DNA of 64,000 nucleotides from Astropecten irregularis (lineage: Eukaryota; Echinodermata; Asteroidea; Paxillosida; Astropectinidae), in contig OZ020258.1 of assembly GCA_963971285.1 (NCBI GenBank), positions 12,172,614 to 12,236,613 of the forward strand, read 5' to 3'. The notes below the pieces were generated by a model. It worked only from the letters and a program-made list of their open reading frames with translations. It searched no databases and was not told the origin of the DNA. The first letter of the stretch is position 1. Every line of letters begins with the position of its first letter. Positions 1 through 64,000 of this stretch are shown here, piece after piece. A program made the position numbers and the translations under genes.

Positions 1-2
1 TA

Positions 3-154
3 GGGTCGATTTCACCAAACTCATCGTAACTAATTATCTATCGTACTGTAGGACTTTTGATGCATTGAAGCTCTACGTGGGATAGGCCCCCTATAATGGG
101 TTATCCTTCGTAACTTGAGTTACGATCGGTCGCAGGGATTCGTGAAATCGACCC
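3..154 (+). repeat. Family B short hairpin element, copy 1
   Basis: Ends GGTCGATTTCACCAA and TTCGTGAAATCGACC are inverted repeats; the inside carries CGTAACT and AGTTACGATCG, which can pair. Further copies are at 33592, 38525, 44129 (degenerate) and 63551. There is no coding capacity. Confidence 0.7.
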
Positions 155-167
155 CTAGTCTGTTTAT

Positions 168-487
168 TGTGTTGTACTCAAGGTTTTGTGGTCAATCTAC
201 AGATTGTGGGTTTGAGTCCAGCCATGGGCTAGTGGTGCTTGCATCCTCAGGCAAGATGCATTGTCACATATTGCTCCTCTTCACCCAAGTGTAAATGGGT
301 ACCTGTGAGGGTAGAGATGGCTTTGTGTTTGATATCATTAGCCTTTATGCTCCTTACAGCAGCCAGGGCTGTATACTCCCCAGAGAGTTGAGATGGTTTC
401 AGGAATGTGCATGTAGCCCAATGACCAGGGATATTAGCAATATGCACCATGACCATCGAAAGATGAAATGTACGTGCAGTGTATAAG
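168..487 (+). mobile_element. tRNA-derived SINE, copy 1, 5' truncated
   Basis: Same sequence as 17063-17407: a box-B-like GGGTTTGAGTCC near 208, then a body with TTGCTCCTCTTCACCC, GTGTAAATGGGTACC and CCAATGACCAGGGATA. The box A end is lost. The body resembles the conserved central part of widespread invertebrate tRNA SINEs. Confidence 0.65.
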
Positions 488-624
488 TATCCACAATTAT
501 AAGGTCAATCATCGGACTGTTATTTGTTAGGTCCCTTCCCAAAAAGAAAGAAATTTGTTTTCAAGTCTCGGCAATAATCAGATGAAACTGCTTGCCCCCT
601 TCCGGCAGTGAACATACAAATATC

Positions 625-1338
625 TAAAGGGGCGGTCACACAGGCTTTCCCGTCTGTATCACGTCTGTATCGCGGCCAAAAATTACTGCCCGTGAAGCAG
701 ACGCTGTTGGACGCTTTGAGGTCGAGATAAAGACGCGTTACAGCCGTACTTTACCCGGCGTTACACGCGCTAAGAAATTCACACGCGGTTGACCGCTCGA
801 AAAAGTTTTGCGCTGCTCAAAAATTTAGACCACGGGTAACCGCGGGCGGCACACGTGGTAAACACGCGCTACAGACGTGGTACAGACGCTGAACGAACGT
901 GCTAGGACGTGCTACGGCAGCGGTTCATACGTGGTTACACGCGGTAAGACGCCTTTCTCAGCGTATACAGAGCGGCCCAATACCGGCTTAATCACGTTCA
1001 ATGGCGTCTTGTACACGTTCCAAAATACGATTGTCCACGGCCATACAACGTCTGATTTTAGGTATATAAAAAAAGCGGGATTTGCCTGCAACCCGTGGTA
1101 GACCGCATTACCGCCGTGCTTCATCCGCGATGAGGCCGCCGTACCGCCGCGCTTCACCCGTGAAGAGGACGCGAAATAGTCGCCGGCGGTTGTTCCGCGG
1201 GCATACCACGGGAAAACCGCGGGTGAGACAATTTTGCACATTTTCCACCACGGGCAACCACTGGCAAAAAAAATCTCTAAATTCTACCCGCGATACAGAC
1301 TTGATACAGACGGGAAAGCCTGTGTGACCGCCCCTTTA
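625..1338. mobile_element. TIR element, ends AAGGGGCGGTCACACAGGC
   Basis: The first and last 35 bp are inverted repeats (AAGGGGCGGTCACACAGGCT at the left, complement at the right), with TA next to both ends as a possible target duplication. The inside is GC-rich, made of diverged ACACGCG and TACAGACG blocks. It has no transposase and is a non-autonomous DNA transposon. Confidence 0.75.
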
Positions 1339-2513
1339 AACCAACATTTTGAAAGGATTGTGGCCCTATTCTCTACTGTCTATTAAATTTTTCATTTTTG
1401 TATTACTGAATTCGTCTGATAACTCCGGATTTAAATTTCATGAACCAAAAACCCAGCTTTCAGGGTTGAGATTTCTCAGATTAAAATCTGATTTCAGATT
1501 TTTTTTTGGGGGGGGATTTCAGATTTTTTTTTCCTCACAGGCTGTGTACAAAAGTATAGGAGATTTTCAGATTTCAGACTTATTATGCTCCCTGTCAGCT
1601 GTTTTCAGACATTTTTATCACCGGTCAACCTTATCCCTGCAGCTTTGGAATATTTATCATCATGATTTGTGTGATATTCACAAACAAGCCTTTGTACTTT
1701 AAAAAACCCAGAATCATAAAAGATGCACATCTGCGAATTTTCCGCGCTTCACTGCATATAGGTTTGATCAACGACTGCTTTGAGGAGCAGTCAAGTATGC
1801 AGCTTGGTGCAGGCTTGTAAATCCTGATTTATTGTCGTTAAATTACGTAAAGGACAAGGTAACCTTTGGCCATACAACCAACAATGAAGCATATTGGGTA
1901 TAGTAGCCAACCGTGATCGACCACTGTACACAACGCATGATGCTTGGCTTGAAACCACGCAATCTATCGTGCTGTCATGGCTGTCGTAATATCTTGTATT
2001 TGTAAAAGATGACAATTTTTTCTAAGTTATTTGCATGCCGCTCCACGAGTGACATTCCACTTTATATCCAGATAACCTCATAATGTTTGTACTTGCTTAT
2101 GCCAACTTGCAATTGCAGTCAACGCACTAGTACGTCCAGGAAGAATATATGTGTAGTTGGCTTCAGAATATATTTTTTTTTTGGGGGGGGGAATAACCTA
2201 GATTGCAGTTCTGTTCAAGGAAACCCTTTCCAAATAATTGCATCATGCCAACTTGTACCAGAAAACAACCCTCCCATTGTTCTAAAACTGACACCAAATT
2301 GTGCAATCGCAGCTGGACTGCTGGAGGGATGTTCTCTTGCGAAACGAATCGCACAAACACAACAGATAACAAGTGAAATGGCAGGAAACAATACCAGCGA
2401 CGATCCTATTTCCCGAAACATAGTTACCTAGTACTCTCTATATCATTTCCTCGTTTCAGGTTACCTTGCTTTGTTGTTTTGTAGTAAACTTGCTTATTCT
2501 GTTTTGCAATGCT
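1339..2513. other. No gene seen; two T(n)G(n) tracts
   Basis: AT-rich sequence with oligo-T to oligo-G junctions at about 1499-1516 and 2167-2189. No splice-flanked conserved frame or repeat boundary recognised. Confidence 0.5.
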
Positions 2514-2907
2514 TAAAGGGAGCATATAGGATTTGCAAAGATGTGCGTTTTGGCTGAATTTGGTGCTTAAACAGAAGTGAAGGTCTTAAACTTCCTTACA
2601 GACGTTGTTTCATGTACCTTTTTACGCTTTGTTCATCTGGATAGCAGAAATATGGTCGAAATAATCTTGCCCCCCTATGAATCCTTCACGGTTACACCAT
2701 GCTTTCGAAATGCTGCTAAATCGTTCGGACGAACGATCTTTTTAAAAGACACTAAGTCTTGATTTTCTTAAAAAAAACAGCATCTGATGAACCAAGATTT
2801 CCCATGGTGACTGTTTGCACTGTTTACGAACTGAGTCAATTTTCTGTCTCAAACTCAATAATTTCCCTTTTTTTTAGGCCTTGCAAATCCTGTACGCTGC
2901 CTTTAAA
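2514..2907 (+). mobile_element. Family C MITE, copy 1
   Basis: About 390 bp. The left end has AGGATTTGCAAAGATGTGCG and the right end GCCTTGCAAATCCTGT, so AGGATTTGCAA is the inverted terminal core. Inside are TCGTTCGGACGAACGA (a palindrome) and CCCATGGTGACTGTTTGCA. Other copies: 19720, 28142, 34021, 44680 and 49687. Confidence 0.7.
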
Positions 2908-3184
2908 TGTGTCCAAATGTATCATGCTCAATTCGTTCAGATATAAGAGTAAAAAGGATGTTGTTTCTTGGGTGTAAGCCAGCATGCAAACAGAAAGTAA
3001 GTAAGCCTAACTTTGCTGACAATGAATAGAGTTGAATGTTTTGGAAAGGAATTGTTTGTTATTGTTAAATATCGTAGGGATCAAGTTCGGGTTAAGAAAA
3101 CTCAGCAACAGAGTTTTGATAAACCTGTACATGCATATTTTCCCCTCACACTTTGCACCTATCACGCAAGACAAAAGCTGCTTA

Positions 3185-3395
3185 CCACACATTACCACAG
3201 TCTCCACAGCTAGGGGGACTTGATCATAAACCACACATTACAACACAAACCACACTGTGATAATATGTATTGTGGTATGTAGGATGATACCACACTTACC
3301 ACAGGAAAATCAATTTGTGGTAAACTGTGGTATGCAGGAAACCACAAGTACCACAGGAAAATCCATGTGTGGTAAACTGTGGTATGGAGGTGTGT
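3185..3395. repeat. TACCACA/TGTGGTA-rich repeat
   Basis: Alternating ACCACA and TGTGGTA blocks about 40 bp apart. The segment about 3205-3270 (GGGGACTTGATCATAAACCA...) matches, inverted, the last 56 bp of the window, so both are ends of the same element type. Confidence 0.5.
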
Positions 3396-3689
3396 TGATA
3401 ATAAAAAAAGCCCTAACTCAAAATTAGGATCAAATTGCAAATAAATAGGAATGCACTATAAATGCTAAAAAGGACTGACGTACGTTAACATGAATACCTT
3501 CACAATTACCTGTGCCCCAACTTGGTGTAGCATTCAAATTCAAGCCTGTATTTAAAATGACTCAGATATACCAGTTTAATACAAACAAAATACACAGCAA
3601 ACGTGCTAGTCCACCGTCAAGCTCTGAAATAGACCAGTACACTATTACAAGAAACCACCCTGTGATGAAAAACTAAGGGCCACTTTTAC

Positions 3690-3955
3690 AGATTCAATAA
3701 GCAGATATGCTTAATGATTGAATAATAAGCAGATATGCTTAACGATTGGATAATAAGCAGATATATGCTAAACAATTGAATAATAAGCAGATATGCTTAA
3801 CAATTGAATTATAAGCAGATATGCTTAACGATTGAATAATAAGCAGATATGCTTAACGATTGAATAATAAGCAGATATGCTTAACTGTTGGACAATAAGC
3901 AGATATGCTGAACGATTGAATAATAAGCAGATATGCTTAACGATTGAATTTTCAG
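3690..3955 (+). repeat. Tandem array of about 25 bp (AATAAGCAGATATGCTTAACG)
   Basis: About ten imperfect copies of a unit reading ATAAGCAGATATGCTTAA plus CGATTGA. The unit contains the palindrome-like AAGCAGATATGCTT. It lies next to a family D element whose termini contain GCTTAAGC, so it may have grown from one. Confidence 0.85.
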
Positions 3956-4059
3956 TCCACAGCGCTGCTTAACAGTAAACACAGAACGAGTATGCTTAAA
4001 AAGACTGTTGCTTAAAATCTATGAAGCAACAATGAAGATCACTTTGTTCTTGCAAGCAG

Positions 4060-4304
4060 GGACCAATTTCATACAGCTGCTTAAGCACCAAAATTTGCTT
4101 AAGGACCAAAACCCCATGGTAAATAAAATCAGAATGCCAACCAAACTCCTTGTGCATGTTAATGCTCAGTAAGCAATGACCTATAAATACAAGTTAAAAT
4201 CAGTAAACATCACATGAAAATTTGGTTGGTAATCCTGTATAATCAAGGAAGACTTTTCATGCTTAAGCAAATTTTGTGCTTAAGCAGCTCTATGAACGGG
4301 CCCC
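4060..4304. mobile_element. Family D hairpin MITE, copy 1
   Basis: Left end CCAATTTCATACAGCTGC then TTAAGC; right end GCTTAAGCAGCTCTATGAA. Copies at 38189-38421 and 60342-60590 show the fuller terminus GGCCAATTTCATGAAGC-like. No coding. Confidence 0.65.
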
Positions 4305-4868
4305 TGTATGAAGAAATACAAAAATGACATTTAAGCAGGTTCTTTTTTAGATATAGTAGGCATGCTTTTCCTTTATCAGCTGTTTTCCTCTTATTTTAGT
4401 CCACTTCACTCTAAATGCCATTGAAAAGTGAGAAACTCTGTACAAAAGTTTGGTAAAGATGGGAAGTTCTTTGTTTTTGTTAAGTCCAATTTGCATTTCT
4501 TTTATTCTTTATACTGTAGAGCAGCGCTGTAGAATTTGGCCCAGTCATTAAAAATTGGGTTTGAAAAATTGAGGAAAAGATCACAATTTGCCCGCATCTT
4601 TTAGCAGATGCATCAATTACTGAAAATCATAAGGCAACACAATATGTTGACCATATGCTGTGCTGTTTTGCTCTAACGATTATCGCCAAAATTAAACAAG
4701 TATGTTAAATGTACAAAGTTCAAACGAGTTATAAACTGTGTCATGATGGATGTGACATTTCAATTTGACAGATATTCGCATTTTCAATCTTTCATAATGT
4801 TGTGAGGGAATGTGACGGTTTTGCCATGAATACTGGCTGTTAGCAACAGAGTTTGGGATATCGGCCTT
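4305..4868. other. No gene or repeat recognised
   Basis: AT-rich intronic (gene A) or intergenic sequence, depending on where gene A ends; nothing else identified. Confidence 0.4.
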
Positions 4869-5332
4869 AAGCCCCTTTCACACCGGGCCTTACGTATAGT
4901 TACGTAGAATTGCGTATCGACTACGCTGCCCTACGATGTTCCTACGCTAATCTAACGTAACAATATGCCAAATACGCAGAAGGATTACGCGACACGTATG
5001 CAAAAAATTCAACATGTTAAATTTTTTCTCGTACTCTTGGTGTAGAGCACTGGACACCGGATGTACACAGTTTTTACGCAAATCTACGCAACACTACGCT
5101 ACTGTATGCCATGTCTACGCAATACTACACGCCTGTATGCCATGTCTACGCAATACTACGCGCCTGTACTCCAATTATATTATGATGGTGGGTACCCTGG
5201 TGCCTATGCACAGGATACACAACCATACGCCATCGTTTTACGCACATCTACGCAGGCTCACCTTGAGTACGCTACCTTATTTCGGCATACACGATGTGCA
5301 ACTCTACGTAGGCCCGGTGTGAAAGGGGCTTT
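4869..5332. mobile_element. TIR element, ends AAGCCCCTTTCACACCGGGCC
   Basis: Inverted ends of about 28 bp (GCCCCTTTCACACCGGGCC and its complement), flanked by TTA on both sides. The inside has repeated TCTACGCAATACTACGC-like blocks. The frames across it are made of these repeats and are not genes. Confidence 0.75.
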
Positions 5333-5541
5333 AGCCTCAGAAAACGAGCTGAAAGTCGGCCAAGGAGAGGCTGTCTTTTGCTGATCTCACATCCCACTTA
5401 AAATATCCTTTAATTGTCTGAGTAGGTCTCAACCGACAGTGAAAGATGGCTCCTGAATAAGCCATTAGCGAGTTAAATCTGAATAGTATCTGGTACACAG
5501 GCTTCTTCCATTGCATACAAACACCCCTGTTTGAATTTCCC

Positions 5542-5738
5542 AGACTAAAGACTCTGTTGTTATATCACATGATTTGGGGCAAGCTTTTGCATAGTGATAC
5601 CCATCTCTGGAATGGACTGGTTCCTTTGTGCCATTCTTATCCATTATGAATAGTGCATTGGTGCAAGACGTCTGTTTTGTAACTAAAGCAAAAGCTTGCC
5701 TAGAATCATGTGATATAGCAACAGTGTCTTTAAAGTCT
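5542..5738. mobile_element. Hairpin MITE of about 200 bp
   Basis: Left arm AGACT..TGTTGTTATATCACATGA..GCAAGCTTTTGC and right arm its complement (GCAAAAGCTTGC..TCATGTGATATAGCAACA..AGTCT). About 50 of 55 arm positions match by eye; the loop is about 90 bp. Confidence 0.65.
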
Positions 5739-6242
5739 GAAGAATTCAGGTTTTGATGTTCACGTAAAGTGAAAGAATTCAGTGTACCAGATATTGTTCC
5801 ATTTGAACTCGCAAAAGGCGTATTGTCATTTACAACTGGAAAGATTCTTTTGGTTCATTCCAGTGCTAGTAAATATAATATACCTAAACTGTTTCAAGAT
5901 TTGGATGACTTTTGTAGTGCCAAGTCTTTAAATCGTCAAAATGAGGCCAGCTACAACCAAGGCTACGGCTTGTTGCCATGAGCAACAGTCCATCATGCCT
6001 GCATCTATCTGCACTGTATGGCACATAGCGATGCCCATAGCAACAGACATAGCCATAACAATGTGGATCTGGCTTTAGTGCAAAAAAAAGAAAGATATAT
6101 AGAAGAATTGTAGTCCCACCTAGAACGGGAATAAAGAAGTCTGCAGAATTAAACCATACATTTATTAATTAAACCTATATTAACCATTTCTTTGTAGTAT
6201 GAATCTTTTTCTTTTTTGTAGTATGATTTTTTTTGTGGTTAC
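5739..6242. other. No exon seen; start of gene A intron 4
   Basis: Searched for a gene A exon 5 counterpart (about 144 bp, phase 1 at both ends); none found here or further left. Includes a long run of T and AAAAAGA near 6200-6235. Confidence 0.45.
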
Positions 6243-6468
6243 CTATAACAAGAGTAAGCACTCCTGGATAGACCGTTACCACGGTGAGGGCAGCCGTCAC
6301 CAAGGCGGCCGCCAGACAGACGATCGCTAGGACCTCCATCTTTAAGAGGGGGACGCGGTCGCCGAGGAGAGTGGACAGCGCCGTGCCCACGAACTCTCCA
6401 ACTCCCATCATGCTCAGCGTGAAGGCACTGGTCTTCACGCTCAAGCCGATGGAATTCAGAAAGCTAAC
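6243..6468 (-). CDS. Gene A exon 4 (TM8-TM9), last exon inside the window
   Basis: A 226-bp exon, phase 0 in and phase 1 out, acceptor acag and donor gtaacc. It encodes VSFLNSIGLSVKTSAFTLSMMGVGEFVGTALSTLLGD in consecutive stretches, then a helix ending TLVIG. It lies 17.6 kb from exon 3. Its identity rests on equal length and phase with gene B exon 4 and on VSFL...GL matching VSFM...GF. Without exon 5 in view, a dead gene cannot be excluded, but the frame is intact. Confidence 0.8.
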
Positions 6469-9400
6469 CTGTATGACAGTGGTCGTAAAATTACAGATCA
6501 AACGTGAAAGCCGCAAGCGAAGTGCATCACAGATTACCATTGTTAAACCATTAATAATAATAATAATAATATAAGTAACCGAGGATGGGACCTTAGGGAG
6601 ACTTTCCCATAGGGTCGTGCACAAACTATACTTACCTTAAACATCCTCCAAACCAATGAATCTGAAATTGACATATGTTCATATTGAGAGCATTCTCTGT
6701 CTTCTATTAAAATATGGACGTTAAAAATATGTCTTTGAAAGGTAGCTGGTACCTTAGGGAAACATCGGAAAGTCTCCCTAAGTCCCGATGTCTCCCTAAT
6801 GTCCACTTTTAGACGCTAACGTGTCTCCCTAATACCCCATTTGTAATTATAATATAATGGACACTTATAATGCGCCGGTATCCACCAAGCATGACACTCA
6901 TGGGTATGAAGATGATGGTGGTAGAAACACACTGTTAACATTTTTCTGCCTGAAATGGTGTATTTATCCAGAAATTAGTAAAAGAGCGACCGAAAATCTT
7001 TTTGATCTTTTAAAAGATCAAAAATAAAAGAGAAAACACTGTGGCTGTTTTTCACTGTTTTCTCAAAAAGTGGGAACCGTATGGGACTGAAATTATCACA
7101 GATGACTGTTACAGTTACTGTATCTTCTTCGATATTTTTGCCCATGAATCTGTATTTCTTTGACAAAAACCAAAGTATGATATTACTTTTTTCCAAATTT
7201 GTTTGAACCACTCACCCACCCACAATTTCGAAAAAAAAAAATCAATTTTTCATCTAGTACGTTGTAAATATGCATTTTGATTAAAATACATGCAAAAATC
7301 TATTATTAATACGACACAATTATGTCGAGATGATGGCTGCAATGTGCACAGGTGGGCTGAAATTTCTTGTGCTTCATTAGTTGGTAACTTGGTATGATGT
7401 AACAAATGCCAAGTTACGTCCACGAATCCACAGATATGATGTTTGTGCCAATATGCATTTTTTTTTTCACAAAAACTTAAGTTTGAAGATTCTTTTAAAC
7501 AGCTACGTGGATTTTCAGGGCCAAGGTGATAAACTGCCGCTTTTTCGTTCAACATGATAAATAATGTAAAACCCTGCACTGCAAAAACTATGGTGTTAAA
7601 TTCAACACCACGGGTGTTAAATTTAACACTAGTTTGGATTCACTATAGGTCCACACCACATAGTGTTAAAATGACACCATCACTGGTGTTACAGTATTGG
7701 TGTTAAATGCAACACCACTGGGTGTATCTGGGTGTTATACTAAGTCAACACCGGTAACAGTGCTGGTTTAACACTACAGAAAGTGTAACTAGTTTACACT
7801 ATTTGGTGTTAAAACAACACCATCCTGGATTCAATAATCGAACACCACACCCACAGGTGTTATTATTACACCTATAGGTGTTGTAAATTAACACCTGTGT
7901 GTGTTAATTCACACCCACAGGTGTTAATTTACAACACCTCTAGGTGTAATAATAACACTCATAGGTGTTGTAAAATAAACACCACTGGGTGTAAATTCAC
8001 ACCCACTAGTGTTAATTTAAAACACCTATAGGTGTAATAATAACACGCATATGGGTGTTGTAAATTAACATTTGTAGGTGATGTAGATTTAACATTTGTA
8101 GGTGATGTAGATTAACACTCACATAATGGCGTTTACAATTCAAATACTGTAGGCTGCTTGATTAGGTGGTTGGACTGCAAACAAAGGTAATCCTGAAATT
8201 CCTCTTGAACTGAGCAAAATATACCTTTTGTGGTAAAGACATAATTATTTGAAAACACAAGCAATTTCTGTTACACGCATACACTTTTACAGAGGAAGAA
8301 AGACAGAAATAAACTTCTTTTGACAATTCCAAATTTAATAGTCTCAACTCTCAACAATACATTCAAATTCATACACTGCATAACAAATTATTCTGTAAAA
8401 TATAAAATTGACAAACACTTGCAACAATCTTTCTAGAACTTACATTAATTTCAATTCAATAGTCCCCAAAATCCATCAATTCTGAATCATTCAAATTAAT
8501 TTTATACAATGCATTTCAACTTACGGTGTACAACACCGGCCTATTCTAAACAATATGAAATTTGACAAACACTTGCAACAATATTTGTAGAACTAGTATA
8601 AGGCAAAAAAAAGGTGGGCTATATACGTCATTGTTTCAGAGATTATTTAGAGAACATGCTAAATTGATGAGTTGAAGTCTACTGATCCCATTAAAAACAA
8701 AAACAACAACAACAACATCCCCCCCCCCCGAAGAAAAGCAATGTATCAATTTCAAAATGGCCGCACTTTTAGTGAAAGCTGATTAATTTTCCCCTGGTAG
8801 GCCATCTTTGCATTTTGTTTTTGTACTAGTGGCGAATAAAATAATGTTTATGATTGTCAATGAAACCATTTTTGAAGCTTTTGCCAGTTTTAAAGAAACC
8901 TTTACAAAAATGGTTTCCTTGATATATCAATTATTTTTAGTCACTACTAGTAAGAAAGATGGGTCACCAGGGGAAAATATATTAAATGTTCACTTTAATC
9001 GGAGGCCAGTTTGAATTTGTTCCTTTTTTTTGACAGGGCTCCCTGCTTTTTTGACTTTTTGTGTGAAAATGAGATCAGTAGGGTTCAACTCGTCAAGTAA
9101 GCTGCCTCGAAACAATCTGAAATTAAGACCAAAATATGACCCTCTATGCCACATCTAATAATGTTTGTCTCTTGTCCCTGGGGTCTTCAAAATGCAAAGC
9201 TGTATACAGTGTTTTTTTTTTAATGTATTTATCAGCAGTGGCTGTAGAAACTGAGAAATGTAGGTACATGTAGTTGTTGGCAACCAGAAAATGGGGTTTG
9301 ATGAGTGATGATGCTCTCACCCCCAACCCCCCCCCCCCCAAAAAAAGGGTTTGACCCATTCTTTCACCGACTATGGAACATTTTCTTGAAAAATGGCGAA

Positions 9401-12400
9401 TAAATATTGATCAATAAATTTTGATGTAGACATTTTAATTTACATGAGCAAACACGCAGGGACAAGAGACAACTTGGGGCCTTAATGATTTGAAGCAGTA
9501 AAGTGAGGAGGGATAAATAATATCTGGACAACCAGAATACAATTCCCATTCTTGGTAGTATAGATGTTGATTCTGGAAAGGTAGGCCTAACCCAAATTGA
9601 AGGTACATGGCCCAATTGCTCAGAATGGAAATTTGTATTGAAATATTACATGTATTACATGCAATATCAAATATCAGTCTCATCGGTCAAACAATCTGGA
9701 TGCAAAAAGGCCATGTATCTTGCAACTGCCTAATTACCCCAACTAGCACCATGCAATCTTAATTGTTTACCATAACAATGTTACATTTTCAATCTTCAAA
9801 ATAGTGCATTTTCAGCTGCAAAATTTACCATGGTTATAAAGAAACATAAATATTGAACCACACACAAAACCTGATACCCAAAAATAGTTTTCTCCATATC
9901 TCTACTGACCATTATTTTGTTCCAGCAAGTACATTCAGTGACATTAGGACATCATGATGTTCTCAGTGGTATAACCTGCATGCTGTGAACAAATACACAT
10001 GATAAGAATACATCATCATCATCATAATAATCATCAATAATAACAACAATATAGGCCCTATATGTGATTTATGTGGTCGAGTGCCCAAGCATACATACCT
10101 CTTAATACGAGGGTCTTGGGTTCAAGTTTCCCTCAAGACACGTCTCTTTTTCAGTTAAAATTCCTAAAATACTCACAAAATTTCCTGATACATGTAGGCC
10201 CTATCAGAAAATGATCACTTTTCTTTTCTTTTGTACCATAAGGAGCCGAGAAGAAATTAATGTAATCAGGACTTTATTTTCCCTGCGGAAGGCCGACATC
10301 TCTGTGAATTAGCTTTAATAGAAATATGACTAAAAATACTTACATGACCTCCTATGGTGTGCGGATCTTTCAGAGACGGGAACAAGTTCACGACTCCACG
10401 GGCATACTTTGTTTTTACTTCAGTGCTGGGTGTTTTCTGTTGACCAATTAGAAGAAAAATTAGGGAATTATAGGCTAAATATAACGATAATACTTGGTAT
10501 GGCTATTAAGCCACGGATTGTGCAGTTTACGAGATTTGAAATTTTAATACGTACACGGCGCCATACAGGGTATGTACGAACCTAACTTTACACAGTGAGG
10601 CGATTGAGGCGATGCATCAAATCACTAAAAATCACAAACATCTTGCATAATAACGACTGAAAAAATATACAGTTGCAACTATAATAAACTATACTTACCA
10701 CTATTTACGAACTTCTCGTTGTCGCCATAAAAACAACTATCTTTCTCTGATTCTTCACCCCTGGCAAGCGACGGAAACACGAACAATCGATCACGTACGT
10801 TGTCCAAGAATCAAGATGGCCGTTACGCGTTCGCGCGCGTGATGTCGTCGGGAGAATTTTCGTTCTGTAAACTTTCAACCAATTGGACCATCGGATTGCG
10901 CGCACGTGATCTCTTTTGACGGGATTGACACCATATTGGTGTTAAAAGTCATTCATTTTATGGACACACAGTTAACACCAACAAGGATTACAAAAGTGAA
11001 GTGGATCTTACACCCAGTGGTGTCAGCTAGTGCCGTCCTAACACCACATTTAACACCCATAGCTTAACACCCGTTTCGTGTAACGATTTAACACCATAGT
11101 TTTTGCAGTGTGATGACCCTGAAATTAATGAATCAGTGGACATCATGCCCTGTTAGTTGGAGAGCTAGGTGGGTTTTAATCATAATGTTGAGTACAAAAG
11201 GTTTGAGTGCATATTTCTATTTGATTTAATGTACGAATGAGAGAATGGGGCGTCTTAAGTTGCACACCCCTGGGCTTTGGGCCCCCTGGGGCACCAAAGT
11301 TGCCCCAAATATCGATTTATTCAAACTTTTGAGTACAACCAAAATTCCTTTTGCAAATGATCATTTAGTGACCTCTGACAACAAATCCACAATTTAAGAC
11401 ATGATTTTTCCTGGGGTTTGTAGATAAGACGGGGGTGTTTGTAGATAATATGGGGGTTTTGTACATAAGGCATGGGGTGTTTGGACCCATTGGGTCCTTC
11501 AAAATTGAACTTATAAAAAAGAGTCTGTACATCAATTTCGATTACAGCTTTGGATAAAACATTACTCCACATGAATAAAAATGTAATTTAAGACATACAA
11601 ATGTCTGGGGTTTCTAATTAAGACCATCACTAATTAACGGCCAATTAGCGATTTATTCACACTTTTGAGTACAACCATAATTCCTTTTGCAAATGATCAT
11701 TCAATGACCTCTGACAACAAATCCACAATTTAAGACATGATTGTTCTTGGGGTTTGTAGATAAGATGGGGGTGTTTGTAGATAATAATGGGGTGTTTGTA
11801 CATAAGATGGGGTGTTTGGACCCAGGGTATATTAGGACCTTAAAATTGAACTTATAAAAAAGAGTCTGTACATCAATTTCGATTACAGCTTTGGATAAAA
11901 CATTACTCCACATGAATAAAAATGTAATTTAAGACATACAAATGTCTGGGGTTTCTAATTAAGACCATCATTAATTAATGGCAAATTAGCAATTTATTCA
12001 CACTTTTGTGTACAACCATAATTCCTTTTGCAAATGATTATTTAGTGACCTCTGACAACAAATCCTCAATTTAAGACATTATTTTTCCTGGGGTTTGTAG
12101 ATAAGACACAATATAAAAGTTGCATCACAGCACTGTTTTACTCACATTATGGTTAATTATGTATGTACACATGCAACGCATTGAACGCAAACGGTAATTT
12201 GATGGTATTTCGGGAAAATGCCGCGAAATGATAAGTGCCACGCAAGAGAAAATGGTCCAGTCTTTACCCGCACAAAATAATCTTTGATAAGTTGTGCTAT
12301 TTATCCCCCCTCCAAAAAAAAAAAAGACGGAAAGTGGAAACTTGTGTCTGAGACTGAAGACCGCTGGATAACGATTCTCAAATCTGCGATGCCGCCCTGA

Positions 12401-15400
12401 AACAAACTATGAAGTATGAAATATCCAAGTACCGTCCCGTGATCGAATATGGAGGTTCAAAAGTGGACATCTACTTTTTTCCTCTCCAAGAGGGACTTTT
12501 CTCCTCTCCAATTTGGAATGGAGCAGGTATTTCATCATTAAAGCTGCTGGATAAGTTGTAGAACAAAGCACTTCACCAGGCTTACTCAGGATTGATGAGC
12601 CTCACAAGTTTGGCATTGTTCCACTGAGTCACAGGAGAAATGCTTCATCTTTTTTTGTTTTTTACTGTCATTTCTTCCTGAAACCATCCATTGCGAAAGC
12701 TGATATTTTACCCCATTGTGCACTTGTCTGAGAGCAATACAATGATCTTCACAGACTAGACATCCATACTGTGTACGTATTCCTAGATCAAAAACAGAGC
12801 TCCATCTCAACTCCTACATACCAAGGACAAGTCGACTGTGGAACTCCCTTCCAACGTCTGCTTTTCCTGCCTCTGCAGATGTGTCTGCCTTTAAGACAAA
12901 AGTGAATGCTTTCCTCATCGGTCAGATGTTTTAAACCATTTTTTTTATCTCTTCAGTTCTATTTTAGCTGTTTATCTGGTGGTCATGGATTAGTTAGGGT
13001 AGCTTAATGGCTGCCTATAGGAGATGGTGACCTGCGAAGTTGACAGCCTACGGGGCACGGGCCCATAAAGTGTGGGGAAACGGCATGCCTAGTCAGGTTG
13101 CGTTTTTTATTTTTCCTGGTAGGGCATAGTGATATAGGGTTACCAACACCATGACCACCGAATGAATCATGTTCTTTTTATGCTGTTCTTTTGCTCCACT
13201 TTTCAGATTTGTATTGCAACTTGCTTCAAGCATTATGCTTTGGGCCACTTTTCATCTTTAGTGATGTTTTCATCAGGTCCCAGAATCCAAGTAAAAGAAA
13301 AAAAAAGTAGCATAAAAAACGGATCGAACGCTTTTGCAAAATGCGCTTTTCTGTACCTTTCTGTTAACAGAAAAGCAGATGACACGTTTTGGTAAATGCA
13401 GTTTTCTGCTTTCTGCTACCAGAAAAGTAAGTGTTACTTTTTATCCGAAACTGGCGGTACAAAAGTAGACATCTGCATTTTCACTTTTCTCACTACCAGT
13501 ACCAGTAAAGCAGATTGGACGTTTTTGATAAATCCACTTTTTTTGTCTGCTTTCAAATAAAGCAGATTGAACGCTTGTGCAGTGGTTCAAAACTGGCCAT
13601 CTGCTTTTCTGCTAGCAGAATCGTAGAAATGAACGTTTTGGATAGATCCACTTTTCTGCTTCTTCCAACAGGACAAAATGTAGGTTCGTTCACAGCTTTT
13701 AATCATTCTCACACAGAAAATACAGATAAGCTTCAGGACTTTAAAAGCGACGTTTGTTTTGAATGGAAGTATTTTGGGGTTATAATATGGAAGGCAGATA
13801 CTTCTCAATTGGGCCCCTTCTAAGGGCCACTTTTAAACCAATGGCCCACAAGCGTTCAATCTGCTTTCTTGAAAGGCAGAAAGGCAAAAAAAAATGGATT
13901 TGTCAAAACGTTAAATCTGCTTTTCAAGTAGTGAGAAAGGTGAAATTCATTTGCTTCTTTGCCATAGCAGAAAAGCAGAAAACTGCATTTTGCCAAAACG
14001 TGCCATCTGCTTTTCTGTTAACAGAAAGGTATAGAAAAGCGCATTTTGCAAAAGCGTTCGATGTGTTTTTTATGCTACTTGGAGAGGAAAAAAGTAGATG
14101 TCCACTTTTGAACCTCCATATTCGATCACGGAACGGTACTTGGATATTTCATACTTTTTTTTGGGGGGGGGGGGGATAAATATCACAACTTATCAAAGAT
14201 AATTTTGTGCGGGTAAAGACTGGAGTTTTTTGAACAAAAGTTTGAATAAATCGATATTTGGGGCAACTTTGGTGCCCCAGGGGGCCCAAAGCCCAGGGGT
14301 GTGCAACTTAAGACGCCCCATTCTCTCATTCGTACATAAAATCCAATAGAAATATGCACTCAAACCTTTTGTACTCAACATTATGATTAAAACCCACCTA
14401 GCTCTCCAACTATGTGTGATGCAGTAGGCTTAGGTGTTAATTCAATTACCATTGCGTGCGTATGTACTAATCATACATGTATGTACATGTATACAAGGAC
14501 TTCAGTTTTTTATTTTTGAAAGCAGGAATTGACTAATTATCTTTCGGAAAAAAGCTCGAAAAGTACGTGTACATAATACGTCAGTTATAAACAGTATTAA
14601 CAAACTTAATCTGGATCAAACCAGTTGCTTGCTCATCCACCTGTTCGACAATCACTCATGGGACAGGTGTTGTTTTTTTAAAGAAGACCATCGAATATGG
14701 AAGCTTGGTGTTTCATGAGAAGAAAATAATTGACAAAGAAAAATTGACTGGAGCGGGGTTCGAATCCTGCTCCATTCAATTTTTTCTTTGTTCATCTTTA
14801 GGCCTTTTCACACAATGCTAAAAAACTGTCAACCATCGAGAAATTCTCTCACGGTTGCGAAATCTTACAAAAGTGTCATCGTGTGAAAGGACACCAATGC
14901 TTGAGAGTGACCGACGTCCCTGGTGAATCCTTGAGAGATTTTGACTGAGGTCCAGACCTACGACAAAATTTCTCAAGAGACCCTTGCGAAGTGCTTTGCA
15001 ATGTGCATACGCGTGTTTTCTCTGCGTAACATGGCCTTTGCAGACCGCGTGCACTCCCGCGTGCTTAATGCGCAACCTCAGCATCGTGATGGTACTAGCA
15101 GCGTTTTACATTCATAAAATGCATAGTTTATCGATCACCTGCGTTCCGTCTCGAGGGAGGCTTGTGAATTGTTACACTGTGCCATGTGAAAGGACGCAAA
15201 AGCAGCCAGCGTAATACCGTTTTGTAAGATTTCGCAACCATGACCAAATTTCTCAATATTTGAGATTTTTTTTAGTGTCGTGTGAAAGGCCTTTTCAATG
15301 ACTTAAAAAATTCAGTCAGTTTCCCCTACTGTTATTTAATGATTATATTGAGAAGAACATTAGGCAAATTTTTTAAATCATTGAAAAGTGAACAAAGAAG

Positions 15401-18400
15401 AATTGAGTGGTGAGCAGGATTCGAACCTGTGACCACCGGAATACCATTCCGGTGCTCCACCAACCCAGCTATTCAGCCCTGTTGGAGGTGTCTCAAATAG
15501 TCTTTGTTTATTTTCCTTTTAAAAATCTTTTAAAGGAATAAGAACAAACTACATTCGGCCAGTTACTTTCTGGAAAAGTAAAAGGCTAAAAATGACAGAA
15601 ATTAGAAACTTGTGAATATTTATCGGTGAGAAATCAAACATCAGAAATGACCCAGCAACTGTTGGTAGAAGTTGATGTGGTTGTCATTTGGGCGTGTGAA
15701 TGAAAGGTAGTATCATACTTTGGTAGCATACCGAAACAGAAATCTGCACAGATTTACCTATAACTTACAGGGTACAAAAAGATGGTGACATGGTAGAAAC
15801 ATACCGTTAAAGTTGTTCTGCCTGAAATGTTGTATTTATCCAGGAAAAGAGTAAAACCAATTGACCAAAAACAATGGGAGACTTTGGAGAATCAGTTTTC
15901 AAGTCAACAGCGCACACGCACGCAATTGTGAGCATGCGCACATTGTTTTGCGCCTGCGCTGTTGTGCGTGCGCTGTTGAGTTGAAGACCGGTTCTCCAAA
16001 GTCTCCCATTTTGATCTTTTAAAGATCAAAAATAAAAAGTGAAAAGACTTTAAGAAATACTGTGGCTGTTTTTCACTGTATTCTCTAAAAGTGGGCACCG
16101 TATTGGACTGAATTTTTCACAGATGACTGTTACTGTATCTTCCTTGATATTTTTGCCCATGAGTCTGCATTTCTATGACAAAAACCAAAGTATGATATAT
16201 TACCTTTAACGGTAAGCTAATTGTTGTGTTTCCATAACTGGATAACCAAAAGAAATGACGTAAAGCAATGTTTATCCCATGTATGTATTTACCCAGCGTA
16301 CAGTGTAGGCGTCGCTGTGGCATGGAATCCACCCTGGCCACATTTAGACATGAACGCCATGACCTTGTTGATATGTTGCCTGATTGTTGATTTAAACTCT
16401 TGGCAATAGAGTTCCTCTATGTTATGTTTTGCGATCACCGGTAAAAACATGTGCTCATGGGCTTTGTTAGCTTGCAGCATTTTAGATGCAGCTCAGCAGT
16501 GGGGTTCCGTTGCAACCCCCCCCTCCCCCTCCATTCAGCCTCAGACCAATGTTATTATTTATATCAGTAAAATGGAGAAAAGAAAAAAAATTGGGCGCCG
16601 TTAACCAAATAATTAATTTCTGTGTATTTTTCAAACCTCTGATTTGATTGTTTGCCATATTTTATTATCATGCCCTATAATTTCAGATAAATCTTCTGAC
16701 AAGAAATCGTCTGTTTTGTAAATGAAGAATTGGAGGCTGTGTCCAAATTCATGTTCATACTAGTCCACTACACGTCCATCGATAAGTTTGCCAGGCCCAT
16801 CTTGTTCATGATTGCGACTCAGTTTAGGACTTGATTTCATTGAAATGGCACTTTTTGATTTCCAACCCCCCCCCCCCTGTTTCCTGAAAGCTAGATCTGC
16901 CCATGCTCAGTCAGGGCTCGAAATATTCACTAGACCGAGGACCTTTTTTTTATGGAGAATTGTTAAGGCATTGAGCTCTAAAAGAAATTGTCGGTTTGCC
17001 ATCTAGCTTTGCTAGAAATGTGTGTGGAGAAAATTAAAAATGGTAGTTGCCACGTAAAGACATATTGTGGAGTGCTGTGGCCTAGTGGCGTGTCGTACTC
17101 AAGGTCTTATGGTCAATCTACAGATTGTGGGTTCGAATCCAGCCATGGGTTAATGGTGCTTGTGTCCTTTTGCAAGACGCTTTGTCACATATTGCTCCTC
17201 TTCACCCAGGTGTAAATGGGTACCTGTGAGGGTAGAGATGGCTTTGTGTGCTTGATTAGCCTTCATGTGCTTTACAGTAGCCGGGGCTATATACTACCCA
17301 GGGAGCTGAGATTGTTTCAGTAATGTAAATGGGCCCGATGACCAGGGATAATAATTAATAGTGTAAAGCGATGTGATACCCTTCTTATTAATTATTATTA
17401 TTATTATCAAAATGTCACCTTTTGATTTTTGCCCCCTGTTTCCTGAAAGCTAGCTCCGCCCTTGCATGCTGCAAGGAGAAAGTTTTTATAGGATGCACTT
17501 TGATGACACACCCAGAATTCCAAATTTGGAAGATCGAAAGCCTGACCTCAATTTGAACCAGTGAAAATTCAGACAGATTGTTTAAGGTAGTATCATACTT
17601 TGGTAAGAAACCAAAATAGAAATGTTCACGGATTTACATATAACTTAAAGGGTATGAAGATGATGCTAGTAGAAATGTACTGTTAAAAATTTGCCACCTG
17701 AAATGGTGTATTTATCCAGAAATTAGTAAAACAACGACTGAAAATCTTTTTGATCTTTTAAAAGATCAAAAATAATAGTGAAAAGACTTAAGAAATACTG
17801 TGGCTGTTTTCACTGTTTTTTCAAAAAATGGGCAATTGGCTCAGGACTGACATTTTCACAGATGACTGTTTCTGTATCTGTCTTGATATTTTTGCCCATG
17901 CATCTCTAATTCTTTGATAAAAACCAAAGTATGATATTACCTTTAAATTGGTCTTCATGATATCCGGCTTGCTTATTTGTTTATTCGTTCATTTCGATTA
18001 CTCTCATCGAAAGTTCGAAACGTCCCTTGAGCTTTGAGAGTTGTTCTATTGGGGTATTTTTTTGGGGGGCAAATACGGGAATCTCTGAATTAGAACCTGC
18101 CGAAATGCAGACGACTTGTCCTTCATTTTTCTGACAACATCCGGCCACCTGTGTTAGATCTGTTAAGAAATTGACCTTGGTCCATAAAATGTGCCTCCCA
18201 CCAAACACATATGAATGACTGGGAAAAACCAAACAACCAAAACCACTTTTCTATAAGTCTGTAAAATAAATTTTTTTCTCGGGTTTTTTTTGGGTGATTT
18301 TGTTTGGATACTAAAAAATTTACAAATTATGGCACAACAAAGCCAGGCATGGGGTGTGTCGGTTAATTCTAGCATAAATCGTGATCTGTCATCCATGGGA

Positions 18401-21400
18401 CACCAATAATCGTACCTAATAAGTCTACGGTGCAAAGTAGACCAAAATCAAACACATCCACAATAGGGGCCGTCCATAAAGTATGTACGCACGAAATGCC
18501 GATGTTTTTTTACCCCCCCTCCCCCTCTGTACGCATGGCGTATGCACTGGTCCCATCCCCCCTCCCCCCTGTACGCATACGAATTCCACATAAGGTTTTT
18601 CACTTCTCGTGGTCCCTTGCTTTAGCATCATTAAAATCTCACCGTAATCCGGGCCAATACCGTTATTGGGACGTCACTTTCAAATTCTGAAATGAATGAC
18701 GAAAGTTTAACAGGTTTCTATACATTTACAGATGGATTTTACTATTTTTTTCCATGTTGAATAAGAAAAAAGAAGGAAAAAACAGAACAATCCCGGTGCT
18801 TTTTTCACGTTTGTTACATCTCTTTTCGCGCGATAATGCTATACAAAAATTTTGTTTGCGTACGGTACGCATTGGCCTGAACCCCCCCCTCCCCCCCTGT
18901 ACGCATGCCGTACGCATCGGTAACAACCCCCCCCCCCCCTCCCTCCCTTCGTGCGTACGTACTTTATGGACAGTCCCGTAGCTAGGCAGCCAGAAAGCCA
19001 TCAACTCGAAGGTACACAAGGACAATGCATTTCATTATGGACATCCAAAACTGCAAAAGAAACTGCTGGAGTCGCATGACTTGTCTGCAAATCCAATTGT
19101 ATTCTCAGGCCTATAACTCTTTGAAAACTTATTCAAGCCTGACGACCTTGCAATATCCGTTGTCTTAATTTCAAATTGTCCCACCTGGATTTTCAGTGGG
19201 AAAATTTGGTCAGTGAGTTGGTGGTTCTGGCTGGGCTGGTCTTTTGATCTTGGGTGTGTTTTTCAGGCGCTGGCAAAATACACGAGTCGTAAATATTATT
19301 TTACCATAGTTTTGTTCCCTCAACTCTTCTCAGGCCCTTACTCATCAAACTCTCTCTATATTTCATTCGACGTGGCCTGAATAAGATATAAAAGGTCACA
19401 GTACAACTTTGTCTGACCACACATGTACATGAAATGATCAACCTGTGAACATTTTAGCTTAATCGGACATCTGAATCACGAAAAAAAAGAAAATAGCGAA
19501 AACCCGATACATTTCTTCTAACACATGAAGAATGGTTTTGATCTTTTACCCCAAGAGCAAAACTGTTTTAGGTCTTTGTTAGACTAATTTCTGGATAAAT
19601 ACAGCATTTCAGGTGGAAATATTTTAATGGTATGTTTCTACCAGCACCATCTTCATATCCTGAGTGAAAGGGGATAACTAAATTAACTCAAGTGAGGGTG
19701 TCCTTTATGTTTGTTCCAAAACTCGTTTGTTTGGACAAACAACCTTTTTAAAAGACACGAAATCTTTATTTCCTTGAAAAACCCATCATCTGATGAACTA
19801 AGATTTCCCATGATGACTGTTTGCACTGTTTGCGAACTGTTAAGTCCATTTTCTGTCTCAAACTCAATAATTTTACGCTGCCTTTAAATTTGAGCCACTA
19901 GATAGAGTTTGTGATTTTTCCTGTAATTTCTTGGTAATTCATGGTAATTCTTAGTAATTCTTAGTAATTTCTTTTAGTAATGCTGTGCAGTATTTCTATG
20001 GAATAATCTTCTTGCACTTGACCTAGTAGTAATAAACCTTTGCTACCAGAGTTTTTGAATTTTTTTCCGACTCACTGTGAAAATAATCGAATTGGATCTC
20101 TCAAAGCTTGACTTTGTGTTCATATTTGGTTCAAATTCTTTCTTGAGTTTCCTGCGTGGAACAAATTTCTGTGCTGAGCAAATTTCTGTACTGAACAGGT
20201 TTATGTGCTGAGCAGATTTCTATGCTGGGTAAATTTCTGTGCTGAGCAAATTTCTGTGCTGAGCAAATTTCTGTGCTGAGCAAATTTCTATGTTGAGCAA
20301 ATTTCTATGCTAAGCAGATTTGAGCAGATTTCTATGCTGAGCAGATTTGTTAGCTGAGAAAATTTCTCCGCTCATCAAATTTCTGCACTAAGCAAAATTG
20401 TACGTGTGCTGAGCCAATTTCCCATCAGAACAAAGCTCTACTTCAGGCTGGTCTTTGGCCCGGATAATTAATTAGACCATGATGTAAATCACAGATTTTA
20501 TTTGACCAACGGACTGCATGAATAATTTGGATCAAATTGACACGTTGTGGAGACCATTAAAAGCCACAACAGTACATGTACATGTACATGCATGTACTGT
20601 GCTCCCTGAAACTGCATAATAATTATGATACAAGGTCATATTGGCCCTTGCATATTATACATGTACACACTGTATACCAGTAGATACAGATACATGACAT
20701 GCATTGTGCATTGTCCATGGCTAATCGATTTTGCAGACTGTATGCCATAAGCAAGACAACTGTAGGGAATTATGCCATACAAATATACCTTAACCTGGCA
20801 ACTACCATTTTTAATATAGGTTTTCCCGCTCATTTTCGGCAAATGAGTGAACAATTTAAACGCTGCGTCATTCCATTTTGCATGAAACTGCAAGGCACCT
20901 CAAAATAGTCATTTCATTTCACTTAATTCATGTAAAAGCAAATTAAACAATGAAGCGTCAGGCAATTTAAAGGTAGTATCATACTTTTTTATCAAAGAAA
21001 TACAGATTCATGGGCAAAAATACCAAGACAGATACAGTAACAGTCATCTGTGAAAATTTCAGTCCCATACGGTGCCCACCTTTTGAGAAAACAGCGGAAA
21101 ACGGCCACAGTATTTTTTAAGTCTTTTCTCTTTTATTTTTGATCTTTTAAAAGATCAAAAAGATTTTCAGTCGTTGTTTTACTAATTTCTGGATAAATAC
21201 ACCATATCAGACGGAAATATTTTAACGGTAGGTTTTTACCAGCACCATCTTCATACCCTGTAAGTTATACGTAAATCTCTGAACATTTCTGTTTTGGTTT
21301 CTTACCAAAGTATATACTACGCTGTGTCATTCCATTTCGCATAACTGCAAGGCACCTCAAAATAGTCATTCCATTTCACTTCATGTACAAGCAAATTAAA

Positions 21401-24400
21401 CAATGAAGCGTCAGGCGATTTAATCAAATTTTAAATTCCATTCGAACAGTATTCAAATTCGTAACGGCTTTTGGCAGCGTGTTAAATTGAATGCCCATTT
21501 TGCATGGCTAAACTGAACGACTGTTGAATTTAATTGAATGCAATGCTTTATAAATACGGATGCATCAAAGTGAAATCCAGTGACTGTTTCAACTGAGGAG
21601 GCAAAATCAAGTGAACACGAATGCGTGAAAATGAAATTGCTCACTCATTTGCCGAAAACTACCAGGAAAACCTATATTTCCACACATATTTCCAGCAAAG
21701 CTAGATGACAAGCCAACAATTTCTTTTAGAGCCCAATGCCTTAATAATCCTCCATCAAAAAAACGAAAGAATCGTGGAAAAACTAGATATGTAAATTTTC
21801 AAGTCATAAAATAATTTTTAAAACCTGTAATTTTTAATGTTCAAAGGCAATATGCATACACAATATGTCTAGAATAAATGTCTGTGCGTGCGGTACATAT
21901 TTAACAGTTCATCTTATGAGCCCAATGATCCTGCATACTAAACAAACAATTTTGTTTTATTTGGGATATTCCATTTTAAATGTGAATTTTCTTTTCCTTT
22001 TTTTATGATGGAGCTGGGAACTCAAACAAAAATGGTCGCCGGTTCGAGTCCCGCTTCAGTCAATATTTCTTTGTTCACTTTTCGATGACTTTGAATTTCA
22101 GTCAATTTCCCTTTTGGGTATTTGATGATTATATTATTTAAAAAGCTGTATCCTCTTTGAGTGATCCCCCATGTACCGTTCCCAGGCATTGCTGCGTGTA
22201 TCATTGAAATGATCCAAGGGGTATGGCGGTTTGTGCTTGGTTTCATGGCTTCTGACTGCCAAACGAACATTTTTAATTGACTATTTAGGACACCACCAAT
22301 GTAGGGCTGGATTGCTCCGTTGGTAGAGCACCTGTACGTTGTTCAGGGGGTCGCCGGTTCGAATCCCGCTCCAGTCAGTTTTTCTTTGTTCACTTTTCAA
22401 TGAATTTGAATTTCCCTTGTGGTTATTTGATGATTATATTATTGAAAAAGCCGTATCCTCTTTGAGTGATCCCCCATGTACCTTTCTCAGGTTGCAGCAT
22501 TGCTGCGTGTATCATTGAAACGATCCCTGGGGTATGGCGGTGTGTGCATGGTTTCATGGCTTCTGACTGCCAAATAAATAAAGATGATTGACTATTGGGG
22601 TCACCACCAACGTAGGGCTGGATGGTAGAGCGCTAGCGCCTGTACAGTGTTCATGATGTTACCGGTTTGAATCCCGCTCCAGTCAATATGTCGACCTTTG
22701 TTCACTTTTCAATGACTTTTAATTCAGTCAGTTTCCCTTGTAGTTATTTGATGATTATAAAAGCCCATATACTTATGTTTAAAACTACCTCTCTCAGTAT
22801 TGCACAAAAAAAAACACTTTCGAAAATGCAACTTTATATAGGCCTACCAGTAGGCTGACGGTAGCACAGTGACATAAATATTTCACTGGTGCTACACAAA
22901 ACCTTACTTTTTCTCAAGGAGGCAACCAGTGTAGTTTTCATTGTCTTTTTCTCCATTTATAGTAGGTGAGAGTTTTTAATGAAGCGTTGATCAACAAAAA
23001 TGAAGCTAAAATGAGCAAAATGTAACATGACTGTAATGAATGTTGAAATGTGGGCTGTGTCCCTAACCAGTACAATGACAATGTGCAATATCATCCCTTA
23101 CAAAAAGAAATATCCAATGGTCTTAGTAAATTGCCAAACCATAATATTAACCATGATTTTTACCACGGTAACCACAGTAAAACTGTGGTAATTCATACAA
23201 TTATGGCTAACCACTATAAACTATGCTTACCATGGTTCTTTTTTAACCATGGTTACCACCGTACAATTTTCAAACCATGGTTACCACTGTACAATTTTTA
23301 AACCATGGTTACCATGGTAGGTTTTTAAACCATGGTTACTGTGATACTTTTGAAACCATGGTTACCACCATACAATTTTAAACTATGGTTACTGTGGAAG
23401 GTTTTTAATCCATGGTTACTGTGATAGTTTTGAAACCATGGTTACCACTGTACAATTTTAAACCATGGTTACCATGGTAGGTTTTTAAACCATGGTTACT
23501 GTGATAGTTTTGAAACCATGGTTACCTCTGTACAAATTGTAAACCATGGTTACCATGGTAGGTTTTTAAACCATGGTTATTGTGATACTTTTGAAACCAT
23601 GGTAACAACCGTGCAATTTTAAATCATGTTTACCATGGTAGGTTTTTCAAACCATGGTTACTTTGATACTTTTTCAAACCATGGTTACCATGATACTTTA
23701 AAAACCATGGTCACCGTGGTACTTTTTTAAATCATGGTTGCCACGGTAATTTTTTTAAACATAGTTACCATGGTACTTTTTAAAAACCATGGATACCATA
23801 GTTATTTTTTTTATAAGGGATGTTTATTGGGAGGATGAACTTTAGGCATTTAATTTTGGTTTTTGTAGAGGCCTTGCCACATTTCCATTGTAAGGTGCAC
23901 CTCCATTGCCAACTGTTTTTGATGGAGGGCAGGGCCTAGGCTTCTCAAGGTGAGAGCCTTGGCGTGGATGTGAACCACCATCAGAATGAAGGGAAGATTT
24001 CAAATTTGAGCAAAATGAGAAATGTGACCTACCATGTTGAGAAAGGTGAATGTGGACGCCAAACAGAGTGTCAGGCTGACTCCGTTTAGGATCCACATGT
24101 CGGGCGATTTCAGGATGTTGCAGTAGTCGGCCACGGTCTCTTTGGGCGTCTTCTTGGTGTGCACGGGAGGTTTGAATGTCGTCTTCTGGTCCGAAGAGTA
24201 GGAGGCGGAGGAGGCCTTCCTGTCCTGGGGTAGGTTAACAGCAGCAGCGATGGGCGGGCTCTGTATGACGGACATGCGACGCTTCTCTGCCGGGGACGGG
24301 CGGAAGGCGAAGGCGGTGAAGGCAGTGAGAAGGACCAAGCCGGCAAACACCCTGAGGGTGTTGTGTAGGCCTATGGACTCCAGACAGCTCTCCATGACAG

Positions 24401-27400
24401 GAGCTACTATCATCAGTCCTAGTTTTTTGGAAAAATCAAGAGATGGTCCTCCTTTGTCATATTGAAATGCAACACTGTCTTCGGAAGAAAATTAAATACA
24501 GTTGGGAAACGCACTGTAATTGGTTTTGAAAACAATCCGTGGTTTTTAATAATCAATCAATCAATCAGTCAATAGACAAAGGCATTTGCATGTGGTCTCC
24601 TCCTCAAATTATACACCATGTACACTGATGGAATGCAGGTTTATCAATTTTTAGATATTGGATGAAGAAGTTCAAAAGTAGAACTTGAATTAGTTGATAG
24701 TGACAGTTTTTCTGCTGCTGTTGTCCTGTGCAGTCAGTGAATAAGTGGATTCCACAAATCAGGTTAGTGGATAATGTCCAACTACTGTGGCATTTCAACA
24801 AAGGCATATTCCTTTTTTTAAAGGTAGTATCATACTTTGGTTTTCATCAAAGAAATACAGATTCATGGGCAAAAATATCAAGACAGATTCAGTAACAGTC
24901 ATCTGTGAAAATTTCAGTGCCATACGATGCCCATTTTTTGAGAAAACGGTGAAAAACACAGCCACATTATTTCTTCAGTCCTTTCTCTTTTATTTTTGGT
25001 CGTTGTTTTACTAAGTTCTGGATAAATACACCATTTCAGGCGGAAACATTTGAACGGTATGTTTCTACCAGCACCATCTTCATACCCTGTAAGTTATATG
25101 TAAATCTGTGAACATTTCTGTTTTGAGTGTGGAGAGGCAAGTGACAATAGGCTGAGTCCTACTTTACAGTGATTCCTACAATCCTTTACGGATGGAGAAA
25201 ACTCTGCTTTGATGGCATTTCAAGGCAATCCAGAAATACACACTAAAGAAAAGACTAAGTCTGCATGAGTTGTCATCGCAGCAACCGCATCTTCAGATAC
25301 GAGATGCATTCCCGGGCGGGGCCAGGATAATTTGGGATGGAGAGGAGGATCTAGGTATACCTATACTAGAGGCGATGGCCATGAATCCTGATCCCCTGAT
25401 GAACTCCTTATGGAAGTAGCTCATCAGGTAGTCGTAGGAGCTGAAGCAAGCCAGCGACATCCCGCCTCCAAAGAGAACACTGTAGGTCAGGAAGAACCAC
25501 CAGACGTCCGAGACGAAGGAGGACAGCAGCAGGGAGGAGGCGCCCAAGAGCGCCCCCAGGAAGACGGTGGCCCGATAGCCAATCTTGACAGAGATGGCTA
25601 CCGTCAACGGAGAGAGTAGACAGCGTGTACCCAGTGAAAGAGAGCCCACCCATCCTACAAGACAAAAAACAACACCATTGCATAATCATTGGCTTTTTCC
25701 GATTGTGATCGGAAAAGGTATTTTTTTTTATCGGATATTGTATGCCGAACAAATACGTCATCGTGATGTCATCAGGTGTCAAATTACAAGCGATTTGAAT
25801 TTAATAATCAAAATCTTTAAAAATCAACAAAAAATCTACGGTTTGAGATATTAAGTTGATTCTTTCAACAAAAGTGAATGTTAGGCAAGGTCTTTCTTTG
25901 TGACACATTGCTTGACCTCTGTGACCTCTACTTCCGGTCAAACAGGAAGTAGCTCCTCATTTAAAAGTGGTAAGAAGCTAGGATCATGATTCTTTAATCA
26001 AATATCAATGTTAGACAAGGCCTTTCTTTGTGGCATAAACATGACCAAGTCACCAAGTAAGATTAAAGGTGCACACTTTAACTTCATAAGTATAAAACAT
26101 ATTATAAGATATTAATCAAATATCTTTGTGTGTATTAGGTTATGATGATTATTTATTAGTATATTAAATATCATAAAATGGAAAAACCTTTTGTTCTGTT
26201 TCAGCAGTCACATCCTCTAGTTTTTCTTTGTTCACTTTTCAATGACTTATAATTCAGGTCAGTTTCCCTTGTGGTTATTTGATGATTATATTGATTAAAA
26301 AGCTGTATCCTCTTTGAGTGATCCCCCATGTACTGTTTTTCAGGTTGCAGCATTGCTGCGTGTATCGATGAAATGGTCCTTGGGATATAGCAGTATGTAC
26401 GTGGTTTCATGGATTCTGACTGCCAAACGATAAAAGATAATTAATTATTTGGGACACCACCAACGTAGGGCTGGATGGCTCAGTTGATAGAGCGCCTGTA
26501 CAGTATTCAGGAGGTCGCTTGTTCGAATCCAACTCCAGTCAACTTTACTTTGTTCACCTTTCAATTGCATAATCTAGTTATAAATGCATCTTCAAGAATT
26601 TAAGTAGGGTACCTTTGGCCAAAAAAGGGTATTTAACCGATAGGCCCATCTTATGCACTAGATGCATGCATTATACATATACTGTTCGTTTTTCCATTGT
26701 GTTATCTGTTCGCATTCTAAAAAGTAAATGGTCATGTAATTACATCATTGCAAAATGAGCTATACATAATGAAATAAATTTCCCCAACTCGAAAAACATA
26801 ACCCCAAATAAAAAAAAAATTGAAAAAAAAAGTTACATGTATAGCCACATGAAAATATCAATAAAATGTATGCAATTTATTATTTATGCAATATTCTACC
26901 TTGGATTATATGTTCAAAATGTGAGTTATTTTCAGCACAAACTCAGCATACTACCAACAACATAACATTAAAAAAAAACATTCTTATAAAACCTGCGTTA
27001 AAGGTAATATCATACTTTGGTTGTTGTCAATAAAATGCAGATTCATGGGCAAAAACATCAAGAAAGATACAGCAATAGTCATCTGTGAAATTTCCAGTAC
27101 CATATGGTGCCCACTGTTTGAGAGAACAATGAAAAACGCTCACAGCATTTTCAAAGATGTTTACATGCAGGAGAGATCAAAACTATTTTTTGGTTTTTGA
27201 TTTTACACTTTTCTAGATAAATACAGCATTTTAGGTACTAGGACAATTTTAACAGTATGTTTCTGCCACCACCATCTTCATACCCTGTAAGTTATAGGTA
27301 AATATGTGAAGATTTCTGTTTGGTATACAATGTACTTCCATGATATGACCATGACAGTATACCTTTAAGCGCTACTGAAGCAGTGAAGCGTTGCGCTATT

Positions 27401-29073
27401 ATACAAATGAAAATTATATTGATATGTTAAATGCTGTGTCAAGGTGCGCGCACAAAGCGGCGTGCCATTTCCTACATGCTTTTCCTGTTTGTGGTTTTAT
27501 ACAGCTTTTCAGCATTGACTTAACTTTAGGTAGTATCATACTTTGGTTATTGTCAGAGAAATACAGATTCGTGGCCAAAAATATCAAGGAAGATACAGTA
27601 AAAGTAATTTGTGAAAATGTCAATCCCATACGGTGCCCACTTTTTGAGAAAACATTTAAAAACGGCCACAGTATTTCTCAAGTCTTTTCTCTTTATTGTT
27701 TGATCTTTTAAAAGATCAAGCAGATTTTCGGTCATTGTTTTACTAATTTCTGGATAAATACACCATTTCAGGCGGAACGATTTTAACGGTATGTTTCTAC
27801 CATCACCACCTTCATACCCTGTATTAGGTAAATCTGTGAACATTTCTGTTTTGGTTTCTTACATGTAGTATGATATACCTTTAAAACTTTATCTGCTCAC
27901 GTAAGATAAATTCACTAAACTTTGTATTGCGTGTATGAGATGGAACCATGACCGATTTTCGTGTAAGAAGAAACAACTTCATGTAAAACAAAATTCGGAA
28001 GAAAAAAGATATGAAACAAAGTTGGCCCCTGGTCTACTTTGTTAAAAGTTTTTCGTGATCATTTCTCGATTGTTAAGAGCTATGTGCAGATTCTGCGCCT
28101 TGAGCAACCTTTTCCTTGGAGTTGGCGTATTACACTATTATTAAAGGGTTGCAAAGATGTGCGTTTTGGCTGAATTTGGTACTTCAACAGAAGTGAAGGT
28201 CTTAAACGTCCTTATATTACAGATGTTGTTTCATGTACCTTTTTACGCTATGTTCATCTGGATAGCAGAAATACGGCCGAAATAATCTTGCCCCCCTCCG
28301 AATCCTTCACGGTTACACGTACGTGCTTTCGAAATGCTACTTAATCGTTCGGACGAACGATCTTTTTAAAATACACCCAATCTTGATTTCCTTGGTGTTT
28401 GCACTTTTTACGAACTGTTTCACGAACATATTTTCTGTCTCAAACTCATAATTTTTTGGGAGGCCTTGCAAATCCTGTACGCTGCCTTTAAAGTGCGTGA
28501 ATGCGACTAGACGGAAGTGCGTTTTTTTTTTTTTTTAAGTCGAAACCACTTTTACCTGTTAGACGTTGAAAAGTGTTTTTTTTGTCGGCACCGATTTTTA
28601 TAAAAATGATCCTAAATTTAGAAGTATAAAACAAAAGGAACCGTGACAATCAATGAAAAGCGCAAATTCATTGTCTGAAAAAAGTATATTTAACTCACAG
28701 AGGTAGCGAAAAAAAAAGAGAAAGTGTTCGAAGGATGCAGACGAAAAAACAAAATTATTTTCGAACCTATGAGTTGCTCGTTCGTGCCGTAGTAGTCTCG
28801 GAGCTTGACAGAGAGCGTCGTATAGTTGGCCAAGATTCCAGTGAAGACGCCCCGGACGAAGAAGGCAGCTAAGAGGATCACCCACTTCCACCCAGGCCGG
28901 TGTTTTTTGAAGCAGGTCCCCAGGCGAAGCCGCCATTTCCCCGCTTCGCTGCTGGTGATGACGGTCTTCGCTACCGCATCATCAACATCATCATCATCAC
29001 CGAACCTCTGCTCTCCATCAGCCGGCCTCCACTGCTCATCTACCGGCAACCTGTTGTAATATTTCTCGCTCAT
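6243..29073 (-). CDS. Gene A: SLC16-like monocarboxylate transporter family protein, 3' end outside the window
   Basis: Coding segments on the minus strand are 29073-28767, 25654-25361, 24418-24033 and 6468-6243 (404 codons plus one base). The frame stays open through all junctions and continues past position 6243 into an exon that is not in this window. The protein is an MFS transporter of the SLC16 type: an acidic N terminus (GDDDDVDD), TM1 with GWKW (a partly kept (D/E)G.W.W motif), QLIGWVGSLSLG, SYFHKEFIRGSGFMAIASSIG and a variable central loop. Intron phases and exon 4 length match gene B, so the two are tandem paralogues about 8.7 kb apart. In TM8, Glu354 is followed four residues later by Thr358 where MCT1 has arginine, so proton-coupled monocarboxylate transport of the MCT1 type is doubtful. 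Substrate unknown. Confidence 0.82.
6577..6709. repeat. Family G repeat, copy 1, beside gene A exon 4
   Basis: Starts AACCGAGGATGGGACC and includes TTAGGGAGACTTTCCC and CATCCTCCAAACCAATGAA; ends ATTCTCTGTCTTCTAT. The same sequence occurs at 43939-44110 beside gene B exon 2. Both lie just upstream (in gene sense) of an exon acceptor. Confidence 0.65.
6855..7205 (+). mobile_element. Family A MITE, copy 1, left end replaced by a dispersed tail sequence
   Basis: 6900-7205 is the body and right half of the family A MITE, ending AACCAAAGTATGATATTAC. 6855-6899 (AATGGACAC...GCGCCGGTATCC...) matches 51919-51967 inside the DIRS-like element and is probably a retroposon tail. Confidence 0.65.
7577..11110. 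mobile_element. CACTG-ended DNA transposon (CACTA/EnSpm-like), non-autonomous
   Basis: The left end is CACTGCAAAAACTATGGTGTT and the right end its complement (AACACCATAGTTTTTGCAGTG). TG abuts both ends as a possible 2-bp target duplication. Subterminal zones 7595-8135 and 10920-11095 are filled with GGTGTTAA and TTAACACC units in both orientations, which is how CACTA elements arrange transposase-binding repeats. The 2.8-kb centre has no transposase frame. Confidence 0.72.
11327..12115. repeat. Three tandem copies of a roughly 335-bp unit
   Basis: Copies begin at about 11327, 11663 and 12000 with ACTTTTG(A/T)GTACAACC and share GATCAT..GTGACCTCTGACAACAA and the ACATTACTCCACATG block. The third copy is cut at about 12115. 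They interrupt the left arm of the fold-back element. Confidence 0.8.
12540..12934 (+). pseudogene. LINE ORF2 3'-end fragment
   Basis: Near 12790-12934 the plus strand reads PRTSRLWNSLPTSAFPAS, then FKTKVNAFLIGQMF and a stop. The LWNSLP and FK..L..FL pattern is the usual C terminus of LINE reverse transcriptase proteins. Upstream, frames with stops resemble the preceding ...RR....F..FY..F stretch. It is an old, frameshifted fragment lying in the left arm of the fold-back element. Confidence 0.55.
13296..14080. repeat. Hairpin of CAGAAAAGCAGA / ACGTTTTG subrepeats
   Basis: Units of about 65-100 bp with TTTTCTGCT...AGCAGAAAA and an ACG(C/T)TTTTG(C/A) spacer run in both orientations about a centre near 13690. 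Outer pairs such as ACAGAAAAGCAGATG (13360) and CATCTGCTTTTCTGT (14005) are exact complements. Confidence 0.7.
14412..14735. other. No gene; TACATGTA-type short palindromes
   Basis: Contains ATACATGTATGTACATGTAT near 14475. Nothing coding recognised. Confidence 0.4.
14799..15296. mobile_element. TIR element, ends AGGCCTTTTCACAC
   Basis: The left TIR 14800-14875 and right TIR 15222-15294 are inverted copies (GGTTGCGAAATCTTACAAAA against TTTTGTAAGATTTCGCAACC). The middle has CGTGTGAAAGGAC. It has no coding capacity and is inserted inside a SINE. Confidence 0.72.
15405..15481 (-). repeat. tRNA-Thr-like head of a SINE
   Basis: On the minus strand: AGCTGGGTTGGTGGAGC (D arm, box A), anticodon arm CCGGA ATGGTAT TCCGG with anticodon GGT, then CAGGTTCGAATCCTG (T arm, box B). 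Five of five anticodon-stem pairs hold; the acceptor stem is imperfect. It runs on into the SINE body, so it is a SINE promoter, not a free tRNA gene. Confidence 0.55.
15704..16207 (+). mobile_element. Family A MITE, copy 2, interrupted by a hairpin element
   Basis: Starts AAGGTAGTATCATACTTTGG, ends ACCAAAGTATGATATATTACC. It is interrupted at 15873-16010; without that piece it would be about 365 bp. This copy is of the subfamily whose left end reads GGTAGCATACCGAAACAGAA. Confidence 0.8.
15873..16010. mobile_element. Hairpin element of 138 bp nested in a family A MITE
   Basis: Arms AATGGGAGACTTTGGAGAA and TTCTCCAAAGTCTCCCATT are perfect complements; the inner part pairs too (AACAGCGCACACGCACG against CGTGCGCTGTT). 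Confidence 0.8.
16208..17062. other. No gene recognised
   Basis: Has C-rich tracts near 16518 and 16866. No conserved frame. Confidence 0.4.
17063..17407 (+). mobile_element. tRNA-derived SINE, copy 2, complete
   Basis: Box A region GTGGCCTAGTGGCGTG, box B GGGTTCGAATCC at 17130-17141, body shared with 168-487, and a (TTA)n tail at about 17380-17407. Polymerase III would transcribe rightward. Confidence 0.75.
17584..17945 (+). mobile_element. Family A MITE, copy 3, complete
   Basis: AAGGTAGTATCATACTTTGG to CCAAAGTATGATATTACCTT, with the central palindrome GATCTTTTAAAAGATC at about 17753. TA/TTTAA at both ends fits a TA target duplication. Confidence 0.85.
17946..18465. other. No gene recognised
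   Basis: Includes a T(8)G(6) junction near 18058. Frames here lack conserved motifs. Confidence 0.4.
18466..18976. mobile_element. TIR element, ends GGGGCCGTCCATAAAGTA
   Basis: The left end GGGGCCGTCCATAAAGTATG and right end GTACTTTATGGACAGTCCC are inverted repeats. Both subterminal parts hold GTACGCA(T/C) and C-rich tracts (CCCCCCTCCCCC). No transposase frame. Confidence 0.72.
19396..19665 (-). mobile_element. Family A MITE variant with a different 3' half, copy 4
   Basis: The part GGATAAATACAGCATTTCAGG to CCATCTTCATA is family A. The other half (AATAGCGAAAACCCGATAC, TTAATCGGACATCTGA) is instead shared with 35494-35830, defining a second subfamily. Confidence 0.6.
19720..19890 (+). mobile_element. 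Family C MITE, partial copy
   Basis: Contains AAAGACACGAAATCTT, CCCATGATGACTGTTTGCAC and CGCTGCCTTTAAAT; the left half is missing. Confidence 0.6.
19891..20156. other. Short GGTAATTCTTA tandem and unassigned DNA
   Basis: Five or so copies of a 10-bp TTAGTAATTC unit at about 19930-19980. Nothing else recognised. Confidence 0.45.
20157..20405 (+). repeat. Tandem array of 17 bp (AAATTTCTGTGCTGAGC)
   Basis: About 14 copies, some of 18-19 bp, most regular at 20220-20310. Confidence 0.85.
20406..20864. other. No gene; TACATG repeats
   Basis: Includes ACATGTACATGTACATGCAT near 20575. Nothing coding. Confidence 0.4.
20865..21422. repeat. 105-bp direct duplication flanking a family A MITE
   Basis: 20865-20969 and 21318-21422 are about 90% alike by eye (GCACCTCAAAATAGTCATT, AATGAAGCGTCAGGC). 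The MITE 20970-21314 lies exactly between them. Confidence 0.75.
20970..21314 (-). mobile_element. Family A MITE, copy 5, complete, inverse orientation
   Basis: AAGGTAGTATCATACTTTTT with AAATACAGATTCATGGGC at the left, and TTTCTTACCAAAGTATATAC at the right. The central GATCTTTTAAAAGATC is at 21140-21155. Confidence 0.82.
21423..22030. other. No gene recognised
   Basis: AT-rich gene A intron 3 sequence without recognised elements. Confidence 0.4.
22031..22760 (+). repeat. Tandem tRNA-headed units, period about 311 bp
   Basis: Heads begin at 22301 and 22612 with GTAGGGCTGGA. The 22303 head folds as a tRNA: GGCTGGA pairs with TCCAGTC, GCTC with GAGC, box B GGTTCGAATCC at 22353. The body (TTTCTTTGTTCACTTTTCAA, GAGTGATCCCCCATGTAC, TTTCATGG(C)TTCTGACTGCC) repeats three times, the first without its box A and the last truncated. 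A further unit is at 26219-26565. They are SINE-like but in tandem. Confidence 0.72.
22761..23139. other. No gene recognised
   Basis: No element ends or conserved frames seen. Confidence 0.4.
23140..23816. repeat. Palindrome-rich minisatellite (AACCATGGTTACC)
   Basis: About 20-22 units of 26-30 bp. Each has CCATGG overlapping GGTTACC, often followed by ATGGTAGGTTTTTAAA or TGTGATACTTTTGAAA. Two spacer types alternate, giving a higher-order period near 55 bp in part of the array. Confidence 0.85.
24033..24418 (-). CDS. Gene A exon 3 (TM5-TM6, variable loop, TM7)
   Basis: A 386-bp exon, phase 1 in and phase 0 out, donor gtaggt. It encodes LMIVAPVMESCLESIGLHNTLRVFAG (TM5-TM6), a Ser/Lys/Thr-rich cytosolic loop, and the TM7 block PDMWILNGVSLTLCLASTFTFLNM. 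It stops at the same place in the fold as gene B exon 3 (FLNM against YISM). Confidence 0.83.
24419..24819. other. Gene A intron 2, no feature
   Basis: Only short AATC repeats near 24548. No exon. Confidence 0.4.
24820..25123 (-). mobile_element. Family A MITE, copy 6, truncated at the right
   Basis: AAAGGTAGTATCATACTTTGG at the left, ends within AACATTTCTGTTTTG. The central palindrome is deleted (ATTTTTGGTCGTTG). Confidence 0.78.
25361..25654 (-). CDS. Gene A exon 2 (TM2 to TM5)
   Basis: A 294-bp exon, phase 1 at both ends, acceptor tgtag and donor gtatac. It encodes GWVGSLSLGTRCLLSPLTVAISVKIGYRATVFLGALLG and, after two helices, SSYDYLMSYFHKEFIRGSGFMAIASSIG. It is collinear with gene B exon 2 (297 bp) with one codon fewer. 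This frame, rather than the overlapping one that begins with an ATG at the exon edge, is chosen because it carries the SLC16 motifs. Confidence 0.83.
25655..26214. other. Gene A intron 1, direct repeat only
   Basis: A 50-bp direct repeat (GATTCTTT..AATGTTAG(G/A)CAAGG..CTTTCTTTGTG) at about 25857 and 25990. ACTTCCGGTCAAACAGGAAGT near 25932 is a small hairpin. Confidence 0.45.
26219..26565 (+). repeat. tRNA-headed unit, body followed by the next head
   Basis: The body (26219-26464) precedes a head at 26465 with GGATGGCTCAGTTGATAGAGC (box A) and TTGTTCGAATCC (box B). It is the same tail-to-head junction as in 22031-22760, so it is a piece of a tandem array or a dimer. Confidence 0.65.
26566..27000. 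other. AT-rich, no gene
   Basis: A-rich tracts near 26810-26835; gene A intron 1. Confidence 0.4.
27001..27370 (-). mobile_element. Family A MITE, copy 7, diverged
   Basis: AAAGGTAATATCATACTTTGG left end; GGTATACAATGTACTTCC and AGTATACCTTTAA right end. The central palindrome is lost (AGAGATCAAAACTA). Confidence 0.72.
27527..27884 (-). mobile_element. Family A MITE, copy 8, complete
   Basis: TAGGTAGTATCATACTTTGG to TGATATACCTTTAA, with GATCTTTTAAAAGATC at about 27704. Confidence 0.82.
28142..28491 (+). mobile_element. Family C MITE, copy 3
   Basis: GCAAAGATGTGCGTTTTGGC to CTTGCAAATCCTGTACGC, with the TCGTTCGGACGAACGA palindrome. Lies in gene A intron 1. Confidence 0.7.
28767..29073 (-). CDS. 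Gene A exon 1 (start codon, acidic N terminus, TM1)
   Basis: The ATG at 29073 has A at -3 (aacaATGA). The exon encodes residues 1-102. The first 50 are hydrophilic and include GDDDDVDD, followed by KWRLRLGTCFKKHRPGWKW and the TM1 helix VILLAAFFVRGVFTGIL. It ends in phase 1 at a weak gttcga donor; reading into exon 2 restores the family motif QLIGWVGSLSLG, which decides this splice site. Confidence 0.82.
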
Positions 29074-29907
29074 TGTTGATTTTTTCTCGGAGTCTCTCTT
29101 TGCCTGGGTACTTTCGATGAGTATCGTTTGCTACGACCAAAAATCATCCATGAAAATTATTTTAACCGATTCGCAACAGGTTAACCCTATCTCCATTTCT
29201 CATCAGCTCTCGGTCACTTTCACAAAATCTGATCGGAAAATATTTCGACGGTCAACACAGCCGGCAAAAACAGAGAGGAAAAAATGTGTAATGTTTACAT
29301 CAGGGACAATCAGCTGTTCATAATAGACCATTCGATTGTCGTGCATAGGGGTGCGCGTTATATTTCCCAGGTATGTTTTAAGCTCTATTGTACTCGAACG
29401 TTGCCATTTGATGCGAGCGACGTCCCTGAAATTATTGGCAGATGCCAGGGGAGACAAACGAAATTTGTTTTTATCGGCTCTCATGCGAAAGTACCAAAGC
29501 AGCAAAGCATGTAATGTAACCATTGTAAACAATAATTCCCTTTCTATACACACCCAGAATGGAACAAGCCTAGACTGGTTTTGACTGGACTGATTGCAAG
29601 TGGTATAATATTGCAACGTGTACTTGGCGACAAACAATCACCACTGTCGGCTTATATATTATTTATACACAAGTCGATTTCGTCTGATGTTGACTGAAAA
29701 TCCTTTGCGTTTTTGGTGAATAAGACATAAGTCAGACAAAATCCTTGGATTGGGACACGTCTGAGTAGCTGCTTATTATAGTGTCTATCTTCTCAAATCG
29801 CTGTACAACTTAGAATGAGGAGACAAGGCTGACGTAATTACGCAGTTATATCCAAGAGTATCGACGGAAGAAAGTGGCTACAGTATTTAATTGTAGGCCC
29901 TGCCTAT
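29074..29907. other. Upstream region of gene A
   Basis: Should hold the gene A 5' UTR and promoter. It is richer in CpG near 29340-29480, but I see no TATA box, CRE or CCAAT cluster that I would defend. Confidence 0.4.
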
Positions 29908-30089
29908 AGTTGCGATGATCGTAACCCTTGGTCTGACTGCATTGGCCGATTTCACTAACGCTTTGCGATCCAAAATCCATCACTAAACGGAAAATTCCTA
30001 CACAAAGTAGCGATCGATTTTCCGTTTAGCGATGGATTTGGGCTTTACGATGGTCAGACCAAGCCAAGCGGCTTACGATCATCGCAACT
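29908..30089. mobile_element. Hairpin MITE of 182 bp
   Basis: Arms AGTTGCGATGATCGTAA and TTACGATCATCGCAACT are exact complements; TTGGTCTGAC/GGTCAGACCAA and AAACGGAAAAT/ATTTTCCGTTT pair inside. Confidence 0.78.
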
Positions 30090-30614
30090 AAATTGCACCA
30101 TGTCTCGAGGAATCCTCCATGATTGTTTGCCTTACTGCTTTAACATTTTAACTTATTCAAATGTTTCTTTCATGGCTATTGTATTTGCCTGAGAGCAAAT
30201 CGATATTTCATTATGTTTGCTGTCTAGGACCTATATGGCCTTCATGCTATGTACATGTACTACTACAGTAGTTTACCGTCGCATGTGTAACACGAAGACC
30301 CAAAATGTCTCTCCGATCCGTGACTTCAAAATATCGAGACGTAGACGAACTTTCAGAAGGCACATCTTTTGCTAAACTAATTTTGTCATCCATGAGCAGC
30401 ACCTGTCAATGTGTCTTTTTATTCTTATACTATTTTTAAATGTCCAAAGATTATAAATAAATAAATAATTAAATAAATAAATAAGTGTACGTTGTCCGCA
30501 TTTTTTTCAAGAGATATGAGAAATTGATACATGTTGTATATCCTCCGTTGCATATTACTTGAAGGTTTGGTACGTCATCTGTTATTTTTGGTAAGAGGAC
30601 ATAGATTTTAACTG
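30090..30614. other. No gene; (AAAT)n microsatellite
   Basis: The AAAT run is at about 30455-30484. Nothing else identified. Confidence 0.45.
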
Positions 30615-30898
30615 AAGGTAGTATCATACTTTGGTAAGAAACCAAAACAGAAATGTTCACAGATTTACGTTTAACTTACAGGGTATGAAGATGGGGGTGG
30701 TAAAAACACACCGTTAACAAATTTCCGCCTGAATTGGTGTATTTATCCAGAAACTAGTAAAACAACGACCAAAAATATAAGAGAAAAGACTTAAGAAATA
30801 CTGTGGCTGTTTTTCACTGTTTTCTCAAAAAGTAGGCAACGTATGGGACTGAAATTTTCACAGATGACTGTTACTGCATCTTCCTTGATAATTTTGCC
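30615..30898 (+). mobile_element. Family A MITE, copy 9, right end lost
   Basis: AAGGTAGTATCATACTTTGG at the left; breaks off at CTTGATAATTTTG before a C tract. Confidence 0.78.
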
Positions 30899-31681
30899 CC
30901 CCCCCAATATTTTGAGGTCGAATGTCATTCAAGTTTATTTTTTAGAAATATTACATAAAATGCGACTTTTTTTACTCTGTTTTTAATTTAAAAGTCCCTG
31001 GTTTGGGAGGGTGTATCCCCCTTCAAAAACCTTCCCTCCCTCGCATCGGACACCAATCACCCCCCTCCCCCCCCCCCCCCCCCATCATGAAAAACAATCG
31101 ACACCCAGGGGTCTATGACCTCCGGATCACTTTAATTTCTCATTGCCCAATCAATATACTTCAGTCACTACGGAGAATGTTCCCACAGATGCTGTTCGGC
31201 TGGGCAAAGGTGTGATCCTGGCCGTCCGCCGTCACTTGGGCTAACTTGGCAGTTCGTCTCAGTGCGAATGCGCGACGCGAAAGTTTCGTCGTCCCACGCG
31301 GTACGGCTTATTTTCATCCGACGGCAGCACTAACTCCAATATTGAGGCATTCACATGATATGACTATTTACTAATGCCTGTCGATTACCGAAAACACGCA
31401 CTGTCAACTCCGATGAATTGAAAAAAACCCCAAAAAACATGAAGGTCACGGGTTTAGTACCTTACACGTAAAATAATTATAAATAGGCCTAGGCCTATGT
31501 GAATTTATTTGTGCACTCCGTCATGCTTCATATGATAATAAACCAGAATTTCAGCTTATGTTTACTTTGCAGTGAGAATACTTCTGCAAAACACAAATTT
31601 GCGGAACTTCCAAAAACTTTATGACTGAGAAAGACAAAATTGAAGGCCAATGAAAATTAGGAGTTTTAGCAATTATAGATT
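30899..31681. other. No gene; C tracts and a small CpG-rich patch
   Basis: C runs near 30897 and 31064-31083. A CpG-rich patch at about 31240-31330 has no recognisable frame. Confidence 0.4.
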
Positions 31682-33393
31682 AAAGGAAGTATCATAATTT
31701 GGTAAGAAACCAAAACAGACATGTTCACAGATTTACGTATAACTTACAGGGTATGAAGATGGTGATGGTAGAAACATACCGTTAAAATATTTCTGCCTGA
31801 AATGGCGTATTTATCCAAAAATTAGTAGAACAACGACCGAAAATCTTTTTGATCTTTTAAAGATCAAAAGTAAAAGAGAACTTGAGACTAAAGGAATACT
31901 TTGGCCGTTTTTCACCGTTTCTCAAAAAGTGGGCACCGTATGGGACCGACATTTTCACAGATGACTGTTACTGTATCTTCCATGACATTTTTGCCCATGA
32001 ATATCAGGCGCGGATCCAGGATTTTTCAAGACGGGGGGCACACTCAAAGTGAAACCTCATGGTACATGTACGAAGATCAAAATGTAGGCCTATACATACA
32101 TGTATTGTAACAAAATTGCAGTGGTATCCTATCGGTTGTGGTTTGACGATATATCCTTTGAAGCACCAATAACAGTCATGACATAATATTTATTATGAGT
32201 GTCATAAAGGGGAAGCAGTGGCGTACGCAGGATTTTTCCAAGGGGGTGTTTAAAAAAAACATGGGAAGCCACGGCGTGGAATGCGGGGCCCGCTTAAGGG
32301 CCCCGGAAAATTTGTGGATATTAGATGTTCTTTGATGAATTCTAGAGTATTTCTGGGCTTTTTTTTGTGCCATGAAAATAGGATGGAATTTTTTCTTTTC
32401 ATTTTTAATTGAGAATTTAAGAGACATTTAACCAAAGGATTTTTATATTTTGGGATGGCAAATTTGTTTTCATACAGTTTTCATTTAGACGAAGGATCAA
32501 AAGGAAATAATCATTCCGCCATAACATTTCTTTGAACAATATTTAGAACTTAGTATGAAACAAATATATTAGAAAGCCATGAGTTGCACCCGTTTTGAAG
32601 AAACACGGCCAATTGTTTTGTACCAGTTATCTGGCGGCCGCTACAAAAAAGATTCACACCCCAGGCAAAGAAATGTTTTTACGCAACCGCGAAATGTGAT
32701 AATATTCACACCTGATGTCAAATAAATATATTCATCTGGCACTAATGGGCCTCCGTACAAAGCTGTGTAGTCGACACTTTGAAAATGTTTCATTTCTAAT
32801 AATTCAAATGAATTGCTTTTCAATAAACATGGAATTTCCACGAAAATCTAAATGAAATCCAGACAACGACGAGACGCGTTCCTTTTTGTGCATGACACTG
32901 AAATCGCAGTCACGGTCGTCCAGAACGAAGTCTCGGACTTCCTTTCAAAAGTTAATAAGAACATTTATTTAGTGGAGTTTTTAAGTGATTGTTAGATACT
33001 TCGCGTTACCATGGACTAGAGGAAGGAAAATACAAGTAGGCCTAGGCCCCTAATGTTGGGATCACTGCTTATAAAGTGATAGACAAGATAGGGAGGATCG
33101 GACTGTGCCGCCCATCCGTACCGTGCTTGTGTTAAATCCACCACGTCTGTGTACAGTGATACGGAGTTTTTGTTACCGGACCGTGCGCACTGGCAAAAAG
33201 GCGAGCTGAGACATTTGCCTGTTGTCAGCTTTTCTTTGTGCGGCCGACAGAATGAACTGAAGAATGATGATTTTCTGCTCCTTCTTTCTCATTTTATTTC
33301 GTCAAATTTGACCGGGGGGCACGTGCCCCCGCGGCCCACCCCTGGATCCGCGCGTGAATATGTATTTCTTTGACAACAACCAAAGTATGATAT
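31682..33393 (+). mobile_element. Family A MITE, copy 10, split by a TIR element
   Basis: The left part 31682-32005 ends CCCATGAATAT; the right part resumes at 33354 as TGAATATGTATTTC and ends ACCAAAGTATGATAT. TGAATAT is repeated on both sides of the insertion. Confidence 0.82.
32006..33353. mobile_element. TIR element with GGCGCGGATCCAGG-type ends (hAT-like)
   Basis: The left end CAGGCGCGGATCCAGG and right end CCTGGATCCGCGCG are inverted repeats. A 7-bp (perhaps 8-bp) duplication TGAATAT flanks it, the size expected for hAT elements. A second end-like sequence GCAGTGGCGTACGCAGGA at 32214 suggests a further nested piece. No transposase frame. Confidence 0.65.
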
Positions 33394-33591
33394 GCACGCA
33401 TTTTAACTGATTGATTGCGATATGCAAATTAGGCTTGCCCTTCGCTGATGTAGATGAATACTGCATACTCAGTGCATATTATAGACATGGAGGAAATAAA
33501 ACCCAAAACAAATCCTCCAGGTCTATTTTGAGTGCATACTGTTTGTGCCATACAGACAGCCAGACGCACCGACGAACTGGGAGCTAGACCG

Positions 33592-33664
33592 CGGGTCGAT
33601 TTCAATGCATCAAAAGTCCTACGATTGATTGGAAGTTACGAAGACTTGGTGAAATCGACCCCAC
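33592..33664. repeat. Family B hairpin element, short copy
   Basis: GGGTCGATTTCAATGCATC ... TTGGTGAAATCGACCCC; about 70 bp, internally deleted. Confidence 0.6.
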
Positions 33665-34020
33665 TTCAAGTTGGCAACAGCAAGACCGCTCGATTCACTT
33701 TCCAATTACAGCACTAAATCGCAGACTACACGTTAGAAAAGCATTTGTCAAAGATTATGGACTTTTAATTTTCAAGGATATTCCCCCGTGACCACAGCGA
33801 AGTTACGCGCCTGCGCGCCATTCCCAAGTGCCTGGATGCAGTCACGTGCCAGACCACGCAGGTATTAATAACCTTGCCACTGTGAAGTTGCTGTTTTTAC
33901 GAACCAGTTCTATCTAACTAAAACCAGATATTGTTTTGTTGTTGGCACGAACTAAGTTGCTGATGTGAAACAGTAAAAGTGTGCTCTGAAAACAACTGAT
34001 GTTAAACTGAATCGAAAGTG
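33665..34020. other. No gene recognised
   Basis: Intergenic sequence; nothing identified. Confidence 0.4.
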
Positions 34021-34361
34021 TATGGATGATATAGGATTTGCAAGGCCTCCAAAAATTTTTTATTTAGTGAGTTTGAGACAGAAAATCATGGACTCAACAG
34101 TTCATAAACAGTGCAAACAGTCACCATGGGAAATCTTGGTTCATCAGATGCTGGGTTTTTCAAGCAAATCAAGATTTAGTGTCTTTTAAAATGATCGTTC
34201 GTCCGAACGATTTATTAGCATTTCGAAAGCGTGGTGTAACCGTGAAGGATTCGGAGGGGGCAAGATTATTTCGGCCGTATTTAAGTTTAAGACTTTCACT
34301 TCTGTTTGAGTACCAAATTCAGCCAAAACGCACATCTTTGCATATCCTATAATTATTTAAA
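34021..34361 (-). mobile_element. Family C MITE, copy 4, inverse orientation
   Basis: ATAGGATTTGCAAGGCCTCC to CGCACATCTTTGCATATCC, including TTTCGGCCGTATTT and the TCGTTCGTCCGAACGA core. Confidence 0.7.
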
Positions 34362-34405
34362 TAGGTCGTAAAGGCTTACGGGCACTTCTACGCGTGAAAT
34401 CTACT

Positions 34406-34622
34406 CATGGAATCCGTAAGCAAGACTCTCGGTTAGCAAAGAATTTCTAGGGTATAACCGTGATCATTATCTGCTAACGCGCTGTCGTATGCATTCTGCA
34501 CAAATTCCTTGCTTACCGTTACCAAAAAGGGAACTCTTCCGTGAAATACGCTAACCGTAACCAAAAAAATTCTGCTACCGTAAGCGAAGAATTTTTGCTA
34601 TTAAACGGAAACGGATTCCATG
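34406..34622. repeat. Inverted-repeat element with CATGGAATCCGT ends
   Basis: CATGGAATCCGTAAGC and AACGGATTCCATG are inverted; GTAAGC(A/G)AA and TTAGCAAAGAATTT motifs recur inside in both orientations. Confidence 0.5.
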
Positions 34623-35493
34623 AAATTGGGTCCTGCTCTATTACAGTGATATTATAGGAGATCAGTGGGTGGTGCACCCACTGTCATATGAAATGTCGCC
34701 CTCTTGTGGCGTGCATTTCTTAGTGACCCTCAAATAAAAGGCGGGAAACTGCAGAGCACTTTTACGACAATGTGGTTGGGCAGAAGTTTTGATCAGATAA
34801 TTCTGAACTCTGTCTTGAAATCAAGCCTACTTCTCACTTTTTCAAATAGGCCTGCTAGAAATAAACATTATGGTATTGGTTCACACTTTACTGTCGCCAA
34901 ATTCATGTATTCTGGTTGTATACATTTTAATGTCAGCAAAGCTAGTGTAGGTTTTTAGTTGGCAGGGTTTTGGGCATTTTTAGGGAAATTATGAGAAGAG
35001 TCAGCTACACAGAAGTGACACTCAACACGGGAGCAATGGAAAGTTAACAGCACACACACATTAAACTGCAGAGTCGTTGCACCGTTGGGTAAGTTTATGA
35101 ATTATTTTCAGTGAAAACACACAGGATTCAACATTTCAGAAACTATGAAAATATAGCCTTAGAGAAAGATACTGCTAGGATCAAAACATTAAACACCAAG
35201 CATTTTATAAATTTCAGGTAATGAATTTTGGTTTATTACTTGCATAGGAAAATGTCATGGGAAAAGGGTTGCTTAGCTGTAGACAGTTAATTTTGGAATG
35301 GCAAAAGAAAACACTATTAGAACTCTTAATTAAGTATGAGGAGCGCCAGGCTATTGTGCACCATTAATTTATCATTATGAGAATGAGTATAGAGAAAGTT
35401 GAATGCTTGATACTTGCAGTAGAGTTTGGTAGAACTTGTGATAGCTGAATCCTACACATGCACGTGATGATTGATGTAAAAGGTACAGTACAG
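34623..35493. other. No gene recognised
   Basis: Intergenic sequence between gene A start and gene B end; nothing identified. Confidence 0.4.
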
Positions 35494-35830
35494 GATTGGT
35501 AACATATGCCCAAACAGAAATGTTCACAGATGTACGTATAACTTTCAGGGTATGAAGACGGTGCTGGCAGAAATATACAGTTACAAAATTTCTGTCGGAA
35601 ATGGTGTATTTATCCAGAAATGAGAAAAACAAAGACCGAAAACAGTTTTGATCTCGGGGTAAGATCAAAAACATTCTGTATGTTTTATAACAAAAATCGC
35701 TGGTGTCGGGTTTTCGCTATTTGTTCTCGTGACTCAGATGTCCGATTAAGCTCAAATTTTTACAGGTTTATTATTTCATGTACATGTTGGATTAGACAAA
35801 GTGTGAGTGCTGTTCTGTAACCTTTACCAA
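35494..35830 (+). mobile_element. Family A MITE variant with alternative 3' half, copy 11
   Basis: The left half is family A (ACAGAAATGTTCACAGAT, GTGTATTTATCCAGAAATG). The centre is GATCTCGGGGTAAGATC. The right half (GTCGGGTTTTCGCTATT, CAGATGTCCGATTAAGC) matches the variant at 19396. Confidence 0.62.
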
Positions 35831-37749
35831 TCATGTATTATACTTTTAAATAAAGCTTAGAAGTGAGTGTGCACATAACTGTACTGACCAATACTGAACC
35901 GACAACGAAATGGAAACAAACTACTTCTACTTCTAGAAGTAGGGACACATCACAATTTAAATAAATATCTCTTTTATTTACATATCTCATCTTGTAAACA
36001 AGAAAAAACGGCAAATATACACCCAAACGTCACATATGAAAGTACCTCACAGAGAACATCTTTTTACGAGTTGGACTTTTGTTTTTTTAAGACTGAATTA
36101 CTTCGATTGCGAAATCACTCACAACTTGCGAACCGACAAACTGTTCATCTATTGCGCGATGACATCAGAATGTTGGTTGAAAAAAACGTAATAAATAATA
36201 TAATACAAAATTCACAATTCTCTTAATATTAACATAATTCCCTGTGATGTCTGATGTGAAGTTTGGTTTACATTTCTTCAGCAATAAATTTGGTAATTTT
36301 TTGTTTTAATCCTTCAGACCGATATAATACCATGTAATTTCCTTTGGAATTTATTAAAAGTGATTTGGAATTTTCTTATGCTTGCAGATTTTACCTCTTT
36401 GAGAACATAAATAATAAATCTTGCTCCCTTTATATACAACCAAACATTGACCTTTGAAACAAGATTTGTCTGGGTTTGTATATTCAAATGAAATACAGTT
36501 TAAATCCTGATATAGTGTAAATAATACCTGTAGGCCTCCATCTTGGTCTGAAAAGTAGACCGTAATATTTTCAGAATCTTTTTCAGATATTTTCTTTTTC
36601 ACGCACAGCTGCAGCATATTATATACTCAATCTTGGCAAGGAAACAACACTTGCCCAAGATTCAACACAATAAACTATATGACATATATTATCAATTTAA
36701 ACCAAAATTGTAGTTTGAAAATTTGCATAACATCCCCAAAATACATACACCAAGCCTCAATTTGTATCATAATAGAAAAAATCTGGCTGCGTGACAATGA
36801 AATTATGGTGGCACAGTGATAAAATAATTTCTACATGTGCCTTTTCATTTCTCTCTTTGTTTTCAAAGAAACATAAAACTTTTGCAGTGTGAAATATACA
36901 TATTTATATAAATATGAATGTCGACATGGCTTTTATGAATGCCAAATTAGTTGTAACTATTACAACTGAAACAAACAGTAATATAATACATCAATAAGTT
37001 ATATGGCCGTTCTTTTTTGTTATGAATTCTTACACAATTTAAACTTGTGAATTTTCATATTACATACTATATCCTGTATTTTGATGCATAGCTTTATGTG
37101 TATAACACCTTCATCAAAGTCAGTGCATTGACTTGTTTAAAAAACCAAAACAAAAAGAGCGACTCAGTTTCAAGATTCACTTTGAACGACCTGCTAAGCC
37201 TCATTCTCAAAAGCTGTTTGAATCAGCTACTATCATGCGAAAGACTTTGCAAAGAGGACCCATGTTTTAGAGATAACAAGTAGCACCCATTTTAGTCGTT
37301 GCTTTAAACGATTACCCTTTCATCTTGCATGTGTCATTGCGAAAAACAAAATACGTGGAGACATAAGTTTTGTGCGTCTCTTTCCCTGAAACTGAGAAAT
37401 GAGACTATTGTTCACAATAAGTTCTACTATAAAACCTTTAACCCTTCCCTTACAAAGTCCCTACCCTCAAGTCTCATTCTATACATGCCGAACCCCTCCC
37501 ATCCCCGGTTTCCCCCCTCAACTTCTCTCTGTTTCACTGTCATCTGAGATCTCTCCGCACACTCCTCATATTTCAACCATTATTTCACACTCAAATTCAC
37601 CATATTCTCTCAGTCACACGCTCTTACAGACACCACACGGCAGTCATCTGAACAGTCGCTTTCATCCAGTCATCACCTCAACATTATGTAGATAAAGTTG
37701 GCAACAAAAAATGTCCTGATCAAAATGATTTTTTTTCTTCTTCTCCCGG
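35831..37749. other. Downstream flank and presumed 3' UTR of gene B
   Basis: AT-rich. On the minus strand AATAAA hexamers occur at several places (for example near 36345-36352), but none is tied to a downstream element. No conserved frame and no family repeat recognised. Confidence 0.45.
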
Positions 37750-38000
37750 TCATACTACACTGACTATGTCCAGGAAGACGTACTCCGGTGATGGGAGTGG
37801 TGAGGGGTTAAACGTTGGCTCGGGACCGTCTGCCTCCATCAGGAGGGCCTTCTGTCGATTCCGGACCATGACATACCGCTCCTTGGCGAAGAGCCGCTGG
37901 TAGAGGGGCACGGCCACGAAGAGCAGTGTGGCGACGCAGTAGATGCCGATGCCCGCGTAGATGGCGGAGTCGTAGTTGCCCGTGTGATCAACGCTCATAC
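37750..38000 (-). CDS. Gene B exon 6 (TM12, C-terminal tail and stop)
   Basis: A 251-bp coding part starting at an ag acceptor and ending in TGA at 37750. It completes MSVDHTGNYDSAIYAGIG, TM12 (IYCVATLLFVAVPLYQRLF) and a cytosolic tail of about 50 residues. The tail ends in a hydrophobic, acidic run (FLDIVSVV) that could be a PDZ-type ligand because its last four residues are VSVV; this is inference. The 3' UTR lies to the left, but no single AATAAA can be assigned to it with confidence. Confidence 0.83.
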
Positions 38001-41000
38001 CTAGTTCGGGAGAGAGAAGCAGAGGAAGGAATTTAGGCTGGTGAAGCCTGGAGGAAGACAAGGTGCGTATGCAACCATTTTGAGAAAGATTCTGCTCAAA
38101 CTCACTGAAGTCAGCATTTAGCTCCTTCAAGAGCAACCCTGCATGGATGTCATTACCTGGCTTGAAATTTGGTTTGTTATAGTAGTCCGGCCAGTTTCAC
38201 AGAGCTGCTTAATCACTAAAGTTGGTTCAGCATGAAAAGTCTTCCTTGATCAAACAGGATTGCCAAATATATCATGTTTACTGCTTTTGATTTGTATTCT
38301 GCCATTGTTTGCTGGGCATAACATTCACAAGGAGTTTTGGCTGGCATGCTAATTTTATTTACCAAGGTTTTTTGGTGCTTAGGAAAATTTTGGTGCTTAA
38401 GCAGCTCTATGAAATTGGCCCAGGAATGAAGACCATGACACTACATTGTCAAGGCCACATTCAAAAACCCCTAAAGAGTATACAGGAACATTTATATGAT
38501 CAGGGAAGCATATGAAGTGCAGGTCAGGTATCGATTTCACCAAACTCATCGTAACTTACTATCAATCGTAGGAGTTATGATGCATTGCAGCTCCTACATA
38601 AGATACAACGGGTTATCCTCTATAACTCGAGTTACGATCGATCGTAGGGCTTCGCGAAATCGACCCCAGGTCTGGTTTATACTAAGGAACCAAAGCCCTT
38701 GCATCCTGTGCTGCATTTGCTTGCTTTTTTGGAGCAAGTGGCTAAGATTCAGCAGTGTGCAACATGTTTTGTTGGACTTAACGAACAGGGCTTTGAAAAA
38801 AAATCACTTACCGAGCAAAGATCCCAAAACGAGGCCGACACCAGCCATCATGATGGCCACCGCGGAGGTATCAAGACCCTTGGCTGAGCCGTATATCTCC
38901 ACGCAGATGGAGTAGGGTAGCGTGTCGAACGTAGCCATGACAAACAGTCCAGCCACTGTGAAAAAAAAACAAGTCCACAAAGTAGTCGGTAAATCAAGAG
39001 CCAACACAAATGAGACAACCAATTAGTGAAATTAGGGGCCTTTCTCAAAGCTCGGCTCAGGCTCTGGCTTCGTCTCTGTTTTCATATGCTGAAAATATAG
39101 GTTGTGGTTTTCTATTGAAGCTGAAGCTCTGTTGTCCTTTTCAAACCAGAGAATCTACTTCCTAACTGCAGCCAAAAGCCTCTATTTTGATACCTGTAAT
39201 TTTGAAATGGATTCACGAAATGGAGGCAGAGCCGGAGACAGAGACGGAGCCGAGCTTCGAGAAAGGCCCCTAGAATAAGAAAGATTTGGAGCTTTGCATG
39301 GTTCGGTTTTTGGTAACACCATGTAAAATTTGGTTTGTACTTGTCGCACTTCTTATTTCGTTGCACTTCTCGTTAGGTCTCAACGTTTCGACTAGCCTGC
39401 TCTAGTCATCATCAGGAGACGATTGCAATGAGGGATGAATGGTTCTTAAATGGGATTGTTGAGGATCCTGTTCTGTGGATGAGCTCTTTGATTGGTGCTC
39501 ACTGGAGTGTGAGAGGATCCGGTTGTGTGGAATTATGATTAGTTCATCTGAAAATAATGGCGTGTTGAGATGTTTTGGCAGGAAGGAGGTAGTCAGTTTG
39601 TGTATCCATGATTGTATTTTCAAGTACAAACAAATTCCCTCCACACCAAATACCGTAACCTCTCTGATTTTTGGAAATTTTTCGCCCCACTAGATTTATG
39701 ATGCCAGTTTGTCAAAACTTACCGACAGCAATGACCAACAGGAGTCCCAGCGACTTGGCAAAGATGAGCACAACCATTGCCACTCCGCCCAGGGTGCTGG
39801 CGATGGCGAAGATGTAGATCTTGGGGAACGGAAGGATGTCGGCTACGGCCGAGATGATGATCTTGCCCAAAATCTCCGACACGGCAAGCACCATCATGAA
39901 GATGGCACTGTCGGACTTGTCAAAGCCATTGGTGGTCATGAAGCTCACCTGGAAAACAAGTCAAGATCGCCGGAGGCAAGTAAGTACCAGTTCGTAGGTT
40001 TGTTTTATCTTCAAAGGTAGTAAGTAAGCAATGCATACCTAGAAAATTTTGCAGTGATCCCACTTGAAACTAATAACTTTCATTGAGGAGAGGTTTATGA
40101 GAATAGAGTCAGCTGTAGCTTTGATATTCCATTTAGTCAGTGTGCTCCTGAAGGTAGTCTGACAATAACTTAGGGGAGTCAGGTTGGCGTAGCGGTTCTT
40201 TCCTCGCCTTTCACCTCTGGCGGACCGTGTTCAAGTCCGGCTCGATCCACAAGTGGATTGGGTTTTCAGTCCCTGCCTGATTCCGTGGGTTTTACCCTGA
40301 ATATAACTCTGGGGTTTTCCTCCCACCTCTAAACCTGTATCTTCTTCTCATCATCTTTACATAAGAAAGGTTTCATCAGGCTTTCGAGCTTCAGTGCTTA
40401 GGGCACCTTTGAGGAATCCTTGGTGTCATTACCAGAAATAAATAATAATAATAATTACTGAACATGACCAGATCGACAAGCTCAACCCATGGTTCCATAC
40501 CAAACCAAACAATTTGAGAGATTTGGTTTTGTGTGGTGTGGTCCGTCATTGCACATTTTGGGATATCTGGTTGTATATCCACTATGTAAAGGCTTGAATC
40601 CTACTCAAGCCACACAATGTGTGTGGATGTCATCCAAAGGCTGATGGTGATTTCTGAGGGGTGAACTTACCATGCTGATGTAGTAGAATGTCAGCGTCAT
40701 GCAGCAGATCATGATACCGATGGACATCATCCAGAGCTCAGGGTAAGCGATGTTACGAAGGCGCTCGCGTATCCCCGGCTTAGCTGCCTCAACCATGATC
40801 TGCTCGGCCTCTGCCTCTTTCTCTCTGAGCCTCTGCTTCTCCTCCTGGATGATGGACACCTCCTCTTCCTTCTTCTCCTCCTCGCCTTCTACCTCCTCGT
40901 CCTCACCTGAGGGTGCCACCGAGTCGGCCTGGATGAGGTTCTTGGAGGACGGCTGGGAGAAGGTGCTGACGCACGGCACGGAGACAATCAGGAGGATGCC

Positions 41001-44000
41001 GCCGACCACGCGGAGCATGTTGCGCCAGCCCCAGGCGTTGATGAGATGATGTACGATCTGATTCATAACCAGCATACCTGTAATTACGGAGGCAAGCAGA
41101 TGGGGGGAGAGGAGGACACAGAAAAGTGAGTATCGAACAAGTGGAGCTTAACTCAGGCCCCTGGGTTTTAAGGGCACTCACTCGGGGTGGGATGAACAAG
41201 ACAACACCTGCAACACAGCACCTGTCATGCCAAGACCATGGTCATGGCCTTTGACCACGACCATGGTCAGGTTAAGCCCTGAGGAGAGAATGGGTTAGTT
41301 CAAACACTTGTATGGGTTATACAGCCTTGTCATACTCATGATACATACCGGTGGTATACTTCTCTTTTAAACTAACTCATGTGGTTGGTTTCCTGTCGAG
41401 TGGGAAAGTCTCTGATTACAGTTGGGATGGAAAATGGATTGATGAATTGATGGGATGAGCTTCGGAACTTTGATGGCTCGCTCGGAACTGTTCGTTTGCA
41501 GGCAAGACGAGCCTGCATGCATCATCATCGATCACTGACGTGTGGTGGGATGACGCTCTCTTCTTGAAGTAGACAACGAAGGAACCAGCCGGAGTACCGC
41601 CACCTTGAAGGCGCATCTCTTGAGATGTGGGTGACGTCGGAAGCCTTTAAGACGGAAGCCGCCAAGAAGAAGGTCTTGTCTGAAGAGAGGCCCGTCGAGG
41701 TCAAACACTTCCGGACATCTCTGTGGCTCGCTTTCAACCTGAAGAAGACAGACCCTCCGCTTCATTTGAGAATTGCATCGCCACTTTCGTGGGTCCATGC
41801 TGCTTGAAGTTAACCGCATCTAGGTCTTGATACCCATCCACGGGATTCTTCTTTAATAGCATCTTCAGAGATACCTTACCGTGTTGTAGTCTCCTTCGTC
41901 TTCAGGCGATACCTACAGTCTGCATGGAGACACCATTGCCATAAAGAAGCAATGGGGCTCTAAGCAGATGGGCAGAAATTGAACGATATAAAAGAAAGAT
42001 ATTAGAGAGTGTTGGTAATCAAGCCACACGTCTTGCTGGAGTAGATGGCGTGTTCTCTTACGGTTTCACCCAGCAGGAAATCTCTTAGCCGAGCACAACC
42101 AAAAACTTTGAAGCTTCGAAATATAAGACTTGCAAAATCTGGTTGCCAAGGCTAAGAGTTTCGCTGAGTTGAAGAAAACCGCAAAAGTAAAAGAAAAGTA
42201 AAGAAACGTAGCAAAATACAGGTAGAAAATACTAAATAATTTAATATTTATTACTCATGTCTTTAAGAAGTTATGCGGACAAAATAATATCAAAATAGCT
42301 TTAATTTTACAATGATAAAAATTAGCATAACTTTAAAACTGTTTGTTATACACAATTGTTTTAACTTTTAGAAATAGAAATAAGTATTTACATGCAGTTT
42401 TTTTTATATATTTAACTTTAAGGCCACTTATTTCACCTTACTAATTAATGCCTGTGTTACCCTTACGGATTGGGGAATTTTAGGATGATTTATCAATTTT
42501 CTAGACAAATTTCAGAACAATTTTTTTTAGGAGAGCTAAGTTAATCTGATTGACCTTTATCGCATCTGAAATCGCCATACTTTGATCCTGAAATGACAGA
42601 AACGTTTTTAAAATGCAATTGCCATTCTTTCGTTTGATATGTAACATCCCGGATTTAATTATCGAACTTTGTAACTAGCAAATAGTAAAGTAACTGTTTA
42701 GACGTGATGTTTATCCGAACACCAAACAACTTGGTGGATCAAAGTAAAGAAAGGTTGATTGTGAGGTCAGGACTATAATCTTTAATCTACCCATGAGTAA
42801 ATAATGACTTAGCATACAATGCAATGCATTCTCTGGTTAGGGTTTGTTTAAACCGCTTATAAAGTATGACTTATTTTATTAACAAGGATAACAAAAAACG
42901 AACCCGAGATACCGACTGCAAAACTTAAGAGAGTTTTCATCCACAAATACCTGTTCTGTCTATGCGTGAAGTGAAACCAACTTTCGAGAAGAGATAGTTT
43001 TTACCTATCAAGGGAAATACAAAATTGAGCCTTGCACGAAACCACTGCTCTTGGCAGCGCGCCAATTTTTTGATCGGCTGCTCTTCAGGACCTGCAAAAA
43101 TGTATCGCGGATTTTGATTGGTTACTTTGTTACCATGGGGAAAGTTTTTCGTCGCCATGGCACTCGAATTCAAATAAATAATCACAAAAACCTTTCGGTA
43201 TCCTAATTATAAACGCAAACAACTTTTTCTTCAACCGTTTACAAATTTATCTCATGCTTTATACCAAAAATAGTTACGAATTAAGTTCACGTTTTATAAT
43301 TCTTGTTTAGCTACGTAGCTACTTGTAGCTTGAGTAGCTAAGTCTTATAACCTTGCATTAATCTTTTAAAAGTTAAAGTTATTTCCCATCTACCGGTATT
43401 TTTCCTTGAATGAAGAATTAATGGAAATGCTCCATGAAATAATGAAATGGCCCGATGACTGAGAGGAAAATGTTGAACTGCACTTTGAATTGAAATAAGA
43501 AGAATCATTCACGGACAAATTTAAGTTTATAGCTTAAAGAATTGATTGATTGAAGTTAAAGGTTTGATCAAGATCAAGAAGAAAGTTTTGTGGTATATCT
43601 CACCTGCTGTTGTTCCAGTTAGCGCTAGACCGGTAGCTCGGGAACAGTTCTTAGCGGGGAAGTACTTGAGGATGAGGTTGATGGAAGAGATGAGGGCTAG
43701 GTTGACGCCAAGTCCGTAGACCACACCGAAGGTCAGGTACAGGACTTCTAGAATAGGCATCAGAGAGGTGACCACCACGCTGACGAAGCACATGAAGATA
43801 CCGGCGATGGCCACCGGCCGGTTGTCGAACCGTCTGAGGAGGGCTGTAGACACGAAGGTCCCCATGGCGTGTAGACCGATGGCGATGGATCCGATCCATG
43901 CTGTAATTAATATAGACAAATACATGTAATTAATAATTTAACCGAGGATGGGACCTTAGGGAGACTTTCCCATAGGGTCGTCCACAAACTGTACTTACCT

Positions 44001-47000
44001 ATTTCTAAACATCCTCCAAACCAATGAACTTGAAATTGACATATTATGTCAATTTCAATATATATATTACATTATGTTCATTATAATTGAGAGCATTCTC
44101 TGTCTTCTATTTGGAATGCTGCAAGCAGGAATCGATTTGACGAAGCCTTACGATCGATCGTAACTAGAGTAACAAAGGATAACCCATCGTATCCTACGAC
44201 TTCTATGTGGGGCTGCAATTTGGACATGAAACCGACCCAGATCTGGTGGATCTGATCTGATTCACCTATTGGGGGGTCAAGTGTGAACGGGATCATATAA
44301 ACAGCCGACCTTTCACTCAGTGTGTGAACTAGGGGAAGTGTCCTTTTTGCATGGCTGAGCATTTTTGTTCATTTTGTGTAATCGGAACAAAAAAGTACAA
44401 AAGGTTGGGCTTGTTTACTCTGGGTCTATTCCATTACAGAAATTATCACCGGTTCAAAGAGCAATGTAAAAGCGCGTGCAACCTCTGGTAAAATGATAAC
44501 ACCATGGACCATTGTTCCTTCCTCCACAATTTTGCATACCGGTACATCAACATGTTTATTTGCACTAACGAAATTCACATGATCCGCGTGGGTGTATAAT
44601 GTTCCTTGCCATGCATAAAACGTCAGCATTATTTCTCCCAGTCATTTTAGATTTCCTCTGGCGGCTGTGACAAATTAAATAGGATTTGCAAAGATGTGCG
44701 TTTTGGCTGAATTTGGTACTTAAACAGAAGTGAAGGTCTTCAACTTCCTTACAGACGTTGTTTCATGTCCTTTTTACACTTTGTTCATCTGGATAACAGA
44801 AATACGGCCGAAATAATCTTGCTCCCCTCCGAATCATCCACGGGTTACACCGCGCTTTCGAAATCGTTCGGACGAACTATCTTATTGAAAGACACTAAAT
44901 CTTGATTGAAAAACCTTGAAAACCTTTTCCTTGAAAAACCCAGCATCTGATGAATTAAGATTTCCCATGGTGACTGTTTGCACTGTTAAGTTGTTTACGA
45001 ACTGTTGAGTCCATTTTCTTTCTCAAACTCAATAATTTTTGGAGGCCTTGAAAATCCTTGTATTCCAGGTCCGTATTTTTGTTTCATTTTCTGAAGTTCA
45101 GTTGCGTTCCTGCGTGGATAACTTGGCTGGGACACAGTCTGTCAATATTTATGGTTTAGTGATTGCTTTGTTTGCTGTTCTCGTGCTTGGCGAGGGTTTT
45201 AAACAAAACCCCCAGATGAACCCCATCACGGTGGTCATTCCCCTATGACGCGCGCGAGGCTTTGTATGCAAATCGCGACATTGGCCCCTCCCCGAACCGC
45301 ACATGTCATGAATATTCATTATCCTCTCGTCCAATAGGAATGCGCTGCGTGTATTGTTTTGCATTTTTGTTCATTATGTAATTGGGACAAAAATAATTCT
45401 GAATTTTCATTTTCTCCCATATTTTGTTTGTAGGCTGAAATTTGTTTGTAAACCTTTGGAGTTTCTCTGTTTACAAACAATGTCTAGGCCTTTATAGAGG
45501 CATAAATGAAGAGATTAATTAATTAAGAAGTACAATTCGCGGGGCAACATGGTAAAGCAATTAGGTGTATATATAATGGTTTCTGCGAAAGGAAATGAGG
45601 TGGTCAGGAGCGTGATTTGTCAGGAAAAATCCTGATTTCAGGAAATTTTTACTTACTTTTACACTTTCCTATTACAAAAGTATGTGATTTCCAGGATTTT
45701 TTTTTACCATGTTTTCAGGATTTTTATGCCAGTGCAATCACAGCCATTAGTGGTTTCGTGTGCTTTGTTTTTTACCTTATAATGTAGTCACGTTGGCTTC
45801 GCGGTGTTGTTGGCTTTAAAAAAAATGACTACAAGTACAATTTCTTTTGGCTATGGCCCTTACACCATGGAGGTAGATTTACCATGCTTACACTGTATGT
45901 GTTGACTTCTGTTATAAGCATGTTATCGTTATAAACTGCTTTTGACTGGAAACACTTGATTGCTGTGTAAATGCGAACCGCTTTAGAAATGAAACGGCCA
46001 ATAATGTTATTCCAATGCAACAATGAACACTTGGCGTTTCGATTCTGACTGAGCCTTTTAAAGGTATTATCATACTTTGGTAAGGAACCAAAACAGAAAT
46101 GTTCACAGATTTACGTATAATTTACAGGGTATGAAGATGGTCAATGGCCAAAAAAATGAGCAATTCCCCAGACAACCTAATTTCCTCAAATTTTGGGAAA
46201 TCATTATTTTATCAACGTCTGTTTAGGATAATTATTTACATTTTTTTTGGAAAACAAAATAAAGGTCTAAAAAACCTTGTAATGAACCCAAAAGACGGCG
46301 GGGTTTCTACGGTATTTTGGCATGTGAACTCGGCGGTGTTAGGAGATTCGACCGTGAACTAAAGGTAGGGGGTACCGTGCAAAGCAGCGTCCTACCGGGT
46401 CAAAACTGTCCGGTGGCCGCCTAAAAAAACCGCAAACCGCAGACAGGCTGTCGTGCTCGGTTAGTCATCCACACCCTGTGGTTTATATCAGCCCATATTG
46501 ATCCACAGGACCGCTATATTTGAGTAAAGTATTATATGTTTATGAGGTTGGGGGTGCTGAAAAGAACGGCTGCGGCCATTATATTGTGAGCGATATGATC
46601 ACAAGACTGGAATTGCGAAATCGAAAGTGCCATATATCGACCGAGTTTCCATTTTGGGCATGTTGTGCTGTCAGTATGCGTATGTGTGTTCTACCTCCGC
46701 ATGGTTTAACATGGTTGTATTCTGCAATTAGTACAACTTATAAACCCTTAATCTGTACATAATCAGTATGAAACTGCTTGAAAATTACACCATCATACCA
46801 TGATCATACACTCGTGTATGGTTATTTAATGAAAAAGAAGACCGTAATTAGTGCAGCAGACTTCACAGTCTTTCATATATAAATAACTTTATACTAGACA
46901 AAGGAGTCACATACTTTTTTCGCCATTGAGATAGACAGAGCCTTAAAGGTACTATAATACTTTGGAAGCATACCGAAACAGAAATCTTCACTGTTTTACC

Positions 47001-48584
47001 CATAACTTGTAGGGTATGAAGATGATGATGCATAGAAACATACTGTTAAAATCTTTCTGTATAAAATGCTGTATTTATCCAGAATTCAGAAAAGAGTCAA
47101 ACCAGTGACCAAAATTATTTTTGATCTTTTAAAGATCAAATATAAAAAGAGAAAAGACTTCAGCAATACTGTGGCCGTTTTTCACTGTTTTCTCAAAAAG
47201 TGGGCACGATATGGGACTGAAATTTTCACAGATGACTATAATTACTGTATCTTCCTTGATATTTCTGCCCATGAATCTGTATTTCTTTGACAAAAACCAA
47301 AGTATGATATTACCTTAAATAAGCCAATACTAGGAACGAGCTTTTTGCTGCAGTTTGAGCTCTTTTAGTTGATGACGTGTTGTAAAAATCTTTGTCTAGA
47401 GGATATGGCTAGGACCAGACGTTGATAATGTGTGCAGTTGGCAATGATTACGAGTAATTGCGTAATATGACCAGACGCCAAACCGGTAGCACGCGGCATC
47501 ATCCGATCCAGATGTGCACAAAGAATTGCACCATAATTGTGTAGTTACTTATTTAATATTAGGGATGTTATTGTTATTATCATATATCACAATAATATTT
47601 TTAAAGATGGCGTCCGCGGATCCGTGGCACTTGAATGAAATTCAGAACCAAACCTTCATTTTTGTAATTACCATCCCGTCAGCCAAAAAAAAAAACCTGT
47701 AAGAAAAAAAATAATTTGTGCACAACAACCCGAACAACAACCTCTCTCCATGGTAGTGAGCCGCCCATAATTTTTCACTTCTGTCAAAAATGACCCGCAT
47801 AAATCTTAGACAGGAAATAACCAAAATGGCGGTTGTTGCTTTCTATCTTCTGATTTTTCAGTCGTGAATTGTTGCCTATCGCCTAAGTACAGTATAAACT
47901 CACGTATTCTGTTCGCATTTTTGGCAATAATATTTATGGCCGTAGGCTCACTTACTGGCATACAGATATTCATGTTAATAACAGCGAACGTACACACAAG
48001 CAAAGGATGGTATAAATTATTATAATCAATAAATCCAGGCGCCCGCCAGTGGCCATATATCATAATTATCATAAACACTACACACAAACAGTTCATGTAG
48101 AGCCGTAAACCAGTATTACTATTATACACATCAGATGCTTCACAGGAAATATCTGGGTTTTTTTACACACAATGAAGCAAACAAAACAATATTTTACATC
48201 AAATATTTCCCCAGAAAAAAAAATCGGTACATGATATTTAATATTTTAAAAGAGAGTTGCGACAGCGCTGCGCAAGCCACCTGTCAAATCGGATGGGAAT
48301 TTTGGAACGATTTGATCGGTAGAAATCATCCAAATTTTGCTAATGCAATTTTGCCTTCTCCAAACTATGTTAAATTTTTGCTAATTTCTATACTCACATG
48401 TTTCCGATGCTCCGCTGTCGAATTCGTCTTGTAGTTCAACCAGTAGGATGCCGTAGGAGTAGAGCGTGCCAAACGTTACCATGTAGATAAAGGCGGATGC
48501 TATCGTGACAACGCAGCCCCACCTCTTACGGATCAACCCCATGAGATGTTTCACCTTCTCCGCTACCTTGTCGAAGCCTTCCAT
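37750..48584 (-). CDS. Gene B: SLC16-like monocarboxylate transporter family protein, complete, six coding exons
   Basis: Joined coding segments on the minus strand are 48584-48398, 43900-43604, 41077-40671, 39948-39723, 38955-38812 and 38000-37750, totalling 1512 bp (503 residues plus TGA). All five introns have GT and AG borders and the reading frame stays open across every junction. The protein is an expected 12-segment MFS transporter of the plasma membrane. Family marks are SETSWIGSI after TM1, the YFPAKNCSRATGLALTG stretch before TM5, GWRN after it, and a long charged cytosolic loop (residues about 203-262) between the two six-helix halves. The loop is Glu/Lys-rich and probably partly coiled coil. 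The classic TM1 motif (D/E)G(G/S)(W/F)(G/A)W is not intact: KRWGCVV stands there. In TM8, Glu322 and Lys326 fall where MCT1 has its Asp/Arg pair. Substrate is unknown; other SLC16 members carry lactate, thyroid hormone, aromatic amino acids or creatine. The SLC16-like assignment is firm, the orthology is not. Confidence 0.88.
38189..38421. mobile_element. Family D hairpin MITE, copy 2
   Basis: GGCCAGTTTCACAGAGCTGC to GCAGCTCTATGAAATTGGCC; lies in gene B intron 5. Confidence 0.75.
38525..38668. repeat. Family B hairpin element, copy 3
   Basis: ATCGATTTCACCAAACTC ... TTCGCGAAATCGACCCC with GTTACGATCGATCGTAG inside. Lies in gene B intron 5. Confidence 0.7.
38812..38955 (-). CDS. Gene B exon 5 (TM10-TM11)
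   Basis: A 144-bp exon, phase 1 at both ends, with a gtaagt donor. It encodes VAGLFVMATFDTLPYSICVEIYGS, then AKGLDTSAVAIMMAGVGLVLGSLLG, matching the SLC16 layout in which a helix with small residues is followed by the L.G...L..A.G...L..G block. No homologous exon for gene A was found inside the window. Confidence 0.84.
39034..39271. mobile_element. TIR element, ends AGGGGCCTTTCTCAAAGCTC
   Basis: The left end AGGGGCCTTTCTCAAAGCTC and right end GAGCTTCGAGAAAGGCCCCT are inverted repeats. TA adjoins the right end and TTA the left, fitting a TA duplication. Lies in gene B intron 4. Confidence 0.75.
39365..39650 (-). mobile_element. Retroelement 3' fragment that carries the hammerhead-like motif
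   Basis: An open frame on the minus strand (39644 to 39402) of 80 residues ends in ...LQSSPDDD and its stop codon falls inside helix II of the ribozyme-like motif. A coding end that overlaps a hammerhead motif is what some Penelope-like elements show, so a degraded element of that kind is inferred. No reverse transcriptase or endonuclease domain is visible here, and no second ribozyme copy was found nearby. Confidence 0.35.
39377..39420 (-). ncRNA. Hammerhead-ribozyme-like motif in gene B intron 4
   Basis: Read on the minus strand, the 44 nt are: GTCTC, core CTGATGA, one extra T, helix II GACTAG with loop AGCAGG and CTAGTC, core GAAA, CGTT, then GAGAC. GTCTC pairs with GAGAC as helix I, helix II has six perfect pairs, and ACGT could form a very short helix III, perhaps only between two copies. 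This is the minimal type I arrangement known from Penelope-like elements and retrozymes. One base lies between the CTGATGA core and helix II, which departs from the canonical core and may weaken or abolish cleavage. It lies in the sense direction of gene B. Confidence 0.5.
39723..39948 (-). CDS. Gene B exon 4 (TM8-TM9)
   Basis: A 226-bp exon, phase 0 in and phase 1 out, the same size as exon 4 of gene A. It encodes VSFMTTNGFDKSDSAIF and the helix MMVLAVSEILGKIIISAVAD. Glu322 and Lys326, four residues apart, fall where MCT1 has the aspartate and arginine used for proton-coupled transport. Those MCT1 residues are known; the functional equivalence here is inference. Confidence 0.86.
40173..40460 (+). 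mobile_element. Second type of tRNA-derived SINE in gene B intron 3
   Basis: Box A region GTTGGCGTAGCGGTTC, box B GTGTTCAAGTCCGGC at about 40227, body with GTGGGTTTTACCCTGAATA and GGGTTTTCCTCCCACCT, tail (AAT)n at 40440-40457. It is antisense to gene B. Confidence 0.72.
40671..41077 (-). CDS. Gene B exon 3 (TM5-TM6, acidic central loop, TM7)
   Basis: A 407-bp exon, phase 1 in and phase 0 out, with a gtaagt donor. It encodes MLVMNQIVHHLINAWGWRN (end of TM5 and the GWR motif), TM6, then a loop of about 60 residues with the acidic run GEDEEVEGEEEKKEEE and the helical QEEKQRLREKEAEAEQ. TM7 starts after YPELW. The corresponding gene A exon has a Ser/Lys/Thr-rich loop with no acidic run, so the loop is the most divergent part of the pair. 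Confidence 0.85.
41078..43603. other. Gene B intron 2, with a coding-like GC-rich patch
   Basis: About 41440-41930 has higher GC, open frames on both strands of 60-95 codons and repeated GAAG(A)CGGAAG-type runs. No family motif was recognised, and neither edge gives a convincing exon that would keep the gene B frame. The rest is AT-rich. A small GACCATGGTC-rich patch lies at 41228-41268. Confidence 0.4.
43604..43900 (-). CDS. Gene B exon 2 (TM2 to TM5)
   Basis: A 297-bp exon with an ag acceptor after a pyrimidine-poor tract and a gtgaga donor, phase 1 at both ends. It encodes SWIGSIAIGLHAMGTF, then RRFDNRPVAIAG (the usual RFG.R.V...G loop of the family), helices 3 and 4, and NLILKYFPAKNCSRATGLA, the conserved TM4-TM5 loop. 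This is the most conserved block of the protein and the best evidence for SLC16 membership. Confidence 0.88.
43939..44110. repeat. Family G repeat, copy 2, beside gene B exon 2
   Basis: Same as 6577-6709 (AACCGAGGATGGGACC, TTAGGGAGACTTTCCC, ATTCTCTGTCTTCTAT) with a TA-rich 35-bp insertion. Starts 38 bp upstream of the exon 2 acceptor. Confidence 0.65.
44129..44235. repeat. Family B hairpin element, degenerate copy
   Basis: ATCGATTTGACGAAGCC with TTACGATCGATCGTAAC and GAAACCGACCC; lies in gene B intron 1. Confidence 0.5.
44680..45058 (+). mobile_element. Family C MITE, copy 5
   Basis: AGGATTTGCAAAGATGTGCG to GAGGCCTTGAAAATCC; gene B intron 1. Confidence 0.7.
45225..45365. promoter_or_regulatory. 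Motif cluster in gene B intron 1 (octamer, CCAAT, CpG)
   Basis: An octamer ATGCAAAT at 45266, CCAAT in GTCCAATAGG near 45332, ATTGGCC near 45280 and CATGAATATTCAT lie within 100 bp of CpG-rich sequence in an AT-rich intron. This could be an enhancer, an internal promoter, or part of an unrecognised element. Confidence 0.25.
45366..46060. other. Gene B intron 1, no feature
   Basis: Nothing recognised apart from low-complexity T runs. Confidence 0.4.
46061..46142 (+). mobile_element. Family A MITE, 5' fragment, copy 12
   Basis: AAAGGTATTATCATACTTTGG to GGGTATGAAGATGG, then unrelated sequence. Confidence 0.7.
46143..46945. other. Gene B intron 1, no feature
   Basis: Frames at 46144 and 46520 show no family motif. 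Confidence 0.4.
46946..47317 (+). mobile_element. Family A MITE, copy 13, complete
   Basis: AAGGTACTATAATACTTTGG to ACCAAAGTATGATATTACC, subfamily with GCATACCGAAACAGAA. Gene B intron 1. Confidence 0.82.
47318..48397. other. Gene B intron 1 beside exon 1, no feature
   Basis: AT-rich; contains AAGATGGCGTCCGCGGATCC near 47606 without a gene attached. Confidence 0.4.
48398..48584 (-). CDS. Gene B exon 1 (start codon, N terminus and TM1)
   Basis: The exon starts at the ATG at 48584 (context aaaatcATGG) and ends at a gtgagt donor in phase 1. It encodes residues 1-62: a short basic cytosolic N terminus (KVKHLMGLIRKRW), then TM1 (CVVTIASAFIYMVTFGTLYSYG) in two stretches, and the LLVELQDEF segment typical of the SLC16 TM1-TM2 loop. 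The last base pairs with exon 2 to make Ser63 of the SETSWIGS motif. Confidence 0.85.
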
Positions 48585-48799
48585 GATTTTTTTCTGTTGT
48601 TTACGAGTTTTCGGCTGAGAAAATTATTTTTTTAATATAATACTAGCTTTTGCAGAGCCGATTGTGTAGTCTCGTATAGCTTGGATGATACTGCGGTGAA
48701 ATTTCTGGTGATGTTACTTCCCTATCACACCCAGTGTAGAGCTCGGAGGAACCAACAAAAAATGTACATTGCATCATGACAGGTTATTGTACGCGATCA

Positions 48800-48885
48800 G
48801 CTGATTGGCAACCGAGGTTGCCGTTGCGAGCAATGACAGCGCCTCCCGACCAATGGGGACTTTGGATTGGCGTGACGTCACGGCA
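48800..48885 (-). promoter_or_regulatory. Putative promoter elements of gene B: CRE palindrome and CCAAT boxes
   Basis: A perfect CRE palindrome TGACGTCA lies at 48873-48880, about 290 bp upstream of the gene B ATG. CCAAT pentamers are at 48850-48854 (plus strand), 48866-48870 and 48804-48808 (minus strand). The surrounding 150 bp is richer in GC and CpG than its neighbours. Clustering of these motifs in front of a first exon suggests a core promoter with CREB-type and NF-Y-type sites; the transcription start is not known. Confidence 0.4.
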
Positions 48886-49686
48886 GGGCTTTCCCTGGCC
48901 TGGCCTTGTCGCCATGCAGCGTGTACACTGCTCGGTCGTTGGCAAACAACAAAGGCAGCCTGCCTAGTTCGATATAGCTGATGCCTGGGGAACCGGTTCA
49001 AACCAGTTCTGACTGGATCTGCACTGTAAATTCATACCCCCATCGTTTATACACAATATGTACTTCCCCATATAATCATAAAATGAACAACAGTAAATTA
49101 CTCAATGAATTATTCTTGCGTCAATCAGAAATAATGTTTTCCGTGCGCCGTGTATATTTTCAATGCGCAATGCACCTTCTTTAAACATACCACTGCGACC
49201 GCAAACACAATAGAACTACATAATACATGTATGAATAATCGAAATGAAACGCATTGTATTTATGTGGGCGCACGGCGCCGTTTATGTCAATATCATTCAT
49301 CGTCATGGTTGAGCGATTTCGAAAGAGTCAGCTGATATCACGATATAATGTTATCGTCTGATGACATGAATTGTGGTCAGAAATATGCGCAACTGAAGTA
49401 GGAGAAAAACAAAATTGCAGCGATCAAGCGTAAAGAAAAATGCAAAAAAAATTGCTCCATGCCAAAAACTGGCATTAATGGCTAATCAGTAGGCCTTATA
49501 GTTATTTGCACGGCAAAAAGCCGGAACTTCCCACCTCCACAAATCATTGTATAGACTTTTTTCCATATGAAATATGACATTATATTGCAACACGTTCTGA
49601 GAGAAAACATGTTATTCTAAAATAATAAATCTAAAATATTTTACAATATTTTCAGGCATTCAGGTATTGCCCAGTCGATCTGTATT
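48886..49686. other. Upstream of the gene B promoter, no gene seen
   Basis: Nothing recognised. Confidence 0.4.
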
Positions 49687-49980
49687 AAAGGCAGCTTACA
49701 GGATTTGCAACTTGGCCTCCAAAAAATGTATGAGACACTGAAAGTGGACTCAACAGTTCGTAAACAGTGCAAACAGTCACCATGGGAAATCTTGGTTCAT
49801 CACATAATGGGGTTTTTAAGCAAATCAAGATTAATTTAGTGTTTTTTTATCAAGATGAACAAAGCGTAAAAAGGTACATGAAACAACGTCTGTAAGGAAG
49901 TTTAAGACCTTAGATTCTCTTTAAGTATACACATTCAGCCAAAACGCACATCTTTGCAAATCCTATAATATGCTCCCTAA
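49687..49980 (-). mobile_element. Family C MITE, copy 6, internally deleted
   Basis: GGCAGCTTACAGGATTTGCA to TTTGCAAATCCTATAATATG; lacks the TCGTTCGGACGAACGA core. Confidence 0.7.
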
Positions 49981-50134
49981 ATTCTAGCCGATTTTCACGG
50001 ACTTGAACAAAATATAGGCCTATGAGTTTTGACTGAGGCCTACTTTATTTCCCGCTTATAATTGTGTCACATTGTTTTTGGAAGAGATCATCTCCCAAAT
50101 GCGTATCATTTTAATCGTGAGTCTACTGCATTCA

Positions 50135-50274
50135 ACCTACCCCAGACGGTTACTACTATATGCAAATTCCCCTGCGCCAATTTGCTGCTTCGCTGAAAAG
50201 ACTTGATCAACCGTGGTGCACCCTGACCTCCCACAATGCATACCGACATAGCCGCCATGATCGTCCTTCTTTTC
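50135..50274 (+). repeat. Left inverted terminal repeat of the DIRS-like element
   Basis: Begins ACCTACCCCAGACGGTTAC and runs to the CTTCTTTT near 50274. Its reverse complement is at 56126-56265. The left-specific extension 50119-50134 reads GAGTCTACTGCATTCA. Confidence 0.75.
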
Positions 50275-50999
50275 TCAGCGCCGCTATGAAACGGACGTGC
50301 CCTTCGTGGGCTCTTTCGATTTTCGAGTTTCCGTTTCCCGCTGCTCTTCCAAACTGTATAGACTTGATATTTTTCCTTTTTACTTATCTGATTAACCGTT
50401 ACCAATAAACAGTGTTCTCTTGTGCGTTTGTTTTTGGTATTTTTCTCTCTCTTTTTCTTTGTGCATCCTACAGGTACCGTGATCCTACGTCGTCGCGGTC
50501 TATACACCTCTACGTGATGCCGGGGTAACACAGCCGGCTCTGTGCTTACGACCCGATGAAAGGCCTATATGCGGGGGGAATGGATGAGAGTTTTACCTCA
50601 TTCCCTCCGCGGTACAGCAAATCGGAATGGCCGAGTTTGGGTTCGTCCCCTCATTCCGGGCTACTGCTGCTACCACTGCCAGTCCGAAGGAATTCCGGGC
50701 GGTTAGATGCTAGGCATGCCTTGAAGGCTACGTGTCTAATTGTCCCGAAGAGGCCTACGGCCGGGGGTAGCTCGATACCACGGTCGCTACCAGAGCGGAG
50801 GGAGAACGCTCGCTACCGGAGGCGACGAAGGATGCCGCCGCAACGGAATGACTGGCCCGGGCGTAACATGCTCCTTTTGTTTAGGAAACATTGTTACGAC
50901 CCGCTCAACAGAGGCTCGCCCCGGATACGTTTTCCGGTCTCCCGAGCCGATATACTAGCTGTCTACGGGTAAGAGCCGTGATGACGTGCTTTTGCTCCC

Positions 51000-51900
51000 C
51001 ATGTCTGCCGGGCTCGATTGCGGACGTCAGAGAGATGCCCTGTCTGCGTCCAGCCTCCAGTGGTCCTAGCTTTTATTCTGCACACTCCACGCCTTTGTCC
51101 GATGTACAAAGCCTCAGACATCAGTGTATATGAGCAGTGCTACAATCGTACCACCGCTACGCCCGAGCGAACACCATTGCGGACCTCAGAGAGATGTGCA
51201 GAGGCTCGAGCAGCCAATGAGCACCGTGACCCCACGTCCATTGTCTGGCTCTACCCAGACGGAAAGCCATGGAGAGTTCCATACACGGCTGAACTGCCAG
51301 ACAGCTACTCCAGCCCGCACCATGCCACCGACTTCAACCCGCTACCATTAGCGGCCTCCAGTCGCCTACACAGGGCACGGTATGAAGGCTTACCTCGCCG
51401 AAGATCATGTGCTATAGCTGTGGGGGTGAGAGAAGCGATATGCCTACCACCCCTCAGTCTGTCGAGCACGATTGCGGACGTCAAAGGGACGCTCCTTTAC
51501 TACGTGGCCCAGCCGCATACAGCTGAAAGCTTCAGGGGGTCACACACAACAAGACCCCTCAACAGGCCACACGGGGCATTACGCACGGCTTTGTTAGCCG
51601 CGCTACCAGGCCCCCCTTCATTTGATACATGGATTGTCACACGCACATCCTTGCTATTGTTGGGCTCTCCCCAAGCGGAAAGATGTGGAGAGATCTACGT
51701 ACACAGCTGCACGGCCCATCGTCCATACAAGCCAGGTCAACACCGTCGGCTTTGTTCCGTGATGCATCGGCGGCCACAATCAGTTGGACCCACTACAGTA
51801 CAGTGTACATGTATTACACCGACGTCCAGTGACGATTGCCGCCTGGACGCGCCCACTTATCTGGCCCTCTCCGCCCAGACCAAGCTCCATGGCGCAGTGT
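51000..51900 (+). other. Internal diverged repeats in the DIRS-like element; longest open frame 304 codons, not recognised
   Basis: The open frame 51018-51932 has no family motif that I know. The DNA under it is built from diverged repeats: GATTGCGGACGTCA occurs near 51013 and 51470, and a CTC..CC.AGCGGAAAG-like block near 51250 and 51665, about 420 bp apart. High GC alone could keep frames open. I treat it as not demonstrably coding. Confidence 0.3.
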
Positions 51901-54900
51901 CTCTTTATTATAATAATAATGGACTATTTTAATGCGCCGGTATCCGCCAAGCATGACGCTCATGGCACTTATCTATTATTATCCTTGGTCAGCGGGCCAC
52001 AATTTACAGCATACATGTAATTCTTAGCTCGAGATGGACTTTATACGAGCCTTTTCCGACCATCGCTCAACGAAAGCAGAGAGCCTCAACGCCTGCACCA
52101 ACTCAGCCGCAATAGCCCTTTACGCAGCCGAGCCCAGCCGACTGTCACCCTCAGAGTCGGACTGTACCCGCGGTCGGACTGTCTCAAGTCGAGTCGTTCC
52201 ACTTCCACGGCCGACTTGTCCTGTCCTATCCATACTGGAATCTCACTTCAATCTGCTATACGCTGTACACGCACTTGGTACTGTACATGGATCCCATCCT
52301 ACTGTCCGGCTTTACTGGAGCGGAAACGATGCCGCCGGCTCGGCCCCAACTGCAGTCGACGCACCTTGGGCCGAGTTGGCCCGCGGACGACTTAAGGCTA
52401 AACTCTATGCTTCCACGGATGCATTGATGGAAAATGCCGGTACTTTCTTCCTCGCGGAGCGGAAAGCTGCTAGGATTCCCATCTGCAGTTTTTTACCGCC
52501 AAATGGCCATGCCGGTCCGCACTATGTTCTCGGGCTCGGCCGCTTGCAGTCGACCTGCTTCATGGCGAGTTGTTCCCAGTCGAGTTGTCCAGTGCCCATG
52601 GGCCGATAACGCGTCCTACCTTAGCTCGACGCTACGGAGCGGTAATATGTACCCGAGACACGTACACTGAATCATCGTTCACCATCGCTACCGGAACGGG
52701 AAACTGCGAGAGTCCACACGCACTGCACGTAACTGTTCAACGACCACGCACCACTGCACTTCCGGGCGCATTGTACAACCGTCAACATTTACGGCTTGCA
52801 CACTACTACAATGACTACAGCCAAGACCGCTCCGTGGCTCCACATCGGTGACCTCGGCGACCCTGGCAGTCATAAGTGTACTACATGTATCCTGTTTGGA
52901 CGCTGGATAATGAATAGAGTGATAAAGGTGATTAAAATGCGAGCCTGCATTGACTCGAAATTCGGCTACCTCACTCGCCACGCATGTTGTCCTGAGGTCA
53001 AAGGTCATACATGTGATAATACATGTACATGTTTTATACATGTGATAATACTTGTACATGTACTGCTCACCACATAGAGGCCCAAAATATATTGGGTACC
53101 GGGAGGTGACAATTCATCCTGATCTTGTTCTACCTCCATGACCTGACGGTGTTACATAGTCTGAGATGAACCATCACTACTTATCACGCTTGCAACATCT
53201 TCGGATCAGCTGACTTCCTCGCCTTCTCTCATCCTTATGCTTTGAAAAGTGATAAACACTGAACATAAGTATGGTATAGATTGGAAATTTCCTCCTTCCT
53301 TTCTGTCAAATTCTAGTTACATGGCGGCACTTATACAGTACCGAGTCACTGCATGCCAAGGCAGGGAAGAACCCAGCATGCGTCAACCCAGCCTACCTCC
53401 ACCGTCAACTCCACAAGCTCCCCGCTCGTTGCGGAATAGCTCCCGTTGACGGTTGGCAACAACATTGCAGAACTCCGAAGCACCCCTTTCGGACCTGCGG
53501 ACTGTTTTTCGACGTCCTTGAGGCCTTAAAACCCCCATCGGCGGAAAATACAAGGCAATTTTCTTCTCCATCGGCTCTACCCAGGACATTGAAGAATTAC
53601 CATGAATAGCTGTGGCCACAGTCCCTTCCACGAAGGTCAACATTTCCAGCTTATCATAACTACCAGTATGGCCGGCTCATGCCAGCCCTCAACACGCTGG
53701 CCCTATACCCAATGGGTATGGACCCCGTCGACACGTACCCCGCATCAAACAACCTCTGCGAGCATGACCGAAGTCGACTCGGGCCAGCCCAACGGTCCCC
53801 AGTTCCTTTCTGCAGATCGCAAACTTGGGGAACACACAGGGAATTCCGACGCCTTACGTCTGGCTGTCATTCCACATCATCGGATGAGTAGGTCAACTCT
53901 GCCAATGACCTTACACCTGCTGCCACACACAACAAGACACAGTCCAGAGTTTTCGACTCCTGGTTCCTACAAACCCCTGGAAGATGTCAAAACACCCCGC
54001 TCAGGATACCCTTAGCATCCTGAGCCTCGTGGCCCACAGGTCTTTATAGAGAATGGCAGTGACCCGACCCAACCAGGTCACATTCTCCTGGTATATGTAA
54101 ACTCGCCCACAACGCCTGGCTTCTCGGCCCAGATCTCGGCGAAGGACCGAACTACGTGTTCAAATGGTCCACTCGGAGCAACCATTGGACATCACCGACA
54201 TGACGAACGCTGGACGTCAGTCACATACCCAGCATAGGCGTGAAGTCCCGACTCCAAGAACTCCAACCCCACTACAAGGATCAACTTGGAATAGTTCCTG
54301 GTGAGGTTTGAACCCGTATCGTCCGGACTGGCGCAACGAGTAGGCCGCCACTCCGTACCAGCAATCGGAACCACAACCACTGTGAGATTCTTAGTAGCCC
54401 TGCAACACATATGCCAGCACTCTCAGTTATACCGAGAGCAAGCAAGAACATCTACACACCTACTCCTGACCTGTCACCCAGAGCGGATAGGTTGTGCCCC
54501 TCTGATCTGCGTCCCCGCCCTGGATCATCCAGGGGACGCCGGCAAGGACAACACCTCACTCCACCTTCCACTTCTCGACCGCCAATAACGACCCCACAGG
54601 TGGCCGCTGCGACCGAGACACTCGTCTGCCCTCCTACATAGCATGTATCATGTACAAGCCATCTTAGGCGCCCCATGTCGCCTCTAAGGACAGTACTGGC
54701 AGCGACTTACACCACGCACCGGACACACCCCTTCTCGTGCGTACGGGCAGGAAACTTCTCACCACCGTCGAGAGGCAAACTAAGGGGCTCGGCGTGGACC
54801 AGTTGCGCAATGACCAGTCAATACTACCCGGGCCCGACACCCTCCACTTCACTTGGCTTGGGGCCTACGGCCCCCAAAACCAACACCCAACACGCTGGAC

Positions 54901-55979
54901 ATCATACAAGGACCCTCACAGCGGGGCCTCACAACGAAGCCTCTGTCATGGCTACCCGGTGACTGTTTATACCTTCCCCGATGTGGTGCTACGAAGATGC
55001 TCCCTCTCCTTCTCCTACTAATACACCACTAACGGCTATGGCGGACCTCTGCCTACGCACCAGTCCACACCAGGCTCCAAGTTTCTTCTACCCGCAGCTA
55101 CAGGTCTGCTTGGACTACACACGATGTTTTCGAGGATGGCTCTCCCCTCTCAACCCATGTGGCCAATGCACACACCTCCTATGGGCCACGTTCTACCGAA
55201 TGGCCCCTAGCACACTACCGTGCATCTACTAACCTTCCTCCTGTCAGTGGTTACGCCTACGAGGACCAGTGAAATCAGGGCCCTATCGATAGCTGAATAC
55301 GCCGGATGCCACACAGCACTCGACTCCTTCCAACCATAGGCTTCCTCACCAAAACTGATGCCCTGTCTTCGAGCCACCAGACACCTCTGTATCATCTCGG
55401 ACATCGCGCTCCGGTGACCCGTCAGGCAAGCTAGGGTGCCACGTCAGGGGTCTGATGTGGTACCTAGCCCTATCTAAGGACTTGAGAAGGAACCCCTCTC
55501 AGCCCTTCGCCACTACCACGAAGCCCAGCGTCGAAAGTCACGTTTATCCGCTGGATCGCCTCGACCGTCAAGTTTGCATGCCCAGTCTGCCCATCTAAAC
55601 CGGGCCAGCAAACCCACTGACACATCAAGACCCAAGATGCGAGAACAGTACTCGCATCCTGGTCCTATTTCTGAGTTCTGTCATCAGACTTGGACGAGGC
55701 AGCATGATGGAAATGTCCCCTCCATTTTCTCCTCTTGCTACCTGAGGGACGTCCTGCGGAGCGACTTAACTCATGTACGACAGGAAAATCCTGGCTTCAC
55801 CGACCTGGAAACCAGGATTCCTTCAGGCCTGCTGACAGATGGGCAAGACCTCCACAGAAGCTCTGCCCATGGCGAACTCACGATGGGCATTGTGCCCATT
55901 ATGCTAACCTGATTCATATCCACCAAACTTTCCTGGCTCTCCATGTAGCCAGCCCACCACCGTAACTCGGTGCCACTCT

Positions 55980-56077
55980 GCATATAGTAGTAACCGTCTG
56001 GGGTAGGTTGAATGCAGTAGACTCTCCCCCACCTGTTGTGGGTTGAGTCTACTAGTTCATACCTACCCCAGACGGTT
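55980..56077 (+). repeat. Internal complementary region of the DIRS-like element
   Basis: 55980-56023 is the reverse complement of the outer left end (50119-50162), and 56022-56077 is the reverse complement of the outer right end. The two meet at ACTCTCCCCC, so the region records a head-to-tail joint of the element termini. Confidence 0.72.
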
Positions 56078-56125
56078 GCGTCCCGCCCGTCCTCCCCACT
56101 TCTGGCCTCGAGCCTCCTGGCTTCG

Positions 56126-56301
56126 AAAAGAAGGACGATCATGGCGGCTATGTCGGTATGCATTGTGGGAGGTCAGGGTGCACCACGGTTGATCAAGTCT
56201 TTTCAGCGAAGCAGCAAATTGGCGCAGGGGAATTTGCATATAGTAGTAACCGTCTGGGGTAGGTATGAACTAGTAGACTCAACCCACAACAGGTGGGGGA
56301 G
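56126..56301 (-). repeat. Right inverted terminal repeat and right extension of the DIRS-like element
   Basis: 56126-56265 matches the left repeat in inverse orientation. 56266-56301 is a right-specific extension ending AACAGGTGGGGGAG, whose complement occurs in the internal complementary region. Confidence 0.72.
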
Positions 56302-57335
56302 AAACTAATCTGTGAATTTTTCATCAAGACCGGTGTTGAAGTTGTTCAGAAAACCGCTTTCAACGAAGCCGTGTTCGGTTAGAGTACTTTCGTACTTGTT
56401 CGTTTGCACGCTTTATATTACATTATATATTACATTGTATTACCAATTTTATTTGACGATTTCCCTTATAGCGATATCAGCAGAAGTTGATTTTTGGCGG
56501 TTTTCCAAATTTTGCTCGTATAAGTGATATAGCATTTCAAGAGGCACCCTTTTTCACAATAACATAGTTTCAACTTTCAAGAATCGACGTCATGAGCGAT
56601 CACTCTTCCCTTCCAAGACCGAAGCCAAAGAATACTTTTCATCCTCGGAAATGTTTCTACATATAATAGGGCCAAGTAGTAGGCCTTACTCGACAAACGT
56701 TTTGTTTTGTTTCTAATGACCTGACAAATCCGTTTCCACTCTCGCAAAACCGGTACATGTACTTAATTCCTTTGATATTAATTAATTAAAGGTACTATCA
56801 TACTTTTCACATTTACCTATAGGCCTAACTCACAGCAGTTACAGGGTATAAAGATGGTGATGGTAGAAACACACCGTTAACATTTTTCTGACAGAAATGC
56901 TGTATTTATACAGAAAAGCTACACAACCAAAAACCAAAAACACTTTTGATCTCGGGGAGATCATTATTATTATTATTATTATTTTTATTTTGGTTTATTT
57001 TTTTTACTCTCGTGGCCAAGGGCCAAATTGCGGTAAAAATTACAATAATAAAGATTGAAGAAATTTAAGATTTCAAAAGGAAAAAGACTTAAAATAAATA
57101 ATAACAGCAATTTACAAATGAAACAGATGATGAAAAAAAGGAAAATTGTACAAGGGACATAAAAAGGCAAAAGCAACATCTGGTTAAGACTAGATACTAA
57201 ATACAATAACCTACACATGTAAAACACTGGTAAAAAAATGCTTAAACTGGAAAACACAATACAAACACATAAAAACACAGTGGAGTGATTGCCTACAAAA
57301 TAAAACCAGTTAAAATACATATGAAGATGGCCATG

Positions 57336-57951
57336 CTAAGACTGAGACTGACTATTTAATAAGTTAATGAAATATGGGATAGGACTGTTTTTGAAACGAG
57401 AAGTCCTGATACGCAGCTGGGAAATATTACGGGCATTTCGCAGATTACGAGAGTGTTTCTCGTATCTTGTTGGGGGTAGAAGATCAACCAAGCATGCAGA
57501 TTTAGAGAGTTTTTTGGCAAACAACTGGCAGTGGTCTTCTCTTCTACCTGACAGGGTTTCAAGATTACAAATGGTAAGGGCATCCTCATAGGAGATGAAC
57601 TTATAACCTAACATTATACGGCAGGCTCGACGCTGCATGCAGTTGTTCTAATTGATAAGATTGTTGCATAGTAAGGGAGGAATGCCACACCACATCTGCA
57701 TATTCAACTAGTGGACGAATATAACCTTTATATACAGTTATAAGTTCAGTTAATGTGAGGCCAAACTTTTTAAGTAAACGAAGCATATACAATTTACGGT
57801 TGATTTTGATAGAAGTCTCTAAGATGTTTTTGTTCCACTGAAGATCATTCTGTATCCAAACACCAAGAATTTTTGCTTGGTTGACATAATGGAGGGGAGT
57901 TTCGTTAATTTTAAGAACAACAGGAGTGGGAACTTCATGTTTATAACACAC
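57336..57951 (-). pseudogene. C-terminal part of the LINE ORF2 in two frames
   Basis: 57951-57640 continues the thumb and connection region of the LINE protein (ETPLHYVNQAKILGVWI, then YKGYIRPLVEYADVVW). A 4-bp TGCA duplication near 57640 shifts the frame to 57638-57336, which gives RRACRIMLGYKFISYEDAL and the conserved C terminus with DLLP and SPIPY. Both are decayed pieces of one gene. Confidence 0.8.
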
Positions 57952-58610
57952 TTGAAGAGCCTGACACTTAATTGGGTAATTGGGTTTAAAGAAAGCTTAT
58001 TATCCTCAGTCCATTGACAAAATTGGTCAAGGATGACTTGAAGCTGGCTTCTACGTGAGTAGGAACGGTTTTCAGCTATTGTTAAATCATCAACATATTT
58101 CCAACACTTCATACTATTAGGCACATCATCTACAGCATCATTAATGATAGCCTGAAAACCAATAGGGCCTAACTTAGTACCTTGTGGTAGTCCACCACTA
58201 AGTGTTTTATATTTTGACAGAGTCTGGTTATAACGAACGCACTGCATCCGACCACTAAGAAAGTCGCACAACCAAGGCACAATAGAACTGCGGACTCCCA
58301 ATTGAATGAACTTTTCAATCATAAGTTGATGATCCACCCTGTCAAATGCTTTGGAAAAGTCCGTCAGGACCACCGTTCCAATATTGCCGGCCTTATCAGC
58401 ACCCTGATGCAGAAAATTGAGTAGGCTAACCAGATAATGTGCAGTGCTTACCCCTTTAACATTACCAAACTGACGGGGGTCAATTTTATCCCTAATGTCT
58501 TCCAAAACCCACCCTGCAATGAAACCTTCTGCAATTTTGGCAAAACAATCAGTAAGAGAGATAGGTCGCAATTTATCAGCACTTGGAGGATTAGTCTTAG
58601 GTAAAGGCAC
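57819..58610 (-). pseudogene. Reverse transcriptase fragment of the LINE ORF2
   Basis: A 263-codon frame with the ordered RT motifs TDFSKAFDRVDH, GGLPQGTKLGP and YVDD, copying RNA to DNA at the target site in live relatives. The true product changes frame near 57970 at an 8-bp tandem duplication (CCCAATTA twice); after that point the last 40 or so residues of this frame are out of phase. The 5' end is cut at 58615. Confidence 0.85.
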
Positions 58611-59023
58611 AGATCAAGGAAAGAGTAAAACCAGTGACCAAAGATCGAAAATAAAAGAGAAAAGACTTAAGAAATACTGTGGCCGTTTTCATGAAATTTT
58701 TACAGATGACTGTTACTGTACCTTCCTTGATATTTTTTGCACATGAATCTGTATTTAATGAATATTAACTGATTTTGGTCGGGAAATAGATAATATGCAA
58801 ATTGGGCTTGCCTTTCACCTGTATCTGTGTACCTGTAAAAATGTGTATTTCTCTTTGACAAAAACCAAAGTATGCTATTACATGTACCTTTAAAACATTG
58901 AGGGTCTCATGTGAACATTTCAATGGCCCGAAGAGTTAGACAAGCCTTAATTGGGTTCCTCGGACCACAACTTAACATTGACTATATTCTAGAACCAGAC
59001 CGGCAAAATGCAGAGTAATGACT

Positions 59024-59660
59024 CAAGTCAATGACTCGGCTCGAGTCCGACTCGAGTCATATTTTTTGACGACTCGACTTGACTCGAGTCCCGAAGGCTA
59101 AATGACTCGACTCGAATCGACTCGACTACACACTTTGACTCAACTCGACATTCTTGGCGTAATGACTCAACTCGACTTGAGTCCCGAAGGCTCAATGACT
59201 CGACTCGACTACACACTGTAAAGGCCTTTTCACACATCCAAAATCTCGGGGTTGGAACCGGATCGAACACCGAGATTTTTTCCAACCCTTTTCACACTTG
59301 AACATTTTCAATCCCGAGCCGACCTGGGTAGGATGGCCTTGCCAGATCAAAATCAACCCTGGTAGGGAGCAGGGTTGAAAATCTCAAACCGGTTCCAAAC
59401 TGCATTTTGCACGGTGTGATCTGTGTTGTATGAGCCGGTTCACCATAAACGTAGTGTGAATGTTGCATCTCTTTGATCCGGTTCAAAAACTTGCCGGGCT
59501 GAACCGGGGTGGATCCGGGTTGGTTTCAACACGGATCGAAAAGGAGATAGTGTGACTCGACTTGACATTCTTGACGCAATGACTGGACTCGACTCGAGTT
59601 ACGCCTTTAAAATGACTCGACTCGACTCGAGTCACAAAAACAGTGACTCGTTACAACTCT
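59024..59660. repeat. GACTCGAGTC palindromic repeat split by another element
   Basis: 59024-59215 and 59556-59660 are dense in ACTCGACTCGAGTCA and its complement, and can fold extensively. The central 59222-59555 (AAAGGCCTTTTCACACATCC, repeated AACCGG(A/T)TC) looks like a separate insertion, but its right terminus is not clean. Confidence 0.55.
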
Positions 59661-60341
59661 GGCAAAATGTGATACTAGTTTTGAGAACCAGACCTGTAAT
59701 GTTATGTGTATTGAGCATTCATGATATGAATAAAACATTATGTCTCTCGTTTTGACAACAATAACAAATTGTTACTAGGTAAGTCGAAATTATCAATATA
59801 GGCCTTGTCTATATACTATAGCCATTATTATGGCCTTTGTACCTTAACAAGGCTTGTACGTGTTCAGACACAGTACTATTCTCTTACAATCTTTGATAAG
59901 CTTTTTTTAATCTGACAAATTAACATGCGTGCCACGCATGATCGCAAGGCTGAAATACGGACCCGTTCTCTATCTTCAAAATAATAATATTGATGATAAT
60001 AGTACAAATATGGTAGTATTAATAGAACAGAAATATGGGTTGAATCCGGGTATGCGTGCTTGACTTATTTACGTCATATTTACCTAATTCGTACAGCTGC
60101 ATAGCCTATTTGTTGTACTCATGATTGCCTTATATGGAGAAAAAAAACCTTTTTATCGATAAAAAATGAACAAAAAAAAGCACGGGAGGAATTGATAACA
60201 TATTTTCTGTATAGAGGAGGGAAATTTGGCAGCGGTTGGAATTTAGTAATCATATTGCAATTATGTGATATAAATTCATAGTTCACTTATGAATTTCATA
60301 ATATTATGGGAATCGTCTGCTGCTGTGCATTTCGCAACAAG
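59661..60341. other. No gene recognised
   Basis: AT-rich; nothing identified. Confidence 0.4.
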
Positions 60342-60590
60342 AGGCCAATTTCACGGCCCTGCTTAGCATTAAAAAAAAATGCTAACCATGAAATGTCTGT
60401 CTTAATAAAAACAGGATTAGAAACCAAATGTCCATGTGTTGTGTAGGCCTATCACTTCTGTTTGTTCTTCGGCTGTTTTTCGCTGACCATGAATATCAAA
60501 TTGGTTTTTAATGGTTTGTTTTATTGGGCGAAACATTTTTTTCTTTTGCTGAGCATTTTTTTGTGCTTAGCAGCTTCATGAAATTGGCCA
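60342..60590. mobile_element. Family D hairpin MITE, copy 3
   Basis: GGCCAATTTCACGGCCCTGC to GCAGCTTCATGAAATTGGCC. Confidence 0.68.
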
Positions 60591-60661
60591 CAGTTTACCG
60601 ATCCCAAACGAATCCACACACGTTATATCAATTATGGATAAAAAAAAATTTGATTCTTTTT

Positions 60662-61200
60662 AAAGGCACTGTCATACTTTGGTAGCATACCGAAACAGAA
60701 ATCTTCACAGATTTACCTATAACTTACAGGGTATAAAGATATGGTGATGGTAGAAACATATACCGTTAGGGCCTAAATGTAGTATAATTATACTTTGGTA
60801 AGAAACCAAAACAGAAATGTGCACAGATTTACATGTAACTTACAGAGTATGAAGATGGTGCTGGTAGAAACATACCGTTAAATTTGTTCCGCATGAAATG
60901 GTGTATTTATCCAGAAATGAGTAAAACAACGACCGAAAATCTTTTTGATCTTTTAAAAGGATCAAAAATAAAAGAGAAAAGACTTAAGAAACACTGTTGC
61001 CGTTTTCCACTGTTTTCTCAAAAAGTGGGCACCGTATGGGACTGAAATTTTCACAGATGACTATTACTGTATCGTCCTTGATATTTTTGTCAATGAATCT
61101 GTATTTCTTTGACAAAAACCAATGTATGATATTACCTTTAAACTGTTGCCGCATGAAATGCTGTATTAAAAAAAAACAATTTTGATCTTCTGAAGATCAA
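60662..61200 (+). mobile_element. Family A MITE, copy 15, carrying a second family A MITE
   Basis: The outer copy (GCATACCGAAACAG subfamily) runs 60662-60770 up to CATATACCGTTA and resumes at about 61140 as TAAACTGTTGCCGCATG, through GATCTTCTGAAGATC. Between them is the inner copy. Confidence 0.78.
60778..61139 (+). mobile_element. Family A MITE, copy 16, nested
   Basis: GGTAAGAAACCAAAACAG subfamily, ending ATGTATGATATTACC. The outer copy breaks at TTA/TAA, which fits insertion at TA. Confidence 0.8.
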
Positions 61201-62408
61201 GAATTGGTTTAAAAGATATTTTCTTTGGTCCAGTATAGGTTCTCCTTGATCTTCCCCTAACTCGAGTTCCATCAGTTTTTTTCCAGTGATGGCAACCTCC
61301 TGTTTAAGGATTCTTCCTCGTAAAATTGCCGAAGAACGGCGATAATGACACCAAAAACGGTTGCATGTAAGTTCTTTATAGATTAAGTTCATGCATGTTT
61401 CTTAGTGAACTTGAACCCAAAAGTAACCATCTTACTTTCAGATTTGATCTCTTTCTTTATCTGAGCATCCTACCCAAGTTAAGACTTTGGATGCGGTGCC
61501 AAGAAAAACAAGCAAGACGCACTCTCTTGCCAAGAACAGAGAGGAAATGACATCATGGTATTTCCTAATTAGATTTGCCAAAATGTTCACGCTTTGCAAA
61601 GATAACAGATGCCTTCGTTGGTAAGACTTGGGCCTGGTATAATACTGCTTGATGGCCCGGGGTGATGGAGTCAGGGGTGGGGCTCTTTGATTCGACATGG
61701 TTATTAACTTCGGAGGTCGTCTCAAGATGTGCAAGTCATTCCATAGTTGGATCAAAAATGAAATACATTACCCTCAGCTGTCTTGGATTCTTGGAACCAG
61801 GCGAAATCCTGGCACAGTCATCTAAGGGTGGGCCAATTTTGTCAGTCAGACCGTGGACGGTGCCAACTTCTTCCTAAACTCATCACGATTTATGCTTTAG
61901 TCAATAAAAATAATGCAAGGTCAAAAGGCCAGCTCAGTTTTGGTAAACTAGATGACCGGTCAAAGCGATTAGTTTAATAATTATTGTCCTTTGATAGGCT
62001 CAATCAATTTGACTCTATTCCAACACCGCTCAAGTGTGACATCAATCTTAATTGCTAAGCAAAGTATGATCATGTCACAATACAAATCAATATGGTGATA
62101 CTGACAACTCATCTTAAGATCAATCTTAGTGTTTGGTGAAATCAATCCCATATCTATACCTATGGTCATGTATTGGACAAAATGGCAGCCACAGTAGTGG
62201 AATGGAACGAAGAGAATGATGATAATTGTTACTATAGACCTTTCTTTGGTTTACAAACATTGCGCCCCTGATGACAACGTCTGATGCCAATGAAAAAAAA
62301 AATCAGCCAATTTGAAATTGGAATCTTTCTTTGTTTTTTTCATCGGATTTACATAACTTCAATTACAGTACAGCTACCTTTTGTTTCCCTTTGTGTTTTG
62401 GGGCCCTT
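61201..62408. other. No gene recognised
   Basis: Frames of 60-105 codons lie here without motifs or convincing splice sites. Confidence 0.4.
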
Positions 62409-62787
62409 AAAGGTAATATATGGCTTTGATTTTTGTCAACTCGGAAATTATACGTATTCATGGGAAAAAATATCAATGAAGGTAGATACAGTAACAGTCA
62501 TCTGTGAAAATTTCAGTTCCATACGGTGCCCTTTTTTTTTAGAAAACAATGAAAAACGGCCACAGTATTTCTTAAGTCTTTTCTCTTTTACTTTTGATCT
62601 TTAAAAGATCAAACATAATGTTGGTCACTATAGTTTGACTCTTTTCTGGATAAATACAGCATTTCAGGCAGAAATATTTGTACGGTATGTTTCCACCATC
62701 ACCATCTTTATACCCTGTATTAAGTTATAGCTAAATCCGTGAAGATTTCTGTTTCGGTATGCTACCAAAGTATGATACTACCTTTAA
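62409..62787 (-). mobile_element. Family A MITE, copy 17, complete
   Basis: AAAGGTAATATATGGCTTTG at the left and GCTACCAAAGTATGATAC then TACCTTTAA at the right. GCATACCGAAACAG subfamily. Confidence 0.8.
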
Positions 62788-62989
62788 ACTAAAGTGACAC
62801 CCTGATGAGCACGTGCCCCATTGAAACTTCCTTCCTCACCTATAGATAGGACTCTGCAACGGAGCTTATCTCTATTATGTTGGTGGTGTCACAAAATTGT
62901 TAATTATCTGTCTTTGTTTGCTCTGGTTAGATGTTTCCATAATAGCTGGGGGCCATCTTGATGGGCGCGAAGCAACCAATGTCAATCCA

Positions 62990-63345
62990 CTCAGCTGAAG
63001 TAGACTGGTTGGCGTGGGTGGCCCCTAGTCATGGCCATGTCCAAGGGGGTGGTCGGGTTATAACCTATAGCAAACAGCTAGTGGTCGCTGGTTCGAACCC
63101 GTTCCTTGATCTTAAATGTTATTTTAGCTCCATGGCTAAATCATGTATATGTCTATTCGGCGTAGTATAGTATTTAGGCCTAGTAATGTCACATGTATTT
63201 TCCAATCCGTGAAAAGAAATCTGAAAAAAAAACTGTATTATAAACTGGGAACGGGTTCGAACCAGCGACCACTAGGCTTTATCATTGACCTAGGAAGCTA
63301 GCTATAGCTCCATGATTTAGCCAATGCTTGCTCGGTCACCATGAA
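62990..63345. repeat. Inverted tRNA-like repeat pair
   Basis: CTAGTGGTCGCTGGTTCGAA at 63079 and its complement TTCGAACCAGCGACCACTAG at 63256 form a 28-bp perfect inverted repeat that includes a box-B-like GGTTCGAACCC. CATGGCTAAATCATG and CATGATTTAGCCAATG extend it. Probably a SINE copied head to head. Confidence 0.6.
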
Positions 63346-63550
63346 TATATCCCCTCCAGGCCACTCTTTCCAACATGGCAGTCCTTATCTCTTCAATATT
63401 GTACATGCAAATACCAATGTCCCTCTTCAGTTTGCTGATGTAGTTTGTCTACTTTCTACACGTACCACACGATTTCTTGTTCATTAGCGTGCACTCAGTT
63501 CCCAAAGAATTACATGTACTTTAGGCCTTAGTTACTTGCTAGCAGTTATG

Positions 63551-63683
63551 GGGTCGATTTCACCAAACTCATCGTAACTTATATCAATCGTAGGACTTAT
63601 GATACATTGTAGCCCCTGGTAGGAAGGATACGATGGACATCTCGAGTTATGATCGATCGCAGGGCTTCGTGAAATCGACCCCT
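63551..63683. repeat. Family B hairpin element, copy 5
   Basis: GGGTCGATTTCACCAAACTC ... TTCGTGAAATCGACCCC with GTTATGATCGATCGCAG inside. Confidence 0.72.
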
Positions 63684-63944
63684 GGACGACGAATGCTGTG
63701 TCCTGCTAATTTTCAACCGTCTGTCTCGTATAATTATAGTAATTATCTGACAGTTTTGGCGATGCTGCATAAAGATAATTTTTTCTACTATACAGAAAAC
63801 AATTATGTATAAATGACATGTATTATAATCTATCCGGCTTTACTTTGAATTGTGTTTATTAACGATATACAGTTGACTTTTTCACCAAATTAATCGTATA
63901 ACCAACAGTTTACTGCAACATTTTTCAGTGCGGCATCCTGAATA

Positions 63945-64000
63945 CCACAATACACCACAGTGTGTTTTGGGTGGTAATGCGTGGTTTATGAGTTCCCCTG
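63945..64000. repeat. End of a TACCACA-type repeat, cut by the window
   Basis: Inverse match to 3205-3270: ATGCGTGGTTTATGAGTTCC corresponds to GACTTGATCATAAACCACA. Confidence 0.45.

Follow-up and report, generated by a model that had tools for sequence, protein, structure and literature searches.

Small hammerhead variants of Penelope-like elements (PLEs), described by Cervera & de la Pena (2014) and by Lunse, Weinberg & Breaker (2017), are summarized in reviews (PMC7761336, PMC6466107), with PMC6155905 as a further source on this minimal class. As these sources present them, the variants follow the type I order, have no helix III or a minimal one with a palindromic stump, and occur as thousands of dispersed copies linked to PLEs. 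According to PMC11167929, the ribozyme of a PLE from Anolis carolinensis (Poseidon, PAc) cleaves in vitro in the presence of the PLE protein, which is needed for the reaction; the same report describes that in vitro this protein cuts and extends both strands, that reverse transcription starts at two internal sites, and that insertion is unaffected by ribozyme mutants. PLE insertions in Adineta vaga are described as head-to-head inverted pseudo-LTRs (pLTRs) with a 31-bp tail on one of them, an 8-10-bp TSD and a TATA sequence (PMC3846280; PMC8969392 is likewise cited for this anatomy), and PMC3846280 favours self-priming on antisense RNA as their origin. Metazoan retrozymes, as presented in PMC7229834, also carry type I hammerheads and form tandem arrays.

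We analyzed a 64,000-nt stretch of the Astropecten irregularis genome, hereafter the window, which holds a hammerhead motif at positions 39377-39420 of the minus strand, the sense strand of an intron of an MFS-type transporter gene. The motif belongs to the already known class of PLE-type minimal hammerheads. It shares with the small PLE variants the type I order, the reduced helix III with its palindromic stump, the dispersal of its family and the PLE link, but differs from them, as known from the reviews, by a one-nucleotide insert after A9 and by the existence of some U3-A8 families. Judging from sequence comparison, we consider it probable, at roughly 0.88, that the motif is a minimal type I PLE hammerhead lacking helix III, which a short non-autonomous PLE repeat of the solo pLTR type, with more than 1000 genome matches, would carry at its 5′ end, and that the window copy is an ordinary old intron insertion.

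Read 5′ to 3′, the motif has the order GTCTC-CTGATGA-t-GACTAG-AGCAGG-CTAGTC-GAAA-CGTT-GAGAC. The 5′ strand of helix I (GTCTC, 39416-39420) is followed by the core CTGATGA (C3 to A9, 39409-39415), whose N7 varies among families as it does in hammerheads, and by an extra T between A9 and helix II (39408), a position that is nearly always filled, with a variable letter. Helix II and its loop (39390-39407) consist of GACTAG (39407-39402) and CTAGTC (39395-39390) around AGCAGG (39401-39396). Next comes GAAACGTT (39382-39389), made up of the GAAA core (39389-39386), the self-complementary ACGT (39386-39383) as a palindromic helix III stump, and T at H17, and the 3′ strand of helix I (GAGAC, 39377-39381) closes the motif. 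Helix I has 5 bp and helix II 6 bp, and the cut is predicted between 39382 and 39381. All parts that the earlier note had described (cores, helix I, helix II and ACGT) are thus found at this place and on this strand, and its reading of them as a minimal type I hammerhead of the Penelope type with a self-complementary helix III stump is supported. A loose core spacing pattern has five matches in the window against 0.72 expected, a mild enrichment, and by eye only one of the five, the motif itself, forms both helices.

The covariance-model check that the earlier note had proposed came back negative: Rfam gave no hammerhead at 39377-39420 even at E ≤ 10, and none across the window. RF00163 (Hammerhead_1) searched over the same genome gave 0 matches with 73 of 56583 candidates scored, and the gathering threshold of RF00163 or RF00008 (Hammerhead_1 and Hammerhead_3) was not reached at any place scored. 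An intact PLE of this genome (locus L069) with the same architecture as the window motif has no Rfam hammerhead either, so that the missing score says little about the PLE-type class. In both, helix III is reduced and self-complementary, as ACGT in the window motif and ACGCGT in L069.

The motif is one copy of a dispersed repeat, far beyond chance. In the 476-Mb genome, a pattern joining helix II and core, CTGATGATGACTAGN{4,8}CTAGTCGAAACGTTGA, has 457 exact matches, and one joining helix I and core, GTCTCCTGATGAN{16,24}GAAACGTTGAGAC, has 1009 with array units counted; the reversed-pattern controls gave 0 in both cases. A 27-base piece from the 3′ part of the repeat has 1596 genome matches, and a 121-base search gave at least 45 with 40 of 1896 candidates scored. 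A second hammerhead family was seen at L046 and L051 (motif at 1501), where by eye a short reading frame (..SSSSV-) stops inside the CTGATGA core.

The earlier note had taken the extra T as a departure from the consensus, which made activity uncertain. The genomic copies contradict this view. We took 40 copies selected through the 27-base 3′ piece and not through the motif, fetched from the first 45 listed of the 1596 after leaving out places already sampled or paired; 27 of the 28 that reach the motif have a base after A9 (20 with G, five with T and two with A), the remaining copy showing a gap, and the exact canonical form without this base has 0 genome matches. Among the copies listed, a small number carry at least two additional bases, or a deletion, at this position. 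Other helix II sequences retain the extra base (a+GGCT/AGCC and c+GGGCAG/CTGCCC, among 83 matches against 0 in the control), as do motifs with A, C or G at N7 (553 matches against 3 in the control). In our own folding of the PAc RNA given in PMC11167929, CUGAGGA-U-GCCUGC..GUGGGC-GAAACGUC, the same extra base appears; folded so, the insert belongs to a ribozyme that reportedly loses cleavage when C3 or G8 is mutated. According to PMC10085705, known alignments show no more than one or two bases inserted between CUGAnGA and the stems. Penelope-type hammerheads of this genome normally carry the extra base, and the window copy belongs to the T type of the repeat, named after the letter at this position.

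Helix II is kept by compensatory change, with the extra base constant, in a set related to the window's family but distinct from it. This set comprises 66 distinct 33-base motifs from 100 listed of the 553, with 8 motifs of other length and 26 repeats left out, and its first helix II pair is fixed by the search pattern. Three of five covariation measures exceed all shuffles: helix II pairs in 89.9% of cells versus 80.9% when shuffled, double-changed cells number 52 versus 20.8 (0 of 500 shuffles; 4-11 when slid), and the covariation score is 0.378 versus 0.212. The double changes fall in four of the six pairs, which is no excess over the 3.4 of the shuffled motifs (216/500), nor is there an excess of further pair types (10 versus 9.2; 169/500). 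Helix I, compared by eye, takes the forms GTCTC/GAGAC, TCTC/GAGA and GCCT/AGGC in three families, and is weak or interrupted in L048, L059 and L072-L076. The last five loci, with helix II GTCA/TGAC in L072-L074 and L076 and GGGC/GCCC in L075, were excluded from the covariation argument because their helix I does not form cleanly.

A link to a reverse transcriptase (RT) is seen in a resident PLE. L069 is a partial tandem of this element with an ORF of 890 aa from ATG; its 890 codons (shifted by one) match RVT_1 with E 1.3e-6 and 28.7 bits, against a curated cut-off of 29.6, and GIY-YIG with E 7.5e-6, above the curated cut-off. A motif precedes the ORF and recurs behind it, GCCT-TTGAGAA-a-GATCC-TGCTA-GGATC-GAAACGCGTC-AGGC, with the layout of the window motif and the core pair C3-G8 replaced by U3-A8, a compensated pair known in natural hammerheads and reported as active in PMC3088659. 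The U3-A8 pattern TTGANAANGN{8,20}CGAAACGYG has 1755 genome matches versus 3 in the control, and on contig C1 it lies 358-503 bp downstream of seven of nine GIY-YIG hits; behind the other two there is none among the matches listed. The RT association is seen for the resident PLE family; no RT was found adjoining the window's own family, and no PLE with the exact window motif plus an open reading frame. Two further GIY-YIG loci, L070 and L071, were rejected as partners, since neither has an exact CTGANGA..GAAA motif followed by CG. The 545-aa ORF of L071 (1598-3232), which matches GIY-YIG and by eye has a RING-like cysteine motif, may be a host gene derived from a PLE endonuclease; L070 has a long ORF (3714-5999, 954 aa) that also matches GIY-YIG, and within the 6 kb fetched there no hammerhead motif with GAAACG occurs. 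In the window itself, a decayed relative of the PLE motif lies about 4 kb from the window motif on the opposite strand: positions 35151-35222 of the plus strand hold a resident-PLE copy, 89% identical to L069 over 37 nt, with its hammerhead broken and core letters changed.

The repeat family inserts like a PLE pLTR, with head-to-head pairs, a tail on one arm, and 8-13-bp duplications in about half of the pairs. For loci L001-L068, matches from BLAST against a single real copy were counted as neighbours when at most 250 bp apart (L033 and L034 being one place and L018 counted twice); 21 neighbour pairs lie head to head, one tail to tail (in L018) and 50 on the same strand, the latter mostly arrays, with some read twice in overlapping loci or being pieces of one copy. 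Exact head-to-head matches within 30 nt number 83 genome-wide, a few of which overlap or share a junction, versus 0 in the control. We fetched 40 pairs from 50 listed of these 83, the ten left out being places already sampled, overlapping matches, repeated junctions and single later ones. The 3′ ends fall at two sites, A and B, of which B lies about 35 nt further and gives the tail. In 25 of the 27 classified pairs one arm ends at A and the other at B, where 13.7 mixed pairs are expected (0/20000 permutations); the other two are A/A, none is B/B, and 13 of the 40 pairs have an unclassifiable arm. Near their outer ends, 13 of the 25 mixed pairs have a word of 8-13 nt in common, which lies within 8 nt of both ends in 11 and more than 8 nt from an end in the other two, against a null in which 99% are at 8 or less; in the remaining 12 mixed pairs no shared word reaches 8. 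In the resident PLE, four pairs have by eye one longer and one shorter arm each, the longer arm of L117 stopping early. The family thus shares with the A. vaga elements of PMC3846280 the head-to-head inverted pLTRs, the tail on one, the TSD and the TATA sequence, while here 27 classified pairs of a short non-autonomous repeat were counted; with PAc, as described in PMC11167929, it shares two RT start sites, PAc being autonomous with a motif that overlaps its start codon and the present repeat non-coding.

These inverted pairs could also be read as a DNA repeat of foldback or MITE-like type whose nested hairpins resemble a hammerhead by accident. Many copies are indeed inverted repeats, some middle junctions recur (at three and two places, among the matches listed) as if an inverted unit had been copied, and the monomer has no Rfam score. 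We regard this as improbable, given that one core recurs with differing helix II sequences and is also found, with a compensated U3-A8 pair, in an RT-encoding PLE, that the arms are of A and B type in nearly all classified pairs, and that the middle junctions mostly differ. A snap-back origin of the pairs is not discriminated by identity within pairs (0.896, versus 0.890 between pairs; p 0.28, with 30 of the 40 pairs long enough), because copies from one source give the same value. The letter at the extra position differs between the arms in 10 of the 40 pairs, six of them T versus G, compared with 20.9 by random pairing, which indicates that the arms share a subfamily more often than by chance; some of the ten may be later mutations. 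One head-to-head pair (L009, 1455-1538) forms a hairpin with a weak Rfam match to a microRNA precursor (mir-74, 30.9 of 57 bits).

Where copies start was assessed in the 40 copies chosen by the 27-base piece, most of them single (28) or with an inverted neighbour (10). In 23 of the 40 the alignment starts at one of the first six positions of GGTCTC-CTGATGA; of the 23, two run on into a 5′-extended form with a TATA-like box, leaving 21 of 40 that break at the 5′ edge of the motif. A break at the predicted cut site, with a start at GAGAC, was found in 2 of 40, a weak excess at most, and one of the two is ambiguous as the inverted arm repeats the same letters. Since copies mostly start at the motif edge and seldom at the cut site, the inserted RNA appears usually to carry an uncut ribozyme at its 5′ end.

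This distribution also bears on a metazoan non-LTR retrozyme, that is, an RNA transcribed from tandem repeats, self-cut and circularised. Tandem arrays do exist, with units of about 54 bp in the window's family (L014) and about 80-87 bp at L038, L056 and L062; units of about 60-65 bp were seen in an array of the resident PLE family (L121). RF00008 fits two neighbouring L014 units (28.0 bits against a cut-off of 48.5; E 0.023 over 17 kb), and in this fit the ACGU sequences of the adjoining units pair with each other. The family has in common with the retrozymes of PMC7229834 the type I hammerhead and some tandem arrays, but its tandem units do not hold a canonical type I hammerhead with helix III, and most of the 40 copies are single or inverted. 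The starts at GAGAC expected from a cut RNA are rare compared with those at the motif edge, and we find this origin more doubtful still than a DNA repeat.

The host gene lies on the minus strand. Of five exon ORFs scanned, three weakly match MFS models in Pfam, all below the curated cut-offs (MFS_1, E 3.6e-7 at 43530-43937 and E 0.0027; MFS_1_like, E 0.023), and two of the five match nothing. Splice-like sites seen by eye put the motif in an intron of about 38956-39722, in the sense strand of a transporter gene as the earlier note had it. By BLAST against L002-L008 and against one reference copy (78.4% identity), the whole repeat copy, with 5′-extended form, motif and 3′ end, spans about 39276-39532 and ends near 39276 at the longer, site B type of 3′ end, the tail. 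It is one-sided, and BLAST found no second copy of the family within the window. A degenerate TATA-like box, noted by eye in the long copies, may lie at 39445-39451, about 31 nt ahead of the GTCTC strand; certain other long copies have TATATAAGG there by eye. Directly next to the hammerhead repeat, at 39033-39275, is a second short repeat whose long terminal inverted repeats were read by eye as GGGGCCTTTCTC...GAGAAAGGCCCC; a similar sequence adjoins a PLE pair in L118. Elsewhere in the window, two alike tRNA-like stretches (22305-22377 and 26469-26541) exceed the Rfam threshold and are perhaps SINE copies.

The earlier suggestion that the motif could cut the transporter pre-mRNA is not supported. 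Differences from the common form outside CpG amount, over the 28 copies, to 7.0% in the core (part of them stemming from truncation at the 5′ edge), 4.5% in the helices, 10.7% in loop II and 6.5% in the adjacent repeat; the core is kept no better than the adjacent repeat, and a host role for the window copy is therefore unsupported. Although the motif is intact and in sense orientation in an intron, a working ribozyme that cuts or regulates this pre-mRNA, like the conserved human intronic hammerheads (RECK-like), is the least credible reading and highly improbable, given a monomer without helix III and with a single family copy in the window, cores that differ as often as their surroundings, and an Anolis PLE ribozyme that, as reported in PMC11167929, shows no cleavage without the PLE protein.

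For the short non-autonomous PLE repeat, we propose the following model. The element RNA would start at helix I, some 30 nt downstream of the TATA-like box, and cleavage would not be needed to make the RNA that is inserted. The PLE protein may extend both ends of a staggered break using two RNAs, copying from site A on one side and from site B on the other, so that two cDNAs would meet head to head; we thus favour two-ended target-primed synthesis with two RNAs. The ribozyme would act, if at all, as a dimer through its palindromic ACGU or together with the PLE protein; alternatively, neighbouring units of tandem arrays might complete a type III-like hammerhead. Computed energies do not favour a double hammerhead over other dimers (-24.7 kcal/mol, versus -24.2 for two monomer hammerheads and -31.6 for the best dimer).

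A bolder and rather unlikely possibility is that PLEs use the minimal hammerhead with palindromic helix III mainly to signal RNA dimer formation and not to cut. A pair of uncut RNAs joined via ACGU would load onto a dimer of the PLE protein, and at a single staggered break one RNA would be copied from RT start A at one end and the other from B at the other end. Such a role would explain the starts at the 5′ edge and the head-to-head pairs, the presence of exactly one tail in 25 of 27 classified pairs, and the joining of T-type and G-type arms in 6 of 40 pairs.

Taken together, these results settle the case of a candidate that had seemed a defective intronic ribozyme, its extra base being usual for Penelope-type hammerheads in this genome. 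They also provide countable genomic evidence on the use of the ribozyme to PLEs: the templates appear to be mostly uncut RNAs that begin at the ribozyme, which agrees with the mutants reported in PMC11167929, and each head-to-head insertion appears to involve two templates, begun at two different sites.
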